This document shows, one piece after another, positions 1 through 44,224 of a stretch of 44,224 bases of DNA; within the stretch, counting starts at the first letter, position 1, and the number at the start of each line of letters is the position of its first letter. The position numbers and the translations under genes were made by a program. The notes beneath the pieces are model-generated. The model saw nothing but the letters and a program-made list of their open reading frames with translations, did no database searches and was not told the DNA's origin. This DNA is from Desulfuromonadaceae bacterium (GTDB lineage Bacteria; Desulfobacterota; Desulfuromonadia; Desulfuromonadales; Syntrophotaleaceae): positions 1 to 44,224 of the forward strand of contig SLLR01000002.1 in assembly GCA_007134025.1 (NCBI GenBank). Direction: 5' to 3'.

Positions 1-694
1 ATGCGATGACGTTGTTGACCGCAACCGACAGCTTGGCGGACTTGGAAACAAACACCGGAGTGTTGCCGGCACCAACGCCGATGGCGGGGTGACCGGAGCT
101 GTAGGCGGCCTTGACCATGGCGTTGCCGCCGGTAGCCAGGACCAGGTTGACATCGGGGTGGTTGAACAGCAGGCCGGTCGCTTCAATGGAAGGGGTATCG
201 ATCCACTGAATGCAGTTCTTGGGAGCGCCGGCCGAGATGGCGGCATCGTACATGATTTGAGCGGCTGCAACACTGCACTTCTGAGCCCGGGGATGGCAGG
301 CAAAAATGATCACGTTACGGGTCTTCATGGCGATGAGAGACTTGAACATAACGGTTGAGGTCGGGTTGGTGGTCGGGGTCGCAGCCGCGAGCACACCGAA
401 AGGCTCGGCAATATATTTGATGCCATCACTTTCGTCAATCACGCCGACAGACTTCTTGTCCTTGAAGTATTCGTAAACGATGTGAGCGCCGAGGTGGTTC
501 TTGATGGCCTTGTGGTCGGCACGGCCGATGCCGGTCTCTTCAACGGCCAATTCACCAAGCTTGACTTCGTTGGCGACGCTGGCCGCGTCCATAGCTGCGG
601 TGATCTTGTCGACCTGTTCCTGGGTGAACGTCTTGAACTCGTCAGCAGCTTTTCTTGCGTTAGCTACCAATTGATCGATCATTGCCTGTGCCAT
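1..694 (-). CDS. Acetaldehyde dehydrogenase (CoA-acylating), N-terminal part, cut by window edge
   Basis: The minus-strand frame from ATG at 694 runs open to the window edge (231 codons). The protein has the aldehyde dehydrogenase N-terminal fold typical of acetylating acetaldehyde dehydrogenases and of the N-terminal half of AdhE: the PFGVLAAATPTTNPTST segment (nucleotide-binding region), a FACHPRA motif and the GVGAGNTPV motif. The catalytic cysteine lies beyond the edge. The family interconverts acetaldehyde and acetyl-CoA with NAD(H) and serves ethanol oxidation or formation in fermenters such as Pelobacter. The start is supported by AGGAGG at 703-708. Whether this is a single-domain enzyme or an alcohol dehydrogenase fusion cannot be decided here. 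Confidence 0.9.
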   Translation of the reverse strand, partial: MAQAMIDQLVANARKAADEFKTFTQEQVDKITAAMDAASVANEVKLGELAVEETGIGRADHKAIKNHLGAHIVYEYFKDKKSVGVIDESDGIKYIAEPFGVLAAATPTTNPTSTVMFKSLIAMKTRNVIIFACHPRAQKCSVAAAQIMYDAAISAGAPKNCIQWIDTPSIEATGLLFNHPDVNLVLATGGNAMVKAAYSSGHPAIGVGAGNTPVFVSKSAKLSVAVNNVIA

Positions 695-1112
695 ACCTTG
701 ATCCTCCTAGTTCTTGTGTTGGTTGTGCTTCTCGCTTAACCACGATTGCCAGAGTTGCCTATAAGAGCAGAACATAAAAACAGAACGCGTAACTATAAGG
801 CGCTGACGGCCTGCAAAAAATCGACACGACCCGGCTTCCACTCGAACACTGTGAAGCCCTTGTCTTCAGCAGTCGCTGCGCGTGACGCTCAATAGGCGTA
901 ATTCCATAAAAACCACCACTGGAACTTATACCAAAACCGCCCGCCCCATGCAAGGAAATAATTGTTTTTTAACAGACCCTTGAAAGGCTTTCAATCGGTA
1001 GCCAAAGTCCCTGTTTAAGGGATCAAACGGGGCTTACAATCCGATCCGCCTCATCGGCTTTCTTGATTGCCGCCGGTCCGACACCAATCAAAAAAAGCCG
1101 TCAAACAACCGT
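695..1112. other. Intergenic region between histidine kinase and acetaldehyde dehydrogenase
   Basis: This stretch of about 420 bp has no convincing gene. It holds the ribosome binding site of the downstream gene (703-708), the candidate promoter at 925-953, and a weak terminator-like hairpin at the kinase 3' end: arms AAAGCC/GGCTTT at 1094-1099 and 1118-1123, followed on the minus strand by a run of seven T. The kinase stop codon lies inside that hairpin. A 64-codon minus-strand frame at 759-953 lacks a ribosome binding site and I regard it as chance. Confidence 0.5.
925..953 (-). promoter_or_regulatory. Candidate sigma-70 promoter of the acetaldehyde dehydrogenase gene
   Basis: On the minus strand, a TTGCAT -35 box (948-953) is 17 nt from a TATAAG -10 box (925-930). 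If it is used, the transcript has an untranslated leader of about 220 nt before the start at 694. Box quality is moderate (3/6 and 5/6), so this is an inference. Confidence 0.4.
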
Positions 1113-3449
1113 TCAGTGGCTTTCGGACCAGGAGTACCGCCCGGGACTGCGGGAAGCCTGGTCAACGGGCAGACGCAGAATAAACAAAGCCCCCTGTTCC
1201 CCGTTCTGGACCTCGATATCGCCGAAATGGTGCTCTATGATGCGATGCACAATGGACAGGCCCAGGCCGGTGCCGTCCTGCCGGGTGGTGAAGAACGGGT
1301 TAAAGATGTTTCTGAGGACGGCCGGCTCGATGCCGCCCCCGCTATCCTCCACTTCCAGAGTCACTGCCGGTTCGCCACGCAATGTCGCGCTGTAAAGCCG
1401 AAGCGTGAGAACACCACCGGCCGCCATGGCCTGCCGGGCGTTGGCCAGCAGGTTCAGCAGCACCTGCCGCAGTTTCTGCTCGTCTCCCTGCAGAACCGGC
1501 AACTCCCGGGCGATTTGCTGGCGCAGGACGATTGAGGCCCGCTGCAGGGGCTCCGCTTCCAGCATCAGGACCTCCTGCAAAATCTCTTCGAGGCGGCAGG
1601 GGCCCAGACACAGCATCTGCTTGCGGGAAAAAGCCAGGATGTTGTTCAACATCTCTTCCATACGACGAACTTCACGGACGATGATCTGGCTGTATTGGCC
1701 GGCTTTGCTGTCCGAAGCCAGCATTCCGGTCAGGCGATGGGCATAACCGCCCACCGAAACCAGCGGGTTGCGCAGTTCATGGGCTACCGAGGCTGCCGTT
1801 TCACCCAGTGCCGCCATTTTTTCCCCCTGTATCATCTGTTCCTGGGTTTCTCGCAAATGACGGTGCGATTCTTCCAGACGCTGAAGCAACAGGCTGTTTT
1901 CCAGAGCCTGGGCCGCCTGCTTCGCGAACACTTCCAGAAAACGGCGTCGACCCGGATCAATAGCTTCCCGGTCCCGAGGAGAATCGACCAGCAGCACCCC
2001 CAGCACCCGGTCATGTCCGACCAGCGGTGCACAGGCGCAGTGGCCAATCTCAAAAAGATTCTTGAGTTGGACAAAAGAGGCCGCTTTCCGTTCATGGTCC
2101 GGAATCAGCAGAACCCGCTTTTGCTGAACTGCCTGAACCAGGGGGTGGTCACTCTCCTCCAGGGACAGGCGCTGGCTACAGACCCTTCGGCAAAAAGCGG
2201 TCTCCAGCTGAGCCTCCCGCAGGACACTGCCCACCCGGGGATCGTCCCAGGCCTCCAGACCGTGATCCGGGGGCAGAGCCGCGTCATCCCCGGCGGCGCT
2301 TACACCAAGCATACCCTGCAGAAAACCGCTGCGCTCGTTCACCATGAAAAGCATCGCCCGCTCAAAGCCGGCACCGTCCTCAACCGTGGCGGCCGAAAGC
2401 ACCAAGTGCATCAATTCGTCCACCTTAAGGGTACTGTGCATGGCCCGGGAAATACGAAACAACAAAGAAATTTCCTGAAGTTTGGCGACATTTTCCCGGG
2501 ACAGTTCGGCCAACTCTTCCAGCGCACTAACCCGCTCCATGGCCTGCGCAATCTGCTCTAAGATCAATAGCAGCACGTTTCGGGCGAGGGGATCCGAGGT
2601 CAGGGCCAGGGGAGCCCCGGGGGTCGGCTCAAAAAGGGTCATCAGGCCCCAGAGAGACTGTTTGGTTACCAACGGAGCCGCCATAACGGACAGAGTCAGC
2701 ACCTGCCCATCATCTCCGACGACCTTCACCACCTCGTCAACAAGGAGACAACCCTCAGCCAACACCTGATCGACAAGTCTTTCCTCTGCGCCCCGCAGCG
2801 CTCCGCGAAGTCCCCCGCGATCCTCGGCAAGACTTTCTAGGCGGTCGCCAAGCACCGCGCCACCATGAACCGGGCGAAAAAAAACGCCGCAGGATTGTGT
2901 GCGCCGCTGTATAACCCGACCGGCCTCCACCAGCAGTACCGATAAGGATTCGGCCCGGTTCAAGACATTACCAAGTTCGGAAACCAGATCCAGCCGGGAT
3001 CGGTGCCGCCGCGCTTCGACGGCGGCGGCACGTCGGCGCAAAAGGCAGTCCAGCTGCCGCGCAACCGTTTCGCAAAGCTTCTCAAAGGAGGAATCAAGCT
3101 CGGTAGTTGCAGACAGGGTGACCAGCAGGAGGCCCGTGGCATGCCGATGGTCCTGAAGAGGCAGGATAAACTGACGGCCCGCATGCAGGGGGCGATGGTC
3201 GCTGAGCGCCATGGCCATAGGGCCTTCAATAGGCACAGAGCAGGAACTGAAGAGGTCGGAGCCTGCGCCGGTCAGTCGTTCAACGAAATAACGCTGTCCC
3301 GAATCGCACAAAAGCAGTTCGATCCCAGCCAGGGAAAAAGATTTCTGCAACAAACGCAAAATTTGCTTGCAGGCATGGCAACAATCGGGCTCGGCCCGAC
3401 CGGCAATATGTGCCACATCACAGAGAACATCAAAGCAGGCGTCTCTCAT
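1113..3449 (-). CDS. Soluble multi-GAF sensor histidine kinase
   Basis: A 778-residue protein with no membrane segment or signal peptide. The N-terminal 500 residues look like tandem GAF-type sensory modules, followed by a short helical linker near 520-550. HisKA has the phospho-acceptor in HELRNP (His557). The HATPase domain shows the N box (NLLANARQAM, about 666-675), G1 (EDSGGGI, about 702) and G2 (GTGLGL, about 726). It should autophosphorylate in the cytoplasm in response to a small ligand or redox cue. No response regulator is adjacent, so its partner is unknown. An in-frame TGA just upstream and an AAGG motif fix the ATG. It lies 45 bp downstream of dksA on the same strand and may share its transcript. 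Confidence 0.9.
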   Translation of the reverse strand: MRDACFDVLCDVAHIAGRAEPDCCHACKQILRLLQKSFSLAGIELLLCDSGQRYFVERLTGAGSDLFSSCSVPIEGPMAMALSDHRPLHAGRQFILPLQDHRHATGLLLVTLSATTELDSSFEKLCETVARQLDCLLRRRAAAVEARRHRSRLDLVSELGNVLNRAESLSVLLVEAGRVIQRRTQSCGVFFRPVHGGAVLGDRLESLAEDRGGLRGALRGAEERLVDQVLAEGCLLVDEVVKVVGDDGQVLTLSVMAAPLVTKQSLWGLMTLFEPTPGAPLALTSDPLARNVLLLILEQIAQAMERVSALEELAELSRENVAKLQEISLLFRISRAMHSTLKVDELMHLVLSAATVEDGAGFERAMLFMVNERSGFLQGMLGVSAAGDDAALPPDHGLEAWDDPRVGSVLREAQLETAFCRRVCSQRLSLEESDHPLVQAVQQKRVLLIPDHERKAASFVQLKNLFEIGHCACAPLVGHDRVLGVLLVDSPRDREAIDPGRRRFLEVFAKQAAQALENSLLLQRLEESHRHLRETQEQMIQGEKMAALGETAASVAHELRNPLVSVGGYAHRLTGMLASDSKAGQYSQIIVREVRRMEEMLNNILAFSRKQMLCLGPCRLEEILQEVLMLEAEPLQRASIVLRQQIARELPVLQGDEQKLRQVLLNLLANARQAMAAGGVLTLRLYSATLRGEPAVTLEVEDSGGGIEPAVLRNIFNPFFTTRQDGTGLGLSIVHRIIEHHFGDIEVQNGEQGALFILRLPVDQASRSPGRYSWSESH

Positions 3450-3494
3450 GGCAACCTTTTTCGAGTGTCAGAAACGAACAGGCAGGCCATCAGG

Positions 3495-3851
3495 CTACCC
3501 GATCTTCTCCTTGCGTTCCTGCTCGGTTTTGCAGTCGATACACAGCTCCGTTACCGGTCGAGCCCGCAGGCGGCCAACGCCGATGGGCTCTTCACAGGCT
3601 TCGCAAACACCAAAGGTGCCCTTTTCGATACGGGCCAGGGCAGCCCGAATCTTTACAATCAGACGCCGCTCCCGGTCCCGAATCCGCAATTCAAAATTTC
3701 GCTCGGACTCCAAGGATGCCCGGTCGGTCGGATCGGGAAAGTTGCCGTTTTCGTCCGTCATTTCGGAAACGGTCTTTCCGGCCTCCTGCAGCAACTGCTC
3801 CAGTTGATCTTCCAGAAGTTTTTTGAAATCTTCCAAATTGGCTTTGTCCAT
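3495..3851 (-). CDS. dksA: DksA/TraR-family RNA polymerase-binding transcription factor
   Basis: A 118-residue protein with the DksA layout: an N-terminal coiled coil with the acidic tip motif D40-P-T-D43-R-A, then a four-cysteine zinc finger (C83, C86, C104, C107) and a short C-terminal helix. DksA binds the RNA polymerase secondary channel and, with ppGpp, adjusts rRNA and amino-acid promoters in the stringent response. The length is slightly below E. coli DksA (151 residues) and typical of the shorter delta-proteobacterial forms. AAGGGAG lies about 8 nt before the ATG. The histidine kinase gene follows 45 bp downstream. Confidence 0.93.
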   Translation of the reverse strand: MDKANLEDFKKLLEDQLEQLLQEAGKTVSEMTDENGNFPDPTDRASLESERNFELRIRDRERRLIVKIRAALARIEKGTFGVCEACEEPIGVGRLRARPVTELCIDCKTEQERKEKIG

Positions 3852-3985
3852 AAAGGTACTCCCTTGCCGAAGAGGTATCAGGGTCGAACACCCGAAAATT
3901 CAATAATGAAACTAACGCCGGCGCCGGATCAGATCAGTGTGATCCGCAACCTCGAACCGGCCCCCCAGATCGTCCCGGCGAAACG

Positions 3986-4510
3986 TTAAGCAACGCCGGG
4001 AAATTGGCGCCACAGCATCAGCAGCGAAAAAAATAAGGCGAGCCAGTATATAATGATATTACCATCAGCACGGGGCGGCTCCGCAAGCAGTGTTTTCATC
4101 TCATCGGTGAGCAGATGAGCCGGAACCCGCCGTAGCAGGAGGCCAAACAGTTCGGCTGCGTTGCCGTAGCCATTGGTCACCAGAAGAAACGACTCATCAA
4201 CCCACAGCGTGACAAACAGGCGCCCGCGGATTCGAACGGCTTCCATGGAGGTGAGATCGGCGAACCGCATGCGCCGCCTCAATCCAGGTCGGCGAACCGT
4301 GATTCCGGTTTGGTCAATCACGATGCGCCGCGCCGACTGGTAACCCAGAGCCGCGACCAGAGCGACGGCCGCGCCGGCGACAAACAGAACATGAGCAGTG
4401 TCCCGGGACTGGCGCAGAAACACCAGCAGCAGGGCCATCTGCGCCAGCAGCAGAGCTCCCAGAGCCAACAGCAGAGCCGGCCGCATGGTAAATGTGCCAG
4501 GCTTGCTCAT
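3986..4510 (-). CDS. Small membrane protein with a bacterial PH-like domain
   Basis: A 174-residue protein of unassigned role. Two hydrophobic helices near residues 9-30 and 38-57 are followed by a soluble part (about 62-145) whose pattern (IVIDQTGITVRRP, then RLFVTLWVDESFLLVTNG) resembles the PH-like domains of small bacterial membrane proteins. A third hydrophobic segment lies at about 151-168 at the C-terminus. The N-terminus may begin inside the preferred ATG frame (MSKPGTF); I see no strong ribosome binding site. It sits between dksA and moaC on the same strand, with gaps of 134 and 51 bp. No catalytic motif is visible. Confidence 0.75.
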   Translation of the reverse strand: MSKPGTFTMRPALLLALGALLLAQMALLLVFLRQSRDTAHVLFVAGAAVALVAALGYQSARRIVIDQTGITVRRPGLRRRMRFADLTSMEAVRIRGRLFVTLWVDESFLLVTNGYGNAAELFGLLLRRVPAHLLTDEMKTLLAEPPRADGNIIIYWLALFFSLLMLWRQFPGVA

Positions 4511-4561
4511 CCAGCAACGGCCTTTCTCTGATCGTATCGAGAAAACTTCAAAAAATCCCCG

Positions 4562-5044
4562 TCAGGCCGGCCGCAGATAGGAACCGCTTTTGCCGCCGTG
4601 CTTTTCCATCAACCGAATGGCGTGGATTTCGATCCCTTTGTCGATCGCCTTGCACATGTCGTAGATGGTCAGTGCGGCACCCGAAACCGCGGTCAGGGCC
4701 TCCATTTCAACACCGGTATTGCCCGTCACCCGCACCCTGGCCTCAATCTCGATGCGACCTTCTCCTGAGTGGGGAAAAAATTCGATGGCCACCGAAGTCA
4801 GCAACAAAGGATGACAAAGGGGAATCAGCTCGGGCGTTTTTTTGGCGGCCATGATGCCGGCCAGACGCGCAACAGCGAGCACATCGCCCTTGGACATTTC
4901 GCCGCCAAGAATGTGCTTCAGGGTCGCCTCCTGCATGCGCACTTCGCCCCGGGCAACGGCAAGCCGCTGAGTCGCCTGCTTGTCGCCGACCTCTACCATG
5001 ATGGCTTTGCCTCCTTCGTCAAAATGGGTCAACTGATCGTCCAT
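4562..5044 (-). CDS. moaC: Cyclic pyranopterin monophosphate synthase MoaC
   Basis: A 160-residue protein matching MoaC over its whole length. Visible landmarks are KGD (52-54), PLCHPL (76-80, His78), [14 protein letters not shown] (108-121) and the catalytic [11 protein letters not shown] segment (Asp129, Lys132). MoaC converts the MoaA product (3',8-cyclo-dihydro-GTP) into cyclic pyranopterin monophosphate, the first stable intermediate of molybdenum/tungsten cofactor synthesis. The frame is open 43 codons further upstream, but AAGGAGACGAC directly before the ATG at 5044 and family length support this start. Its partner moaA lies 4.5 kb away on the same strand (9550-10530). Confidence 0.96.
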
Positions 5045-5191
5045 GTCGTCTCCTTGATTTTTTCTATCTTTCCCGCTTTTCACGGGGAGCTTTACCGACG
5101 CAAGTGCCGTGCTGACGATTGAAAAGATGCACGGCATAAAAGTTTTCGGGGGGACACAACAAGACCGCTTCAAGATTCTTGTCGCCGACCG

Positions 5192-6544
5192 TCAGTCAAA
5201 GAGCTGTTGCAGAACCTGCTGCACGTTAGCGACGCCGAAAAGTTCCAAGCCCTTGGGCGCATCGAGGTTTTTCAGGTTTCCGGAAGGCAGGCAGCAGCGC
5301 CGAAAACCCAACCGCGCGGCTTCCATGACCCGCAACTCCGGCCGCGAAACAGCCCGAACTTCGCCGGTCAGTCCGACTTCGCCAAACAGGATCATCCCCG
5401 CGGCCAGCGGCCGGTTGAGATGGCTGGAGGCCAGAGCCGCCACAACCCCGAGATCTACGGCCGGTTCGTCGAGGCGGATACCGCCGGCGACATTGAGAAA
5501 AATATCCTGAGCCGACAAGGGCAGGCCGAGTTTCTTTTCCAGAACTGCAACCAACAGCGAAACCCGGTTATGATCGATGCCGATCGTAGTGCGGCGGGGG
5601 GTCCCCAGCGAGGTGCCGGAGACCAGGGCCTGCAGTTCCACCAGAATCGGACGGCTTCCCTCCAAGGAAGGCACCACCACGCTGCCCGCCGATGCTTCGG
5701 GCCGCTCGGCCAGAAACAGCTCCGATGGATTGGCCACCTCGACAAGCCCCGATTCGAGCATCTCAAAGACTCCGATCTCGTTAGTGGAACCAAAACGGTT
5801 CTTGACCGCTCGCAGAATGCGGTAGGGGTGGCCGGCGTCACCCTCGAAATAGAGCACCGTGTCCACCATGTGCTCGAGCACTCGGGGACCGGCAATGGCC
5901 CCGTCCTTGGTCACATGCCCGGCGATAAAGGTGGAAACCCCCCTGCCTTTGGCCAGCAGCATCAAGCGCCCGGCGCACTCGCGCACCTGAGCGACACTGC
6001 CGGGGGCGGATTCCAGCGCGGCGGTAAAGATCGTCTGAATGGAATCGACCACCAGAAAGCGGGGCTGCAATTCCTCCACCCGCTCGAGCAGGGCTTCCAG
6101 CGATGTTTCGGCACAGATGAAAAGCTCCGGCGCCTCGACGCCGAGACGGGTTCCGCGCAATTTCACCTGGCGCGCCGACTCCTCGGCGGTGACATACAGA
6201 ACCGTATCGCCGGCCGCAAGCCGGTTGGCAGCCTGTAGCAGCAGTGTCGACTTACCGATTCCCGGGTCTCCGCCGATGAGCACCAGCGACCCGGGCACCA
6301 CGCCGCCGCCGAGCACCCGGTCCAGTTCGCCGATTCCGCAAAGGCAACGGCACTCCTCTTCCATCGCCACCTCGGCGATACGCTGCGCCGCGGCGGCGGG
6401 CGCCCTGTGGCGCAACGTGCCGGAAATCTCTCTCTGCCGTTCTTCAGTCAGAGAGTTCCACTGCCCGCAATCCGGACAACGGCCGAGCCATTTGGGGCTC
6501 TGATAGCCGCAGTGCTGACAGGTATAGATGGTCTTTAATTTCAC
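5192..6544 (-). CDS. radA: DNA repair protein RadA (Sms)
   Basis: A 450-residue protein with the full RadA architecture: an N-terminal zinc finger (C9, C12, C23, C26), a RecA-like ATPase with Walker A GDPGIGKST (92-100) and Walker B-like FLVVDSIQ (163-170), the diagnostic KNRFG motif (248-252), and a C-terminal Lon-protease-like domain without protease function. RadA is a branch-migrating helicase that helps process recombination intermediates. It has an AAGG ribosome binding site before ATG and a very good promoter at 6574-6602, giving a short leader. moaC follows 147 bp downstream. Confidence 0.97.
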   Translation of the reverse strand: MKLKTIYTCQHCGYQSPKWLGRCPDCGQWNSLTEERQREISGTLRHRAPAAAAQRIAEVAMEEECRCLCGIGELDRVLGGGVVPGSLVLIGGDPGIGKSTLLLQAANRLAAGDTVLYVTAEESARQVKLRGTRLGVEAPELFICAETSLEALLERVEELQPRFLVVDSIQTIFTAALESAPGSVAQVRECAGRLMLLAKGRGVSTFIAGHVTKDGAIAGPRVLEHMVDTVLYFEGDAGHPYRILRAVKNRFGSTNEIGVFEMLESGLVEVANPSELFLAERPEASAGSVVVPSLEGSRPILVELQALVSGTSLGTPRRTTIGIDHNRVSLLVAVLEKKLGLPLSAQDIFLNVAGGIRLDEPAVDLGVVAALASSHLNRPLAAGMILFGEVGLTGEVRAVSRPELRVMEAARLGFRRCCLPSGNLKNLDAPKGLELFGVANVQQVLQQLFD

Positions 6545-6573
6545 ACCTTCTCCCCAACATAAAACAACAAGCC

Positions 6574-6602
6574 ATTTTAGGCGCTACCAGTATCCCTGTC
6601 AA
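6574..6602 (-). promoter_or_regulatory. Sigma-70 promoter of radA
   Basis: Reading the minus strand, a perfect -35 TTGACA (6597-6602) is 17 nt from TAAAAT (6574-6579). The predicted start of transcription is near 6567, about 22 nt before the radA ATG. Confidence 0.8.
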
Positions 6603-6633
6603 CGTTCGCCGCCCCTTTTGTGGAACCCCTTTC

Positions 6634-6663
6634 TGGACGCACAGGGTTTCGGTCTGCTACAAT
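6634..6663 (+). promoter_or_regulatory. Candidate promoter of glcD-glcF
   Basis: An extended -10 (TGCTACAAT, TACAAT at 6658-6663) is preceded after 18 nt by TGGACG (6634-6639, 4 of 6 matches to TTGACA). It is divergent from the radA promoter and would give a leader of about 45 nt before the glcD ATG. Confidence 0.5.
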
Positions 6664-6714
6664 TCGAACTTGTGCCCTGTCTCGCTTGCCACCTTCAGGA
6701 AAGAACAAAAGACC

Positions 6715-8097
6715 ATGTTCGATTGCCGCATCCTTCGCCTCATTCAAGATATTGTCGGTGAGACCCATGTCTCCACCGCCGACTCGGACCGCCTCTGCTA
6801 TTCTTACGACGCCACCCAGCGACGCCATCGGCCCGATGCCGTGGTCTGGCCGGCCGATGCCGAACAGATCAGCCGGCTGCTGAAAATGGCCAATGCCGAA
6901 CAGATTCCGGTCTACCCTCGGGGGGCCGGTAGCGGTTTTACCGGCGGCAGCCTGCCGATTCGCGGCGGTCTGGCCCTGGTCACGACCCGTCTTAACAGCA
7001 TTCTGCGCATCGATCAGGAAAATCTGATTGCCGAAGTGGAGCCCGGCGTCGTAACCGAGCATCTGCAGCAGGCCGTGGAAGCTCTGGGACTTTTCTATCC
7101 TCCCGACCCGGCTTCCCTAAAATTCAGCACCCTTGGCGGCAATGTCGCCGAATGTGCCGGCGGCCCGCGCTGTGTCAAATACGGTGTCACCAAGGATTAC
7201 GTGCTCGGCCTCGAAGTCGTTCTGCCCCAGGGGGAGATCATTCGTACTGGCGGCGAAACCATGAAAGGCGTGGTGGGCTACGATCTGACCAAGCTGCTGG
7301 TCGGCAGTGAGGGCACCCTCGGCGTGATTACCCGCATCATCCTCAAACTGCTGCCGCTGCCCGAAGCCAAAAAAACCCTGCTGGTGCTCTTCGACTCCAT
7401 CGATGGTGCCGCCAAGGCGGTCGCCGCCATTATCGGCGCCAAGATCATTCCGTCAACTCTCGAGTTCATGGATGCCACCACCATCGATTGTGTGCGGCGG
7501 GCTACCGACCTGGGGCTGCCCGAGGCGGCCCGCGCCCTGCTGATTGTTGAAGTCGATGGCGATGCCTCGACGATCGAGGCCCAGGCTGGTCGTATTCTGC
7601 AGATCGTTGCTCCTTTGGGGGTGGTCGACACCCGGGTCGCCGCCAACGCAGCTGAGAGCGAAGCCCTGTGGCAGGTTCGGCGCAGCGTCTCGCCGAGTCT
7701 GCGCAAAATCAATCCGGACAAATTTAATGAGGACATCTGCGTCCCCCGCAGCCGCCTGCCGGAGATGATTCGCATCATTGAAGCGATCAGTATCAGACTC
7801 CACATTCCGATCATCAACTTCGGTCATGCCGGCGACGGCAACATTCATGTCAACATCATGGTGGACAAAGCCGAACCGGATCAGGAACAAAAAGCCGAAC
7901 AGGCCATCAAAGAGATCTTTACCGCGACCCTGAGGCTTGGCGGCACCATGAGCGGTGAACACGGGGTCGGCCTCACCAAGGCCCCTTACCTTCCGCTGGA
8001 ACTCGAACCGGGGGCCGTGGCCTGCATGAAAGCGATCAAGCAGGCCCTGGATCCCAATAACATCCTCAACCCGGGGAAAATTTTCCTTGAAAACTGA
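6715..8097 (+). CDS. glcD: FAD-linked oxidase, GlcD-type (glycolate/D-lactate dehydrogenase) subunit
   Basis: A 460-residue protein with the FAD-binding type 4 (PCMH) domain: PRGAGSGFTGG near residue 65, STLGGNVAECAGGPR near 138 and LLVGSEGTLGVITRI near 195. The C-terminal FAD-oxidase domain carries NFGHAGDGNIHVN and the closing GEHGVGLTK and DPNNILNPGK motifs. The family oxidises 2-hydroxy acids such as glycolate or D-lactate and passes electrons to an iron-sulfur subunit. The frame opens earlier with a TTG at 6670, but the ATG at 6715 fits the family N-terminus. The stop overlaps the glcF start by 11 nt, indicating translational coupling. The exact substrate cannot be read from the sequence. 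Confidence 0.93.
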   Translation: MFDCRILRLIQDIVGETHVSTADSDRLCYSYDATQRRHRPDAVVWPADAEQISRLLKMANAEQIPVYPRGAGSGFTGGSLPIRGGLALVTTRLNSILRIDQENLIAEVEPGVVTEHLQQAVEALGLFYPPDPASLKFSTLGGNVAECAGGPRCVKYGVTKDYVLGLEVVLPQGEIIRTGGETMKGVVGYDLTKLLVGSEGTLGVITRIILKLLPLPEAKKTLLVLFDSIDGAAKAVAAIIGAKIIPSTLEFMDATTIDCVRRATDLGLPEAARALLIVEVDGDASTIEAQAGRILQIVAPLGVVDTRVAANAAESEALWQVRRSVSPSLRKINPDKFNEDICVPRSRLPEMIRIIEAISIRLHIPIINFGHAGDGNIHVNIMVDKAEPDQEQKAEQAIKEIFTATLRLGGTMSGEHGVGLTKAPYLPLELEPGAVACMKAIKQALDPNNILNPGKIFLEN

Positions 8098-9427
8098 TAT
8101 AGAAAAACCACGCCTCAAAACCCTCTCCGATTACCGTCCGCAGATGGCCCAATGTGTCAAGTGCGGCCTGTGCCGGGCGCACTGTCCGGTGTTCGCCGAA
8201 CGGGGTCGGGAAACCGCCGTCGCTCGTGGCAAGATCACTCTCGCCCAAGCCCTGCTCGACGGCGATATCGGGCCGGACGACAAGGTGGCGAAGAGCCTCT
8301 CCCAATGTCTTTTATGTGGCACCTGCGCCCGCCACTGTCCGAACCAGGTGCCCGTGGACAGCGTGGTGCTGGCCGCTCGCCGGGAGCTGGCCGCCCATCG
8401 CGGACGGTCCTTGTTCGGCCGCGGCCTCGCTGCTGTTCTGCGGCGACCGCGCCTCATGCAGATGCTGGCCTTCGGTGTTCCACGCCTCGCCAGTCTGCTG
8501 TTTCGCCGCGTGCCCCGCCAGAGCGGTTTGCGCCTGCGATTTTCAACACCGCTGCTTAGCCGCCAACGCAGTCTGCCGGCCTTTGCCCGTAAGAGCTTTC
8601 GTCGCAGCCACGCCGAATTCATCGCCGGCGCCCCGACTCGCCCCGTGGTCGCCTTGTTCACCGGATGCATGATCAACTACATCTATCCCAAAGTCGGAGA
8701 GGGTGCCCTGCGGGCCCTGACCGCTGTTGGCTTCCATGTCGTCATTCCAAAGGATCAGGGATGCTGCGGTCTGCCTGCCTTGTCGGCCGGTGACGGTGAC
8801 ACGGCCCGTGAACTGGCGGCAAACAACCTGAGGGCTTTTTCCCGACACGACCTGGCTCATATCGTGACCCTTTGCGCTTCCTGCCACAGCGGCATGACCC
8901 GGTATTTTCGCGATCTGGGTCCCGCCTACGAAAAACTTTCCGAGCGCGTAACGGACATTCACTCTCTGCTTGTCGATGAGGGTCTGGAGACGACCCTGCG
9001 GGATCTGCCGCGCCCCGCCACGGCCCCCGGAGCCGCTCTCCACCTCCCCTGCCATCTGCAGCATGACGCACGGCAGGCGGCCGCTCCCGGCCGATTGTTG
9101 GACGCTCTTGCCGGCATAGAGCGTGTACCGATGGACAAAAGCGAGGCCTGCTGTGGCCTGGGGGGCACCTTTTCCCTCTACCATTACCCGACCAGTCGCC
9201 GGCTCGGTGCCATCAAAGCCGAAGCTTTTCGCCGAAGCGGTGCCGGCCGGTTGGTCACCGCCTGCCCCGGATGCATCATGCAGCTGCAGGACAGTCTGGA
9301 TCAGGCCGGCCTGCCGCAACGGGCCTGTCACGTCCTGGAACTGCTCGGAGAAGCTCTGGAAGAGGCGCACCAGCCCGCACGGACGAACTCTTCCGATCCG
9401 ACCCGTGCCGAAAAACGGGAGCTTTGA
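8087..9427 (+). CDS. glcF: GlcF-type iron-sulfur subunit of 2-hydroxyacid dehydrogenase
   Basis: A 446-residue protein with two N-terminal 4Fe-4S ferredoxin motifs (CVKCGLCRAHCP near 23-34 and CLLCGTCARHCP near 73-84), then two CCG domains (CCGLPAL near 225 and CCGLGGTF near 355) as in GlcF, HdrB and LutA. It accepts electrons from the GlcD flavoprotein and relays them to the quinone pool or another carrier. It starts with TTG, overlaps the glcD stop by 11 nt, and has a GGGGA motif upstream; a later ATG (8144) would cut into the segment before the first cluster and is less likely. A strong bidirectional terminator follows. Confidence 0.93.
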   Translation: MKTDIEKPRLKTLSDYRPQMAQCVKCGLCRAHCPVFAERGRETAVARGKITLAQALLDGDIGPDDKVAKSLSQCLLCGTCARHCPNQVPVDSVVLAARRELAAHRGRSLFGRGLAAVLRRPRLMQMLAFGVPRLASLLFRRVPRQSGLRLRFSTPLLSRQRSLPAFARKSFRRSHAEFIAGAPTRPVVALFTGCMINYIYPKVGEGALRALTAVGFHVVIPKDQGCCGLPALSAGDGDTARELAANNLRAFSRHDLAHIVTLCASCHSGMTRYFRDLGPAYEKLSERVTDIHSLLVDEGLETTLRDLPRPATAPGAALHLPCHLQHDARQAAAPGRLLDALAGIERVPMDKSEACCGLGGTFSLYHYPTSRRLGAIKAEAFRRSGAGRLVTACPGCIMQLQDSLDQAGLPQRACHVLELLGEALEEAHQPARTNSSDPTRAEKREL

Positions 9428-9471
9428 AAAGAGGTTTTCGCAGGTAGCGATGACGCTCAAGCCGGGTGGAG

Positions 9472-9489
9472 GTTTTTGCGACGCCATCA
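9472..9489 (+). repeat. Dispersed 18-bp intergenic motif, copy 1
   Basis: GTTTTTGCGACGCCATCA just after glcF matches 16 of 18 positions of a motif at 41860-41877, also intergenic. It abuts the bidirectional terminator. Two copies in 44 kb outside genes suggest a dispersed intergenic element, although a sample of two is thin. Confidence 0.4.
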
Positions 9490-9526
9490 AAAAAGGCGGG
9501 GTGCCCGTGGACACCCCGCCTTTTTT
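9489..9526. terminator. Bidirectional intrinsic terminator between glcF and moaA
   Basis: A perfect 15-nt inverted repeat (arms 9489-9503 and 9512-9526, core GGCGGGGTG/CACCCCGCC, 8-nt loop) is flanked by A6 on the left and T6 on the right. It can end transcription from both convergent genes. Confidence 0.95.
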
Positions 9527-9549
9527 GATCCGCTCTGACCGATACCACT

Positions 9550-10530
9550 TCAGCCACCGATTCCGTGCATGCGGCGAAGGCCCTGACGGAAGGTTTCCTC
9601 GCCGATGTGGTGACGTTCCGGCTTGGCACAAGCTGCGGTACCCAGCAGCTCTTCCAGTTCCGTGTCGGAAACTCGATTGCGCAGCGCGCCCCGCAAATCC
9701 AGTTCCTCGGTGGAAAAAAGACAGGGGCGAATGCGTCCGTCGGAGGTGATCCGCATGCGGTTGCACTCGCCACAGAAATGATCGGAAATGGCCGGTATGA
9801 CCCCTATTTTGCCTGGGCTTTCGGGAAAGTGGAACATGCGCGCCGGACCGCTGGGACCCTGACGCAACAGAGGAATCAGCTTGGCGACCTTGCCGAGCTC
9901 CTCAAGAATGGCGGAAGCTGGAAACATGTGCTCGGGAGTAAAGTCAAGACCGCCGCTGACCGGCATGAACTCGATAAAGCGAATTTCCCAGGGACTCTCC
10001 AGAGCCAGCCGGGCAAAGTCGCCAATCTCGTCTTCATTAACCCCTTTAAGGGGAACCATGTTGATTTTCAGCGGCGTCAATCCCGCCGCCTCCGCCTCTT
10101 TCAGGCCCGCAAGCACCTTATCAACGCCCGACCGGCGGGTAATATAGGCAAAGCGGTCTTCACGCAGCGAATCCAGACTGACGTTGACCCGCGACAGACC
10201 CACACGCCGCAGATCGGCCGCCATATCCGCCAGCAGCAGGCCGTTGGTGGTCAGGGTAATCTCCGGACTGCCCGGCAAAGCCGCCAGTTCCCGAATAAAG
10301 TCCACAATGCCCCGGCGCACCAGAGGTTCACCGCCGGTGACACGAATCTTTTTTACTCCGCAACGGGTCGCTACCCGGGCGACGCGCAGCAATTCTTCGT
10401 AGGAGAGAACGCTGACGTGGTCCATGGATTCCACGCCATCGGCCGGCATGCAGTAGCGACAGCGCAAATTACAGCGGTCGGTCACGGAAAGGCGCAGGTA
10501 CTCGATTTTACGCCCGAAAGTGTCTTCCAC
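9550..10530 (-). CDS. moaA: GTP 3',8-cyclase MoaA (radical SAM)
   Basis: A 326-residue protein with the radical-SAM cluster C20-x3-C24-x2-C27 and the second, substrate-binding 4Fe-4S cluster C253, C256, C270 that defines MoaA. RVTGGEPL and the C-terminal Gly-Gly tail needed for activity are present. It rearranges GTP into 3',8-cyclo-dihydro-GTP, the substrate of MoaC encoded at 4562-5044. The start is GTG at 10530 with GAGG about 7 nt upstream. The gene stands alone and converges on glcF. Confidence 0.96.
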   Translation of the reverse strand: MEDTFGRKIEYLRLSVTDRCNLRCRYCMPADGVESMDHVSVLSYEELLRVARVATRCGVKKIRVTGGEPLVRRGIVDFIRELAALPGSPEITLTTNGLLLADMAADLRRVGLSRVNVSLDSLREDRFAYITRRSGVDKVLAGLKEAEAAGLTPLKINMVPLKGVNEDEIGDFARLALESPWEIRFIEFMPVSGGLDFTPEHMFPASAILEELGKVAKLIPLLRQGPSGPARMFHFPESPGKIGVIPAISDHFCGECNRMRITSDGRIRPCLFSTEELDLRGALRNRVSDTELEELLGTAACAKPERHHIGEETFRQGLRRMHGIGG

Positions 10531-10791
10531 GGCGATACCTCACGGCAAAAGGAGAACATTGTTTTACTCGCAGACGGCAACAATAGCATCTTTTTTACCC
10601 GAGGGGCAACCAACTTGTGATGCTTCGACAACCGGAACCGGCCTTGTAACTACCCGCCGAACATGGTAATTTCACTTCTTTTTGGCGGCTCGAGGCTTCA
10701 CCCCCCCGTTGGCCGCACCCCTGGTCTGTTCTGGAAAGACCCGGGCATTGTGATTTTGATTTTGCTCCCATCAAAGTAAATGGAGATTTTT

Positions 10792-11772
10792 TTGCGTAGT
10801 AAAGCTTTGGGACTTCTCTCCGGCGGCCTCGACAGCACCCTGGCGGCCCTGATTCTAAAACGCCAGGGTATCGACGTCACCGGCATCGTCTATGTCACGC
10901 CTTTTTTCGGCGCCGAGCGAGCCCGCATCGCAGCCCGACAGATCGACATTCCGCTGATCGTCAGAGACATCAGCGAAGTGCATCTGGACATGCTGAAAAA
11001 TCCCCGATACGGTTACGGTCGCAATCTCAACCCCTGCATCGACTGTCATGCCCTGATGTTCCGCCTTGCCGGCGAATACGTTCAACGGCAAGAGTTTGAC
11101 TTTCTCTTTTCCGGCGAGGTTCTCGGCCAGCGGCCTATGAGCCAAAATGCCAATGCCCTCAAAGCAGTCGCCAAACACGCCGGCTGCGGTGAGCTGATTC
11201 TGCGCCCGCTGAGTGCCAAACTTCTACCGATCACTCCGGTCGAGGAGCGGGGCCTGGTTGACCGGGAACAGCTTCTGGATATTCAGGGCCGTAGTCGCAA
11301 GCCACAGGAACAACTGGCCCGACAGTGGGGGCTGACCGAGTATCCCGGTGCCGGCGGTGGCTGCCTGTTGACGGAAAAATCCTTTACTGGCCGCCTTCGC
11401 GACCTGCTCACCCACCACCCCGACTGTACACCCCGGGATGTGGAGTTGCTCAAAATCGGTCGCCAGTACCGCCTTTCTGCCGACGTTAAGCTGACCCTGG
11501 GCCGCAACCGCCAGAGCAACGAGATGATCCAAAAGCTGGCTGACGATGATCACCCCCTTCTGAAGGCCTCGGGTTTCAGCGGGCCACTCGGCCTGCTCAG
11601 CGGTCGACCGGGAGCCAAAGAACTGCTGGCGGCTGCAGCCATCGTCGCGGCCTACGGCAAAGGGCAGGGCCAGGCCACAGTGACGGTGCTCTGCACCCAG
11701 GGCGCCAACAGCCGCAAACTGGAGGTCGCTCCCATGGACCGTCAGGAAATTGAGAAGTTGATCATCACCTGA
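10792..11772 (+). CDS. PP-loop ATP-pyrophosphatase (thiouridylase-like) with NFACT-R-like tail
   Basis: A protein of about 326 residues. The PP-loop LLSGGLDST sits at the extreme N-terminus, which binds ATP for adenylation in tRNA thiolases such as MnmA and ThiI. A Cys pair in NPCIDCHALMF and a GGGCLLT segment resemble MnmA-like active-site regions, but the protein is shorter than MnmA and lacks its full tRNA-binding domain. The C-terminal 100 residues resemble a small RNA-binding (NFACT-R-like) module. The start is probably TTG at 10792, preceded by GGAG at 6-nt spacing; an ATG at 10780 has no ribosome binding site. The substrate is unknown; RNA thiolation is the likeliest role. ettA follows 145 bp on. 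Confidence 0.8.
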   Translation: MRSKALGLLSGGLDSTLAALILKRQGIDVTGIVYVTPFFGAERARIAARQIDIPLIVRDISEVHLDMLKNPRYGYGRNLNPCIDCHALMFRLAGEYVQRQEFDFLFSGEVLGQRPMSQNANALKAVAKHAGCGELILRPLSAKLLPITPVEERGLVDREQLLDIQGRSRKPQEQLARQWGLTEYPGAGGGCLLTEKSFTGRLRDLLTHHPDCTPRDVELLKIGRQYRLSADVKLTLGRNRQSNEMIQKLADDDHPLLKASGFSGPLGLLSGRPGAKELLAAAAIVAAYGKGQGQATVTVLCTQGANSRKLEVAPMDRQEIEKLIIT

Positions 11773-11917
11773 GACGTCAACGGTCCCGCTGTCGGCATTC
11801 GGCCCGACCGGCAGACCGAGACAGGATCGCATTGCCATCCCATGGGCATAGCCCAACAATCCTTCACCGACCCCGGGGACAACAGACCCCCATTGCTCTT
11901 AAGGAGACGTTTATTTC

Positions 11918-13603
11918 ATGAGCGACGACGGCCGCAAGATAATTTATTCAATGATTCGCGTCAGCAAACATCACAACAAAAAACCGGTTCTGAAGGATAT
12001 CTCCCTGTCCTACTTTTATGGCGCCAAGATTGGCGTTCTCGGCCTCAACGGCTCGGGCAAAAGCTCCCTGCTGCGCATTCTGGCCGGCGTCGACCAGGAG
12101 TTCCAGGGTGAAACCATCCTGTCCCCGGGACATACGGTGGGCTTTCTCGAACAGGAGCCACAACTGGCAGCCGGAAAAACCGTGCGCCAGGTGGTAGAAG
12201 AAGGGGTTCAGCCCATAGTCGATCTGGTCAATGAGTTCAACGACATCAACACGAAATTCGCCGAGCCGATGTCCGACGATGAAATGGATGCCCTCATCGC
12301 CCGCCAGGCCGAGGTTCAGGAACAGCTCGACCAGCTGGATGCCTGGGATCTCGACAGCCGTCTCGAACAAGCCATGGATGCTCTGCGCTGTCCCCCCGGC
12401 GAGTCCACCGTGGATGTCCTCTCCGGCGGCGAAAAGCGCCGGGTAGCCCTCTGCCGGCTGCTGCTGCAGAAGCCTGACATTCTGCTGCTGGACGAACCGA
12501 CCAACCACCTCGACGCCGAAACCGTGGCCTGGCTGGAGCAGCACCTGCAGCGCTATGCCGGAACGGTCATCGCCGTCACCCATGATCGTTATTTTCTCGA
12601 CAACGTGGCGGGCTGGATTCTGGAACTCGACCGGGGTCAGGGTATTCCCTGGAAGGGCAACTACTCTTCCTGGCTGGAACAGAAACAGGAGCGCCTGCGT
12701 CAGGAAGAGAAGCAGGAAAGTGTTCGCCGCAAAACCCTGCAGCGCGAACTGGAATGGATTCGCATGACCCCCAAAGGCCGTCACGCCAAAGGCCAGGCCC
12801 GAATCAGCTCTTACGAGCAGTTGCTGCAACAGCAGGGCGGTGATCGGGAAAAGGAGCTGGAACTGTATATTCCACCAGGGCCGCGCCTGGGTGACATTGT
12901 CATCGAAGCCGACGGCGTGGCCAAGGCTTATGGCGAACGCCTGCTCATGGAAAACCTGGCCTTCCGTCTGCCTCCCGGCGGCATCGTCGGCATCATCGGG
13001 CCCAACGGTGCCGGCAAAACCACCCTGTTCCGCATGATTACCGGCCAGGAGCAGCCTGATAGCGGCACAATCCGTGTCGGCGACACGGTTAAACTGGCCT
13101 ACGTTGACCAGAGCCGTGAAGCCCTTGACCCGAACAAAAGCATCTGGGAGGAAATCAGCGACGGTCAGGAAGTCATCGAGCTGGGCCAGCGAACCTTGAA
13201 CAGCCGTGCTTTCGTGTCACGTTTTAACTTTGGCGGCGAGCAGCAGCAAAAAAAGGTCGGTGTGCTTTCCGGCGGCGAACGCAATCGGGTACACCTGGCC
13301 AAAATGCTGCGCAGCGAATCCAACGTGCTGCTCCTCGACGAACCGACCAACGACCTCGACGTCAACACCATGCGGGCCTTGGAAGAGGCCCTTGAAAATT
13401 ATGCCGGCTGTGCGGTGATCATCAGCCACGATCGCTGGTTTCTCGACCGCATCGCCACTCACATCCTGGCCTTTGAAGGCGACAGCCAGACGGTCTGGTT
13501 CGAGGGCAACTGGTCCGAATACGAAGAAGATCGCCGCAAGCGCCTGGGTGCCGCCGCCGATCAGCCCCACCGCATCAAATACCGCCAGCTTACACGGGCC
13601 TGA
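11918..13603 (+). CDS. ettA: ABC-F protein EttA (energy-dependent translational throttle)
   Basis: A 561-residue soluble protein with two ABC ATPase domains and no membrane part. Domain 1 has Walker A GLNGSGKSS, signature LSGGEKRR and Walker B LLLDEPTNHLD. Domain 2 has GPNGAGKTT, LSGGERNR and LLLDEPTNDLD. The linker between them is long and basic (ribosome-tRNA interaction segment). The sequence pattern (MTPKGRHAKGQARISSYEQLL) is that of EttA rather than Uup or YheS. EttA binds the ribosomal E site and gates the first elongation step by energy charge. AAGGAG lies 11 nt before the ATG, and a strong terminator follows. Confidence 0.94.
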   Translation: MSDDGRKIIYSMIRVSKHHNKKPVLKDISLSYFYGAKIGVLGLNGSGKSSLLRILAGVDQEFQGETILSPGHTVGFLEQEPQLAAGKTVRQVVEEGVQPIVDLVNEFNDINTKFAEPMSDDEMDALIARQAEVQEQLDQLDAWDLDSRLEQAMDALRCPPGESTVDVLSGGEKRRVALCRLLLQKPDILLLDEPTNHLDAETVAWLEQHLQRYAGTVIAVTHDRYFLDNVAGWILELDRGQGIPWKGNYSSWLEQKQERLRQEEKQESVRRKTLQRELEWIRMTPKGRHAKGQARISSYEQLLQQQGGDREKELELYIPPGPRLGDIVIEADGVAKAYGERLLMENLAFRLPPGGIVGIIGPNGAGKTTLFRMITGQEQPDSGTIRVGDTVKLAYVDQSREALDPNKSIWEEISDGQEVIELGQRTLNSRAFVSRFNFGGEQQQKKVGVLSGGERNRVHLAKMLRSESNVLLLDEPTNDLDVNTMRALEEALENYAGCAVIISHDRWFLDRIATHILAFEGDSQTVWFEGNWSEYEEDRRKRLGAAADQPHRIKYRQLTRA

Positions 13604-13621
13604 AAACTTGTTATGCCCTGA

Positions 13622-13655
13622 AGCGAGGTGACGGCAGAAGTCACCTCGCTTTTTC
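13622..13655 (+). terminator. Intrinsic terminator of ettA
   Basis: An 11-bp perfect stem AGCGAGGTGAC/GTCACCTCGCT (13622-13632, 13640-13650, 7-nt loop) is followed by TTTTCTTT. Confidence 0.93.
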
Positions 13656-13814
13656 TTTGCCTTTGCCACGGAATCCCAAGGTCTTTCCCTGCCTTTTATT
13701 TACAGTTTTTTCAGACACTTTCCCCGCCAAAAGAAAAAATTTCTACCACTGCATGCATCCTTCTATCTAAGCATATTTTTTTTAAAATTTTTTTTAAAAA
13801 TATTTTTTTTGATC

Positions 13815-13843
13815 TTGACAACACCGTTTTATTCCTGTACACA
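13815..13843 (+). promoter_or_regulatory. Promoter of the riboswitch-controlled operon
   Basis: A consensus -35 TTGACA (13815-13820) is 17 nt from TACACA (13838-13843). The -10 is weak (3 of 6), but the -35 is perfect and is preceded by an A/T-only block at about 13773-13810 that could act as an UP element. Transcription from here would put the GEMM aptamer about 27 nt into the leader. Confidence 0.6.
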
Positions 13844-13876
13844 GAGAGTCTGTTTGATGAAATTATTCATTAACGT

Positions 13877-13970
13877 GTGATTTTCGAAAAGAGCAAACCC
13901 GTAGTAATGCGGGGACGCAAAACCGTGGATCCTTTGCGCCGAAGGACTGCCAGGTTGCCGAAGAAATTAC
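13877..13970 (+). ncRNA. GEMM-I riboswitch aptamer, A20 (3',3'-cGAMP-type) variant
   Basis: The leader contains all GEMM-I hallmarks: GAGCAAACC (13891-13899), a P2 stem CCCGTA/TGCGGG capped by a GTAA tetraloop (13898-13913), the core GGGACGCAAA, a P3 arm with CCTT/AAGG, and the 3' GCCAGGTTGCCGA core. P1 forms between GTGATTTT (13877-13884) and GAAATTAC (13963-13970), 8 bp with two G-U pairs. Aligned to the Vibrio Vc2 aptamer (AGGGCAAAC), the nucleotide at position 20 is A (AGAGCAAAC). G20 contacts one base of c-di-GMP; natural A20 GEMM-Ib members in Geobacter respond to cyclic AMP-GMP. Ligand choice here is therefore inferred, while the aptamer class is seen directly. Confidence 0.92.
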
Positions 13971-14000
13971 TCCGGTCAGATTTCACGACCCGTCTTCGGC
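13957..14000 (+). promoter_or_regulatory. Potential antiterminator stem linking aptamer and terminator
   Basis: GCCGAAGA (13957-13964, the conserved 3' core of the aptamer) is exactly complementary to TCTTCGGC (13993-14000, the terminator 5' arm and loop). A further AAT/ATT pairing (13965-13967 with 13980-13982) can extend it. Formation would destroy both the ligand pocket and the terminator. The two folds are thus mutually exclusive, which predicts transcription without ligand and termination with ligand. Confidence 0.65.
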
Positions 14001-14022
14001 ATGAAGACGGGTTTTGTTTTTC
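13988..14022 (+). terminator. Riboswitch expression-platform terminator
   Basis: A 10-bp perfect stem ACCCGTCTTC/GAAGACGGGT (13988-13997, 14003-14012, 5-nt loop) is followed by TTTTGTTTTT. Its 5' arm can alternatively pair with the aptamer core (see the antiterminator entry), so it is a conditional terminator ahead of the operon. Confidence 0.9.
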
Positions 14023-14191
14023 CTTCGGACTGTTTTTGCGTCCACTCCAAAGGAGGGGCGGAACCCGAAACGCTAAGACCGGTCACGCTTGGTGATAGAA
14101 AGTTCGCTGATGCTGATGATTTTCTCGATACAGGCGGGGCGGTCTTGCCTTACCGGGGAACAGTTCGGAAATCTTTTAAGGGAGGTTTGGC

Positions 14192-14383
14192 ATGGCAGGA
14201 AAAATCAAAGAGATGATCGACCTTATTATCGGCCAGAGGGCAAAAGGCAATCCCATGCTTGAACGGGTCATTAAATCCAAGCTGATGCTTAAAGGGGTCA
14301 ATCCCAAGAAGTACGACTCGGGCTCCCCGGACGATCCTGCGGTTCTGCAGAAGCTTGAACGCATGATGCATACCCTCAAATAG
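14192..14383 (+). CDS. Small conserved-looking protein, first gene of the riboswitch operon
   Basis: A 63-residue hydrophilic protein with a basic N-terminal half (IIGQRAKGNPMLERVIKSKLMLKGVNPKKY) and a C-terminal helix after a DDPAVLQKL segment. No signal peptide, membrane segment or known motif is visible, and I do not recognise a family with confidence. AGGGAGG about 8 nt before the ATG and its place directly after the riboswitch leader, 25 bp ahead of the FIST gene, support a real gene. Its size and charge would fit a small regulator or adaptor for the sensor proteins downstream; this is a guess from context only. Confidence 0.75.
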   Translation: MAGKIKEMIDLIIGQRAKGNPMLERVIKSKLMLKGVNPKKYDSGSPDDPAVLQKLERMMHTLK

Positions 14384-14408
14384 TTTTGCTTCTTTCAGGG
14401 AGATTTTC

Positions 14409-15515
14409 ATGAAAATTAAAAGCGCTTTTTCCACACAAGATACCGCCGATGCCAGCGTTAATGAACTCGCCACAAACCTGGCCCCTCTCAATCCCAAGAT
14501 GGTGCTGTTTTTTGCTTCGACCAAGTACGATCCCGAATCGATCTGCCAGCAGATGCAGGACGCCTTTCCCCAGTCCCAGGTCTTCGGTTGCTCCACATCC
14601 GGCGAAATCACCAGCGGCCAGATGTTCAGTAACGGCATCGTTGCCATGGCCTTTTCCGATGTGGCCCTTCAGGACCTTAGCATCCAGGTGGTGGAGGATC
14701 TGCAGGACGGCCAGGCTCTGAACGATGCCTTCGCTGCTTTTGAGGCGCACGTCCAGGCTCCCATGGCCGAGCTTGATCCTTCCAAATACGTCGGCCTGCT
14801 GCTCATCGACGGTCTGGCCGGCGCGGAAGAAGCCTTCATCGAAAGCATAGGCGACCTGACCAACGTCATCTTCATCGGAGGCTCGGCGGGAGACGACCTG
14901 AAGTTTGCCGCCACCCAAGTCTACGCTAACGGCAAAAGCTACCGCAACGCGGCGATACTGGCGCTGCTCAAGCCGGGCGTCGAATTCACTTTCATCAAGA
15001 CCCAGAGCTTTCGCGACCTCGGCAAGACGCTGGAGGTAACCAGGGCCGACGAGAGCCGCCGGGAAGTCATCGAGTTCAACGGAAAGCCCGCCGCTGTCGG
15101 ATATGCCGAGGCCGTCGGCACCACTGTGGACAAGGCCCCCGAATTCTTCATGCAGAATCCGGTCGGACTGTTCATCGACGATGAGCCCTATGTCCGCAGC
15201 CCTCAGCAGATTCAGGGGACCAGCATTCTATTCTACTGCGGCGTCGTTGAGGGCATGGAGCTCTCACTGCTGGAATCCACCGACATGATCGAAGATACCC
15301 GGCAGGCCATTGAGCAAGCTCGGGAAGACCTCGGCGGCATCTCCGGTATCATCAATTTCAACTGCATTCTGCGAACCCTGGAACTGACCCAGAAGAACCG
15401 CACCGCCGATTACGGAAAGCTGTTCGAGGGTGTGCCGACCGTCGGCTTCAGCACCTACGGCGAACAGTTTATCGGTCATATCAACCAGACGGCCACCATG
15501 CTGGTTTTCAAATAA
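14409..15515 (+). CDS. FIST-domain signal transduction protein
   Basis: A 368-residue cytoplasmic protein with the FIST N domain (about 25-215: LNPKMVLFFASTKYDP, FGCSTSGEI, GLLLIDGLAG, FIGGSAGDDL) followed by FIST C (about 220-350: PEFFMQNPVGL, the segment around GMELSLLESTD, IINFNCILR, GFSTYGEQF). FIST domains are thought to sense small molecules, possibly amino acids, and usually sit with chemotaxis, cyclic dinucleotide or kinase modules. Here the protein is FIST only, so its output must go through a partner, most likely the PATAN/Roadblock proteins encoded next. It follows the 63-residue gene by 25 bp and has an AGGGAG-type ribosome binding site. Confidence 0.92.
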   Translation: MKIKSAFSTQDTADASVNELATNLAPLNPKMVLFFASTKYDPESICQQMQDAFPQSQVFGCSTSGEITSGQMFSNGIVAMAFSDVALQDLSIQVVEDLQDGQALNDAFAAFEAHVQAPMAELDPSKYVGLLLIDGLAGAEEAFIESIGDLTNVIFIGGSAGDDLKFAATQVYANGKSYRNAAILALLKPGVEFTFIKTQSFRDLGKTLEVTRADESRREVIEFNGKPAAVGYAEAVGTTVDKAPEFFMQNPVGLFIDDEPYVRSPQQIQGTSILFYCGVVEGMELSLLESTDMIEDTRQAIEQAREDLGGISGIINFNCILRTLELTQKNRTADYGKLFEGVPTVGFSTYGEQFIGHINQTATMLVFK

Positions 15516-15654
15516 CCGGGCCGGTTCAGGTGAAATCCGAAACCAGGGAGCCTCGCCGCCATAGAATGACCGGGATCGAGACTCTGGAGACCCGTTGAAA
15601 CAGTTAAATTAAGCGCACAAGCGACCGGAACACCCCAATCGATGAGGGTTTGCC

Positions 15655-16473
15655 ATGTCACAAACAGCACATATTCGAATCGTAACGCCTTCAGACAACG
15701 ATCTGAAAAAGACCGAAAACAGCCTGAAAGAAAACGACAACGGTCTTCAGGGCAGCCTGTCTCTCACCAACATCACCAACCTTTTGCAGTTTCTTTCCAT
15801 GAGCTCCAAAAAAGGTGTTATCGAACTGAGCCGGCAGGGGGACAACAAAAAGGGCCGGATCTGGTTTGCGGGCGAAGAATTGTTGTCCGCCGTCTCGGGC
15901 ACTCTGGCCGGGATTGAAGGTTTTGCCGATCTGCTCGGCTGGGAACAGGGCTCCTTCCAGTTTATGCCGGACGTCCCCTTCGAGGATAAAAAAAACATCG
16001 GCCTCAAAGTACAGCATGCGATTCTCGAGGCGGCCACGCTGCTTGACCACCGGGCCAATGAGCAAGGCGCCGCTTCCCATACCCCAACCGAAGAACGGAG
16101 TCACCTTATGGATCTGACAGCACGGGATTCTAGCGAAGTGTTGAACAATCTGCTGGAAGTCCCCGGTGTGGACGCGGTGGTCGTTGTCGGCAGAGACGGT
16201 TTCGTTATAGAATCTGCCGGCAGCAGCAATCGGGTCAACACCGAGGAACTCGGCGCCTCTCTGGCCCACGCCATCAACGGCATTGAAGAAATGGGCAGCG
16301 AATTGAATGTCAATGTGTTGCAGGACATGTTTATCGAGTACGGCCGGGCGGTTATCATGTGCCGGCCGGTCGGGGACGCCATTGCCGCCATCATTACCCC
16401 GGATGCGTCCAAATTGGGGTTGATCCGCCACAAAACGAAAAAACTCCTCGTCGAACTCGGCGAATCTTTCTAG
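15655..16473 (+). CDS. PATAN (DUF4388) - Roadblock/LC7 two-domain protein
   Basis: A 272-residue protein. Residues about 30-135 match the PATAN/DUF4388 pattern (LQGSLSLTNITNLLQFLSMSSK, IELSRQGDNKKGRIWFAGEEL, LLGWEQGSFQF). Residues about 152-270 form a Roadblock/LC7 domain (LLEVPGVDAVVVVGRDGFVIES, MFIEYGRAVIMC, LGLIRHKTKKLLVEL). In bacteria Roadblock proteins such as MglB act on Ras-like GTPases, and PATAN domains occur in receiver-linked regulators. No MglA-type GTPase is encoded here. The start has GAGG at 8-nt spacing. It follows FIST by 139 bp and precedes the V4R-like gene by 12 bp. Confidence 0.88.
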   Translation: MSQTAHIRIVTPSDNDLKKTENSLKENDNGLQGSLSLTNITNLLQFLSMSSKKGVIELSRQGDNKKGRIWFAGEELLSAVSGTLAGIEGFADLLGWEQGSFQFMPDVPFEDKKNIGLKVQHAILEAATLLDHRANEQGAASHTPTEERSHLMDLTARDSSEVLNNLLEVPGVDAVVVVGRDGFVIESAGSSNRVNTEELGASLAHAINGIEEMGSELNVNVLQDMFIEYGRAVIMCRPVGDAIAAIITPDASKLGLIRHKTKKLLVELGESF

Positions 16474-16485
16474 GAGACCAGTATA

Positions 16486-17001
16486 ATGGCGTTGAATCTT
16501 GAGTTTACCATGGACAAGGAAACCTACCGTCACTCGCTGAACGGACACGAGATGGTGATGCATTCCCATCACTATCTGGCCCTGATCACCAAAATGGTCG
16601 AGGATCTGACCGATCTGGGCGGTCCTGAAATTCTCAGCGACGTTACTGAAGAAACCATGATCATGATTCTGAACGACTATTTTCAGAAACACGGCCTCAA
16701 CGATAGCGAGGAACGTCTGCGTGCCGGTGAGGACTATTTTTCTACCTTCGGCCTAGGCAGGATGCACGTCTCCGGCGATGCCGACGGAGGTGAAGCCCGA
16801 CTGACCAGCAGCCACCTCGACGAGGGCTGGACCATGAAATGGGGGCCACACGACAAGCCGGTGAATCATTTGGCCTGCGGTTTTATTTCCGCGATTTTTT
16901 CGGCAGCATTCAACAAGTCGGCCAAAAGCTACGGCACCACCGAGACGGCCAGCATCATTACCGGCGAGCCGGAGAGCGCTTTCATCGTAACCGCGTTGTA
17001 A
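16486..17001 (+). CDS. V4R-like small-molecule-binding protein, copy A
   Basis: A 171-residue soluble protein. The N-terminal part is His- and acid-rich (MVMHSHHYLALITKM), and the C-terminal half ends in the pattern of 4-vinyl-reductase (V4R) domains: LACGFISAIFSAAFNKSAKSY, then a short strand ending in ESAFIVTAL. V4R domains bind hydrophobic or metal-linked ligands in regulators and in tetrapyrrole and sulfur metabolism proteins. Usual V4R cysteines are largely absent here. TAGGAG lies 9 nt before the ATG. The next gene starts 17 bp later and shares the C-terminal pattern, so the two may form a heteromer. Family assignment is by pattern only. Confidence 0.7.
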   Translation: MALNLEFTMDKETYRHSLNGHEMVMHSHHYLALITKMVEDLTDLGGPEILSDVTEETMIMILNDYFQKHGLNDSEERLRAGEDYFSTFGLGRMHVSGDADGGEARLTSSHLDEGWTMKWGPHDKPVNHLACGFISAIFSAAFNKSAKSYGTTETASIITGEPESAFIVTAL

Positions 17002-17018
17002 CTGGAGAGGACTTTTTC

Positions 17019-17600
17019 ATGACCGTCATGCGTGATACGGCCGTCAAGGCCCTGGCCAATGTCCAGGTTCAGAGTGATGAGAACGGACTGATTCCTGAGT
17101 ACGAAGTCCTGGTGAACCTGCTGCCGATAAAACTTCTGAACGCTTTTTCAGAGCGGATTATGGCTGCGGCGCCTCCGGAGCGTAAAGCCGAGGTGGAAGC
17201 GGGCCTGGTGCGGGCCGCCTATGAGTGCGGCTATCATACGGGATGCGGCATCATTACCTCGGACATCTTCAACGACGTGGTCATGCCCATGGTCACGGAA
17301 GACGAGAAGGACATTCTGCGCGGCGCCTATGCGGCCTTCACCGCCTGGGGCTGGGCCAAGTCCGGTATCGTGCAGCTTAAACCGGGCGAAAAAATGATTA
17401 TCCGCGCCCTGGATTACTACGAGGCGGACAGCGGCGGTGAGGGCCTGCGGGGTTTCATGCTGCGGGGACTGAGTCAGGCGTTTTTCGATCTGGCCTACGC
17501 CGAAACCTACCCCGACGGCATGGACACTTTTGTCTGCCATCAGACCAAAGGCATCGAGGTTGGGGACCCTCATGGTGAATTTGTGGTGGTAAAAAAGTAG
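17019..17600 (+). CDS. V4R-like small-molecule-binding protein, copy B
   Basis: A 193-residue soluble protein. Its C-terminal part (FMLRGLSQAFFDLAYAETY, then GIEVGDPHGEFVVVKK) carries the V4R-like helix-strand ending seen in the preceding gene product. The middle contains a possible ligand region with YECGYHTGCGIITSD (two Cys, one His). I see no membrane segment. The frame is open upstream into the previous gene, but GGAGAGG at 17004-17010 and the 17-bp gap fix the ATG at 17019. Paired with copy A it may sense a small molecule for the operon; this is inference. Confidence 0.7.
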   Translation: MTVMRDTAVKALANVQVQSDENGLIPEYEVLVNLLPIKLLNAFSERIMAAAPPERKAEVEAGLVRAAYECGYHTGCGIITSDIFNDVVMPMVTEDEKDILRGAYAAFTAWGWAKSGIVQLKPGEKMIIRALDYYEADSGGEGLRGFMLRGLSQAFFDLAYAETYPDGMDTFVCHQTKGIEVGDPHGEFVVVKK

Positions 17601-17701
17601 CGCCGCAAGAGGTTGTTGGGTAAAAGGCACGGGCTGGATTCTGTCCGGCCAGGCGGCAACCGGGACCGATGCTGAACAGCTCCGGAGCGGATGGGGAGGA
17701 T

Positions 17702-18550
17702 ATGCACTTAATCGACGGACAGCCCATGGACAAGGCTCTGGTCGCGGCGGCGAAAACCGGTTGGAGCGGTGTGTTGCGCGGCAGGATCGGACAGCAGGAG
17801 GTCGGGATGGTGGTGTTCAGCCACGGCCGGGTCGCCTGGTCGGTGAGCAGGGAGCAAACCCGGGACCTTCCCTTCTATCTGCAGAACATGGGGCAGGTTT
17901 CCCTTCCTCGCCTGGAGGAAATCCTCGAGCTTCAGAAAGCGCCGGACAAATCGAAGAAACTCGGCCCGCTACTGGAAGAAGCAGGGCTGATCGACCAGGC
18001 CTTGTTCGCCGAGTGCCTGCTGGCACACATTCGTAGCGCCCTGTCGCCGCTGGTCAACAATCCCCTGACCGTAGGCTGTACCGAAGAGGGAGAGGTTGCG
18101 GCCGATGCCCGGTTGACCTTTTCACTGCAGGAGACCCTGGATTCGGCTGAGACCGACGTCGCAGATGTGCCTGCTCAGGAAGATTCCGGCGACCCGCTGC
18201 AGGATCTTGCTCTTTTGCCCGGCTTCTGCTACGCCTTTGTCGCCAATGCCGCAGGCAAACTGCTCCTTTACCACGAAGCCGATGCTGGTACAGAACCCCA
18301 AAAAGATCTTTCGGCCTGGATTGCCGAATGGCTTCGCAGTTGCGTACAAACCGCTCACCATGTCGGCATCAAGCGACCCAGGAGCGCCTTTATCGAAGGG
18401 CTCGGCCAGTCGTTGCTGGTGCAGGTAACCGACCCCGATTTCGGATTTTTTCTTGGGGTGGCCTTTAACGAAGCGGGAAAGCTTGGCGTCTACCGCTCCA
18501 GAATCGCCAGCATCCTTCCCGCAATCCGGGCCCTCTCCGAGACGAAGTAG
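17702..18550 (+). CDS. PATAN-like / Roadblock-like regulatory protein
   Basis: A protein of about 282 residues. The N-terminal 110 residues resemble PATAN/DUF4388 (WSGVLRGRIGQQEVGMVVFSHGRVAWSV, then LGPLLEEAGLIDQALF). The C-terminal 110 residues resemble a Roadblock/LC7 fold (LPGFCYAFVANAAGKLLLYHE, LGQSLLVQVTDPDFGFFLGVAFNEAGKLGVYRSRI). It is thus a diverged second copy of the architecture encoded at 15655-16473. GGGGAGG ends 2 nt before the ATG at 17702, a tight spacing; an in-frame ATG at 17669 is the alternative. It follows copy B by about 100 bp, and the ParA fragment begins 17 bp after its stop. Confidence 0.75.
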   Translation: MHLIDGQPMDKALVAAAKTGWSGVLRGRIGQQEVGMVVFSHGRVAWSVSREQTRDLPFYLQNMGQVSLPRLEEILELQKAPDKSKKLGPLLEEAGLIDQALFAECLLAHIRSALSPLVNNPLTVGCTEEGEVAADARLTFSLQETLDSAETDVADVPAQEDSGDPLQDLALLPGFCYAFVANAAGKLLLYHEADAGTEPQKDLSAWIAEWLRSCVQTAHHVGIKRPRSAFIEGLGQSLLVQVTDPDFGFFLGVAFNEAGKLGVYRSRIASILPAIRALSETK

Positions 18551-18567
18551 TCTGGAGAGAAGCAACC

Positions 18568-18717
18568 ATGTCTCACGTTATTTCCATCGTCAGTTCCAAA
18601 GGCGGCGCTGGCAAGACCACGATCGCCCTGAACCTGGCCGTCGCTCTGGCCGAGGGACAGAAGTCGAATATGGGGCACTCCCAAGAGTTGCCCCCTTTTT
18701 TTATCAGCATTTTTTAA
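18568..18717 (+). pseudogene. Truncated ParA/MinD-family ATPase (N-terminal P-loop fragment)
   Basis: ATG at 18568 opens a 49-codon frame. The first 31 residues (MSHVISIVSSKGGAGKTTIALNLAVALAEGQ) are the unmistakable N-terminus of a ParA/MinD-type ATPase with the deviant Walker A KGGAGKTT. After that the expected LLVDxDPQ switch region is missing: the frame runs into an intrinsic terminator hairpin and stops. No remaining ParA sequence is found in any frame up to kamA. This looks like a deletion that removed the rest of the gene. A full-length ATPase was presumably the last member of the riboswitch operon in the ancestor. Confidence 0.85.
18672..18702 (+). terminator. Intrinsic terminator inside the ParA fragment
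   Basis: GGGGCACTC/GAGTTGCCCC (18672-18680, 18685-18694, CCAA loop, one bulged T) is followed by C and T7. It ends the riboswitch operon and lies directly at the point where ParA homology is lost. Confidence 0.85.
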
Positions 18718-19158
18718 CCTGGCTCACCGCGTTTTCCGCCCCCTCAGCGACAGCTCTGCTTGTACTGACTCTGCTTGTACTGACTCTGCTTGTACTGACT
18801 CTGCTTGTACTGATTTGACCCGGCCTCCTTCTCCCTGTAACATGGCACTTGTGGACAACACCCCGCCAGGGTGTTTCGATCCGATCCCGCAGAGAGATCC
18901 AGGATCCGGCCCCGCGCCTTGATCTTGCTGGTCTCAGCCTCCCTCAGAGCAACACCCGTTTCTGTCTGTCCGCAAAAACGGGTCGCGGGTTGCTCTGCCC
19001 CCGGCAATCAAGCAGCCCCTTCAAAACACGGCTCAGAGCAGTAATCCCTTTGTGCTCACTGGTGCCACCGCGTGTCCGTATCCTGAGTACCGGCGCTTCG
19101 GTACCCTTTGATCACTGTGGTTATCTCTTCAGCACACACCTAAGACAAGGAGTCATCC
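18718..19158. other. Gene-free region with tandem repeat and hairpins
   Basis: About 440 bp between the ParA fragment and kamA. It holds the 15-nt tandem repeat (18755-18814) and three hairpins: AACACCC/GGGTGTT (18857-18875); a long imperfect stem CAGAGCAAC+CCCGTTT with AAACGGG+GTTGCTCTG (18945-18997, 16 bp plus an internal loop); and GTACCG/CGGTAC (19087-19104). AAGGAG before the kamA start lies at the right end. An 87-codon minus frame (18744-19007) spans the repeat but starts with TTG and has no ribosome binding site. A decayed mobile element or a structured RNA is possible; neither is shown. Confidence 0.6.
18755..18814. repeat. Four tandem copies of a 15-nt unit
   Basis: The unit TCTGCTTGTACTGAC is repeated four times without gaps; the last copy ends in T instead of C. 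The 15-nt period keeps all frames open and gives QYKQS repeats in one minus frame, but no gene with a ribosome binding site covers it. The copy number is likely to vary between strains. Confidence 0.95.
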
Positions 19159-20235
19159 ATGCAGGAAGAATGGTTGCAACAGATGGAAAACCAGGTCAAC
19201 ACTTTGGAAAAACTGAAAAAATATATTCGCGTCAGCGAGGCGGAAACGTTGGCCTTACGCACCTTGAAGAGCAAATGGGGCACTACCCCCTATTTTGCTT
19301 CGCTGATGGATCCGGAGGATCCGTCCTGTCCCATTCGCCGACAGGTTCTTCCTTCCATGGAAGAACAGGTCAACCGATACGGCATGGAAAACTATCTCAT
19401 GTGGAAGGAAAACCGGGACACGGAAGAGATTCGCCCGGACAGCATCGCTCGTCAGTACCGTGACCGGGTTGCTTTTACGGTGACCGAAGTCTGCGGGATT
19501 TACTGCCGTCACTGTTTTCGCAAGGAGCTGGTCGTCGAGCAGGATCTGCAGTTGCGCTTCGATGTCGAAGAGGGCCTGAACTGGATCGCCGCCAATCCTG
19601 AGATCCGCGACGTGCTGGTGACCGGTGGAGACCCGCTGCTGATGTCCGACGACCAACTGGCCGACCTCATCGGCAGACTGCGGAGTATTGGTCACATAGA
19701 AATGATACGCATCGGCAGCCGTCTCCCGATTGTTCTGCCGCAGCGCATAACCGAGGGTTTGAAGAAGGCGATTGGCGGTTTTCACAAGGTCCCGGTATGG
19801 ATCAACACCCAGTGCAATCATCCCAAAGAACTTACCGCAGAAACGGAACGGGCCGTTTACGAACTGATGAGTTGCGGCATCAACGTCGGCAACCAGGCAG
19901 TCCTGCTCAAGGGCATCAACGACGATACGGAAACCTTCAGGGCCTTGCACCAGAAGCTGCTGCGGGTACGAATTCGCCCCTACTACCTTTTCTACTGCGA
20001 GCCGGCCCCGGGGATTGATCACTTTCGAACTCCGGTGGAAAAGGGAGCCGAGCTGATCCGGGACGGGCTGCGAGGCCATACCACCGGTCTGGCCCAGCCC
20101 ATGTATGTTCTGGCCACCAATATCGGCAAAATTCCCCTGATGCCCGATTACTCCATTGTGGACAAGAATGAACGGGAGTACACCTTGCGCAACCACAAGG
20201 GCCAGACCACTCGTATCCCCAACATTCCGGAGTAG
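19159..20235 (+). CDS. kamA: KamA-family radical-SAM/PLP aminomutase
   Basis: A 358-residue protein of the lysine 2,3-aminomutase family. Radical-SAM cysteines are C112-x3-C116-x2-C119, followed by FRK. VTGGDPLLM (154-162) is the SAM-binding GGD region and K324 is the expected PLP lysine. The canonical GGGGK loop before that lysine is shortened to TNIGK. The two Asp residues that bind the substrate side chain in clostridial lysine 2,3-aminomutase are not conserved (Glu281 at the first site, no acidic residue at 315-323), and the Lys/Asn pair of glutamate 2,3-aminomutase is absent too. Substrate is therefore open. No ablB acetyltransferase is adjacent. AAGGAG precedes the ATG. Confidence 0.88.
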   Translation: MQEEWLQQMENQVNTLEKLKKYIRVSEAETLALRTLKSKWGTTPYFASLMDPEDPSCPIRRQVLPSMEEQVNRYGMENYLMWKENRDTEEIRPDSIARQYRDRVAFTVTEVCGIYCRHCFRKELVVEQDLQLRFDVEEGLNWIAANPEIRDVLVTGGDPLLMSDDQLADLIGRLRSIGHIEMIRIGSRLPIVLPQRITEGLKKAIGGFHKVPVWINTQCNHPKELTAETERAVYELMSCGINVGNQAVLLKGINDDTETFRALHQKLLRVRIRPYYLFYCEPAPGIDHFRTPVEKGAELIRDGLRGHTTGLAQPMYVLATNIGKIPLMPDYSIVDKNEREYTLRNHKGQTTRIPNIPE

Positions 20236-20311
20236 TTCCTGCAGCGGAACCTTGAAAGTCGTCTCCCGGGCAGCGGGCCGCTGCCATCGCCCCATTTTCC
20301 CGGTCACAACA

Positions 20312-20926
20312 TCAGGTTGGCCGCAAACCGGCAAAAAAATCATTGAGCAGGGCCTCTCCGTGCTCGGAAATCGAAAACGCCTGATCATCGAGCAGCCAGG
20401 TGTGCAACAGCCCCACCATCAGCGCCCGCAGGGTCAGTGCGGCCCGCGCACAATCAAGCTCTTTTCGGATCAGGCCGGCGGCCTGCAGCCGCTGCAGGGA
20501 TTCCAGATCTTTCTTCTGCAAGCGGTGCAACTTGTCCTGATAAAACTCCAGCAGGGGCCTCAACTCCTCGGTAAATTCAGTACGGAACAGAACTGTTTTG
20601 AAATAGGTTCGAAAGCGCCGGTCCTGTTCCAGATTGCGGAAAAACCGCCGCAATCCCTCCTGCAGGTCGTCCAGTGTCTCGACAGGGAGAAGCAGCAGAT
20701 CTTCCAAACGCATGCCGGAGGACGCCTCGATGTCGTTCTTGAGTTCGATAAACAGGTCGACCTTATCCTTAAAATGCCAGTAAATGGCTCCTCGGGTCAC
20801 TCCCGCCGCGCGGGCGATCTCCTGCAGGGTGGTGCGGGAATAGCCCCGATCGTGAAACAACGTCAGGGCCGCCTCAAAGATGTCCTGGCGCGTCTGTTGT
20901 GCGGCAGTCTTTGTCTTTCGCGCCAT
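20312..20926 (-). CDS. TetR/AcrR-family repressor of the efflux operon
   Basis: A 204-residue protein with an N-terminal TetR DNA-binding domain: the helix-turn-helix TTLQEIARAAGVTRGAIYWHF at about residues 31-51, followed by an all-helical ligand and dimer domain of the AcrR/TtgR subtype. It is the last gene of the RND operon, 19 bp after the pump gene, so it should be co-transcribed and self-regulating. The 34-bp palindrome at 27073-27106 upstream of the first gene is the obvious operator. AAGGA lies before the ATG at 20926; an in-frame TTG six nt upstream is not needed. Confidence 0.92.
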   Translation of the reverse strand: MARKTKTAAQQTRQDIFEAALTLFHDRGYSRTTLQEIARAAGVTRGAIYWHFKDKVDLFIELKNDIEASSGMRLEDLLLLPVETLDDLQEGLRRFFRNLEQDRRFRTYFKTVLFRTEFTEELRPLLEFYQDKLHRLQKKDLESLQRLQAAGLIRKELDCARAALTLRALMVGLLHTWLLDDQAFSISEHGEALLNDFFAGLRPT

Positions 20927-20945
20927 AAACAATCCTTCCGCGAAC

Positions 20946-23900
20946 TCAACTCTCGCCGTCTTTGCGGCTCAGAACCCGAGACCAGAAATGACGTTGCAGC
21001 CATTCGCTGGCTCGCTGAATGGCAACATAAAAAACCGGTACAAACAAAACCAGCAATGCCGTCGCCGTGATCATGCCCCCGAACACTGCTGTACCCACCG
21101 CCTGGCGGCTGGCGGCACCGGCACCCCGCGCAACGACCAGCGGTATCATGCCCAGCACGAAAGTCAGAGCGGTCATCAGAACGGCGCGAAAACGCAGGCG
21201 GGCCGCCAGCATGGCTGCCTTGACGATATCGTCACCCTGTTCGCGGCGCAGCTTGGCAAATTCGACGATGAGAATGGCCGACTTGGAGGCCAGGGCGATC
21301 AGCAGCACCACCCCGATCTGGCTGTAGACGTTGACCTCCATGCCGCGCAGGGTTACCGCCGCGACGGTTCCCAGCAACCCCAGAGGCACCGCCAGAATGA
21401 TAGCCAGGGGACAGGACCAGCTCTCGTACTGGGCGCAAAGCACCAGATAGACAAAGATGACGGCCAGCAGAAAAATGTACAGGGCCTGATCGGCGGTGGT
21501 CTTTTCCTGGTAGGACGCGCCCGTCCATTCGTAACCCATGGTGTCGGGCAGGTTGGCTTCTGCCAGCCTTTCCATGAGGTTGAGAGCGTCACCGGAACTG
21601 TAGCCTGCAACGGCCTGACCGTTGATCGAGGCGGAAGGATACATGTTGTACCGCCTTACCAGCTGAGGTCCTACCATCTCTCGCACCGAAAGCAGGGTGC
21701 CGAGGGGAATCATGCGTCCCTGCACATCCCGCACCTCCAGCCGCCCGATATCTTCGGGACGACTGCGAAAGGGGCTGTCGGCCTGCACTTTGACCTGGTA
21801 GGTGCGACCGAACATGTTGAAGTCGTTGACGTAATAGGATCCCAGATAGGCCTGCAGGGTACCAAAAACATCACTCAGCGGCACATCCAGACTTTTGGCC
21901 TGAATTCGGTCCACATCAACCTGCAGTTGCGGCACATTGGCCCGGTAGGTGGTATAGGCGCGATCGATCTGACGCTGGGCGTTGGCCGCTCCGACCAGTT
22001 CCTCGGTCATCTGCTGCAGCGCCGAGAATCCGACCCCGCCCCGGTCCTGAAGCTCCATCAGGAAGCCCCCGGCAAATCCCAGACCCTGAATCGCCGGTGG
22101 CGCAAAGGCGAGAATCTGGGCTTCCTGTATATCGCCGAACATCTGCCACAACCGGCCGATGACAGACTCCATGCGCAGGTGCGGCGCGGTGCGCTCCTCC
22201 CAAGGCGTCAAGCGAACGAAAATGGTCGCCACGTTGGAAGAAGCCGCCATGTCGATGACCGAGAATCCGGCGATGGCAATCCAGTCTGCCACCCCTTCCA
22301 TGGTCGCCAGACGCCCGTTCATTTCTTCCAGAACGGCGGCAGTGCGCTCCAGAGCGGCGGCATCGGGCAACTGCACGTTAACGACGCAGTAGCCCTGATC
22401 TTCCGTCGGCACGAAACCCGTGGGCAGGCGCAGATACCCCCAGAAGGAGGCCGACGCCAGAACTGCAAACAGCACCAGGGTGATCGCCGTGCGCCGTACC
22501 ATCATCCCGAGACCACGTTCATACAAACGGCGCGTGTGATCAAATGTCCAGTTAAACCAGCGGAAAAAATTGTGGCGCTCGCTCCCCTTCGGCCGCAGCA
22601 GTACGGCGCAGAGGGCCGGGCTAAGGGTCAGGGCATTCAGGGAACTGAAGACGGTGGCGGTGGAAATGGTGAGAGCAAACTGCCGGTACAACTGCCCGGT
22701 AATCCCTCCCAGAAAGGCCGTCGGCACAAAGACCGCGAGCAGCACCAGGGTGGTGGCGATAATCGGCCCGGTCACCTCCCGCATGGCGTTCAGCGTCGCT
22801 TCCCGGGGAGAAAGACCCCGTTCGTCGATATTCCGCACCACGTTCTCCACCACCACAATGGCGTCGTCAACCACCACCCCGATGGCCAGCACGATACCGA
22901 ACAGGGACAACAGATTGATACTGATTCCCAGTCCCGCCATCACCGCCAGGGTGCCGATCAGGGAGACGGGAATGGTCAGGGCCGGAATCAGGGTGGCCCG
23001 CCAGTCCTGAAGAAAGATGAAGATGGTCAGAAACACCAGCAGCACGGCAATCATCAGGGTCTTGACCACCTCAACGATGGCCCGGTCGATGAAATCCGTC
23101 GTGTCAAAGGGCACAACGTAGGAAACGCCTTGAGGAAAGGTTGCGGACAATTCCTCCATTCTATCGGCCACCCGGCCGGCGACATCAAGGGCGTTGGATC
23201 CAGGACTCTGGTAAATGCCGATGGCTACCGCGGGCGAACCCTTGCGCTGGGCAAAATCAGCGTAGGACTGAGACCCCAGCTCGACCTGGGCAATATCCTG
23301 CAGGCGGGTCAGGCGACCGTCTTGCCCCGTTTTGACAATAATCTCTGCAAACTCGGCAGCGGTCTGCAGACGGCCCGGGGCATTGATGGTGAATTGAAAA
23401 CTCTGGCCGGCGGGAGCCGGAGGTTCGCCGATCTGACCGGCGGCGACCTGGACATTCTGCTGCTGCAGCGCCCGCACCACATCCGTGGTGGTCAGCCTGC
23501 GGGCCCGCAACTTGTCCGGGTCCAGCCAGATCCGCATGCTGTAATCCCGTGCGCCGAAAACCTGGACATCACCGACACCGTCGATCCGGCTAAGTTCGTC
23601 CTTGATACGCAGCGTAGCGTAATTACTGAGAAAAGTCGTATCCCGACTTTGGTCTGGGGAAACCAGCGCGATGAACTGGAGGATATTGGTGCTCTGCTTG
23701 CGGGTGGATATGCCCAGCCGCCGGACCTCTTCGGGCAGCGACGGTTCGGCCACGGCCACCCGGTTCTGCACCATGACCTGCGCCATGTCCAGGTCGGTGC
23801 CGATCTCAAAGGTTACCGTCAAGCCGTAGACACCGGTGTTGGTCGAGGTGCTGGACATATAGAGCATGCCCTCGACGCCGTTGACCTGCTCTTCGATGGG

Positions 23901-24092
23901 CTGGGCAACGGTCGCCGCCAGCACCTGGGCATTGGCTCCCGGGTAAACGGCACTGACCCGTACCGTCGGCGGGGAAATCTGCGGATATTGGGCGACGGGA
24001 AGCGTCCGGGCGGTCACCAGGCCGACAAGAACGATGACGATGGAGAGAACGCAGGCGAAAATCGGTCGCCGTATAAAAAACCCGCTGAACAT
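20946..24092 (-). CDS. acrB: RND multidrug efflux pump, AcrB/MexB (HAE1) type
   Basis: A 1048-residue inner-membrane pump of full family length with 12 predicted membrane helices and two large periplasmic loops. The N-terminus FIRRPIFACVLSIVIVL is typical. Proton-relay residues are present: the Asp pair in GVVVDDAIVVVENV (TM4) and Lys in ALASKSAILIVEFAK (TM10). It uses the proton gradient to move hydrophobic drugs, detergents or solvents from periplasm or membrane into the outer-membrane channel. The ATG at 24092 has GGGAG about 8 nt upstream; the frame opens further but without support. The adaptor gene ends 103 bp upstream. Confidence 0.96.
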   Translation of the reverse strand: MFSGFFIRRPIFACVLSIVIVLVGLVTARTLPVAQYPQISPPTVRVSAVYPGANAQVLAATVAQPIEEQVNGVEGMLYMSSTSTNTGVYGLTVTFEIGTDLDMAQVMVQNRVAVAEPSLPEEVRRLGISTRKQSTNILQFIALVSPDQSRDTTFLSNYATLRIKDELSRIDGVGDVQVFGARDYSMRIWLDPDKLRARRLTTTDVVRALQQQNVQVAAGQIGEPPAPAGQSFQFTINAPGRLQTAAEFAEIIVKTGQDGRLTRLQDIAQVELGSQSYADFAQRKGSPAVAIGIYQSPGSNALDVAGRVADRMEELSATFPQGVSYVVPFDTTDFIDRAIVEVVKTLMIAVLLVFLTIFIFLQDWRATLIPALTIPVSLIGTLAVMAGLGISINLLSLFGIVLAIGVVVDDAIVVVENVVRNIDERGLSPREATLNAMREVTGPIIATTLVLLAVFVPTAFLGGITGQLYRQFALTISTATVFSSLNALTLSPALCAVLLRPKGSERHNFFRWFNWTFDHTRRLYERGLGMMVRRTAITLVLFAVLASASFWGYLRLPTGFVPTEDQGYCVVNVQLPDAAALERTAAVLEEMNGRLATMEGVADWIAIAGFSVIDMAASSNVATIFVRLTPWEERTAPHLRMESVIGRLWQMFGDIQEAQILAFAPPAIQGLGFAGGFLMELQDRGGVGFSALQQMTEELVGAANAQRQIDRAYTTYRANVPQLQVDVDRIQAKSLDVPLSDVFGTLQAYLGSYYVNDFNMFGRTYQVKVQADSPFRSRPEDIGRLEVRDVQGRMIPLGTLLSVREMVGPQLVRRYNMYPSASINGQAVAGYSSGDALNLMERLAEANLPDTMGYEWTGASYQEKTTADQALYIFLLAVIFVYLVLCAQYESWSCPLAIILAVPLGLLGTVAAVTLRGMEVNVYSQIGVVLLIALASKSAILIVEFAKLRREQGDDIVKAAMLAARLRFRAVLMTALTFVLGMIPLVVARGAGAASRQAVGTAVFGGMITATALLVLFVPVFYVAIQRASEWLQRHFWSRVLSRKDGES

Positions 24093-24195
24093 GAGTTGCT
24101 CCCTGTCAAAGGATGGACAAAGTCCGCTCGGCACTATTGGGGACCGCCTGCCGAGCCGGATCGTCGGGCCTGCTGCGGAGGGGTGAGGCCACCCC

Positions 24196-25365
24196 CTATT
24201 CGACCGCCTGCCGATCTTCGGACTCGACGCCCTGCCGCGGGGTCACCCTACCACCGGGCCGGGCCCGTTGCAGGCCGTTGACGATGACTCTCTCCCGAGG
24301 CCCGATGCCTTCGTCAATAACCCGCAGGCCTTCCCACAAGGGGCCAACCGAAACCGGTTGGTAGGCCACCCTGTCCTGGTCATCCACCGTCAACAGAAAG
24401 TAACCCTGCTGATCGATGCCCAGCGCCACTTCCGGAACCACAAGGGCCTGCTCCTCGACCCGGACCGGCATGCGAATTCGAGCAAAAAGTCCCGGCAGCA
24501 GACGGCCATCGGGGTTATCAAAGACCCCCCGTAGCAGAATCGTGCCGGTCTCCGGATCGACCCGGTTGTCGCTGAAATCGACCCGGCCCTGAAATGGGAA
24601 TTCCCGGCTCCCGGCGAGACCGAGAAAGACTGTGGCGTTGCCGTTACCGGGCACTTCCTGGCGCCGGCATCGTTCAAATTCCAGAAAATCACGTTCACTG
24701 ACGTTGAAGTAGACGTAGACCGGGCTGAGATTGACCACTGTTGCCAGCAGGGTTTTCTCCGCCGCTCCCACCAAGTTGCCGACATCCACCAGGCGGCGGC
24801 CGATGCGGCCGCTGATAGGAGAGCGAACCTGGGTATAGGAGAGATTCAGCCGAGCCGTCTCGATAGCTGCCCGCGCCCCGTCGATAGCTGCACCAGCCTG
24901 GTCCCGCAGGGCCTGGGCTTCGATGACCTCGACCTCGCTGACAGCCTGGTCTCTGAAAGCGCTCTGCTTGCGCTTAAGAGTCGCTTCAGCCAGCCGCAAT
25001 TCGGCCTCCCGGGTGGCCAGATTGGCCAGCGCCTCGTCCAGCCGGGCCTGATAAGGCCGGGGATCGATGGTAAAGAGCAGATCGCCACTTTGGACGAAGC
25101 TGGCGTCGGCAAAGTGAATCTGCTCCAGATAACCTTCGACCCGGGCCCTGATCTCTACCGATTCCACGGCATCGGTGCGTCCCGAATACTGGGCGTAATA
25201 AGTGATGTCCCGTCGCTCCGGGTGGGCGACGGTCACTTCCGGCGGCGGCGGGGGCACAAACGCGGCCTGTTCCTGGCAGCCGGCCAGAAAAAGAATGACG
25301 GCCAGGCCCAAAGCCGACAACCGGCCCCATCGTTTATTTCGCGGTAATGCGCGTCGCTGCATCAT
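24196..25365 (-). CDS. acrA: RND periplasmic adaptor lipoprotein, AcrA/MexA type
   Basis: A 389-residue membrane-fusion protein. A basic N-terminus and hydrophobic stretch end in a lipobox (ILFLAGC) near residue 30, predicting a lipid-anchored periplasmic protein. It then shows the beta-barrel/lipoyl pattern (VEIRARVEGYLEQIHFADASFVQSGDLLFTIDPRPY), a long alpha-hairpin (about 100-165) and the returning lipoyl half (YTQVRSPISGRIGRRLVDVGNLV). It links pump and outer-membrane channel. The double ATG at 25365 has GAGAGGG upstream; the frame is open 15 codons further without a ribosome binding site. Confidence 0.95.
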   Translation of the reverse strand: MMQRRALPRNKRWGRLSALGLAVILFLAGCQEQAAFVPPPPPEVTVAHPERRDITYYAQYSGRTDAVESVEIRARVEGYLEQIHFADASFVQSGDLLFTIDPRPYQARLDEALANLATREAELRLAEATLKRKQSAFRDQAVSEVEVIEAQALRDQAGAAIDGARAAIETARLNLSYTQVRSPISGRIGRRLVDVGNLVGAAEKTLLATVVNLSPVYVYFNVSERDFLEFERCRRQEVPGNGNATVFLGLAGSREFPFQGRVDFSDNRVDPETGTILLRGVFDNPDGRLLPGLFARIRMPVRVEEQALVVPEVALGIDQQGYFLLTVDDQDRVAYQPVSVGPLWEGLRVIDEGIGPRERVIVNGLQRARPGGRVTPRQGVESEDRQAVE

Positions 25366-25571
25366 GATTTGCCCTCTCCATTCCGGATGGTTTAGCAAAA
25401 ACTCACCCACAGCGGCCGGGCCGCAATGGCAAAATCTTGCTCAGCCACTCCATTTTTTGTGCCTTCCCGAGAAACCCTTCTTTCTGTGCCGACCTGGAAT
25501 CGGGCCGCTCGCAACTATTTTGTCGAAAACAATATCCTCGCAGATGCGCCCAACCGCAGCAAATTGGCGGG

Positions 25572-27047
25572 CTAACTTGCCGGACTGCTTTCGTCCGCGA
25601 CAATTTCTTCCTCATTCACCACCCAGCCGCCTCCCAGAGCCCGATACAGGGCAACCAGATTCATCGCCGTGTGACCCCGGGCCGCGGCCAGTTGATTCTC
25701 ACCATCAAACAGAGCGCGCTGCGCGTCCAGAACATTTTGAAAATTAACCAGACCGTCACGATACAGCCGAGTGGCCAGTTGCAGGGAACGCCGGGCCGCC
25801 GCCACCGCTCGCTCCAGCGCCTCCAGCCGATCACGCTGATCAAGATACTCGGTCATGGCCCCTTCCGCCTCTTTCAAAGCGTTCAGTACCGTCTGTTCAT
25901 AGTGGTTGAGGGCCTGTTCGGTACGGGCATCCTCGACTCGCACCTGATTGCGGACCCGGGCCCCGTCAAACAGCAGCCAGCGCAGGGTCGGACCAAAACC
26001 AAAAGCACGGCTCGACCCTTTAAAGAGATCGCCGCTGTCAATAGACTCAAAGGCAAAGGTTCCCGACAGGGACAGGCGCGGGTAAAGATCACCCCGGGCC
26101 ACTCCGATCCGCGCTGTCTGCGCCGCCAGCAGGCGCTCGGCGCGGCGAATATCGGGACGCTGACGCAGCAGATCCGCCGGCACGCCGACGGCAACGGACG
26201 GGGGCGGCACCGGAATCGGCCGGACCTCGCCGAGTTGCTCGAAACGGGCGCCCGGAGGTTCGCCGAGGAGCACCGAAAGGCTATGGATTGCCCGGCTCAG
26301 AGCGATGTGCAACGGGGCCACCTCCGCTTCGGAGGACGCCAGCAGCTGCTCGGCCTGGGCCACGTCAAGACCGGTGGCGAGGCCGTTTTCAAAACGAGAG
26401 CGGGTCAGACGCAGCGCCTGCTCTTGGGAGTCCAGATTGCCCCGGGTTGCAGCCAGCCTGGCCTGAAAGGTGCGAATATCAAGATAGACCTGGGCCACCT
26501 CCGCATACAGGGACACCAGCCCATCCCGGTATTCCTCCTCGGTCGCCTGGTAGTCCGCCGCCGCCGCCTCCACCGAGCGGCTGATACGACCAAAAAGATC
26601 GATCTCCCAACTGGCATCAAACCCGGTCCGATAGAGGGTCTCGGTATAACCGGCACCGGCCAGTGAATTCTCGCTGCCCCGCTGACGCACCACGCTACCC
26701 TGCGCGGCCGCCTCCGGCATTCGCTCGCCACGGGCCACACCCAGTCGTGCGCGGGCCTCCCGAACCCGCGCCACCGTGCGCCGAAGATCCCGATTTCCCT
26801 GTTCGGCGGCCACAATCAGCTCATCAAGCAGCGGATCCTCAAACAGCCGCCACCAGTCCCGCACCAGCGTTTCGTCCCGCACCAGAGACGGGTCGGCTTC
26901 CCGCTGCCAGGTGTCCGGCAGTTCACTTTCGGGCGTCCGATAGTCCGGACCCAGCGTCGCACAACCCGCCAAAATCAGTGGCAGCATCAGTCCGGCGAGG
27001 CGCAGAGCACCTGCAACCGGCCACCAAAGGTCAATTTTCTTCGCCAT
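25572..27047 (-). CDS. oprM: Outer-membrane efflux channel lipoprotein, OprM/NodT type
   Basis: A 491-residue TolC-like channel. The signal peptide ends in a lipobox (LILAGC) near residue 26, then the NodT-type start GPDYRTPESELPDTW, and two repeats of the outer-membrane efflux domain (DLRRTVARVREARARLG and YRDGLVSLYAEVAQVYLDIRT in the first, RPDIRRAERLLAAQTARIGVARGDLYPRLSL in the second). It forms the trimeric exit duct of the pump. The ATG at 27047 has GAGG 8 nt upstream; the frame is open another 54 codons, but that part would cover the operator. First gene of the operon; the adaptor starts 206 bp downstream. Confidence 0.95.
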   Translation of the reverse strand: MAKKIDLWWPVAGALRLAGLMLPLILAGCATLGPDYRTPESELPDTWQREADPSLVRDETLVRDWWRLFEDPLLDELIVAAEQGNRDLRRTVARVREARARLGVARGERMPEAAAQGSVVRQRGSENSLAGAGYTETLYRTGFDASWEIDLFGRISRSVEAAAADYQATEEEYRDGLVSLYAEVAQVYLDIRTFQARLAATRGNLDSQEQALRLTRSRFENGLATGLDVAQAEQLLASSEAEVAPLHIALSRAIHSLSVLLGEPPGARFEQLGEVRPIPVPPPSVAVGVPADLLRQRPDIRRAERLLAAQTARIGVARGDLYPRLSLSGTFAFESIDSGDLFKGSSRAFGFGPTLRWLLFDGARVRNQVRVEDARTEQALNHYEQTVLNALKEAEGAMTEYLDQRDRLEALERAVAAARRSLQLATRLYRDGLVNFQNVLDAQRALFDGENQLAAARGHTAMNLVALYRALGGGWVVNEEEIVADESSPAS

Positions 27048-27432
27048 ACAAGCCTCACATACGCAGTCTGGACAGGGAACAAACATACATGAATGTTTGT
27101 TCCCTGCAAAGTAAAATTCCGAAACCCTCTTTGACTTCCGGAAAACTTGTCGGTCACAAAACTTGTCGATCCCTTGCAAGCAAGGGTTTGCACAGGCTAC
27201 ACTTGCCAAAGCAACGGCGCAACGCGGAAGCTTTTTTTGTATAATGTGTTGAAAGGGATGGGGGGCGCCAAAGATTCTCGATAAAAGACGCCCGTTTGTC
27301 GGGCAACGAGTTGTACCCTGGACCCATGAAGCAACTCGGCCATTGGCAGTTTTTTTGCTGCAGCATCACGAATGACACGATCGCAGCCCAACAACCTGTG
27401 CGTTTTAAAGCGCCGTAACCGAAGGGAACATC
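27048..27432. other. Divergent regulatory region between oprM and the FMN-barrel gene
   Basis: About 385 bp with the TetR operator on the oprM side. On the plus strand there is a TATAAT -10 (27240-27245) without a good -35. A leader region follows with CGAGTTG/CAACTCG (27307-27313, 27332-27338) that competes with a small terminator-like fold AACT..GCC/GGC..AGTT (27333-27351) followed by T7. This could be an attenuator, but the second stem is short. AAGGG precedes the next ATG. Confidence 0.5.
27073..27106. promoter_or_regulatory. Palindromic TetR-type operator upstream of the efflux operon
   Basis: A perfect 14-nt inverted repeat CAGGGAACAAACAT/ATGTTTGTTCCCTG (27073-27086 and 27093-27106) with a 6-nt spacer, 26 bp before the oprM ATG. 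The core (AAACATnCATGnATGTTT) resembles known AcrR/TtgR operators. The TetR gene at the operon end is the expected ligand. Confidence 0.85.
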
Positions 27433-27834
27433 ATGAATCTAGCAGATTATTTTGAACAGACCGAGGGCGTAGGAATTCTTGCCACCGCCGATGCTCAGGG
27501 CCATGTCGATGCGGCGATCTATGCCCGGCCCCATGTGCGGGATGACGGCTCGGTGAGCCTGATTATGCTCGACCGTCTGAGTCACCACAACCTGCAAAGC
27601 AACCCCTGCGCTGCCTATCTTTTCCTTGAAAACGCCGGACGCTACCAGGGGGTTCGCCTGTTTCTGGAGAAAATTGGAGAGGAAACGGACCCGGAGCTTA
27701 TCGCCCGTTTTTCGAGGCGCTGTCCGGACCCTGAAGGCAGCAAAGACCATGGGACGAAGTATCTGGTGACTTTTCGGGTAACCCGTATGCTCAAGGTACT
27801 CGGCGGCGATCCTCCCGAAGTCAGCTTGACTTGA
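27433..27834 (+). CDS. Pyridoxamine 5'-phosphate oxidase-like FMN-binding split-barrel protein
   Basis: A 133-residue protein with the split-barrel pattern of small PNPOx-like flavoproteins: an N-terminal helix, GILATADAQGHVDAAIYARPHV (first strands), SLIMLDRLSHHNLQSNPCAAYLF (FMN-phosphate region) and a C-terminal KYLVTFRVTRMLKV. Such proteins bind FMN, F420 or haem and reduce or detoxify small molecules; PLP synthesis is unlikely since the full-length enzyme is about 210 residues. GAAGGG lies 10 nt before the ATG. It is a single gene followed by a structured 3' region and terminator. Confidence 0.85.
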   Translation: MNLADYFEQTEGVGILATADAQGHVDAAIYARPHVRDDGSVSLIMLDRLSHHNLQSNPCAAYLFLENAGRYQGVRLFLEKIGEETDPELIARFSRRCPDPEGSKDHGTKYLVTFRVTRMLKVLGGDPPEVSLT

Positions 27835-28158
27835 ATCTCATTCGGCGTCACTTCTGTGGTTTTGCACAGTTGCCGCTGAGGGCTCGCACCACAATTTATA
27901 CGAAGTGACACGTGGCGGATCGGCGCGCCAGAGGCTACAGTGAAACCAAGATACACGGAACAAACTCTTCGTGTTTCGCAGTTCCAAACCTCCATCTTTT
28001 GGCGCGCCTCCTTCCCTCCTGAAAGGCGCGCCCTTTTTTTGTCCTTTGAAAGCACTCCGAGGCCAAAAAGAGCTTAAGATCCCGTCCGGGGTTTGCGGCA
28101 AACGCCTTCTTCTGCGGGGGAGCATCTACGCTTTCGCCAATGAACCGGGAGGTTGGCC
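27835..28158. other. Structured intergenic region between FMN-barrel gene and amrS
   Basis: A stretch of about 320 bp without a gene. Right after the stop an inverted repeat GTCACTTC+TGTGGT pairs with ACCACA+GAAGTGAC (27847-27860 with 27888-27909, 14 bp with a bulge). The octamer GGCGCGCC occurs three times (27922, 28001, 28025), the last two forming the terminator at 28001-28040. Beyond the terminator are about 115 nt leading to the GGGAGG ribosome binding site of amrS. The segment 27847-28040 could be a long 3' UTR or a small RNA. Confidence 0.5.
28001..28040 (+). terminator. Intrinsic terminator upstream of amrS
   Basis: A 9-bp stem GGCGCGCCT/AGGCGCGCC (28001-28009, 28024-28032) with a 14-nt loop, followed by C and T7. 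Confidence 0.85.
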
Positions 28159-29175
28159 ATGCAGGAAGCGCTGCTTTATAAACAACTGCCCCACAGCCGG
28201 GTCCGCTGTCACCTGTGTGCCCACCGCTGTGTTATCGACAAAGGCCATCTGGGCCTTTGCCAGGTCCGAGAAAATCGGGGCGGCACCCTGTACACCCTGG
28301 TTTACGGCCGGACCATCAGCCAGGCAGTCGATCCCATTGAAAAAAAACCCCTCTACCATTTCCATCCAGGATCCCTGGCCTTTTCCATTGCCACCCCGGG
28401 CTGCAATTTCCGCTGCGCCTGGTGCCAGAACTGGGAAATCTCCCAACGACCCCGGGTCGGAGATCTGCTGACCGGTCTGCAGGCCACTCCCGATCAGCTC
28501 GCCGCCACCGCCCGCCGCCAGGGCTGCCGATCCATCGCCTACACCTACACTGAACCTGTTGTTTTTTTTGAATACGCACGGGATATCGCAGTCGCTGCCC
28601 GCCGTGAAGGTCTGGCCAACATTTTTGTCAGCAACGGCTACATGACCAAAGAGACCCTGGACCTGGCCCGGGACTGGCTGGACGCCGTGAACATCGATCT
28701 CAAGGCGTTTCGCGACAGCACCTATCGCCGCTACGTCGGAGCCCGGCTACAGCCGGTACTCGACAGCCTGAGACGCATCAGGGAATATGGAATCTGGCTT
28801 GAGGTTACCACCCTGATCATTCCCGGAGTCAACGACGACGCTACCGAACTGAAGGAACTGGCCACCTTTATCGCCCGTCAACTGGGGCCGGAAACTCCCT
28901 GGCACATCAGCCGTTTCTTTCCCTGCTACCGCATGCAGCAGACCCCCCCCACATCCCTGGAGACCCTGCAGCGCGCCGAAACGATCGGCCGCGAGGCGGG
29001 GCTGGTGCACATCTACCAGGGCAATACCGGGCAGGACGAAGACACGGTCTGCAGCCGCTGCGGACTCTCACTGATCGGCCGCAGGGGCTTTGCGGTAACG
29101 ACCAACCGGATTCGCCCCGACAGCACCTGCCCCGACTGCGGCGCGCCACTGGCGGGAATTGGCATGGCCGAATAA
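28159..29175 (+). CDS. amrS: AmmeMemoRadiSam-system radical SAM enzyme AmrS
   Basis: A 338-residue protein. An N-terminal Cys-rich segment (RCHLCAHRCVI, GLCQVRENRGG) precedes the radical-SAM motif CNFRCAWCQNWEIS near residue 82, followed by SIAYTYTEPVVFFEYA and the conserved VNIDLKAFRDSTYRRYV. The C-terminus holds two CxxC knuckles (CSRCG, CPDCG). This is the COG1180 group that occurs with AMMECR1 and Memo proteins in many anaerobes and archaea; its reaction is unknown. Neither partner is in this window. The ATG at 28159 has GGGAGG upstream; a TTG two codons earlier is an alternative. Confidence 0.9.
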   Translation: MQEALLYKQLPHSRVRCHLCAHRCVIDKGHLGLCQVRENRGGTLYTLVYGRTISQAVDPIEKKPLYHFHPGSLAFSIATPGCNFRCAWCQNWEISQRPRVGDLLTGLQATPDQLAATARRQGCRSIAYTYTEPVVFFEYARDIAVAARREGLANIFVSNGYMTKETLDLARDWLDAVNIDLKAFRDSTYRRYVGARLQPVLDSLRRIREYGIWLEVTTLIIPGVNDDATELKELATFIARQLGPETPWHISRFFPCYRMQQTPPTSLETLQRAETIGREAGLVHIYQGNTGQDEDTVCSRCGLSLIGRRGFAVTTNRIRPDSTCPDCGAPLAGIGMAE

Positions 29176-29203
29176 AACCGGTCTTCCTGCGACCGGTTGT
29201 TTC
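29176..29203. terminator. Bidirectional terminator between amrS and the receptor-channel gene
   Basis: An 8-bp perfect stem AACCGGTC/GACCGGTT (29176-29183, 29191-29198, 7-nt loop) flanked by AAAA-side and GTTT-side tails, lying between two convergent stops. Confidence 0.75.
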
Positions 29204-29215
29204 GAAAGAAGCGCC

Positions 29216-30307
29216 TCATTCCGTCAGATAACGTCCCTTGATTTCCGTCCACAGGGGACTGGCGGTAATCTCCAGCAGGGAACGATTGATCTCTTCGCGA
29301 AGCGTACTCCCTTCCACCAACCCCATTCCGTACTTCTGGTGATTGAACTCGTGTCCGAGGGTACGCAGCTCGCCACTGAATTCCCGGCTGATCAGATAAG
29401 ACATGATTGGAGCGTCATAAACCACCGCATCGACCTCCTGATCCAGCAGTGCCTGCAGAGCCAGTCGCAGCTCGGAGTAGGTGCGTAGCCGCAGCTCCCG
29501 GGCCCGTGCATAGTTCTCGCTGGTGGTACCGGATACGGTCGCGACCCGAACCTTGGCCAGGTCTTCGGGACCGGTGATGCCGGTCTGCAGGGAGGCGACG
29601 GTGAGCGTCGAGGTGATCGCGGCGGTAATCCCCGAAATCATGATGATGCCGGCAAACATCCAGACCAGAGCGACCAGGCGGCCGAGAAGCGTCACAGGAG
29701 CCTTGTCGCCATAGCCAACGGTGGTCATGGTGACCGCCGACCACCAGAAACCGGAAGCAATTCCCTGCACCGCCGAACCACCGAACTGATTGGCGTTGCG
29801 CTTGCGTTCGCACAGCCACAGCAGGAATCCCCAAACCAGCAACAGCAGGGCCAGCGCCCCGAGAACCTGCAAAAACCCCAGTGAAAAAAGGCCTCGCAAC
29901 ACAGCCATGCCACTGGCAGAAGGCTGGTCGACCACCGCGATGCCCAGACCGGTGACATAAAAAGGATGTGAAAAATCGATCAGCCGTTCCCGCTCTGCGG
30001 TGATGGTCAGGGCCGCCGCTTCCACGTCCAGTTCCCCGCTCTGCAGTCCTTGCAGGGTCTCGACGATGGACCGTTCCACAAACCGAAAAGACCAGCCCCG
30101 CCGCCGGGCGATTTCCTCCCACAACTCGACGGTCAGGCCGCGCCATTGGCCCTCTTGGTTTTTCATCGCAAACGGAGCCACCTGGCGGGTAGCCACAACC
30201 AGTTCGGATTGTTCCGCCGCAGCCAAACCGGTGGTGCCCGGTTCCGGTAACAGCGAAAACAAGAGGGCGCCAATCAGCACGGTCATTCCCAACCTCAAAC
30301 ACTTCAT
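29216..30307 (-). CDS. GluR0-like ionotropic glutamate receptor / K+ channel
   Basis: A 363-residue protein with a signal peptide (1-31) and a periplasmic amino-acid-binding domain split by a channel, as in iGluRs. Lobe 1 (34-130) contains LTITAERERLIDFSHPF (100-116), matching the iGluR motif in which Arg (here R106) holds the ligand alpha-carboxylate. TM1 lies at about 147-166, the pore loop carries the K+ selectivity filter TTVGYGD (195-201), and TM2 spans about 208-232. Lobe 2 (246-360) includes VSGTTSENY and VVYDAP. It should be a tetrameric, amino-acid-gated K+ channel. The Glu/Asp-type symporter gene ends 95 bp upstream on the same strand. Confidence 0.92.
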   Translation of the reverse strand: MKCLRLGMTVLIGALLFSLLPEPGTTGLAAAEQSELVVATRQVAPFAMKNQEGQWRGLTVELWEEIARRRGWSFRFVERSIVETLQGLQSGELDVEAAALTITAERERLIDFSHPFYVTGLGIAVVDQPSASGMAVLRGLFSLGFLQVLGALALLLLVWGFLLWLCERKRNANQFGGSAVQGIASGFWWSAVTMTTVGYGDKAPVTLLGRLVALVWMFAGIIMISGITAAITSTLTVASLQTGITGPEDLAKVRVATVSGTTSENYARARELRLRTYSELRLALQALLDQEVDAVVYDAPIMSYLISREFSGELRTLGHEFNHQKYGMGLVEGSTLREEINRSLLEITASPLWTEIKGRYLTE

Positions 30308-30402
30308 GCTCTACTCCCTGATCAACACAAGACATTTGAAAACATGCCCTCAGCAACCGGTCTTACAACAAAGCTCGCCGACAGCCGGCGACACAAAACC
30401 TG

Positions 30403-31827
30403 TCAGGATACGGGATCGGCGATAACATCCTCTCCGGTACGCGCCCGCATTCGCTCCCGTTCCAGTTCGGCAGCCCGTTGCTCGCCGGCGCTCAGCCTGC
30501 CCCCGACCCAGCGGTCCAGAATCAGCGACGCCACCAGATCGCCAGCAACATTAATGGCCGTGCGGCACATGTCGAGAATCCGGTCCACCCCGAGAATCAG
30601 AGCGATCCCGGCCGGTGGAATGCCCACCGAACCGAGTACCATGGAGAGTACCACAATGCCCACTCCGGGGGTCGCCGGCGCACCGATAGAGGCGCCAACG
30701 GCCGTCACCACGATCAACACCATACCCGACAGACCGATATCAATGCCGTACACCTGAGCCAGAAACATTGCCGCGACTCCCTGATACAAGGCCGTTCCGT
30801 TCATGTTAATAGTCGCCCCCAGAGGAATCACGAATTGGGCCACGGAGGGCCGCACCCCCAGACGATCTTCTGCGGTCTTAATCGACATCGGCATGACTGC
30901 CGCCGAGCTGGAGGTAGAAAAAGCCAGCAGCAGAACTTCCCGCGTCGCGCGCAAAAAAACCAGCGGCGAACGGCCCGCCAGAAACAGCAACAACAACAGA
31001 TAGAGAACAAACAGCAGCAGCAGACCCAGCAACACCGTGGCTACGTACACCGCCATACCGAACAGGGCGTCCAATCCCAGCTTGGCGGTCAACTGGGCAA
31101 GCAGGCCGAACACCGCCACCGGTGCCAGCACCATGGCCCAGCGCACCACTGTCATGCACACCGCCTGCAGAGAACCCAGCAACTCAAGGAGCGGCTTGGC
31201 CTGTAACGGCGGCAGCATGACCAGCGCCACCCCCACCACCATGGCAAAAATGACCACCTGGAGCATATTGCTTTCGACCATGGACGACAGCGGGTTGGCC
31301 GGCAGCAGAGTGATCACGCGTTGAGGCAGCTCCCTCAAATCCAGCAGTTCGCCATCGGCAACCGCCGCCACCGGCCGTGGTTCCTGCAGAGCCCGGCTGT
31401 CCACATAGCGCCCCGGTTGCACCAGGGTTGCCAGCAACAGCCCCAGAACAATGGCAACGGCGGTAATGGTCAGAAAAAACACCACCGCTCGCCCGCCCAT
31501 GCGCCGCAGCTGTTCGAAATCCTCGGTAGCGGCCAGTCCGCGAATGATCGACGCAAAAACCAGCGGAATCACGATCATCTGAATCAGGGCCAGAAACAGA
31601 CGCCCCGGCAGTGCCAGCCATTCACCGGCGGTGGCGGCAAAGGCCGGGTCGAACCAGCCGACCGCGGGACCCAACAGAACACCGACCAGAATTCCGGCCA
31701 CCATCCCGATCACCACCTGCAGCCACAGTCGCCCCCGTACCAGGGACTGCAGGGAATTGGCCAGATGTTTCAGGGAGCGCGGGTGGAGCATTTCCAGCGG
31801 CGTCGCCGGGCGATTCTGCCATTGCAT
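30403..31827 (-). CDS. Dicarboxylate/amino acid:cation symporter, Glu/Asp type
   Basis: A 474-residue inner-membrane carrier (DAACS/SLC1 family) with about eight helices plus two hairpins. Landmarks are the serine-rich HP1 tip STSSSAAVMPMS, the TM7 motif NMNGTALY and the TM8 motif VDRILDMCRTAINVAGD. The last motif keeps the Asp, Arg, Thr and Asn that in archaeal GltPh contact aspartate, unlike DctA-type C4-dicarboxylate carriers, so an acidic amino acid is the likely substrate. A charged C-terminal tail follows. GAGGAGG lies before the ATG. It sits between an aminotransferase and the receptor-channel, all on the minus strand. Confidence 0.92.
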   Translation of the reverse strand: MQWQNRPATPLEMLHPRSLKHLANSLQSLVRGRLWLQVVIGMVAGILVGVLLGPAVGWFDPAFAATAGEWLALPGRLFLALIQMIVIPLVFASIIRGLAATEDFEQLRRMGGRAVVFFLTITAVAIVLGLLLATLVQPGRYVDSRALQEPRPVAAVADGELLDLRELPQRVITLLPANPLSSMVESNMLQVVIFAMVVGVALVMLPPLQAKPLLELLGSLQAVCMTVVRWAMVLAPVAVFGLLAQLTAKLGLDALFGMAVYVATVLLGLLLLFVLYLLLLLFLAGRSPLVFLRATREVLLLAFSTSSSAAVMPMSIKTAEDRLGVRPSVAQFVIPLGATINMNGTALYQGVAAMFLAQVYGIDIGLSGMVLIVVTAVGASIGAPATPGVGIVVLSMVLGSVGIPPAGIALILGVDRILDMCRTAINVAGDLVASLILDRWVGGRLSAGEQRAAELERERMRARTGEDVIADPVS

Positions 31828-31937
31828 GATACCTCCTCGAAATGATTTTGCCGCGACGTCAAATGACTCTGGAAAGTTCCGGATCTATTTTTCTTTCCCA
31901 CAAGCCGGCGAGCTTCAGCGCAACAATGAGCAGCCAC

Positions 31938-33209
31938 CTACAAAGCTGAAAGATAGTCCGCCAAACGATCACAACCCTCGATAATCCGGGGGAACAGCTG
32001 TCGGGCCATCCCTTCCGTAACGGCCTCTTTTCCCGGCCATGCCGCAAGAGCCGCGGAACCGTCATAGTCCACCGGCGCCAGCCGCGCTCCCAGGGCGGTG
32101 GCGGCCAGGTAAAAATCCCCCCCCGGAAGCAGGGCCACATGGGCTTCCTGCAACAGGTCTTCACACAGCCGCTGACCGGTCAGAATGCCTTTGCAGCGCA
32201 GTTGTTCGCGCTGATTCTGAAAATCGGGAAACAGGTAAAACGCCCCTTCAGGCCGGGGGCAGTTCAAACCCATGGCGATCAGACGTCGGTAGACATAGTC
32301 ACAGACGTAATGGTGAATATCGGAGGTTTTAGCAACAAAGGGTCGAATAGCGTCAAAATTCCCATAGGCTTCAAGAGCAGCATACTGAATGGGAGCACTG
32401 ACGGCGCTGAATGTTTCACTGATGACCGACTGCAAAGCTTCCAGTACCAGCTGCAGGGACTTGGGAACCAGCAGCACACCAAGGCGGTAGCCCCCGGCAG
32501 CAAAAGACTTGGAAAGCCCCGCAGAAACGATGGTCCCTTCCGGATAAAAATGAGCCATGCTGCTGTGGGGTCGATCGGTGAAATTCAGCATGGCGTAAAT
32601 TTCGTCGGAAATGACCAGCACCTGATAGGCGCGGCAGATCTCGGCCAGATCTTCCATTTCCTGGCGGCGGTAAAAAGCCCCGGTCGGATTATTTGGATTG
32701 TTGAGAATCAGAACCTTCTGGCACTGCCCCAGGCCGTGGCAGGCCCGATCAAGCTCCTCCGCCTGCAGTCGATAGCCGTTTTCCCTGCGTGTGGCGATAG
32801 GCACAATGCTTTTTCCGCGCAACGCGGCCTGAGGTCCATAGCTGACCCAACTCGGAGCCGGGATCAGCAGAGGCCCTTCCACCAGATAGATGGTCTGAAA
32901 AATCAGTTCCTTGCTGCCCGGTCCGATACAGACCTCCTCGGCAGAAAAATCATAATCAAACTCCCGTCGATAAAATGCGGCGACGGCCTGACACAGCTCC
33001 GGCAGGCCGCGCGTCGGTAGATAGTCCTTCTGATGGGCGTTACGACGCAGGGCTTCCTGCAGTGGCTCGGGCACCGGAAAGGGCGATTGACCGAAACCAA
33101 AGTGGAAAATCGGCTGACCGGCGCGACGCAGATCGAGAGCCGTACGGTTAATGGCCAGCGTCGCCGATTCTCGAAGACTGAGGACCAGAGGATTGAGAGC
33201 GGGAATCAT
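31938..33209 (-). CDS. PLP-dependent aminotransferase, class I/II
   Basis: A 423-residue fold-type I aminotransferase. Visible motifs are PTRGLPELCQAVAAFY (65-80), NNPNNPTG (170-177), SDEIYA (201-206) around the PLP-nitrogen Asp202, and the Schiff-base lysine K234 in GLSKSFAAGGYRLG. It probably transfers an amino group between an amino acid and 2-oxoglutarate; the exact substrate cannot be read. The ATG has GGATCC between a GAAAGGATCC ribosome-binding region and start. It lies 110 bp upstream of the symporter gene, which suggests a shared role in amino-acid use. Confidence 0.88.
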   Translation of the reverse strand: MIPALNPLVLSLRESATLAINRTALDLRRAGQPIFHFGFGQSPFPVPEPLQEALRRNAHQKDYLPTRGLPELCQAVAAFYRREFDYDFSAEEVCIGPGSKELIFQTIYLVEGPLLIPAPSWVSYGPQAALRGKSIVPIATRRENGYRLQAEELDRACHGLGQCQKVLILNNPNNPTGAFYRRQEMEDLAEICRAYQVLVISDEIYAMLNFTDRPHSSMAHFYPEGTIVSAGLSKSFAAGGYRLGVLLVPKSLQLVLEALQSVISETFSAVSAPIQYAALEAYGNFDAIRPFVAKTSDIHHYVCDYVYRRLIAMGLNCPRPEGAFYLFPDFQNQREQLRCKGILTGQRLCEDLLQEAHVALLPGGDFYLAATALGARLAPVDYDGSAALAAWPGKEAVTEGMARQLFPRIIEGCDRLADYLSAL

Positions 33210-33314
33210 GGCGGATCCTTTCGTCAGAAGAATAACATCGGTTGGTCCAGGCTTAATGCCAGCCGCCGGGCCTGATAGGGCAAACGCCGCCCGGAATCCA
33301 GACCTCGGCAGTGG

Positions 33315-34262
33315 TCAGCGGCCGGTGCGCAGGTGCAGTTCCATGGGATGGGGGTGCAGATAGTATTGCTCTTCCAGATAAGGCGGCCGGTATTTTCGAA
33401 CAAAGTGGTTGATCAGGGTAATGGGGATATTGATGGGAACCTGGCCGTGACGATACTGCTCGATCAACTCCAGCATTTCCTGCTTTTCGTCCGCATCCAG
33501 ATTCTTTTTAAAGTAGCCCAGCAGATGATGCAGCACATTGATATGCTTGGCGACACTGGTCAGGGTTCGCACTGTCTTCATGAGCATTTGCTGGTATTCT
33601 TCAAACAACTCGATAGCGGGAAGCTCGCCCGCTCGGGCAACCAGTTTGCCCATCTGGCGGGCCAAATCAACCTGATGACTCATCAGCAGATATTTGTGAC
33701 TTGCATGAAACGCGACCAGCGGTCCGGCTGCCGGCCCGGCCGCCTGAAGCCGACGCCATCGCTGAAAGGTAAAGATCGATTCGATAAAATTTTCGCGCAA
33801 CTTGGGATCGTGCAGGCGTCCATCCTCCTCTACCGGCAACAGGGGAAAATGGGCCATAAACATTCCGGCAAACAAGCCCACCCCGTTCTTGTTGGGAATA
33901 CCGTTACGATCATACAGTTTCACCCGGGCCATGCCGCTGCTCGGCGAACGGCTTTTGAAAACAAATCCACACAGACCTTCCTGCTCCAGTTCGACCAGAC
34001 GCTTGCGGGCCCAGTCGGTCATGCGCTCGGTGACGTCCTCGCCGCTGTTGGAAAAAACCAGACGCTGGGCATCCGGTTCGCCTACCAGCCTCAGGGTCGG
34101 ACGGGGAATCGGCAGCCCCATTTCAACTTCGGGACAGACCGGCACATAGTCCACGTAAGGACCGAGAGTGTCGCGCAAAAATCGGTCCAGTTGATGGCCA
34201 CCGTCATAACGGACATTGGAGCCGAGCAGACAAGAACTGATGCCGAGCCTTATTTTTTCCAT
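33315..34262 (-). CDS. DUF523 (TudS-like)-DUF1722 fusion protein
   Basis: A 315-residue cytoplasmic protein. The N-terminal 150 residues are DUF523, the family of thiouracil desulfurase TudS (ISSCLLG, C11; PVCPEV, C43). The C-terminal part (about 165-310) is DUF1722/YbgA-like. TudS uses a 4Fe-4S cluster held by three Cys. The third, normally in SPSCG, is here Ser109 (AGC) in SPSSGMARV; Cys98 lies nearby and could substitute. The protein may therefore have changed cluster chemistry or function. It is followed 105 bp downstream by the aminotransferase gene. Confidence 0.87.
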   Translation of the reverse strand: MEKIRLGISSCLLGSNVRYDGGHQLDRFLRDTLGPYVDYVPVCPEVEMGLPIPRPTLRLVGEPDAQRLVFSNSGEDVTERMTDWARKRLVELEQEGLCGFVFKSRSPSSGMARVKLYDRNGIPNKNGVGLFAGMFMAHFPLLPVEEDGRLHDPKLRENFIESIFTFQRWRRLQAAGPAAGPLVAFHASHKYLLMSHQVDLARQMGKLVARAGELPAIELFEEYQQMLMKTVRTLTSVAKHINVLHHLLGYFKKNLDADEKQEMLELIEQYRHGQVPINIPITLINHFVRKYRPPYLEEQYYLHPHPMELHLRTGR

Positions 34263-34472
34263 GGATTATTCCTTTCAGTTATATCTGCCGATTGCACCGG
34301 GCGGTTCAGAAAGATTCTTAATTGTACCAGAAAGCGCCTGCCCAGCAGTCCAGGAATTCAGTAAACCGAAACTATGTTCTGCAGCGATCTTATGAAATGC
34401 TAGACTTGGGAAATCGCCTGATAAAATCAAAGCGGAAGCGCATATTCCAATACCTCAGAGAGGAGGCAAACC

Positions 34473-35612
34473 TTGAGCAGGCATCTGGTGCTGGCGGGCG
34501 GCGGCCACGCCCATATGATGATCATGCGCGATCTCAAACGCTTTATTCAACCCGGCCACCGAGTAACCCTGGTCAGTCCCGACCCCTACCACTATTATTC
34601 CGGCATGGGTCCCGGGCTGTTGGGCGGGACCTATCGGCCTCAACAGGTACGGTTTCATGTTCAGCGCATGGTCGAGGATCGCGGCGGCACTTTTGTGGCC
34701 GACCGGGTAGTGCAAATCGACGGGGCACATCGCCAATTGTGGCTGGCTTCAGGCCGGAGGCTGTCCTACGATGTGGTGTCTTTCAATACCGGTAGCAACG
34801 TGCCTCTCGCCGCTCTGCATGCGGATGCCGGCGTCACCCCGGTCAAGCCCATTAAACACCTGCTTAGGGTGCGGGACACCATTCTCAACGCCCCTAAGGC
34901 AGATTCCCTTAAACTGCTGGTGGTCGGTGGCGGTCCGGCGGGCGTCGAACTGGCCGGCAATCTTTGGCGATTGGTGGAAAAAGCCGGCCACTCCGCCGAG
35001 ATCACCCTGCTGGCGGGCCGAAAACTGCTTGGAGCCTTTCCCGACGGGGTGCGCCGCCGGGTTCTGCAGTCCCTGCAGCAACGGGGCATTGCCGTACGTG
35101 AGGGAGTCCACGCCACCCATCTCGCCGACCAGAAGGCGCAATTAACCGATGGTTCGGTTGTGCCCTTCGATTTCGCCCTGGTAGCAACCGGCGTCAAACC
35201 TTCCTCCCTGTTTGGCGATTCGGGGCTGAGCATCGGTGCTGACGGCGGGCTGCTGGTCAACCGCAATCTGCAGTCTGTCGATTTTCCCGAGCTGTTCGGC
35301 GGCGGCGACTGCATCAGCTTTCAACCCCGGCCGCTGCCCAAGGTGGGGGTCTACGCCGTGCGCCAGAACCCGATTCTGCTCGCCAATCTGCTTGCGGCCC
35401 TGGAGAACAGGACGCTGCAACCTTTTCGACCCCAGTCCGCCTACCTGTTGATTCTCAACCTGGGTGACGGCCGGGGCGTGCTCAACCGCGGCTGGCTGAC
35501 TTTCGCCAGCAAATGGGTCTTCACCCTCAAGGATCGCATCGATCGCGCCTTCATGGAACGGTTTCAGGTCAGCGGTGAATTAGACGAAATCGACAGCGAT
35601 CTGAAAAGATAG
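34473..35612 (+). CDS. FAD/NAD(P)-dependent pyridine nucleotide-disulfide-type oxidoreductase
   Basis: A 379-residue flavoprotein. The N-terminal FAD-binding motif is LAGGGHAHMMIM (7-18), a GGHAH variant seen in NDH-2-like and SelD-fused oxidoreductases. A second dinucleotide-binding motif VVGGGPAGVELAGN sits near 150, with ELFGGGDCISF (second FAD contact) near 276. No SelD domain follows, no redox-active CxxC is seen and no C-terminal membrane anchor is obvious. It likely transfers electrons from NAD(P)H to a quinone or sulfur acceptor. TTG start with AGGAGG at 7-nt spacing. The rhodanese-ferritin gene follows 111 bp on. Confidence 0.87.
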   Translation: MSRHLVLAGGGHAHMMIMRDLKRFIQPGHRVTLVSPDPYHYYSGMGPGLLGGTYRPQQVRFHVQRMVEDRGGTFVADRVVQIDGAHRQLWLASGRRLSYDVVSFNTGSNVPLAALHADAGVTPVKPIKHLLRVRDTILNAPKADSLKLLVVGGGPAGVELAGNLWRLVEKAGHSAEITLLAGRKLLGAFPDGVRRRVLQSLQQRGIAVREGVHATHLADQKAQLTDGSVVPFDFALVATGVKPSSLFGDSGLSIGADGGLLVNRNLQSVDFPELFGGGDCISFQPRPLPKVGVYAVRQNPILLANLLAALENRTLQPFRPQSAYLLILNLGDGRGVLNRGWLTFASKWVFTLKDRIDRAFMERFQVSGELDEIDSDLKR

Positions 35613-35723
35613 GCGATGGTGGCGCCAGCGCTGCGTAGCCCGGACTTTTTTATCAACGATCAACATCAGCCTCGGGGTATCGGCCCGCTTTGCTGGCGGC
35701 CCCTGATCAAGGAGACACAATCC

Positions 35724-36563
35724 ATGAGCATTCTCGACTATTTCAAACCGGTGGAAACCTGGAGTGCCGAACAGGTGCGGGAATTCCTGCAACAGCACAC
35801 AGCCGATGAATACTCGCTGCTGGATGTGCGCCAGCCCGGCGAATACGAGGAAGGGCATCTTCCCGGGGCGCAGCTGATACCGGTCAAGGAGTTGGAAGAT
35901 CAACGGCAGCGTCTCGACTCGGAAAAAACCACGATCACCTATTGCGCTGCCGGGGTCCGCAGCCGGGCCGGAGCGGCGATCTTGTCGCGGGCCGGTTTTC
36001 GCCAGGTGATCAGCATGAGCGGCGGCATCCATGCCTGGCAAGGGCTGATTGCCGAAGGCGAGCCGGAACTCGGTGCCACCTGGTTCGCCCCCGGACAGAC
36101 CGTGACCGAACAACTGGCCCTGGCCTGGCTGCTGGAAGACGGTGCCCGGCAGTTCTACGCCGAACTGGCGGCTGAGCGCACTGACCCGCAGGAGGCCGAG
36201 CTGTTCCGGCGCCTCGGTGCCGTCGAGGAGCAGCATCAAACCACTCTGCGCAACCTGCTGCGAGAGCTGGCCGGTATGGAAGAACCGCCGGCGAAGATCC
36301 TCGAAGAGAAAAGTTCGCCGACAGTTCTTGAAGGGGGCATCACCCTCGACCAGGCGCGACAGTGGGTGCAGGGCAAGGACCTGCGCCGAATTCTGGAGCT
36401 GGCCATGGGCCTGGAGACCAACGCCTGGGACCGCTACCTGATCATGCACCAATCCGCTGAGCAGGCTACGAGCCGGGAAGCCTTCGGCCGACTGGCGGAA
36501 GAGGAAAAGCACCATCTGGAGTTGCTCAGCGATGAGCTGGACCGCCTCCTGGCCACCGGATAA
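35724..36563 (+). CDS. Rhodanese - ferritin-like (rubrerythrin-type) fusion protein
   Basis: A 279-residue protein. The N-terminal 110 residues form a rhodanese domain (LLDVRQPGEYEEGHLPGA) with the persulfide-carrying Cys74 in YCAAGVRS. Residues about 125-279 are a ferritin-like four-helix domain with E...EEQH and E...EEEKHH motifs expected to hold a di-iron site. The pairing suggests sulfur or peroxide handling in the cytoplasm of an anaerobe. AAGGAG lies 9 nt before the ATG; the frame opens 36 codons further upstream without a ribosome binding site. It converges with the glycosyltransferase gene. Confidence 0.9.
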   Translation: MSILDYFKPVETWSAEQVREFLQQHTADEYSLLDVRQPGEYEEGHLPGAQLIPVKELEDQRQRLDSEKTTITYCAAGVRSRAGAAILSRAGFRQVISMSGGIHAWQGLIAEGEPELGATWFAPGQTVTEQLALAWLLEDGARQFYAELAAERTDPQEAELFRRLGAVEEQHQTTLRNLLRELAGMEEPPAKILEEKSSPTVLEGGITLDQARQWVQGKDLRRILELAMGLETNAWDRYLIMHQSAEQATSREAFGRLAEEEKHHLELLSDELDRLLATG

Positions 36564-36595
36564 TGGTGGCGGGACGCTTGGGCCGGAGGAACCCT

Positions 36596-37885
36596 TCAGG
36601 ACCACAGGGAGCGTAGCGGATTCTCCCCTCTTCGGTAGGCGGCGTCGAGCTTGTGCAGGTCGGCGCCGAGCCAGGCCGCCAGCAGGACTGCCTGATTCAT
36701 AAAGGTGGTACGAAGGGCCCCGTAGGTCCGCCAGCGTCGGTCGGAGGTGGCCAGCGGAGCGTCGGCACAACGGATCCGCCCCTTTTTGGCGGCCTGTTTG
36801 ACCAGCAGCAAATCCTCCAGGATAGGCACGTCGGCAAATCCGCCCAGAGCTTCAAAATCCCTCTTGCGGAGAAAAAGTCCCTGATCGCCGTAGGGTCGCT
36901 GTAACAGTCGGCAACGGGCATTGGTGCCCAAGGTGATCAGGCTCGCTCCGGCAAAGCCTTCGCGAAGGGCAAAACGAAAATGCCCAAGGACTGTGGCGGG
37001 ATCCTTGAGGATTTTTCGAAGATGCCGGTCCCAGCCCGATGACAGCAGCGAATCGGCGTGCAAAAACAGCAGAAGCTCACCCGTCGCACTTTTTGCTCCA
37101 AGGTTCATCTGTCGGGCCCGGCCGTAAGCCCCGGTCAAAACCCTCGCACCGGCCTGTCGAGCAATTTCCTGCGTCCTGTCGTGGCTGCCGCCATCTACGA
37201 CCAGAACTTCCGCTTCGAACCCTTCCAGCGCAGCCATCACAGTTTCGCGCACCGATGCGGCTTCATTCAGGGCCGGGATAATCACGGAAATCTTCGCCGG
37301 CACATCCTGCGCTTCATCCACATCGCTTAACGGGGGCAACAGCCGGTAATCGTCCATTTTGGCCAGCGTCTGCCCAAGCACCGCGTCGGTCCCCCAGTCA
37401 ATCTCGTCAAAGAGTTCGGGACGCGGCGCCGTCAGCCCCAAAAGATAGTAGCCGCCGTCCAGGGCGGGCCCGATAACACAGGAAGCCGTTTCCAAAGCCC
37501 TTAACGCCTGCAGCATGTTGGCGCTGCGGTTGTCGGGACAGTCGCTGCCGATCACCAGCACCTTCCGCGCCCCCGCCTTAAAAGCCTCCCCAAAGGCCCG
37601 AACCAGGCGTTCGCCGAGATCCCCTTCACCTTGGGCACGACAGGAAACGTCGCCACCAAGCCACTCGCGAATCTGCGCTACCGTCCCATCAGTAAACCGG
37701 ACCTCCACGGGACACCCTGTTTGGCGAACCTGGCGAAGGGTGAATTCGGTCATTTTTCGCTGCAGATCCGCCGCCCCCTGCGGACCAAGAGCGGGAATCA
37801 GCCGGGTCTTGGTCCGACCGGCCAGGGGGAAACGGGTAAAAATCACCATGCGCACCGTCTGAGTGTCGACCTGCCTTGAATTCAT
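36596..37885 (-). CDS. Fused TIGR04282-type (DUF2064) and TIGR04283-type glycosyltransferases
   Basis: A 429-residue protein made of two GT-A domains. Residues about 13-205 match the DUF2064/TIGR04282 family (FTRFPLAGRTKTRL, VLVIGSDCPD, ALDGGYYLLGL, DIDWGTD-like EIDWGTD). Residues about 208-429 are a family-2 glycosyltransferase of the TIGR04283 type (ISVIIPALNEAASV, EVLVVDGGSHDRT, ELLLFLHADSLL, RPYGDQGLFLRK). In other bacteria both are separate genes annotated with arsenosugar synthesis; no ArsM or ArsS homologue lies here. AAGGTGA sits 8 nt before the ATG at 37885; a GTG at 37903 is the alternative. Confidence 0.88.
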   Translation of the reverse strand: MNSRQVDTQTVRMVIFTRFPLAGRTKTRLIPALGPQGAADLQRKMTEFTLRQVRQTGCPVEVRFTDGTVAQIREWLGGDVSCRAQGEGDLGERLVRAFGEAFKAGARKVLVIGSDCPDNRSANMLQALRALETASCVIGPALDGGYYLLGLTAPRPELFDEIDWGTDAVLGQTLAKMDDYRLLPPLSDVDEAQDVPAKISVIIPALNEAASVRETVMAALEGFEAEVLVVDGGSHDRTQEIARQAGARVLTGAYGRARQMNLGAKSATGELLLFLHADSLLSSGWDRHLRKILKDPATVLGHFRFALREGFAGASLITLGTNARCRLLQRPYGDQGLFLRKRDFEALGGFADVPILEDLLLVKQAAKKGRIRCADAPLATSDRRWRTYGALRTTFMNQAVLLAAWLGADLHKLDAAYRRGENPLRSLWS

Positions 37886-38284
37886 TGCCGTTTTCACCTT
37901 CACAACGCAAAACCTTCGGGAGTTAGGATCCTCGCCTTAAGTCAGCACATGCCGGTCGTCTCATTCAGACAGACACTGTCGAGCCGGTCAACCGCCCGCT
38001 GAGCAATATCAGGGTTGCTTTGCGGACCGCGCCTATGCCGGACAACTCGCATTTTTCTGAAAAAAGGTTATCATGACACAAACAAAAAGCCTTGATGGAA
38101 GGGCCGTTGATGGGAAATACCGACCTGGCGCGAGTTTTTGCAAGCGACTTTTCCTACCCGCCAACGCAGAGTACTTTTTTACCGACCCTGTTCGCTTCGC
38201 AGTCCATGAAACACCTTAATCTGCGACACGGCGTCGCGGACGGGTTGGCCTTGACCACCTCTTTGACCTGGGATTCCTTATCGC
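37886..38284. other. Divergent intergenic region between glycosyltransferase and selO
   Basis: About 400 bp. The only candidate gene is a 48-codon plus frame at 38073-38219 beginning MTQTKSLDGRAV, with AAGG 5 nt upstream; it has no recognisable motif. I see no good promoter pair. The selO ATG at 38285 has no clear Shine-Dalgarno sequence. Confidence 0.4.
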
Positions 38285-39769
38285 ATGAACCTTCAACGCA
38301 CGGAAACCACCGACAACAAGCCGTCGGGCTGGAATTTCGACAACAGCTACAGCCGTCTGCCCGACTATCTGCATGTCCGACTCAGACCGACACCCGTAAC
38401 CGCTCCCGAAACAATCCTTTTCAACCGGTCCCTGGCCCGACAGCTGGGACTTGATGACCAGGTTCTGGCGGGCAATCAAGGGGCCGCCCTATTCTCCGGC
38501 AACCGGTTGCCTGAGGGCGCCGATCCTCTGGCCCAGGCCTATGCCGGTCACCAGTTCGGGCATTTTACTGTGCTCGGCGACGGGCGGGCCCATCTGCTGG
38601 GGGAACAGATCACTCCGGACGGGCACCGCTTCGACATTCAGCTCAAAGGCTCGGGGCGGACGCCCTTTTCCCGCAACGGCGACGGGAGGGCCGCTCTGGG
38701 TCCGATGCTGCGGGAATATCTTATCAGCGAAGCTATGGAGGGCCTCGGCATTCCCACCACCCGCAGTCTTGCCGTGGTCCTTAGCGGCGAATCGGTCTAC
38801 CGGGAGGTCCCGCTGCCCGGGGCGATTCTTACCCGCGTGGCGGCCAGCCACATTCGCGTCGGCACTTTCCAGTATCTGGCAGCTTATCAGAACCGGGAAG
38901 GTCTTCGCCTGCTGACCTCCTACACTCTGGGCCGCCATTTCCCCGAACAGGCTGAAGCGGACAACCCTTTTCTGGCTCTGCTGCAAGAGGTTATAGCACG
39001 GCAGGCTTCCCTGATCGCCCGCTGGATGCTGGTCGGCTTTGTTCACGGGGTGATGAATACCGACAACATGGCCCTCTGTGGAGAAGCCATCGACTACGGT
39101 CCCTGTGCTTTTATGGACCGCTACGACCCAGCCACCGTGTTCAGTTCCATCGATCACGGCGGACGCTACGCCTACGGCCGTCAACCCGCCATCGGGCACT
39201 GGAATCTGTCCCGATTTGCCGAAACCCTGCTGCCTTTGCTGAGCGACAATGAGGAACAGTCCATCGAACTCGCCAACAACTGCCTGACAAACTTTCCGGA
39301 ACTGTTTCGTCAAAACTGGCTTGCCGGAATGCGGGCCAAACTGGGATTGTTCAACGCCGAAGCAGAGGATGAAGTGCTGATTCAGGACTTGCTCACCTGC
39401 CTGCATCAAGCCGAAGCCGACTACACCAATACCCTGCGGGATCTTTCGCTGACGACGCCGGCCGAGGAGCCGGTCTTTCGTCACCCGGGCTTTGTCGCAT
39501 GGCAGCGTCGCTGGCAAAGCCGGCGGGCCCGCCAGACAGAGTCGATCCCGAACAGCCGCGAACTCATGAATGCCCACAATCCGGCCCTGATTGCCCGCAA
39601 TCATCGCGTCGAAGAAGCCCTGGAAGCCGCCGACCAGGGGGATTACGGGCCGGCACGGACCCTGCTGGAGGTTCTCGCCCGACCTTATGACCTTTGCGCC
39701 GAACATGCTGCCTACCGCGAGCCGCCGCCGGCCTCCTTTCTTCCCTATCAAACCTTCTGCGGCACCTGA
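38285..39769 (+). CDS. selO: Protein adenylyltransferase SelO (YdiU)
   Basis: A 494-residue pseudokinase of usual length. Motifs include NFDNSYSRLP near the N-terminus, AYAGHQFGHFTVLGDGRAHLLGE, QLKGSGRTPFSRNGDGRA (inverted nucleotide-binding region), HGVMNTDNMALCGEAIDYGPCAFMD (metal-binding Asn/Asp) and WNLSRFAETLLPLL. SelO transfers AMP to protein hydroxyl groups and is linked to redox stress. The Cys three residues from the end (FCGT) is in the place of the Sec/Cys found in other SelO proteins. An N-terminal ATG is used without a strong ribosome binding site. Confidence 0.95.
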   Translation: MNLQRTETTDNKPSGWNFDNSYSRLPDYLHVRLRPTPVTAPETILFNRSLARQLGLDDQVLAGNQGAALFSGNRLPEGADPLAQAYAGHQFGHFTVLGDGRAHLLGEQITPDGHRFDIQLKGSGRTPFSRNGDGRAALGPMLREYLISEAMEGLGIPTTRSLAVVLSGESVYREVPLPGAILTRVAASHIRVGTFQYLAAYQNREGLRLLTSYTLGRHFPEQAEADNPFLALLQEVIARQASLIARWMLVGFVHGVMNTDNMALCGEAIDYGPCAFMDRYDPATVFSSIDHGGRYAYGRQPAIGHWNLSRFAETLLPLLSDNEEQSIELANNCLTNFPELFRQNWLAGMRAKLGLFNAEAEDEVLIQDLLTCLHQAEADYTNTLRDLSLTTPAEEPVFRHPGFVAWQRRWQSRRARQTESIPNSRELMNAHNPALIARNHRVEEALEAADQGDYGPARTLLEVLARPYDLCAEHAAYREPPPASFLPYQTFCGT

Positions 39770-39826
39770 CAGGTACCCCGGTTCCTTGTTTTTGAGGCGG
39801 AACCATTTCACCACGGGAGAGCACCG

Positions 39827-40264
39827 ATGAAGATATTCTTTTCCGGATCCATTCGCGGCGGCGACAGTTACCGTCCAAGCTATCGGCAGATTCTCGATTG
39901 TCTGAAAAACTACGGCGAGCTCGTATCCGAACATATTCCCGCCCGGCAAACGGCTGCACCCGGCAAAAAGGCAGATGATTTTGTCATTTATGCCCGGGAT
40001 GTTCAGTGGATTCGAGAGGCGGACCTGTTGGTTGCCGAAGTTTCCCAGCCTTCCATCGGCGTGGGATACGAGATTGCCCTGGCCGAAAATCTCGGCATTC
40101 CGGTGCTGGCACTCTATGATCTGAGGGCGGCCCATCCTGTTTCCGCCATGATCGCCGGCAACAGGAATATTGCCCTGTTGCGCTACGCATCTCTTCCCGA
40201 ACTGTGGCCGCTGCTGAACAGGGAGCTGGCCCGGGCCAGGCCAGGAGATTCAAAGCCCGTCTGA
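39827..40264 (+). CDS. DNPH1/Rcl-like 2'-deoxynucleoside 5'-phosphate N-hydrolase
   Basis: A 145-residue protein of the nucleoside deoxyribosyltransferase superfamily. The N-terminal SGSIRGG (6-12), ADLLVAEVSQPSIGVGYEIA (65-84, catalytic Glu71) and HPVSAMIAGN are arranged as in mammalian DNPH1 (Rcl), which cuts the glycosidic bond of deoxynucleotides such as 5-hydroxymethyl-dUMP. A nucleotide-pool cleaning role is likely. An ATG follows a GGGAG motif. It starts 57 bp after selO. Confidence 0.88.
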   Translation: MKIFFSGSIRGGDSYRPSYRQILDCLKNYGELVSEHIPARQTAAPGKKADDFVIYARDVQWIREADLLVAEVSQPSIGVGYEIALAENLGIPVLALYDLRAAHPVSAMIAGNRNIALLRYASLPELWPLLNRELARARPGDSKPV

Positions 40265-40360
40265 GTCCGTGTGCTCCCACTGATCGTTCACCTGTTGCAC
40301 TCGAAAAGCCCACAAAAACCTGCGACTCTGGCCTCATTCCCTGCGAGGACAAAGCCGCAA

Positions 40361-40369
40361 TGGTATAAT
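40361..40369 (+). promoter_or_regulatory. Extended -10 promoter of glgC
   Basis: TGGTATAAT (consensus TATAAT at 40364-40369 with an upstream TG) lies about 90 nt before the glgC ATG. The -35 region is poor, which is usual for extended -10 promoters. Confidence 0.55.
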
Positions 40370-40459
40370 CAAAAAGAGATTTTTCTTCTTTACATCAAAT
40401 TGCCACAAAGCCTGGACCGATTCTGCCGAGGGTACAGGGGGTGGCGTCAGGAGGGTATC

Positions 40460-41713
40460 ATGTTTGCTTTTGACGGTATGCGCAAAAACACCATCGCCAT
40501 GGTTCTTGCGGGGGGCAAGGGGGAACGACTTTCGCCGCTGACTCTGCTGCGGGCCAAACCGGATTTGCCCTTTGGCGGCAAATACAAGATCATCGATTTT
40601 GTCCTCAGCAACCTGTTCAATTCCGGGCTGAAAAAAACCTATATTCTCACCCAGTATCGGGCCTATAACCTCAACAAGCATATCTGGGATTCCTGGAGTA
40701 AATGGGTCGGGTGGGAGGAGTTCTACGTCGCCATTTCTCCCGAAACCAGCAGCGAAAGCGAGGAGTGGTTTCGCGGCACTGCCGACGCCATTCTGCAATG
40801 CCTGCGTTTTGTTGAAAACTCGGAGGCGGACTACGTAGCGATATTTGGCGGTGATCACGTCTACAAGATGGATGTCGGTCAGATGATGGCCGCGCACCGC
40901 AGCAACCGGGCCGACCTGACCATTGCCTCCCTCGAGATTCCCGTCGAAGAGGGCCGGCGTTTCGGTGTTTTTTCCGTCGATAAGGATTTTCGGGTCACGG
41001 AGTTTGCCGAAAAACCCCAACAACCTGAAAAAATCCCCGGCCGGGACACCTGTTTCGCTTCCATGGGCAACTATATTTTTTCAGTACCCAAGTTGATCGA
41101 GGTGTTGCGGGAAGGCAAGAAGCGTCACGCCGATCTTGATTTCGGCAAACACGTGATTCCCATGATGCTCGCTCAGGGCGACAAGGTGCTGGCCTACAAT
41201 TTCAACGACAACCTGATTCCCGGCATGAAGGCCAAGGAGCGGGGCTACTGGCGGGATGTGGGCACCATTGATTCCTACTACGAAGCCAACATGGATCTGG
41301 TTCAGGTCTCCCCTCAACTGAACCTGTACAATTACCAGTGGCCCATTCTCACCAACCAAGGCAATTTTCCGCCGGCCAAAACGGTCTTTGACGACGAAGA
41401 ACGGCGCGGTATGAATATCGATTCCTATGTGTGCGGCGGCTGCATTACCAGCGGCGGCGTGGTGCGCCGTTCCATTCTGGGCCCCCGCTGCAAAATCAAC
41501 AGCCACAGCCTGGTGGAGAATTCCATCCTTTTTGACAACGTCACAGTCGGCCGTAACGCCCGGATTAAAAAAGCCATCATCGATGCGGACACAGTGATTC
41601 CCGCCGAAGAGGAGATCGGCTACGATCTCGATGCGGATCGGCAAAAAGGCTACACCGTCACCGAGTCTGGCATCGTAGTGGTTTCAGGTGGATCAAAAAC
41701 CGCCAATTCCTGA
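40460..41713 (+). CDS. glgC: Glucose-1-phosphate adenylyltransferase GlgC
   Basis: A 417-residue enzyme making ADP-glucose for glycogen. The N-terminal nucleotidyltransferase domain has VLAGGKGERLSPLT (14-27), KPDLPFGGKYKIIDFVLSN, WFRGTADAI and FGGDHVYKMD. FAEKPQQP is the glucose-phosphate region. The C-terminal left-handed beta-helix (about 300-417) has the hexapeptide pattern SIL...NSHSLVENSIL...VGRNARIKKAIID. Starting at ATG 40460 (GGAGGG upstream) gives the family length; the frame is open 63 codons further. No glgA or glgB is next to it. Confidence 0.95.
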   Translation: MFAFDGMRKNTIAMVLAGGKGERLSPLTLLRAKPDLPFGGKYKIIDFVLSNLFNSGLKKTYILTQYRAYNLNKHIWDSWSKWVGWEEFYVAISPETSSESEEWFRGTADAILQCLRFVENSEADYVAIFGGDHVYKMDVGQMMAAHRSNRADLTIASLEIPVEEGRRFGVFSVDKDFRVTEFAEKPQQPEKIPGRDTCFASMGNYIFSVPKLIEVLREGKKRHADLDFGKHVIPMMLAQGDKVLAYNFNDNLIPGMKAKERGYWRDVGTIDSYYEANMDLVQVSPQLNLYNYQWPILTNQGNFPPAKTVFDDEERRGMNIDSYVCGGCITSGGVVRRSILGPRCKINSHSLVENSILFDNVTVGRNARIKKAIIDADTVIPAEEEIGYDLDADRQKGYTVTESGIVVVSGGSKTANS

Positions 41714-41859
41714 CTCGGGCAGGTCTCCTTCATCGTCACCAACCTTCATCAGAGGTTTAAGGAATATATGTCCTTCCACGTGGCCCGTTTTTTTTCGGAA
41801 CCGACGGCCTATCCCTCTCAGGTCGGGGGACTGAAAAAAGCCGCTACGTGACAAAGTGG

Positions 41860-41877
41860 GCTTTTGCGAAGCCATCA
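41860..41877 (+). repeat. Dispersed 18-bp intergenic motif, copy 2
   Basis: GCTTTTGCGAAGCCATCA in the glgC-ferritin gap matches the copy at 9472-9489 at 16 of 18 positions, in the same orientation. Confidence 0.4.
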
Positions 41878-41880
41878 GCC

Positions 41881-41908
41881 TTGTATTGCCGGATAAAGCT
41901 GTTATCTT
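41881..41908 (+). promoter_or_regulatory. Candidate promoter of the ferritin-like gene
   Basis: TTGTAT (41881-41886), a 16-nt spacer and TATCTT (41903-41908), about 65 nt before the ATG. Moderate match only. Confidence 0.35.
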
Positions 41909-41974
41909 TCCCGACTCAAGCAACGCGGTTCTGTCCCGCACCGAAACGTTATCTGAAAAAGGGAGGAATCAACC

Positions 41975-42487
41975 ATGAATCTCTACGATTACGCCATGCA
42001 AATGGAAAACGATGCGGAATCGCTTTACAAAAAATTGGCCGACAAGGCCCGGACCGAAGGTGTTCGAAAGATCTTTCTTGATCTGGCTTCGGACGAACAG
42101 CGCCACTTTCAGTCACTCAAAGCGTTGAAGGCCGGGAAACAGGTTTCTCTTGCGGAGTGCGCGCTGCTTGATGATGCGAAAAATGTCTTTGCCCGTTTGC
42201 TTGAAGAAAAGACCGATCTCGCCGGTTCGCAGGACGATCTGGAAGCCTATCGCCATGCGATGAAACTGGAAGCGGAAGCTGCCAGACACTACCGAGAGAT
42301 GCTGGCCCAGGAAAAAGACCCGACCATCCAAGCGCTGTTGGTGAAAATTATCGCGCAGGAATACGATCATTTTCAGATTGTGGAGAATCTTTTCCACTTT
42401 GTCGATGCGCCAAATCAATACCTGGCCTGGGGAGAGTTCAGCAATCTGGAGGAGTTTTATCAATTCGGTCGTGATGTCGACCTGTAA
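41975..42487 (+). CDS. Ferritin-like / rubrerythrin-family protein
   Basis: A 170-residue four-helix protein. Two ferritin-like helix pairs carry E...ExxH motifs (MENDAESLYKKL with DEQRHF, and KLEAEAARHYREM with QEYDHF), the ligands of a di-iron centre. There is no C-terminal rubredoxin domain, so it is the short, COG1633-like form. Such proteins handle iron, peroxide or oxygen traces in anaerobes. GGGAGG lies 8 nt before the ATG. It is related in domain type to the C-terminal part of the rhodanese fusion at 35724-36563. Confidence 0.9.
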   Translation: MNLYDYAMQMENDAESLYKKLADKARTEGVRKIFLDLASDEQRHFQSLKALKAGKQVSLAECALLDDAKNVFARLLEEKTDLAGSQDDLEAYRHAMKLEAEAARHYREMLAQEKDPTIQALLVKIIAQEYDHFQIVENLFHFVDAPNQYLAWGEFSNLEEFYQFGRDVDL

Positions 42488-42639
42488 GTCGTGCCTGCCG
42501 GCAAGTCGAACTACCATGGATGGTTTTGCCGGACTCTTCGCAGGCGGTTGAAGAAAGACCTGCGCAGTCCGGGGAGGAACTTTTTCAACAACTTGCTGAG
42601 GGCGTGTCACAAACCCTGATTCGAGACAACCCTTCTGTC

Positions 42640-43422
42640 ATGCAAGAAATTCTTTCTACCGCTCAAAATGCAGCCCGGCAGGCCGGTGCCCATATTCTGC
42701 GAGCCCGGCCCGAACTGGGCCAGATCAATTACAAGGGCCGCGTCGATCTGGTCACCAATGTCGATCGGGAATCCGAAGCGATTATTCTCGAGGTCATCCG
42801 GAGCAAATATCCCGATCACGCCATTCTCGCCGAAGAATCGGGCTCCAAGCCGGTATCCGGTGATTGGCGCTGGGTCGTCGATCCCATCGATGGAACCACC
42901 AATTTTGTTCACGGATACCCGTTTTTTTGCGTCTCTATTGCCGTCCAGTTTCGGCAACAGACGATAGTAGCGGTGGTGTTCGATCCGGTCCAGGACGAAA
43001 TGTTCTCGGCCCTGCTCGGCCAGGGCGCCTATCTCAACGGGAAAGTGCTGAAGGTATCGACCACCCCCGTGCTTTCCAAAGCACTGCTGGCGACGGGCTT
43101 CCCTTACGAGATGGGCGACCGATGGCATCGCGCCATGGATTATTTCAAGCTTTTCTACTACCGGACCCGGGGAGTGCGCCGTGATGGCGCGGCGGCGCTG
43201 GACCTGTGTTACGTGGCGGCGGGGCGCTTTGACGGATTCTGGGAGTACGACCTGAAAGCCTGGGACGTGGCCGCCGGAATGCTGCTGGTGACCGAAGCCG
43301 GGGGCAAGGTTAGTGATTTTTGCGGGAATCCCGGCGACATCGACGACGGACAACTACTGGCCAGCAACGGCTTCATTCACTTTTCCATGATTGAGGTGCT
43401 CGCTTCTCTGTCTGGAAATTGA
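42640..43422 (+). CDS. suhB: Inositol-1-monophosphatase family protein (SuhB-like)
   Basis: A 260-residue, Mg2+/Li+-sensitive-type phosphatase. Metal-binding motifs are AEESG, WVVDPIDGTTNFVHGYP and WDVAAGMLLVTEAGG, in the family order. It removes phosphate from inositol phosphate or related sugar phosphates; SuhB members also bind the transcription apparatus. The frame is open 40 codons upstream to an ATG at 42520, but the family N-terminus aligns with MQEILSTAQNAARQAG at 42640. Neither start has a good ribosome binding site, so the start is uncertain. Confidence 0.9.
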   Translation: MQEILSTAQNAARQAGAHILRARPELGQINYKGRVDLVTNVDRESEAIILEVIRSKYPDHAILAEESGSKPVSGDWRWVVDPIDGTTNFVHGYPFFCVSIAVQFRQQTIVAVVFDPVQDEMFSALLGQGAYLNGKVLKVSTTPVLSKALLATGFPYEMGDRWHRAMDYFKLFYYRTRGVRRDGAAALDLCYVAAGRFDGFWEYDLKAWDVAAGMLLVTEAGGKVSDFCGNPGDIDDGQLLASNGFIHFSMIEVLASLSGN

Positions 43423-43597
43423 AAAGGCTGTAGCCAACGACTTGGAAAGCCGGCACAACGGCTGTCCAACTCCTGCAGGCCCACCAGATCAGGTACCATC
43501 TGTAAAGAAACTCGCGGCCGGTTCCTTAACGAGAGTGGCCGCCCCTAGTCCGACCCCGCTTTGTCTGTTCCCTGTCGCCAGGCGCGGAAGTCCATCA

Positions 43598-44224
43598 CTA
43601 GACCTCGCCTTTGTCCCAGCGCGACAACAAACCTTTGGCAACCAGAAAAACCACAGCGTAAATAATCAACGCCATGACCGCCAGAGCCAGGCTGGCTCCG
43701 TCGGGATGCTCCAGGGCCCGATAGACGCCTTTTTGCAAGATGGCGATCACCAGAATGCCCGGAGCCATGCCCAGAGCTGTGCCGCTGATAAAGGAGGGCA
43801 GGGAGATATGGCTGGCTCCCGCCACCATGTTGACGACCATGAAGGGAGCAACGGGAAGCGTTCGAAGAATAGCGACCGTCAGACATCCCTTCCTGGCAAG
43901 TTTGCGGCTCAGGCGGTTGAGATGCTCGCCGGCCAGACTGCGCACCACATCACGGCCGATCCAGCGCCCCACAAGATAACCGGCCAGGCCACCCAGCAGA
44001 CTGCCGACCCAGGCCAAAACAAAGCCGAGATAAGGCCCGAAGCCCATAACGGTGACCAGTATCAGCAATGTTACCGGCACCATCAGGCAACTGCCGATAA
44101 CATAGGCAAGCAATACAATTGGAATGGTCCCCGGATAATCCCGCACCGCCGTGACCGCGCTGAGCAAACTGTCTTTGTCCAGCCATTGCCCCAGCGGTGA
44201 CCAACGCCACAGAATCGCCAGCAG
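43598..44224 (-). CDS. VTT (SNARE-associated/TVP38-like) domain membrane protein, C-terminal part
   Basis: The minus frame is open to the window edge, so the N-terminus is missing. The visible 208 residues hold about five hydrophobic segments and the VTT signature: MVPVTLLILVTVMGFGPYLGFVLAWVGSLLGGLAGYLVGRWIGRD, then RTLPVAPFMVVNMVAGASHISLPSFISGTALGMAPG. The start of the visible part (LWRWSPLGQWL) and the GASHI segment recall the C-terminal domain of proteins that fuse a phospholipase-D-type cardiolipin synthase to VTT, so the full gene may be such a fusion. TVP38/DedA proteins are lipid-handling inner-membrane proteins. Confidence 0.85.
   Translation of the reverse strand: MLAILWRWSPLGQWLDKDSLLSAVTAVRDYPGTIPIVLLAYVIGSCLMVPVTLLILVTVMGFGPYLGFVLAWVGSLLGGLAGYLVGRWIGRDVVRSLAGEHLNRLSRKLARKGCLTVAILRTLPVAPFMVVNMVAGASHISLPSFISGTALGMAPGILVIAILQKGVYRALEHPDGASLALAVMALIIYAVVFLVAKGLLSRWDKGEV

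Follow-up and report, generated by a model that had tools for sequence, protein, structure and literature searches.

The closest described relatives of the element analysed here are the GEMM-Ib cGAMP riboswitches of Geobacter (the pgcA leader GSUR3008, Gmet_0970 and pilM), with which it shares the GEMM-I fold, an A at specificity position 20, a GacA-type Hypr GGDEF protein and an intrinsic terminator. Passages of the relevant papers describe cGAMP riboswitches as ON switches (PMC6456294, PMC9262584) or predict them to be so (PMC9481103), and pilM as building its terminator with an aptamer strand (PMC9262584). The crystallised cGAMP aptamer, 4YAZ, has J1/2 at A9-A14, C15-G40 in P2, and A41 (a passage of PMC6274999). 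Position 20 is treated as a selectivity factor and not a hard filter, with effects of the lower P2 as well (in part of PMC9262584). In the Desulfobacca A-variant aptamer affinity for cGAMP was gained and that for c-di-GMP perhaps slightly reduced (in part of PMC9481103), and the G20A c-di-GMP-I mutant 4YB1, in which A20 sits in a c-di-GMP-type pocket, is listed as also binding cGAMP, in a mutant rather than a natural RNA (a listing in PMC7288161). The opposite output is known from Cd1 of Clostridioides difficile, a riboswitch turned OFF by c-di-GMP, whose antiterminator engages C87, the base that pairs with the ligand (a passage of PMC9262584).

The window, i.e. the whole 44,224-nucleotide stretch of DNA that was analysed, is contig C145 of a Desulfuromonadaceae genome of 149 contigs and 2.25 Mb, 99% complete. 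Its GEMM-I element differs from the crystallised Geobacter switch in having G21:C46 in place of C:G at the lower P2, and from pilM in a separate terminator, a predicted OFF-type antiterminator and another target. With Cd1 it shares an antiterminator that consumes the ligand-pairing C and a terminator compatible with the bound aptamer; the ligand causes termination in Cd1 and is predicted to do the same here, while Cd1 differs in the G at its position-20 equivalent, its ligand c-di-GMP and its flagellar gene target. We read the element, with a probability of about 55%, as an A20-type GEMM-I riboswitch, most likely binding 3',3'-cGAMP and possibly c-di-GMP too, that acts as a transcriptional OFF switch for a sensor operon. 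Among the titles of the literature matches listed, a scope outside which the founding work of 2015 lies, neither an OFF cGAMP riboswitch nor this target was recognised.

Aptamer fold, binding pocket and orthologous leaders

Screening with cmscan at gathering thresholds returned a single RNA element in the window, the GEMM-I site, with the following features.

13877-13970, + strand: aptamer including P1, the span of an earlier note on this DNA; 8-bp P1 by inspection, core as in the Rfam match
13882-13963, + strand: GEMM-I (c-di-GMP-I) aptamer core (RF01051, 65.7 bits; RF03167, 59.7 bits)
13892, + strand: A20 (A13892), the specificity position, equivalent to Vc2 G20, from the alignment of 73 GEMM-I matches
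13893 with 13918, + strand: G21:C46 pair closing the lower P2, from the fold; pocket read AGCAC

The RF01051 (c-di-GMP-I) model matches 13882-13962 on the + strand with 65.7 bits against a gathering score of 35, which confirms the GEMM-I class given in the earlier note by the very covariance-model check that it had proposed. In the fold, P2 (13898-13903/13908-13913) is capped by the GTAA loop that the note had also recognised, at 13904-13907, followed by A47 at 13919 and P3 at 13921-13956, so that the GNRA-type P2 loop, P3, A47 and C92 that characterise GEMM-I are all present; C92 and C93 are 13958 and 13959. The pocket was read from an alignment of the 73 GEMM-I matches found in 14 genomes of the family (f1), and positions 20, 21, 46, 47 and 92 are A, G, C, A and C in the window. 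The base matching Vc2 G20 is thus indeed A, as had been claimed, with A47 and C92 intact. Vc2 numbering is taken by us to hold for these positions; it is consistent with the C21:G46 swap in other matches and with the numbering of the crystallised cGAMP aptamer.

The segment 13860-14016 folds more stably than 200 of 200 shuffles (z -3.67). An 8-bp P1 (13877-13884/13963-13970), as drawn earlier, is possible by inspection, but it contains G-U pairs, and at lowest energy the leader folds with another outer helix, CGUG...CACG. We set the latter aside, as visual comparison shows no conservation of its sequence among the g4 leaders.

The operon with its GEMM-I leader occurs in six of the 14 family genomes, in two genera (G000, that of the window, and G001, G009, G010, G011 and G013). 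All six leaders have A20; family-wide, position 20 is G in 49, A in 23 and T in 1 of the 73 matches. Relatives of the FIST protein of the operon (60-63% identity) occur in five g3 genomes and one g2 genome with no GEMM-I match within 5 kb, the nearest, in G002, lying 5.5 kb off on the other strand; the search of the 14 genomes gave no FIST match in G007 and G012. Upstream of the aptamer stands a putative promoter.

13815-13843, + strand: candidate sigma-70 promoter TTGACA-17-TACACA, motif kept across the orthologous leaders

TTGAC(A/T) and a TAYA-type -10, spaced by 17-18 bp, recur in all six leaders, the -35 starting 53-85 nt before the aptamer; a strict promoter scanner reported none in 13600-14200.

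Ligand and candidate synthase

For the cyclic AMP-GMP sensing proposed in the earlier note speak A20 in all six orthologs and a Hypr GGDEF protein in the genome; against it speaks G21:C46, unlike the crystallised Geobacter cGAMP aptamer. We regard the cGAMP reading as likely but not secure. The C:G pair at the lower P2 of 4YAZ, an expectation taken from that one structure and not established as obligatory, is replaced in the window by G13893-C13918, so that selectivity for cGAMP over c-di-GMP is not secured. The 4YB1 mutant is presumably Vc2, with G21:C46.

The genome itself encodes the candidate synthase, a GacA-like Hypr GGDEF protein (G000:C55:17829-19196), which by its sequence qualifies as a putative cGAMP synthase. 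It carries Ser in place of the canonical Asp (NDSRGHLAGSQAL...GGDEF), the replacement on which the Hypr rule is based (passages of PMC6456294 and PMC8835794), and by eye has a receiver-like N terminus. Of the 20 GGDEF matches in the genome it alone combines Ser with an intact GGDEF motif; another, C59, has a divergent domain in which GS goes with GGDDY. The closest solved structure by sequence is 6d9m (186.5 bits; the next, 106.6), a response-receiver GGDEF protein fused to lysozyme and probably the Geobacter metallireducens Hypr structure, judging from the construct named in a passage of PMC6456294. Full-length relatives with Ser and GGDEF occur in 14 of 14 family genomes. At E <= 1e-60 the enzyme is found in 118 of 136 genomes of the order and in none of the 14 genomes of family f7 (G040-G053); since 12 candidates were scored per genome, absence holds at that sensitivity only.

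Family f7 has ten GEMM-I matches in six of its genomes, all with G20, and none in the other eight; counted per aptamer, A20 is found in 0/10 there vs 23/73 in f1 (p 0.055). Among genomes with the enzyme, 45 of 91 have a P2-consistent A20/G21 aptamer, vs 1 of 18 among those without it (Fisher p 4e-4; 109 genomes, G014-G122; 81 of 131 listed rows used), a co-occurrence that rests mainly on f7, which supplies 14 of the 18, and that counts among the 45 one genome (G073) passing the P2 test marginally (5/6 pairs). Two enzyme-less drafts have A20, G027 (71% complete) in 6 of 8 GEMM-I matches and G109 (85%) in 1 of 4; adding G109, which the pattern had missed, weakens the genome-level test to p 0.003.

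A20 by itself would not keep c-di-GMP out of a G21:C46 pocket, so the same OFF switch may have c-di-GMP as its physiological ligand, or accept both dinucleotides without useful discrimination. The G21:C46 pair in place of the C:G of the crystallised aptamer favours this, as do the role of position 20 as only a selectivity factor (in part of PMC9262584), the possibly small loss of c-di-GMP affinity in the Desulfobacca A-variant (in part of PMC9481103) and the behaviour of the cheW-like leaders of other genomes. Four of these (G004:C1:668443, G005:C36:8284, G007:C10:63850 and G008:C54:4354, i.e. loci L089, L093, L046 and L088) carry GEMM-I, with A20 in the first three and G20 in G008, so that A20 can flip; by sequence, they show an apparent natural single-base ligand swap. 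On the other side, A20 is kept in six of six orthologs beside G20 paralogs and appears in none of the ten GEMM-I aptamers of the enzyme-less family f7. We consider c-di-GMP as the physiological ligand unlikely, though a serious contender.

Expression platform

What goes beyond the earlier note is the expression platform, formed by the following elements.

13956-13964, + strand: antiterminator 5' strand UGCCGAAGA, containing C92 (13958) and C93 (13959); pairs with 13993-14001 over 9 Watson-Crick bp and is part of the MFE fold at the decision length
13993-14001, + strand: antiterminator 3' strand UCUUCGGCA, overlapping the terminator 5' arm and loop; complementarity and predicted folds
13987-14019, + strand: intrinsic terminator, hairpin 13987-14013 and U-rich tail; terminator search, compensated stem changes in orthologs

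The terminator hairpin (about -18.5 kcal/mol, drawn from 13984) begins 24 nt past the aptamer core, and its stem varies among orthologs by paired changes, e.g. CCCGUCUUC/GAAGACGGG vs CCAUCUUC/GAAGAUGG. UGCCGAAGA is fully complementary to UCUUCGGCA, a 9-bp run matched by 0 of 300 shuffles, and by its letters this pairing excludes that of the bound aptamer. The longest Watson-Crick run between aptamer end and platform measures 9 bp in G000, 8 in G001, G013 and G011, 7 in G009 and 6 in G010, with dinucleotide-shuffle p values of 0.003, 0.040, 0.017, 0.020, 0.060 and 0.17, respectively. The base before CC is paired in four of the six orthologs (two G-C, two A-U); G009 has a G/A mismatch there, and in G010 the run ends before C92. 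Across the family, the base before CCGAA and the loop base do not covary significantly (Fisher p 0.14). The CUUCGG motif of these leaders was also considered as a UUCG tetraloop, a reading rejected on the predicted hairpins, which place CUUC in the terminator 5' arm and GG in the loop.

Folding of the growing transcript, with nearest-neighbour energies that leave out ligand and tertiary contacts, gave the same course in all six orthologs. From the synthesis of the loop until the terminator 3' arm appears, the antiterminator is the MFE fold and leads the binding-competent fold by 6.1-8.4 kcal/mol. A complete arm reverses the order, with the binding-competent fold plus terminator ahead of the antiterminator by 1.3-6.8 kcal/mol. 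With the full arm the binding-competent fold is itself the MFE in two of the six (G013 and G010) and lies 1.0-4.3 kcal/mol above it in the other four. The terminator state is lowest in energy in six of six once complete, even without ligand, so that an OFF switch needs the antiterminator to persist kinetically.

The predicted folds show both marks of a Cd1-like OFF switch, a terminator separate from the aptamer and an antiterminator using aptamer nucleotides. As the antiterminator takes the strand of the ligand-pairing C92, ligand should cause termination. At low ligand, 13956-13964, including C92, would pair with 13993-14001 as soon as the latter is transcribed; the antiterminator would then block the upper terminator 5' arm and let RNA polymerase read into the operon. 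Ligand, probably made by the GacA-like Hypr GGDEF protein, would on binding keep C92 and the beginning of P1 in the pocket, so that hairpin 13987-14013 could form and terminate transcription. The comparison with the Geobacter A20 switches drawn in the earlier note, which was silent on ON or OFF, therefore stands for A20, while the platform predicts the opposite logic.

ON and OFF layouts across the family and order

Among the 73 f1 matches, the terminator overlaps the aptamer, with its 5' arm inside it, in 14, is separate in 55 and was not found in 4. The overlapping, ON layout occurs in ten G20/C21, three A20/C21 and one degenerate T20/T21 match and in none of the 59 G21 matches. A separate terminator being frequent among G21 aptamers, this layout is not special to the window locus. 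The 65 rows of A20 loci of other families, a set that contains duplicates and some chance matches, comprise 53 separate, 2 overlapping (one of which, L180, has a doubtful aptamer end), 3 without terminator and 7 whose aptamer end was not located.

A loose motif test, which overlooks the G010 ortholog, assigns a CUUCGG-type antiterminator to 13 of 20 A20/G21 matches vs 8 of 35 G20/G21 matches with separate terminator. Antiterminator runs with shuffle p <= 0.05 number 7/20 for A20/G21, 6/39 for G20/G21 (the 39 including 4 for which the terminator search found none) and 0/13 for C21. The four cheW-like leaders have the same kind of antiterminator platform, with the antiterminator as MFE before terminator completion in all four and kept in G004 at the longest transcript folded.

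The genome of the window has two further GEMM-I aptamers. G000:C116:4398-4488 (G20, C21:G46) shows an ON layout, with an aptamer strand forming part of the terminator. G000:C66:14231-14310 on the - strand (G20, G21:C46) lies ahead of a gene whose NGDEF domain is degenerate; an intrinsic terminator was looked for behind this aptamer and not found.

These layouts bear on whether the window element could be an ON switch as in Geobacter, the ligand blocking termination through a pairing not seen here. The precedent is given by the sulfurreducens cGAMP switches (in part of PMC6456294) and by pilM, which is ON (in part of PMC9262584), but the pilM terminator is built with the aptamer strand (same source, a passage) and that of the window starts 24 nt past the core, and all 14 aptamer-overlapping terminators of f1 belong to non-G21 aptamers, with 0 of 59 among G21. 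We judge an ON switch improbable. Less probable still is a constitutive terminator with the aptamer as a relic or ligand titrator; it would agree with the terminator state being lowest in all six leaders once complete, and is opposed by the nearly invariant aptamer core, the compensated terminator stems and an antiterminator retained in two genera.

The top label given to the element by cmscan, which drops one overlapping match of the same clan, is c-di-GMP-I-GGC (RF03167; 13883-13963, 59.7 bits against a gathering score of 59, E 1e-11), an overlapping covariance model whose consensus reads GGGACGCGAA where the window reads GGGACGCAAA. In our reading of the name and model consensus, "GGC" stands for positions 20, 47 and 92, at which the window has AAC instead of G20, G47 and C92, and we reject the subtype for this aptamer on A20 and A47. 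The C66 aptamer of the same genome (G20, A47, G21) scores higher with RF03167, 65.7 bits, so the model does not separate subtypes here. That the element belongs to this Rfam variant class and shares its ligand is thus very improbable, the best label and its E value being outweighed by the near-threshold score, the A at the class mark G47 (as read from the consensus) and at position 20, and the higher C66 score. The automatic Rfam label can mislead for this aptamer group.

Target operon

The predicted OFF switch would govern the following genes.

14192-14383, + strand: 63-aa ORF, first operon gene, no Pfam family; in five of five other orthologous loci, 71-89% identity
14409-15515, + strand: FIST_N/FIST_C protein, NosP-like (Pfam E 4.3e-43 and 2.2e-22; NCBIfam NosP E 2.4e-82)
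15655-16473, + strand: DUF4388 and Roadblock/LC7 protein (Pfam)
16486-17001, + strand: 171-aa protein, no family found (Pfam; structure model pLDDT 53)
17019-17600, + strand: 193-aa protein, no family found; 89-97% identical in four relatives, model pLDDT 45
17669-18550, + strand: 293-aa protein, no family found (Pfam; NCBIfam sub-threshold only, E 0.1)
18568-18717, + strand: truncated ParA/MinD-like ATPase gene, about 33 matching residues vs 271 aa in four relatives

The earlier note had described an operon of sensor domains outside the usual cytochrome and pilus targets. The non-cytochrome target is upheld, but the first gene is the 63-aa ORF, and signalling domains were recognised only in two genes, those for the FIST and the DUF4388-Roadblock protein. 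The NosP group consists of heme-containing FIST proteins; they sense NO and often have links to c-di-GMP systems (passages of PMC12570481). The FIST protein of the window has the same length and matches the NosP model end to end, but its 277 bits lie below the equivalog cut-off of 450, so that it is NosP-like by sequence; neither kinase nor response regulator was recognised among the operon ORFs, a further difference from NosP operons. A PDB search with it gave weak cholinesterase matches only. Pfam gave no usable match for the 63-aa, 171-aa, 193-aa and 293-aa ORFs; one relative of the 193-aa protein touches DUF4197 (E 0.17), and the models of the 171-aa and 193-aa proteins were too poor (pLDDT 53 and 45) for a structure search. 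The operon may have a role in sensing.

The 271-aa ParA-like protein is encoded in the operon of all four relatives whose contig extends that far. No other match above 35% identity was found in the genome of the window, so that the truncation would reflect a deletion, a rearrangement or an assembly join. Just past the truncated gene stand four head-to-tail copies of the 15-mer CTCTGCTTGTACTGA (18754-18813).

Targets of the A20 leaders, named by reading translated ORFs and not by family search, are mixed. Of the 20 A20/G21 leaders, the 13 that carry the antiterminator motif stand before five FIST operons, three cheW-like, two GGDEF, two PAS-type sensor and one helicase-like gene; the other seven precede the sixth FIST operon, three membrane sensor-like genes and one each of PAS-GGDEF, TolC-like and fimbria-like. 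Behind the three A20/C21 leaders lie two AMP-ligase-like genes and a LysM/transpeptidase-like one. Given this mixture, a split between sensing and surface targets is only a tendency.

Implications

The part worth testing is the OFF logic predicted by folding for a natural A20 aptamer. If true, cGAMP would also repress, unlike the cGAMP switches described as activating in the passages cited above, and a NosP-like sensor operon would be under second-messenger control. With this switch one could also test whether a G21:C46 pocket with A20 is selective for cGAMP in nature, and it bears on how riboswitch ligand and output evolve independently.

For Syntrophotalea/Pelobacter-related bacteria we tentatively picture, at somewhat less than even odds, a second branch of cGAMP riboswitches (A20, G21:C46), OFF and mainly on sensing genes (the NosP-like operon, cheW-like, GGDEF and PAS), beside the known ON branch (A20, C21:G46) on surface genes, with single-base changes at position 20 swapping the messenger and leaving the wiring untouched. 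If the two oppositely wired A20 branches are real, one messenger would repress sensing and induce surface functions.
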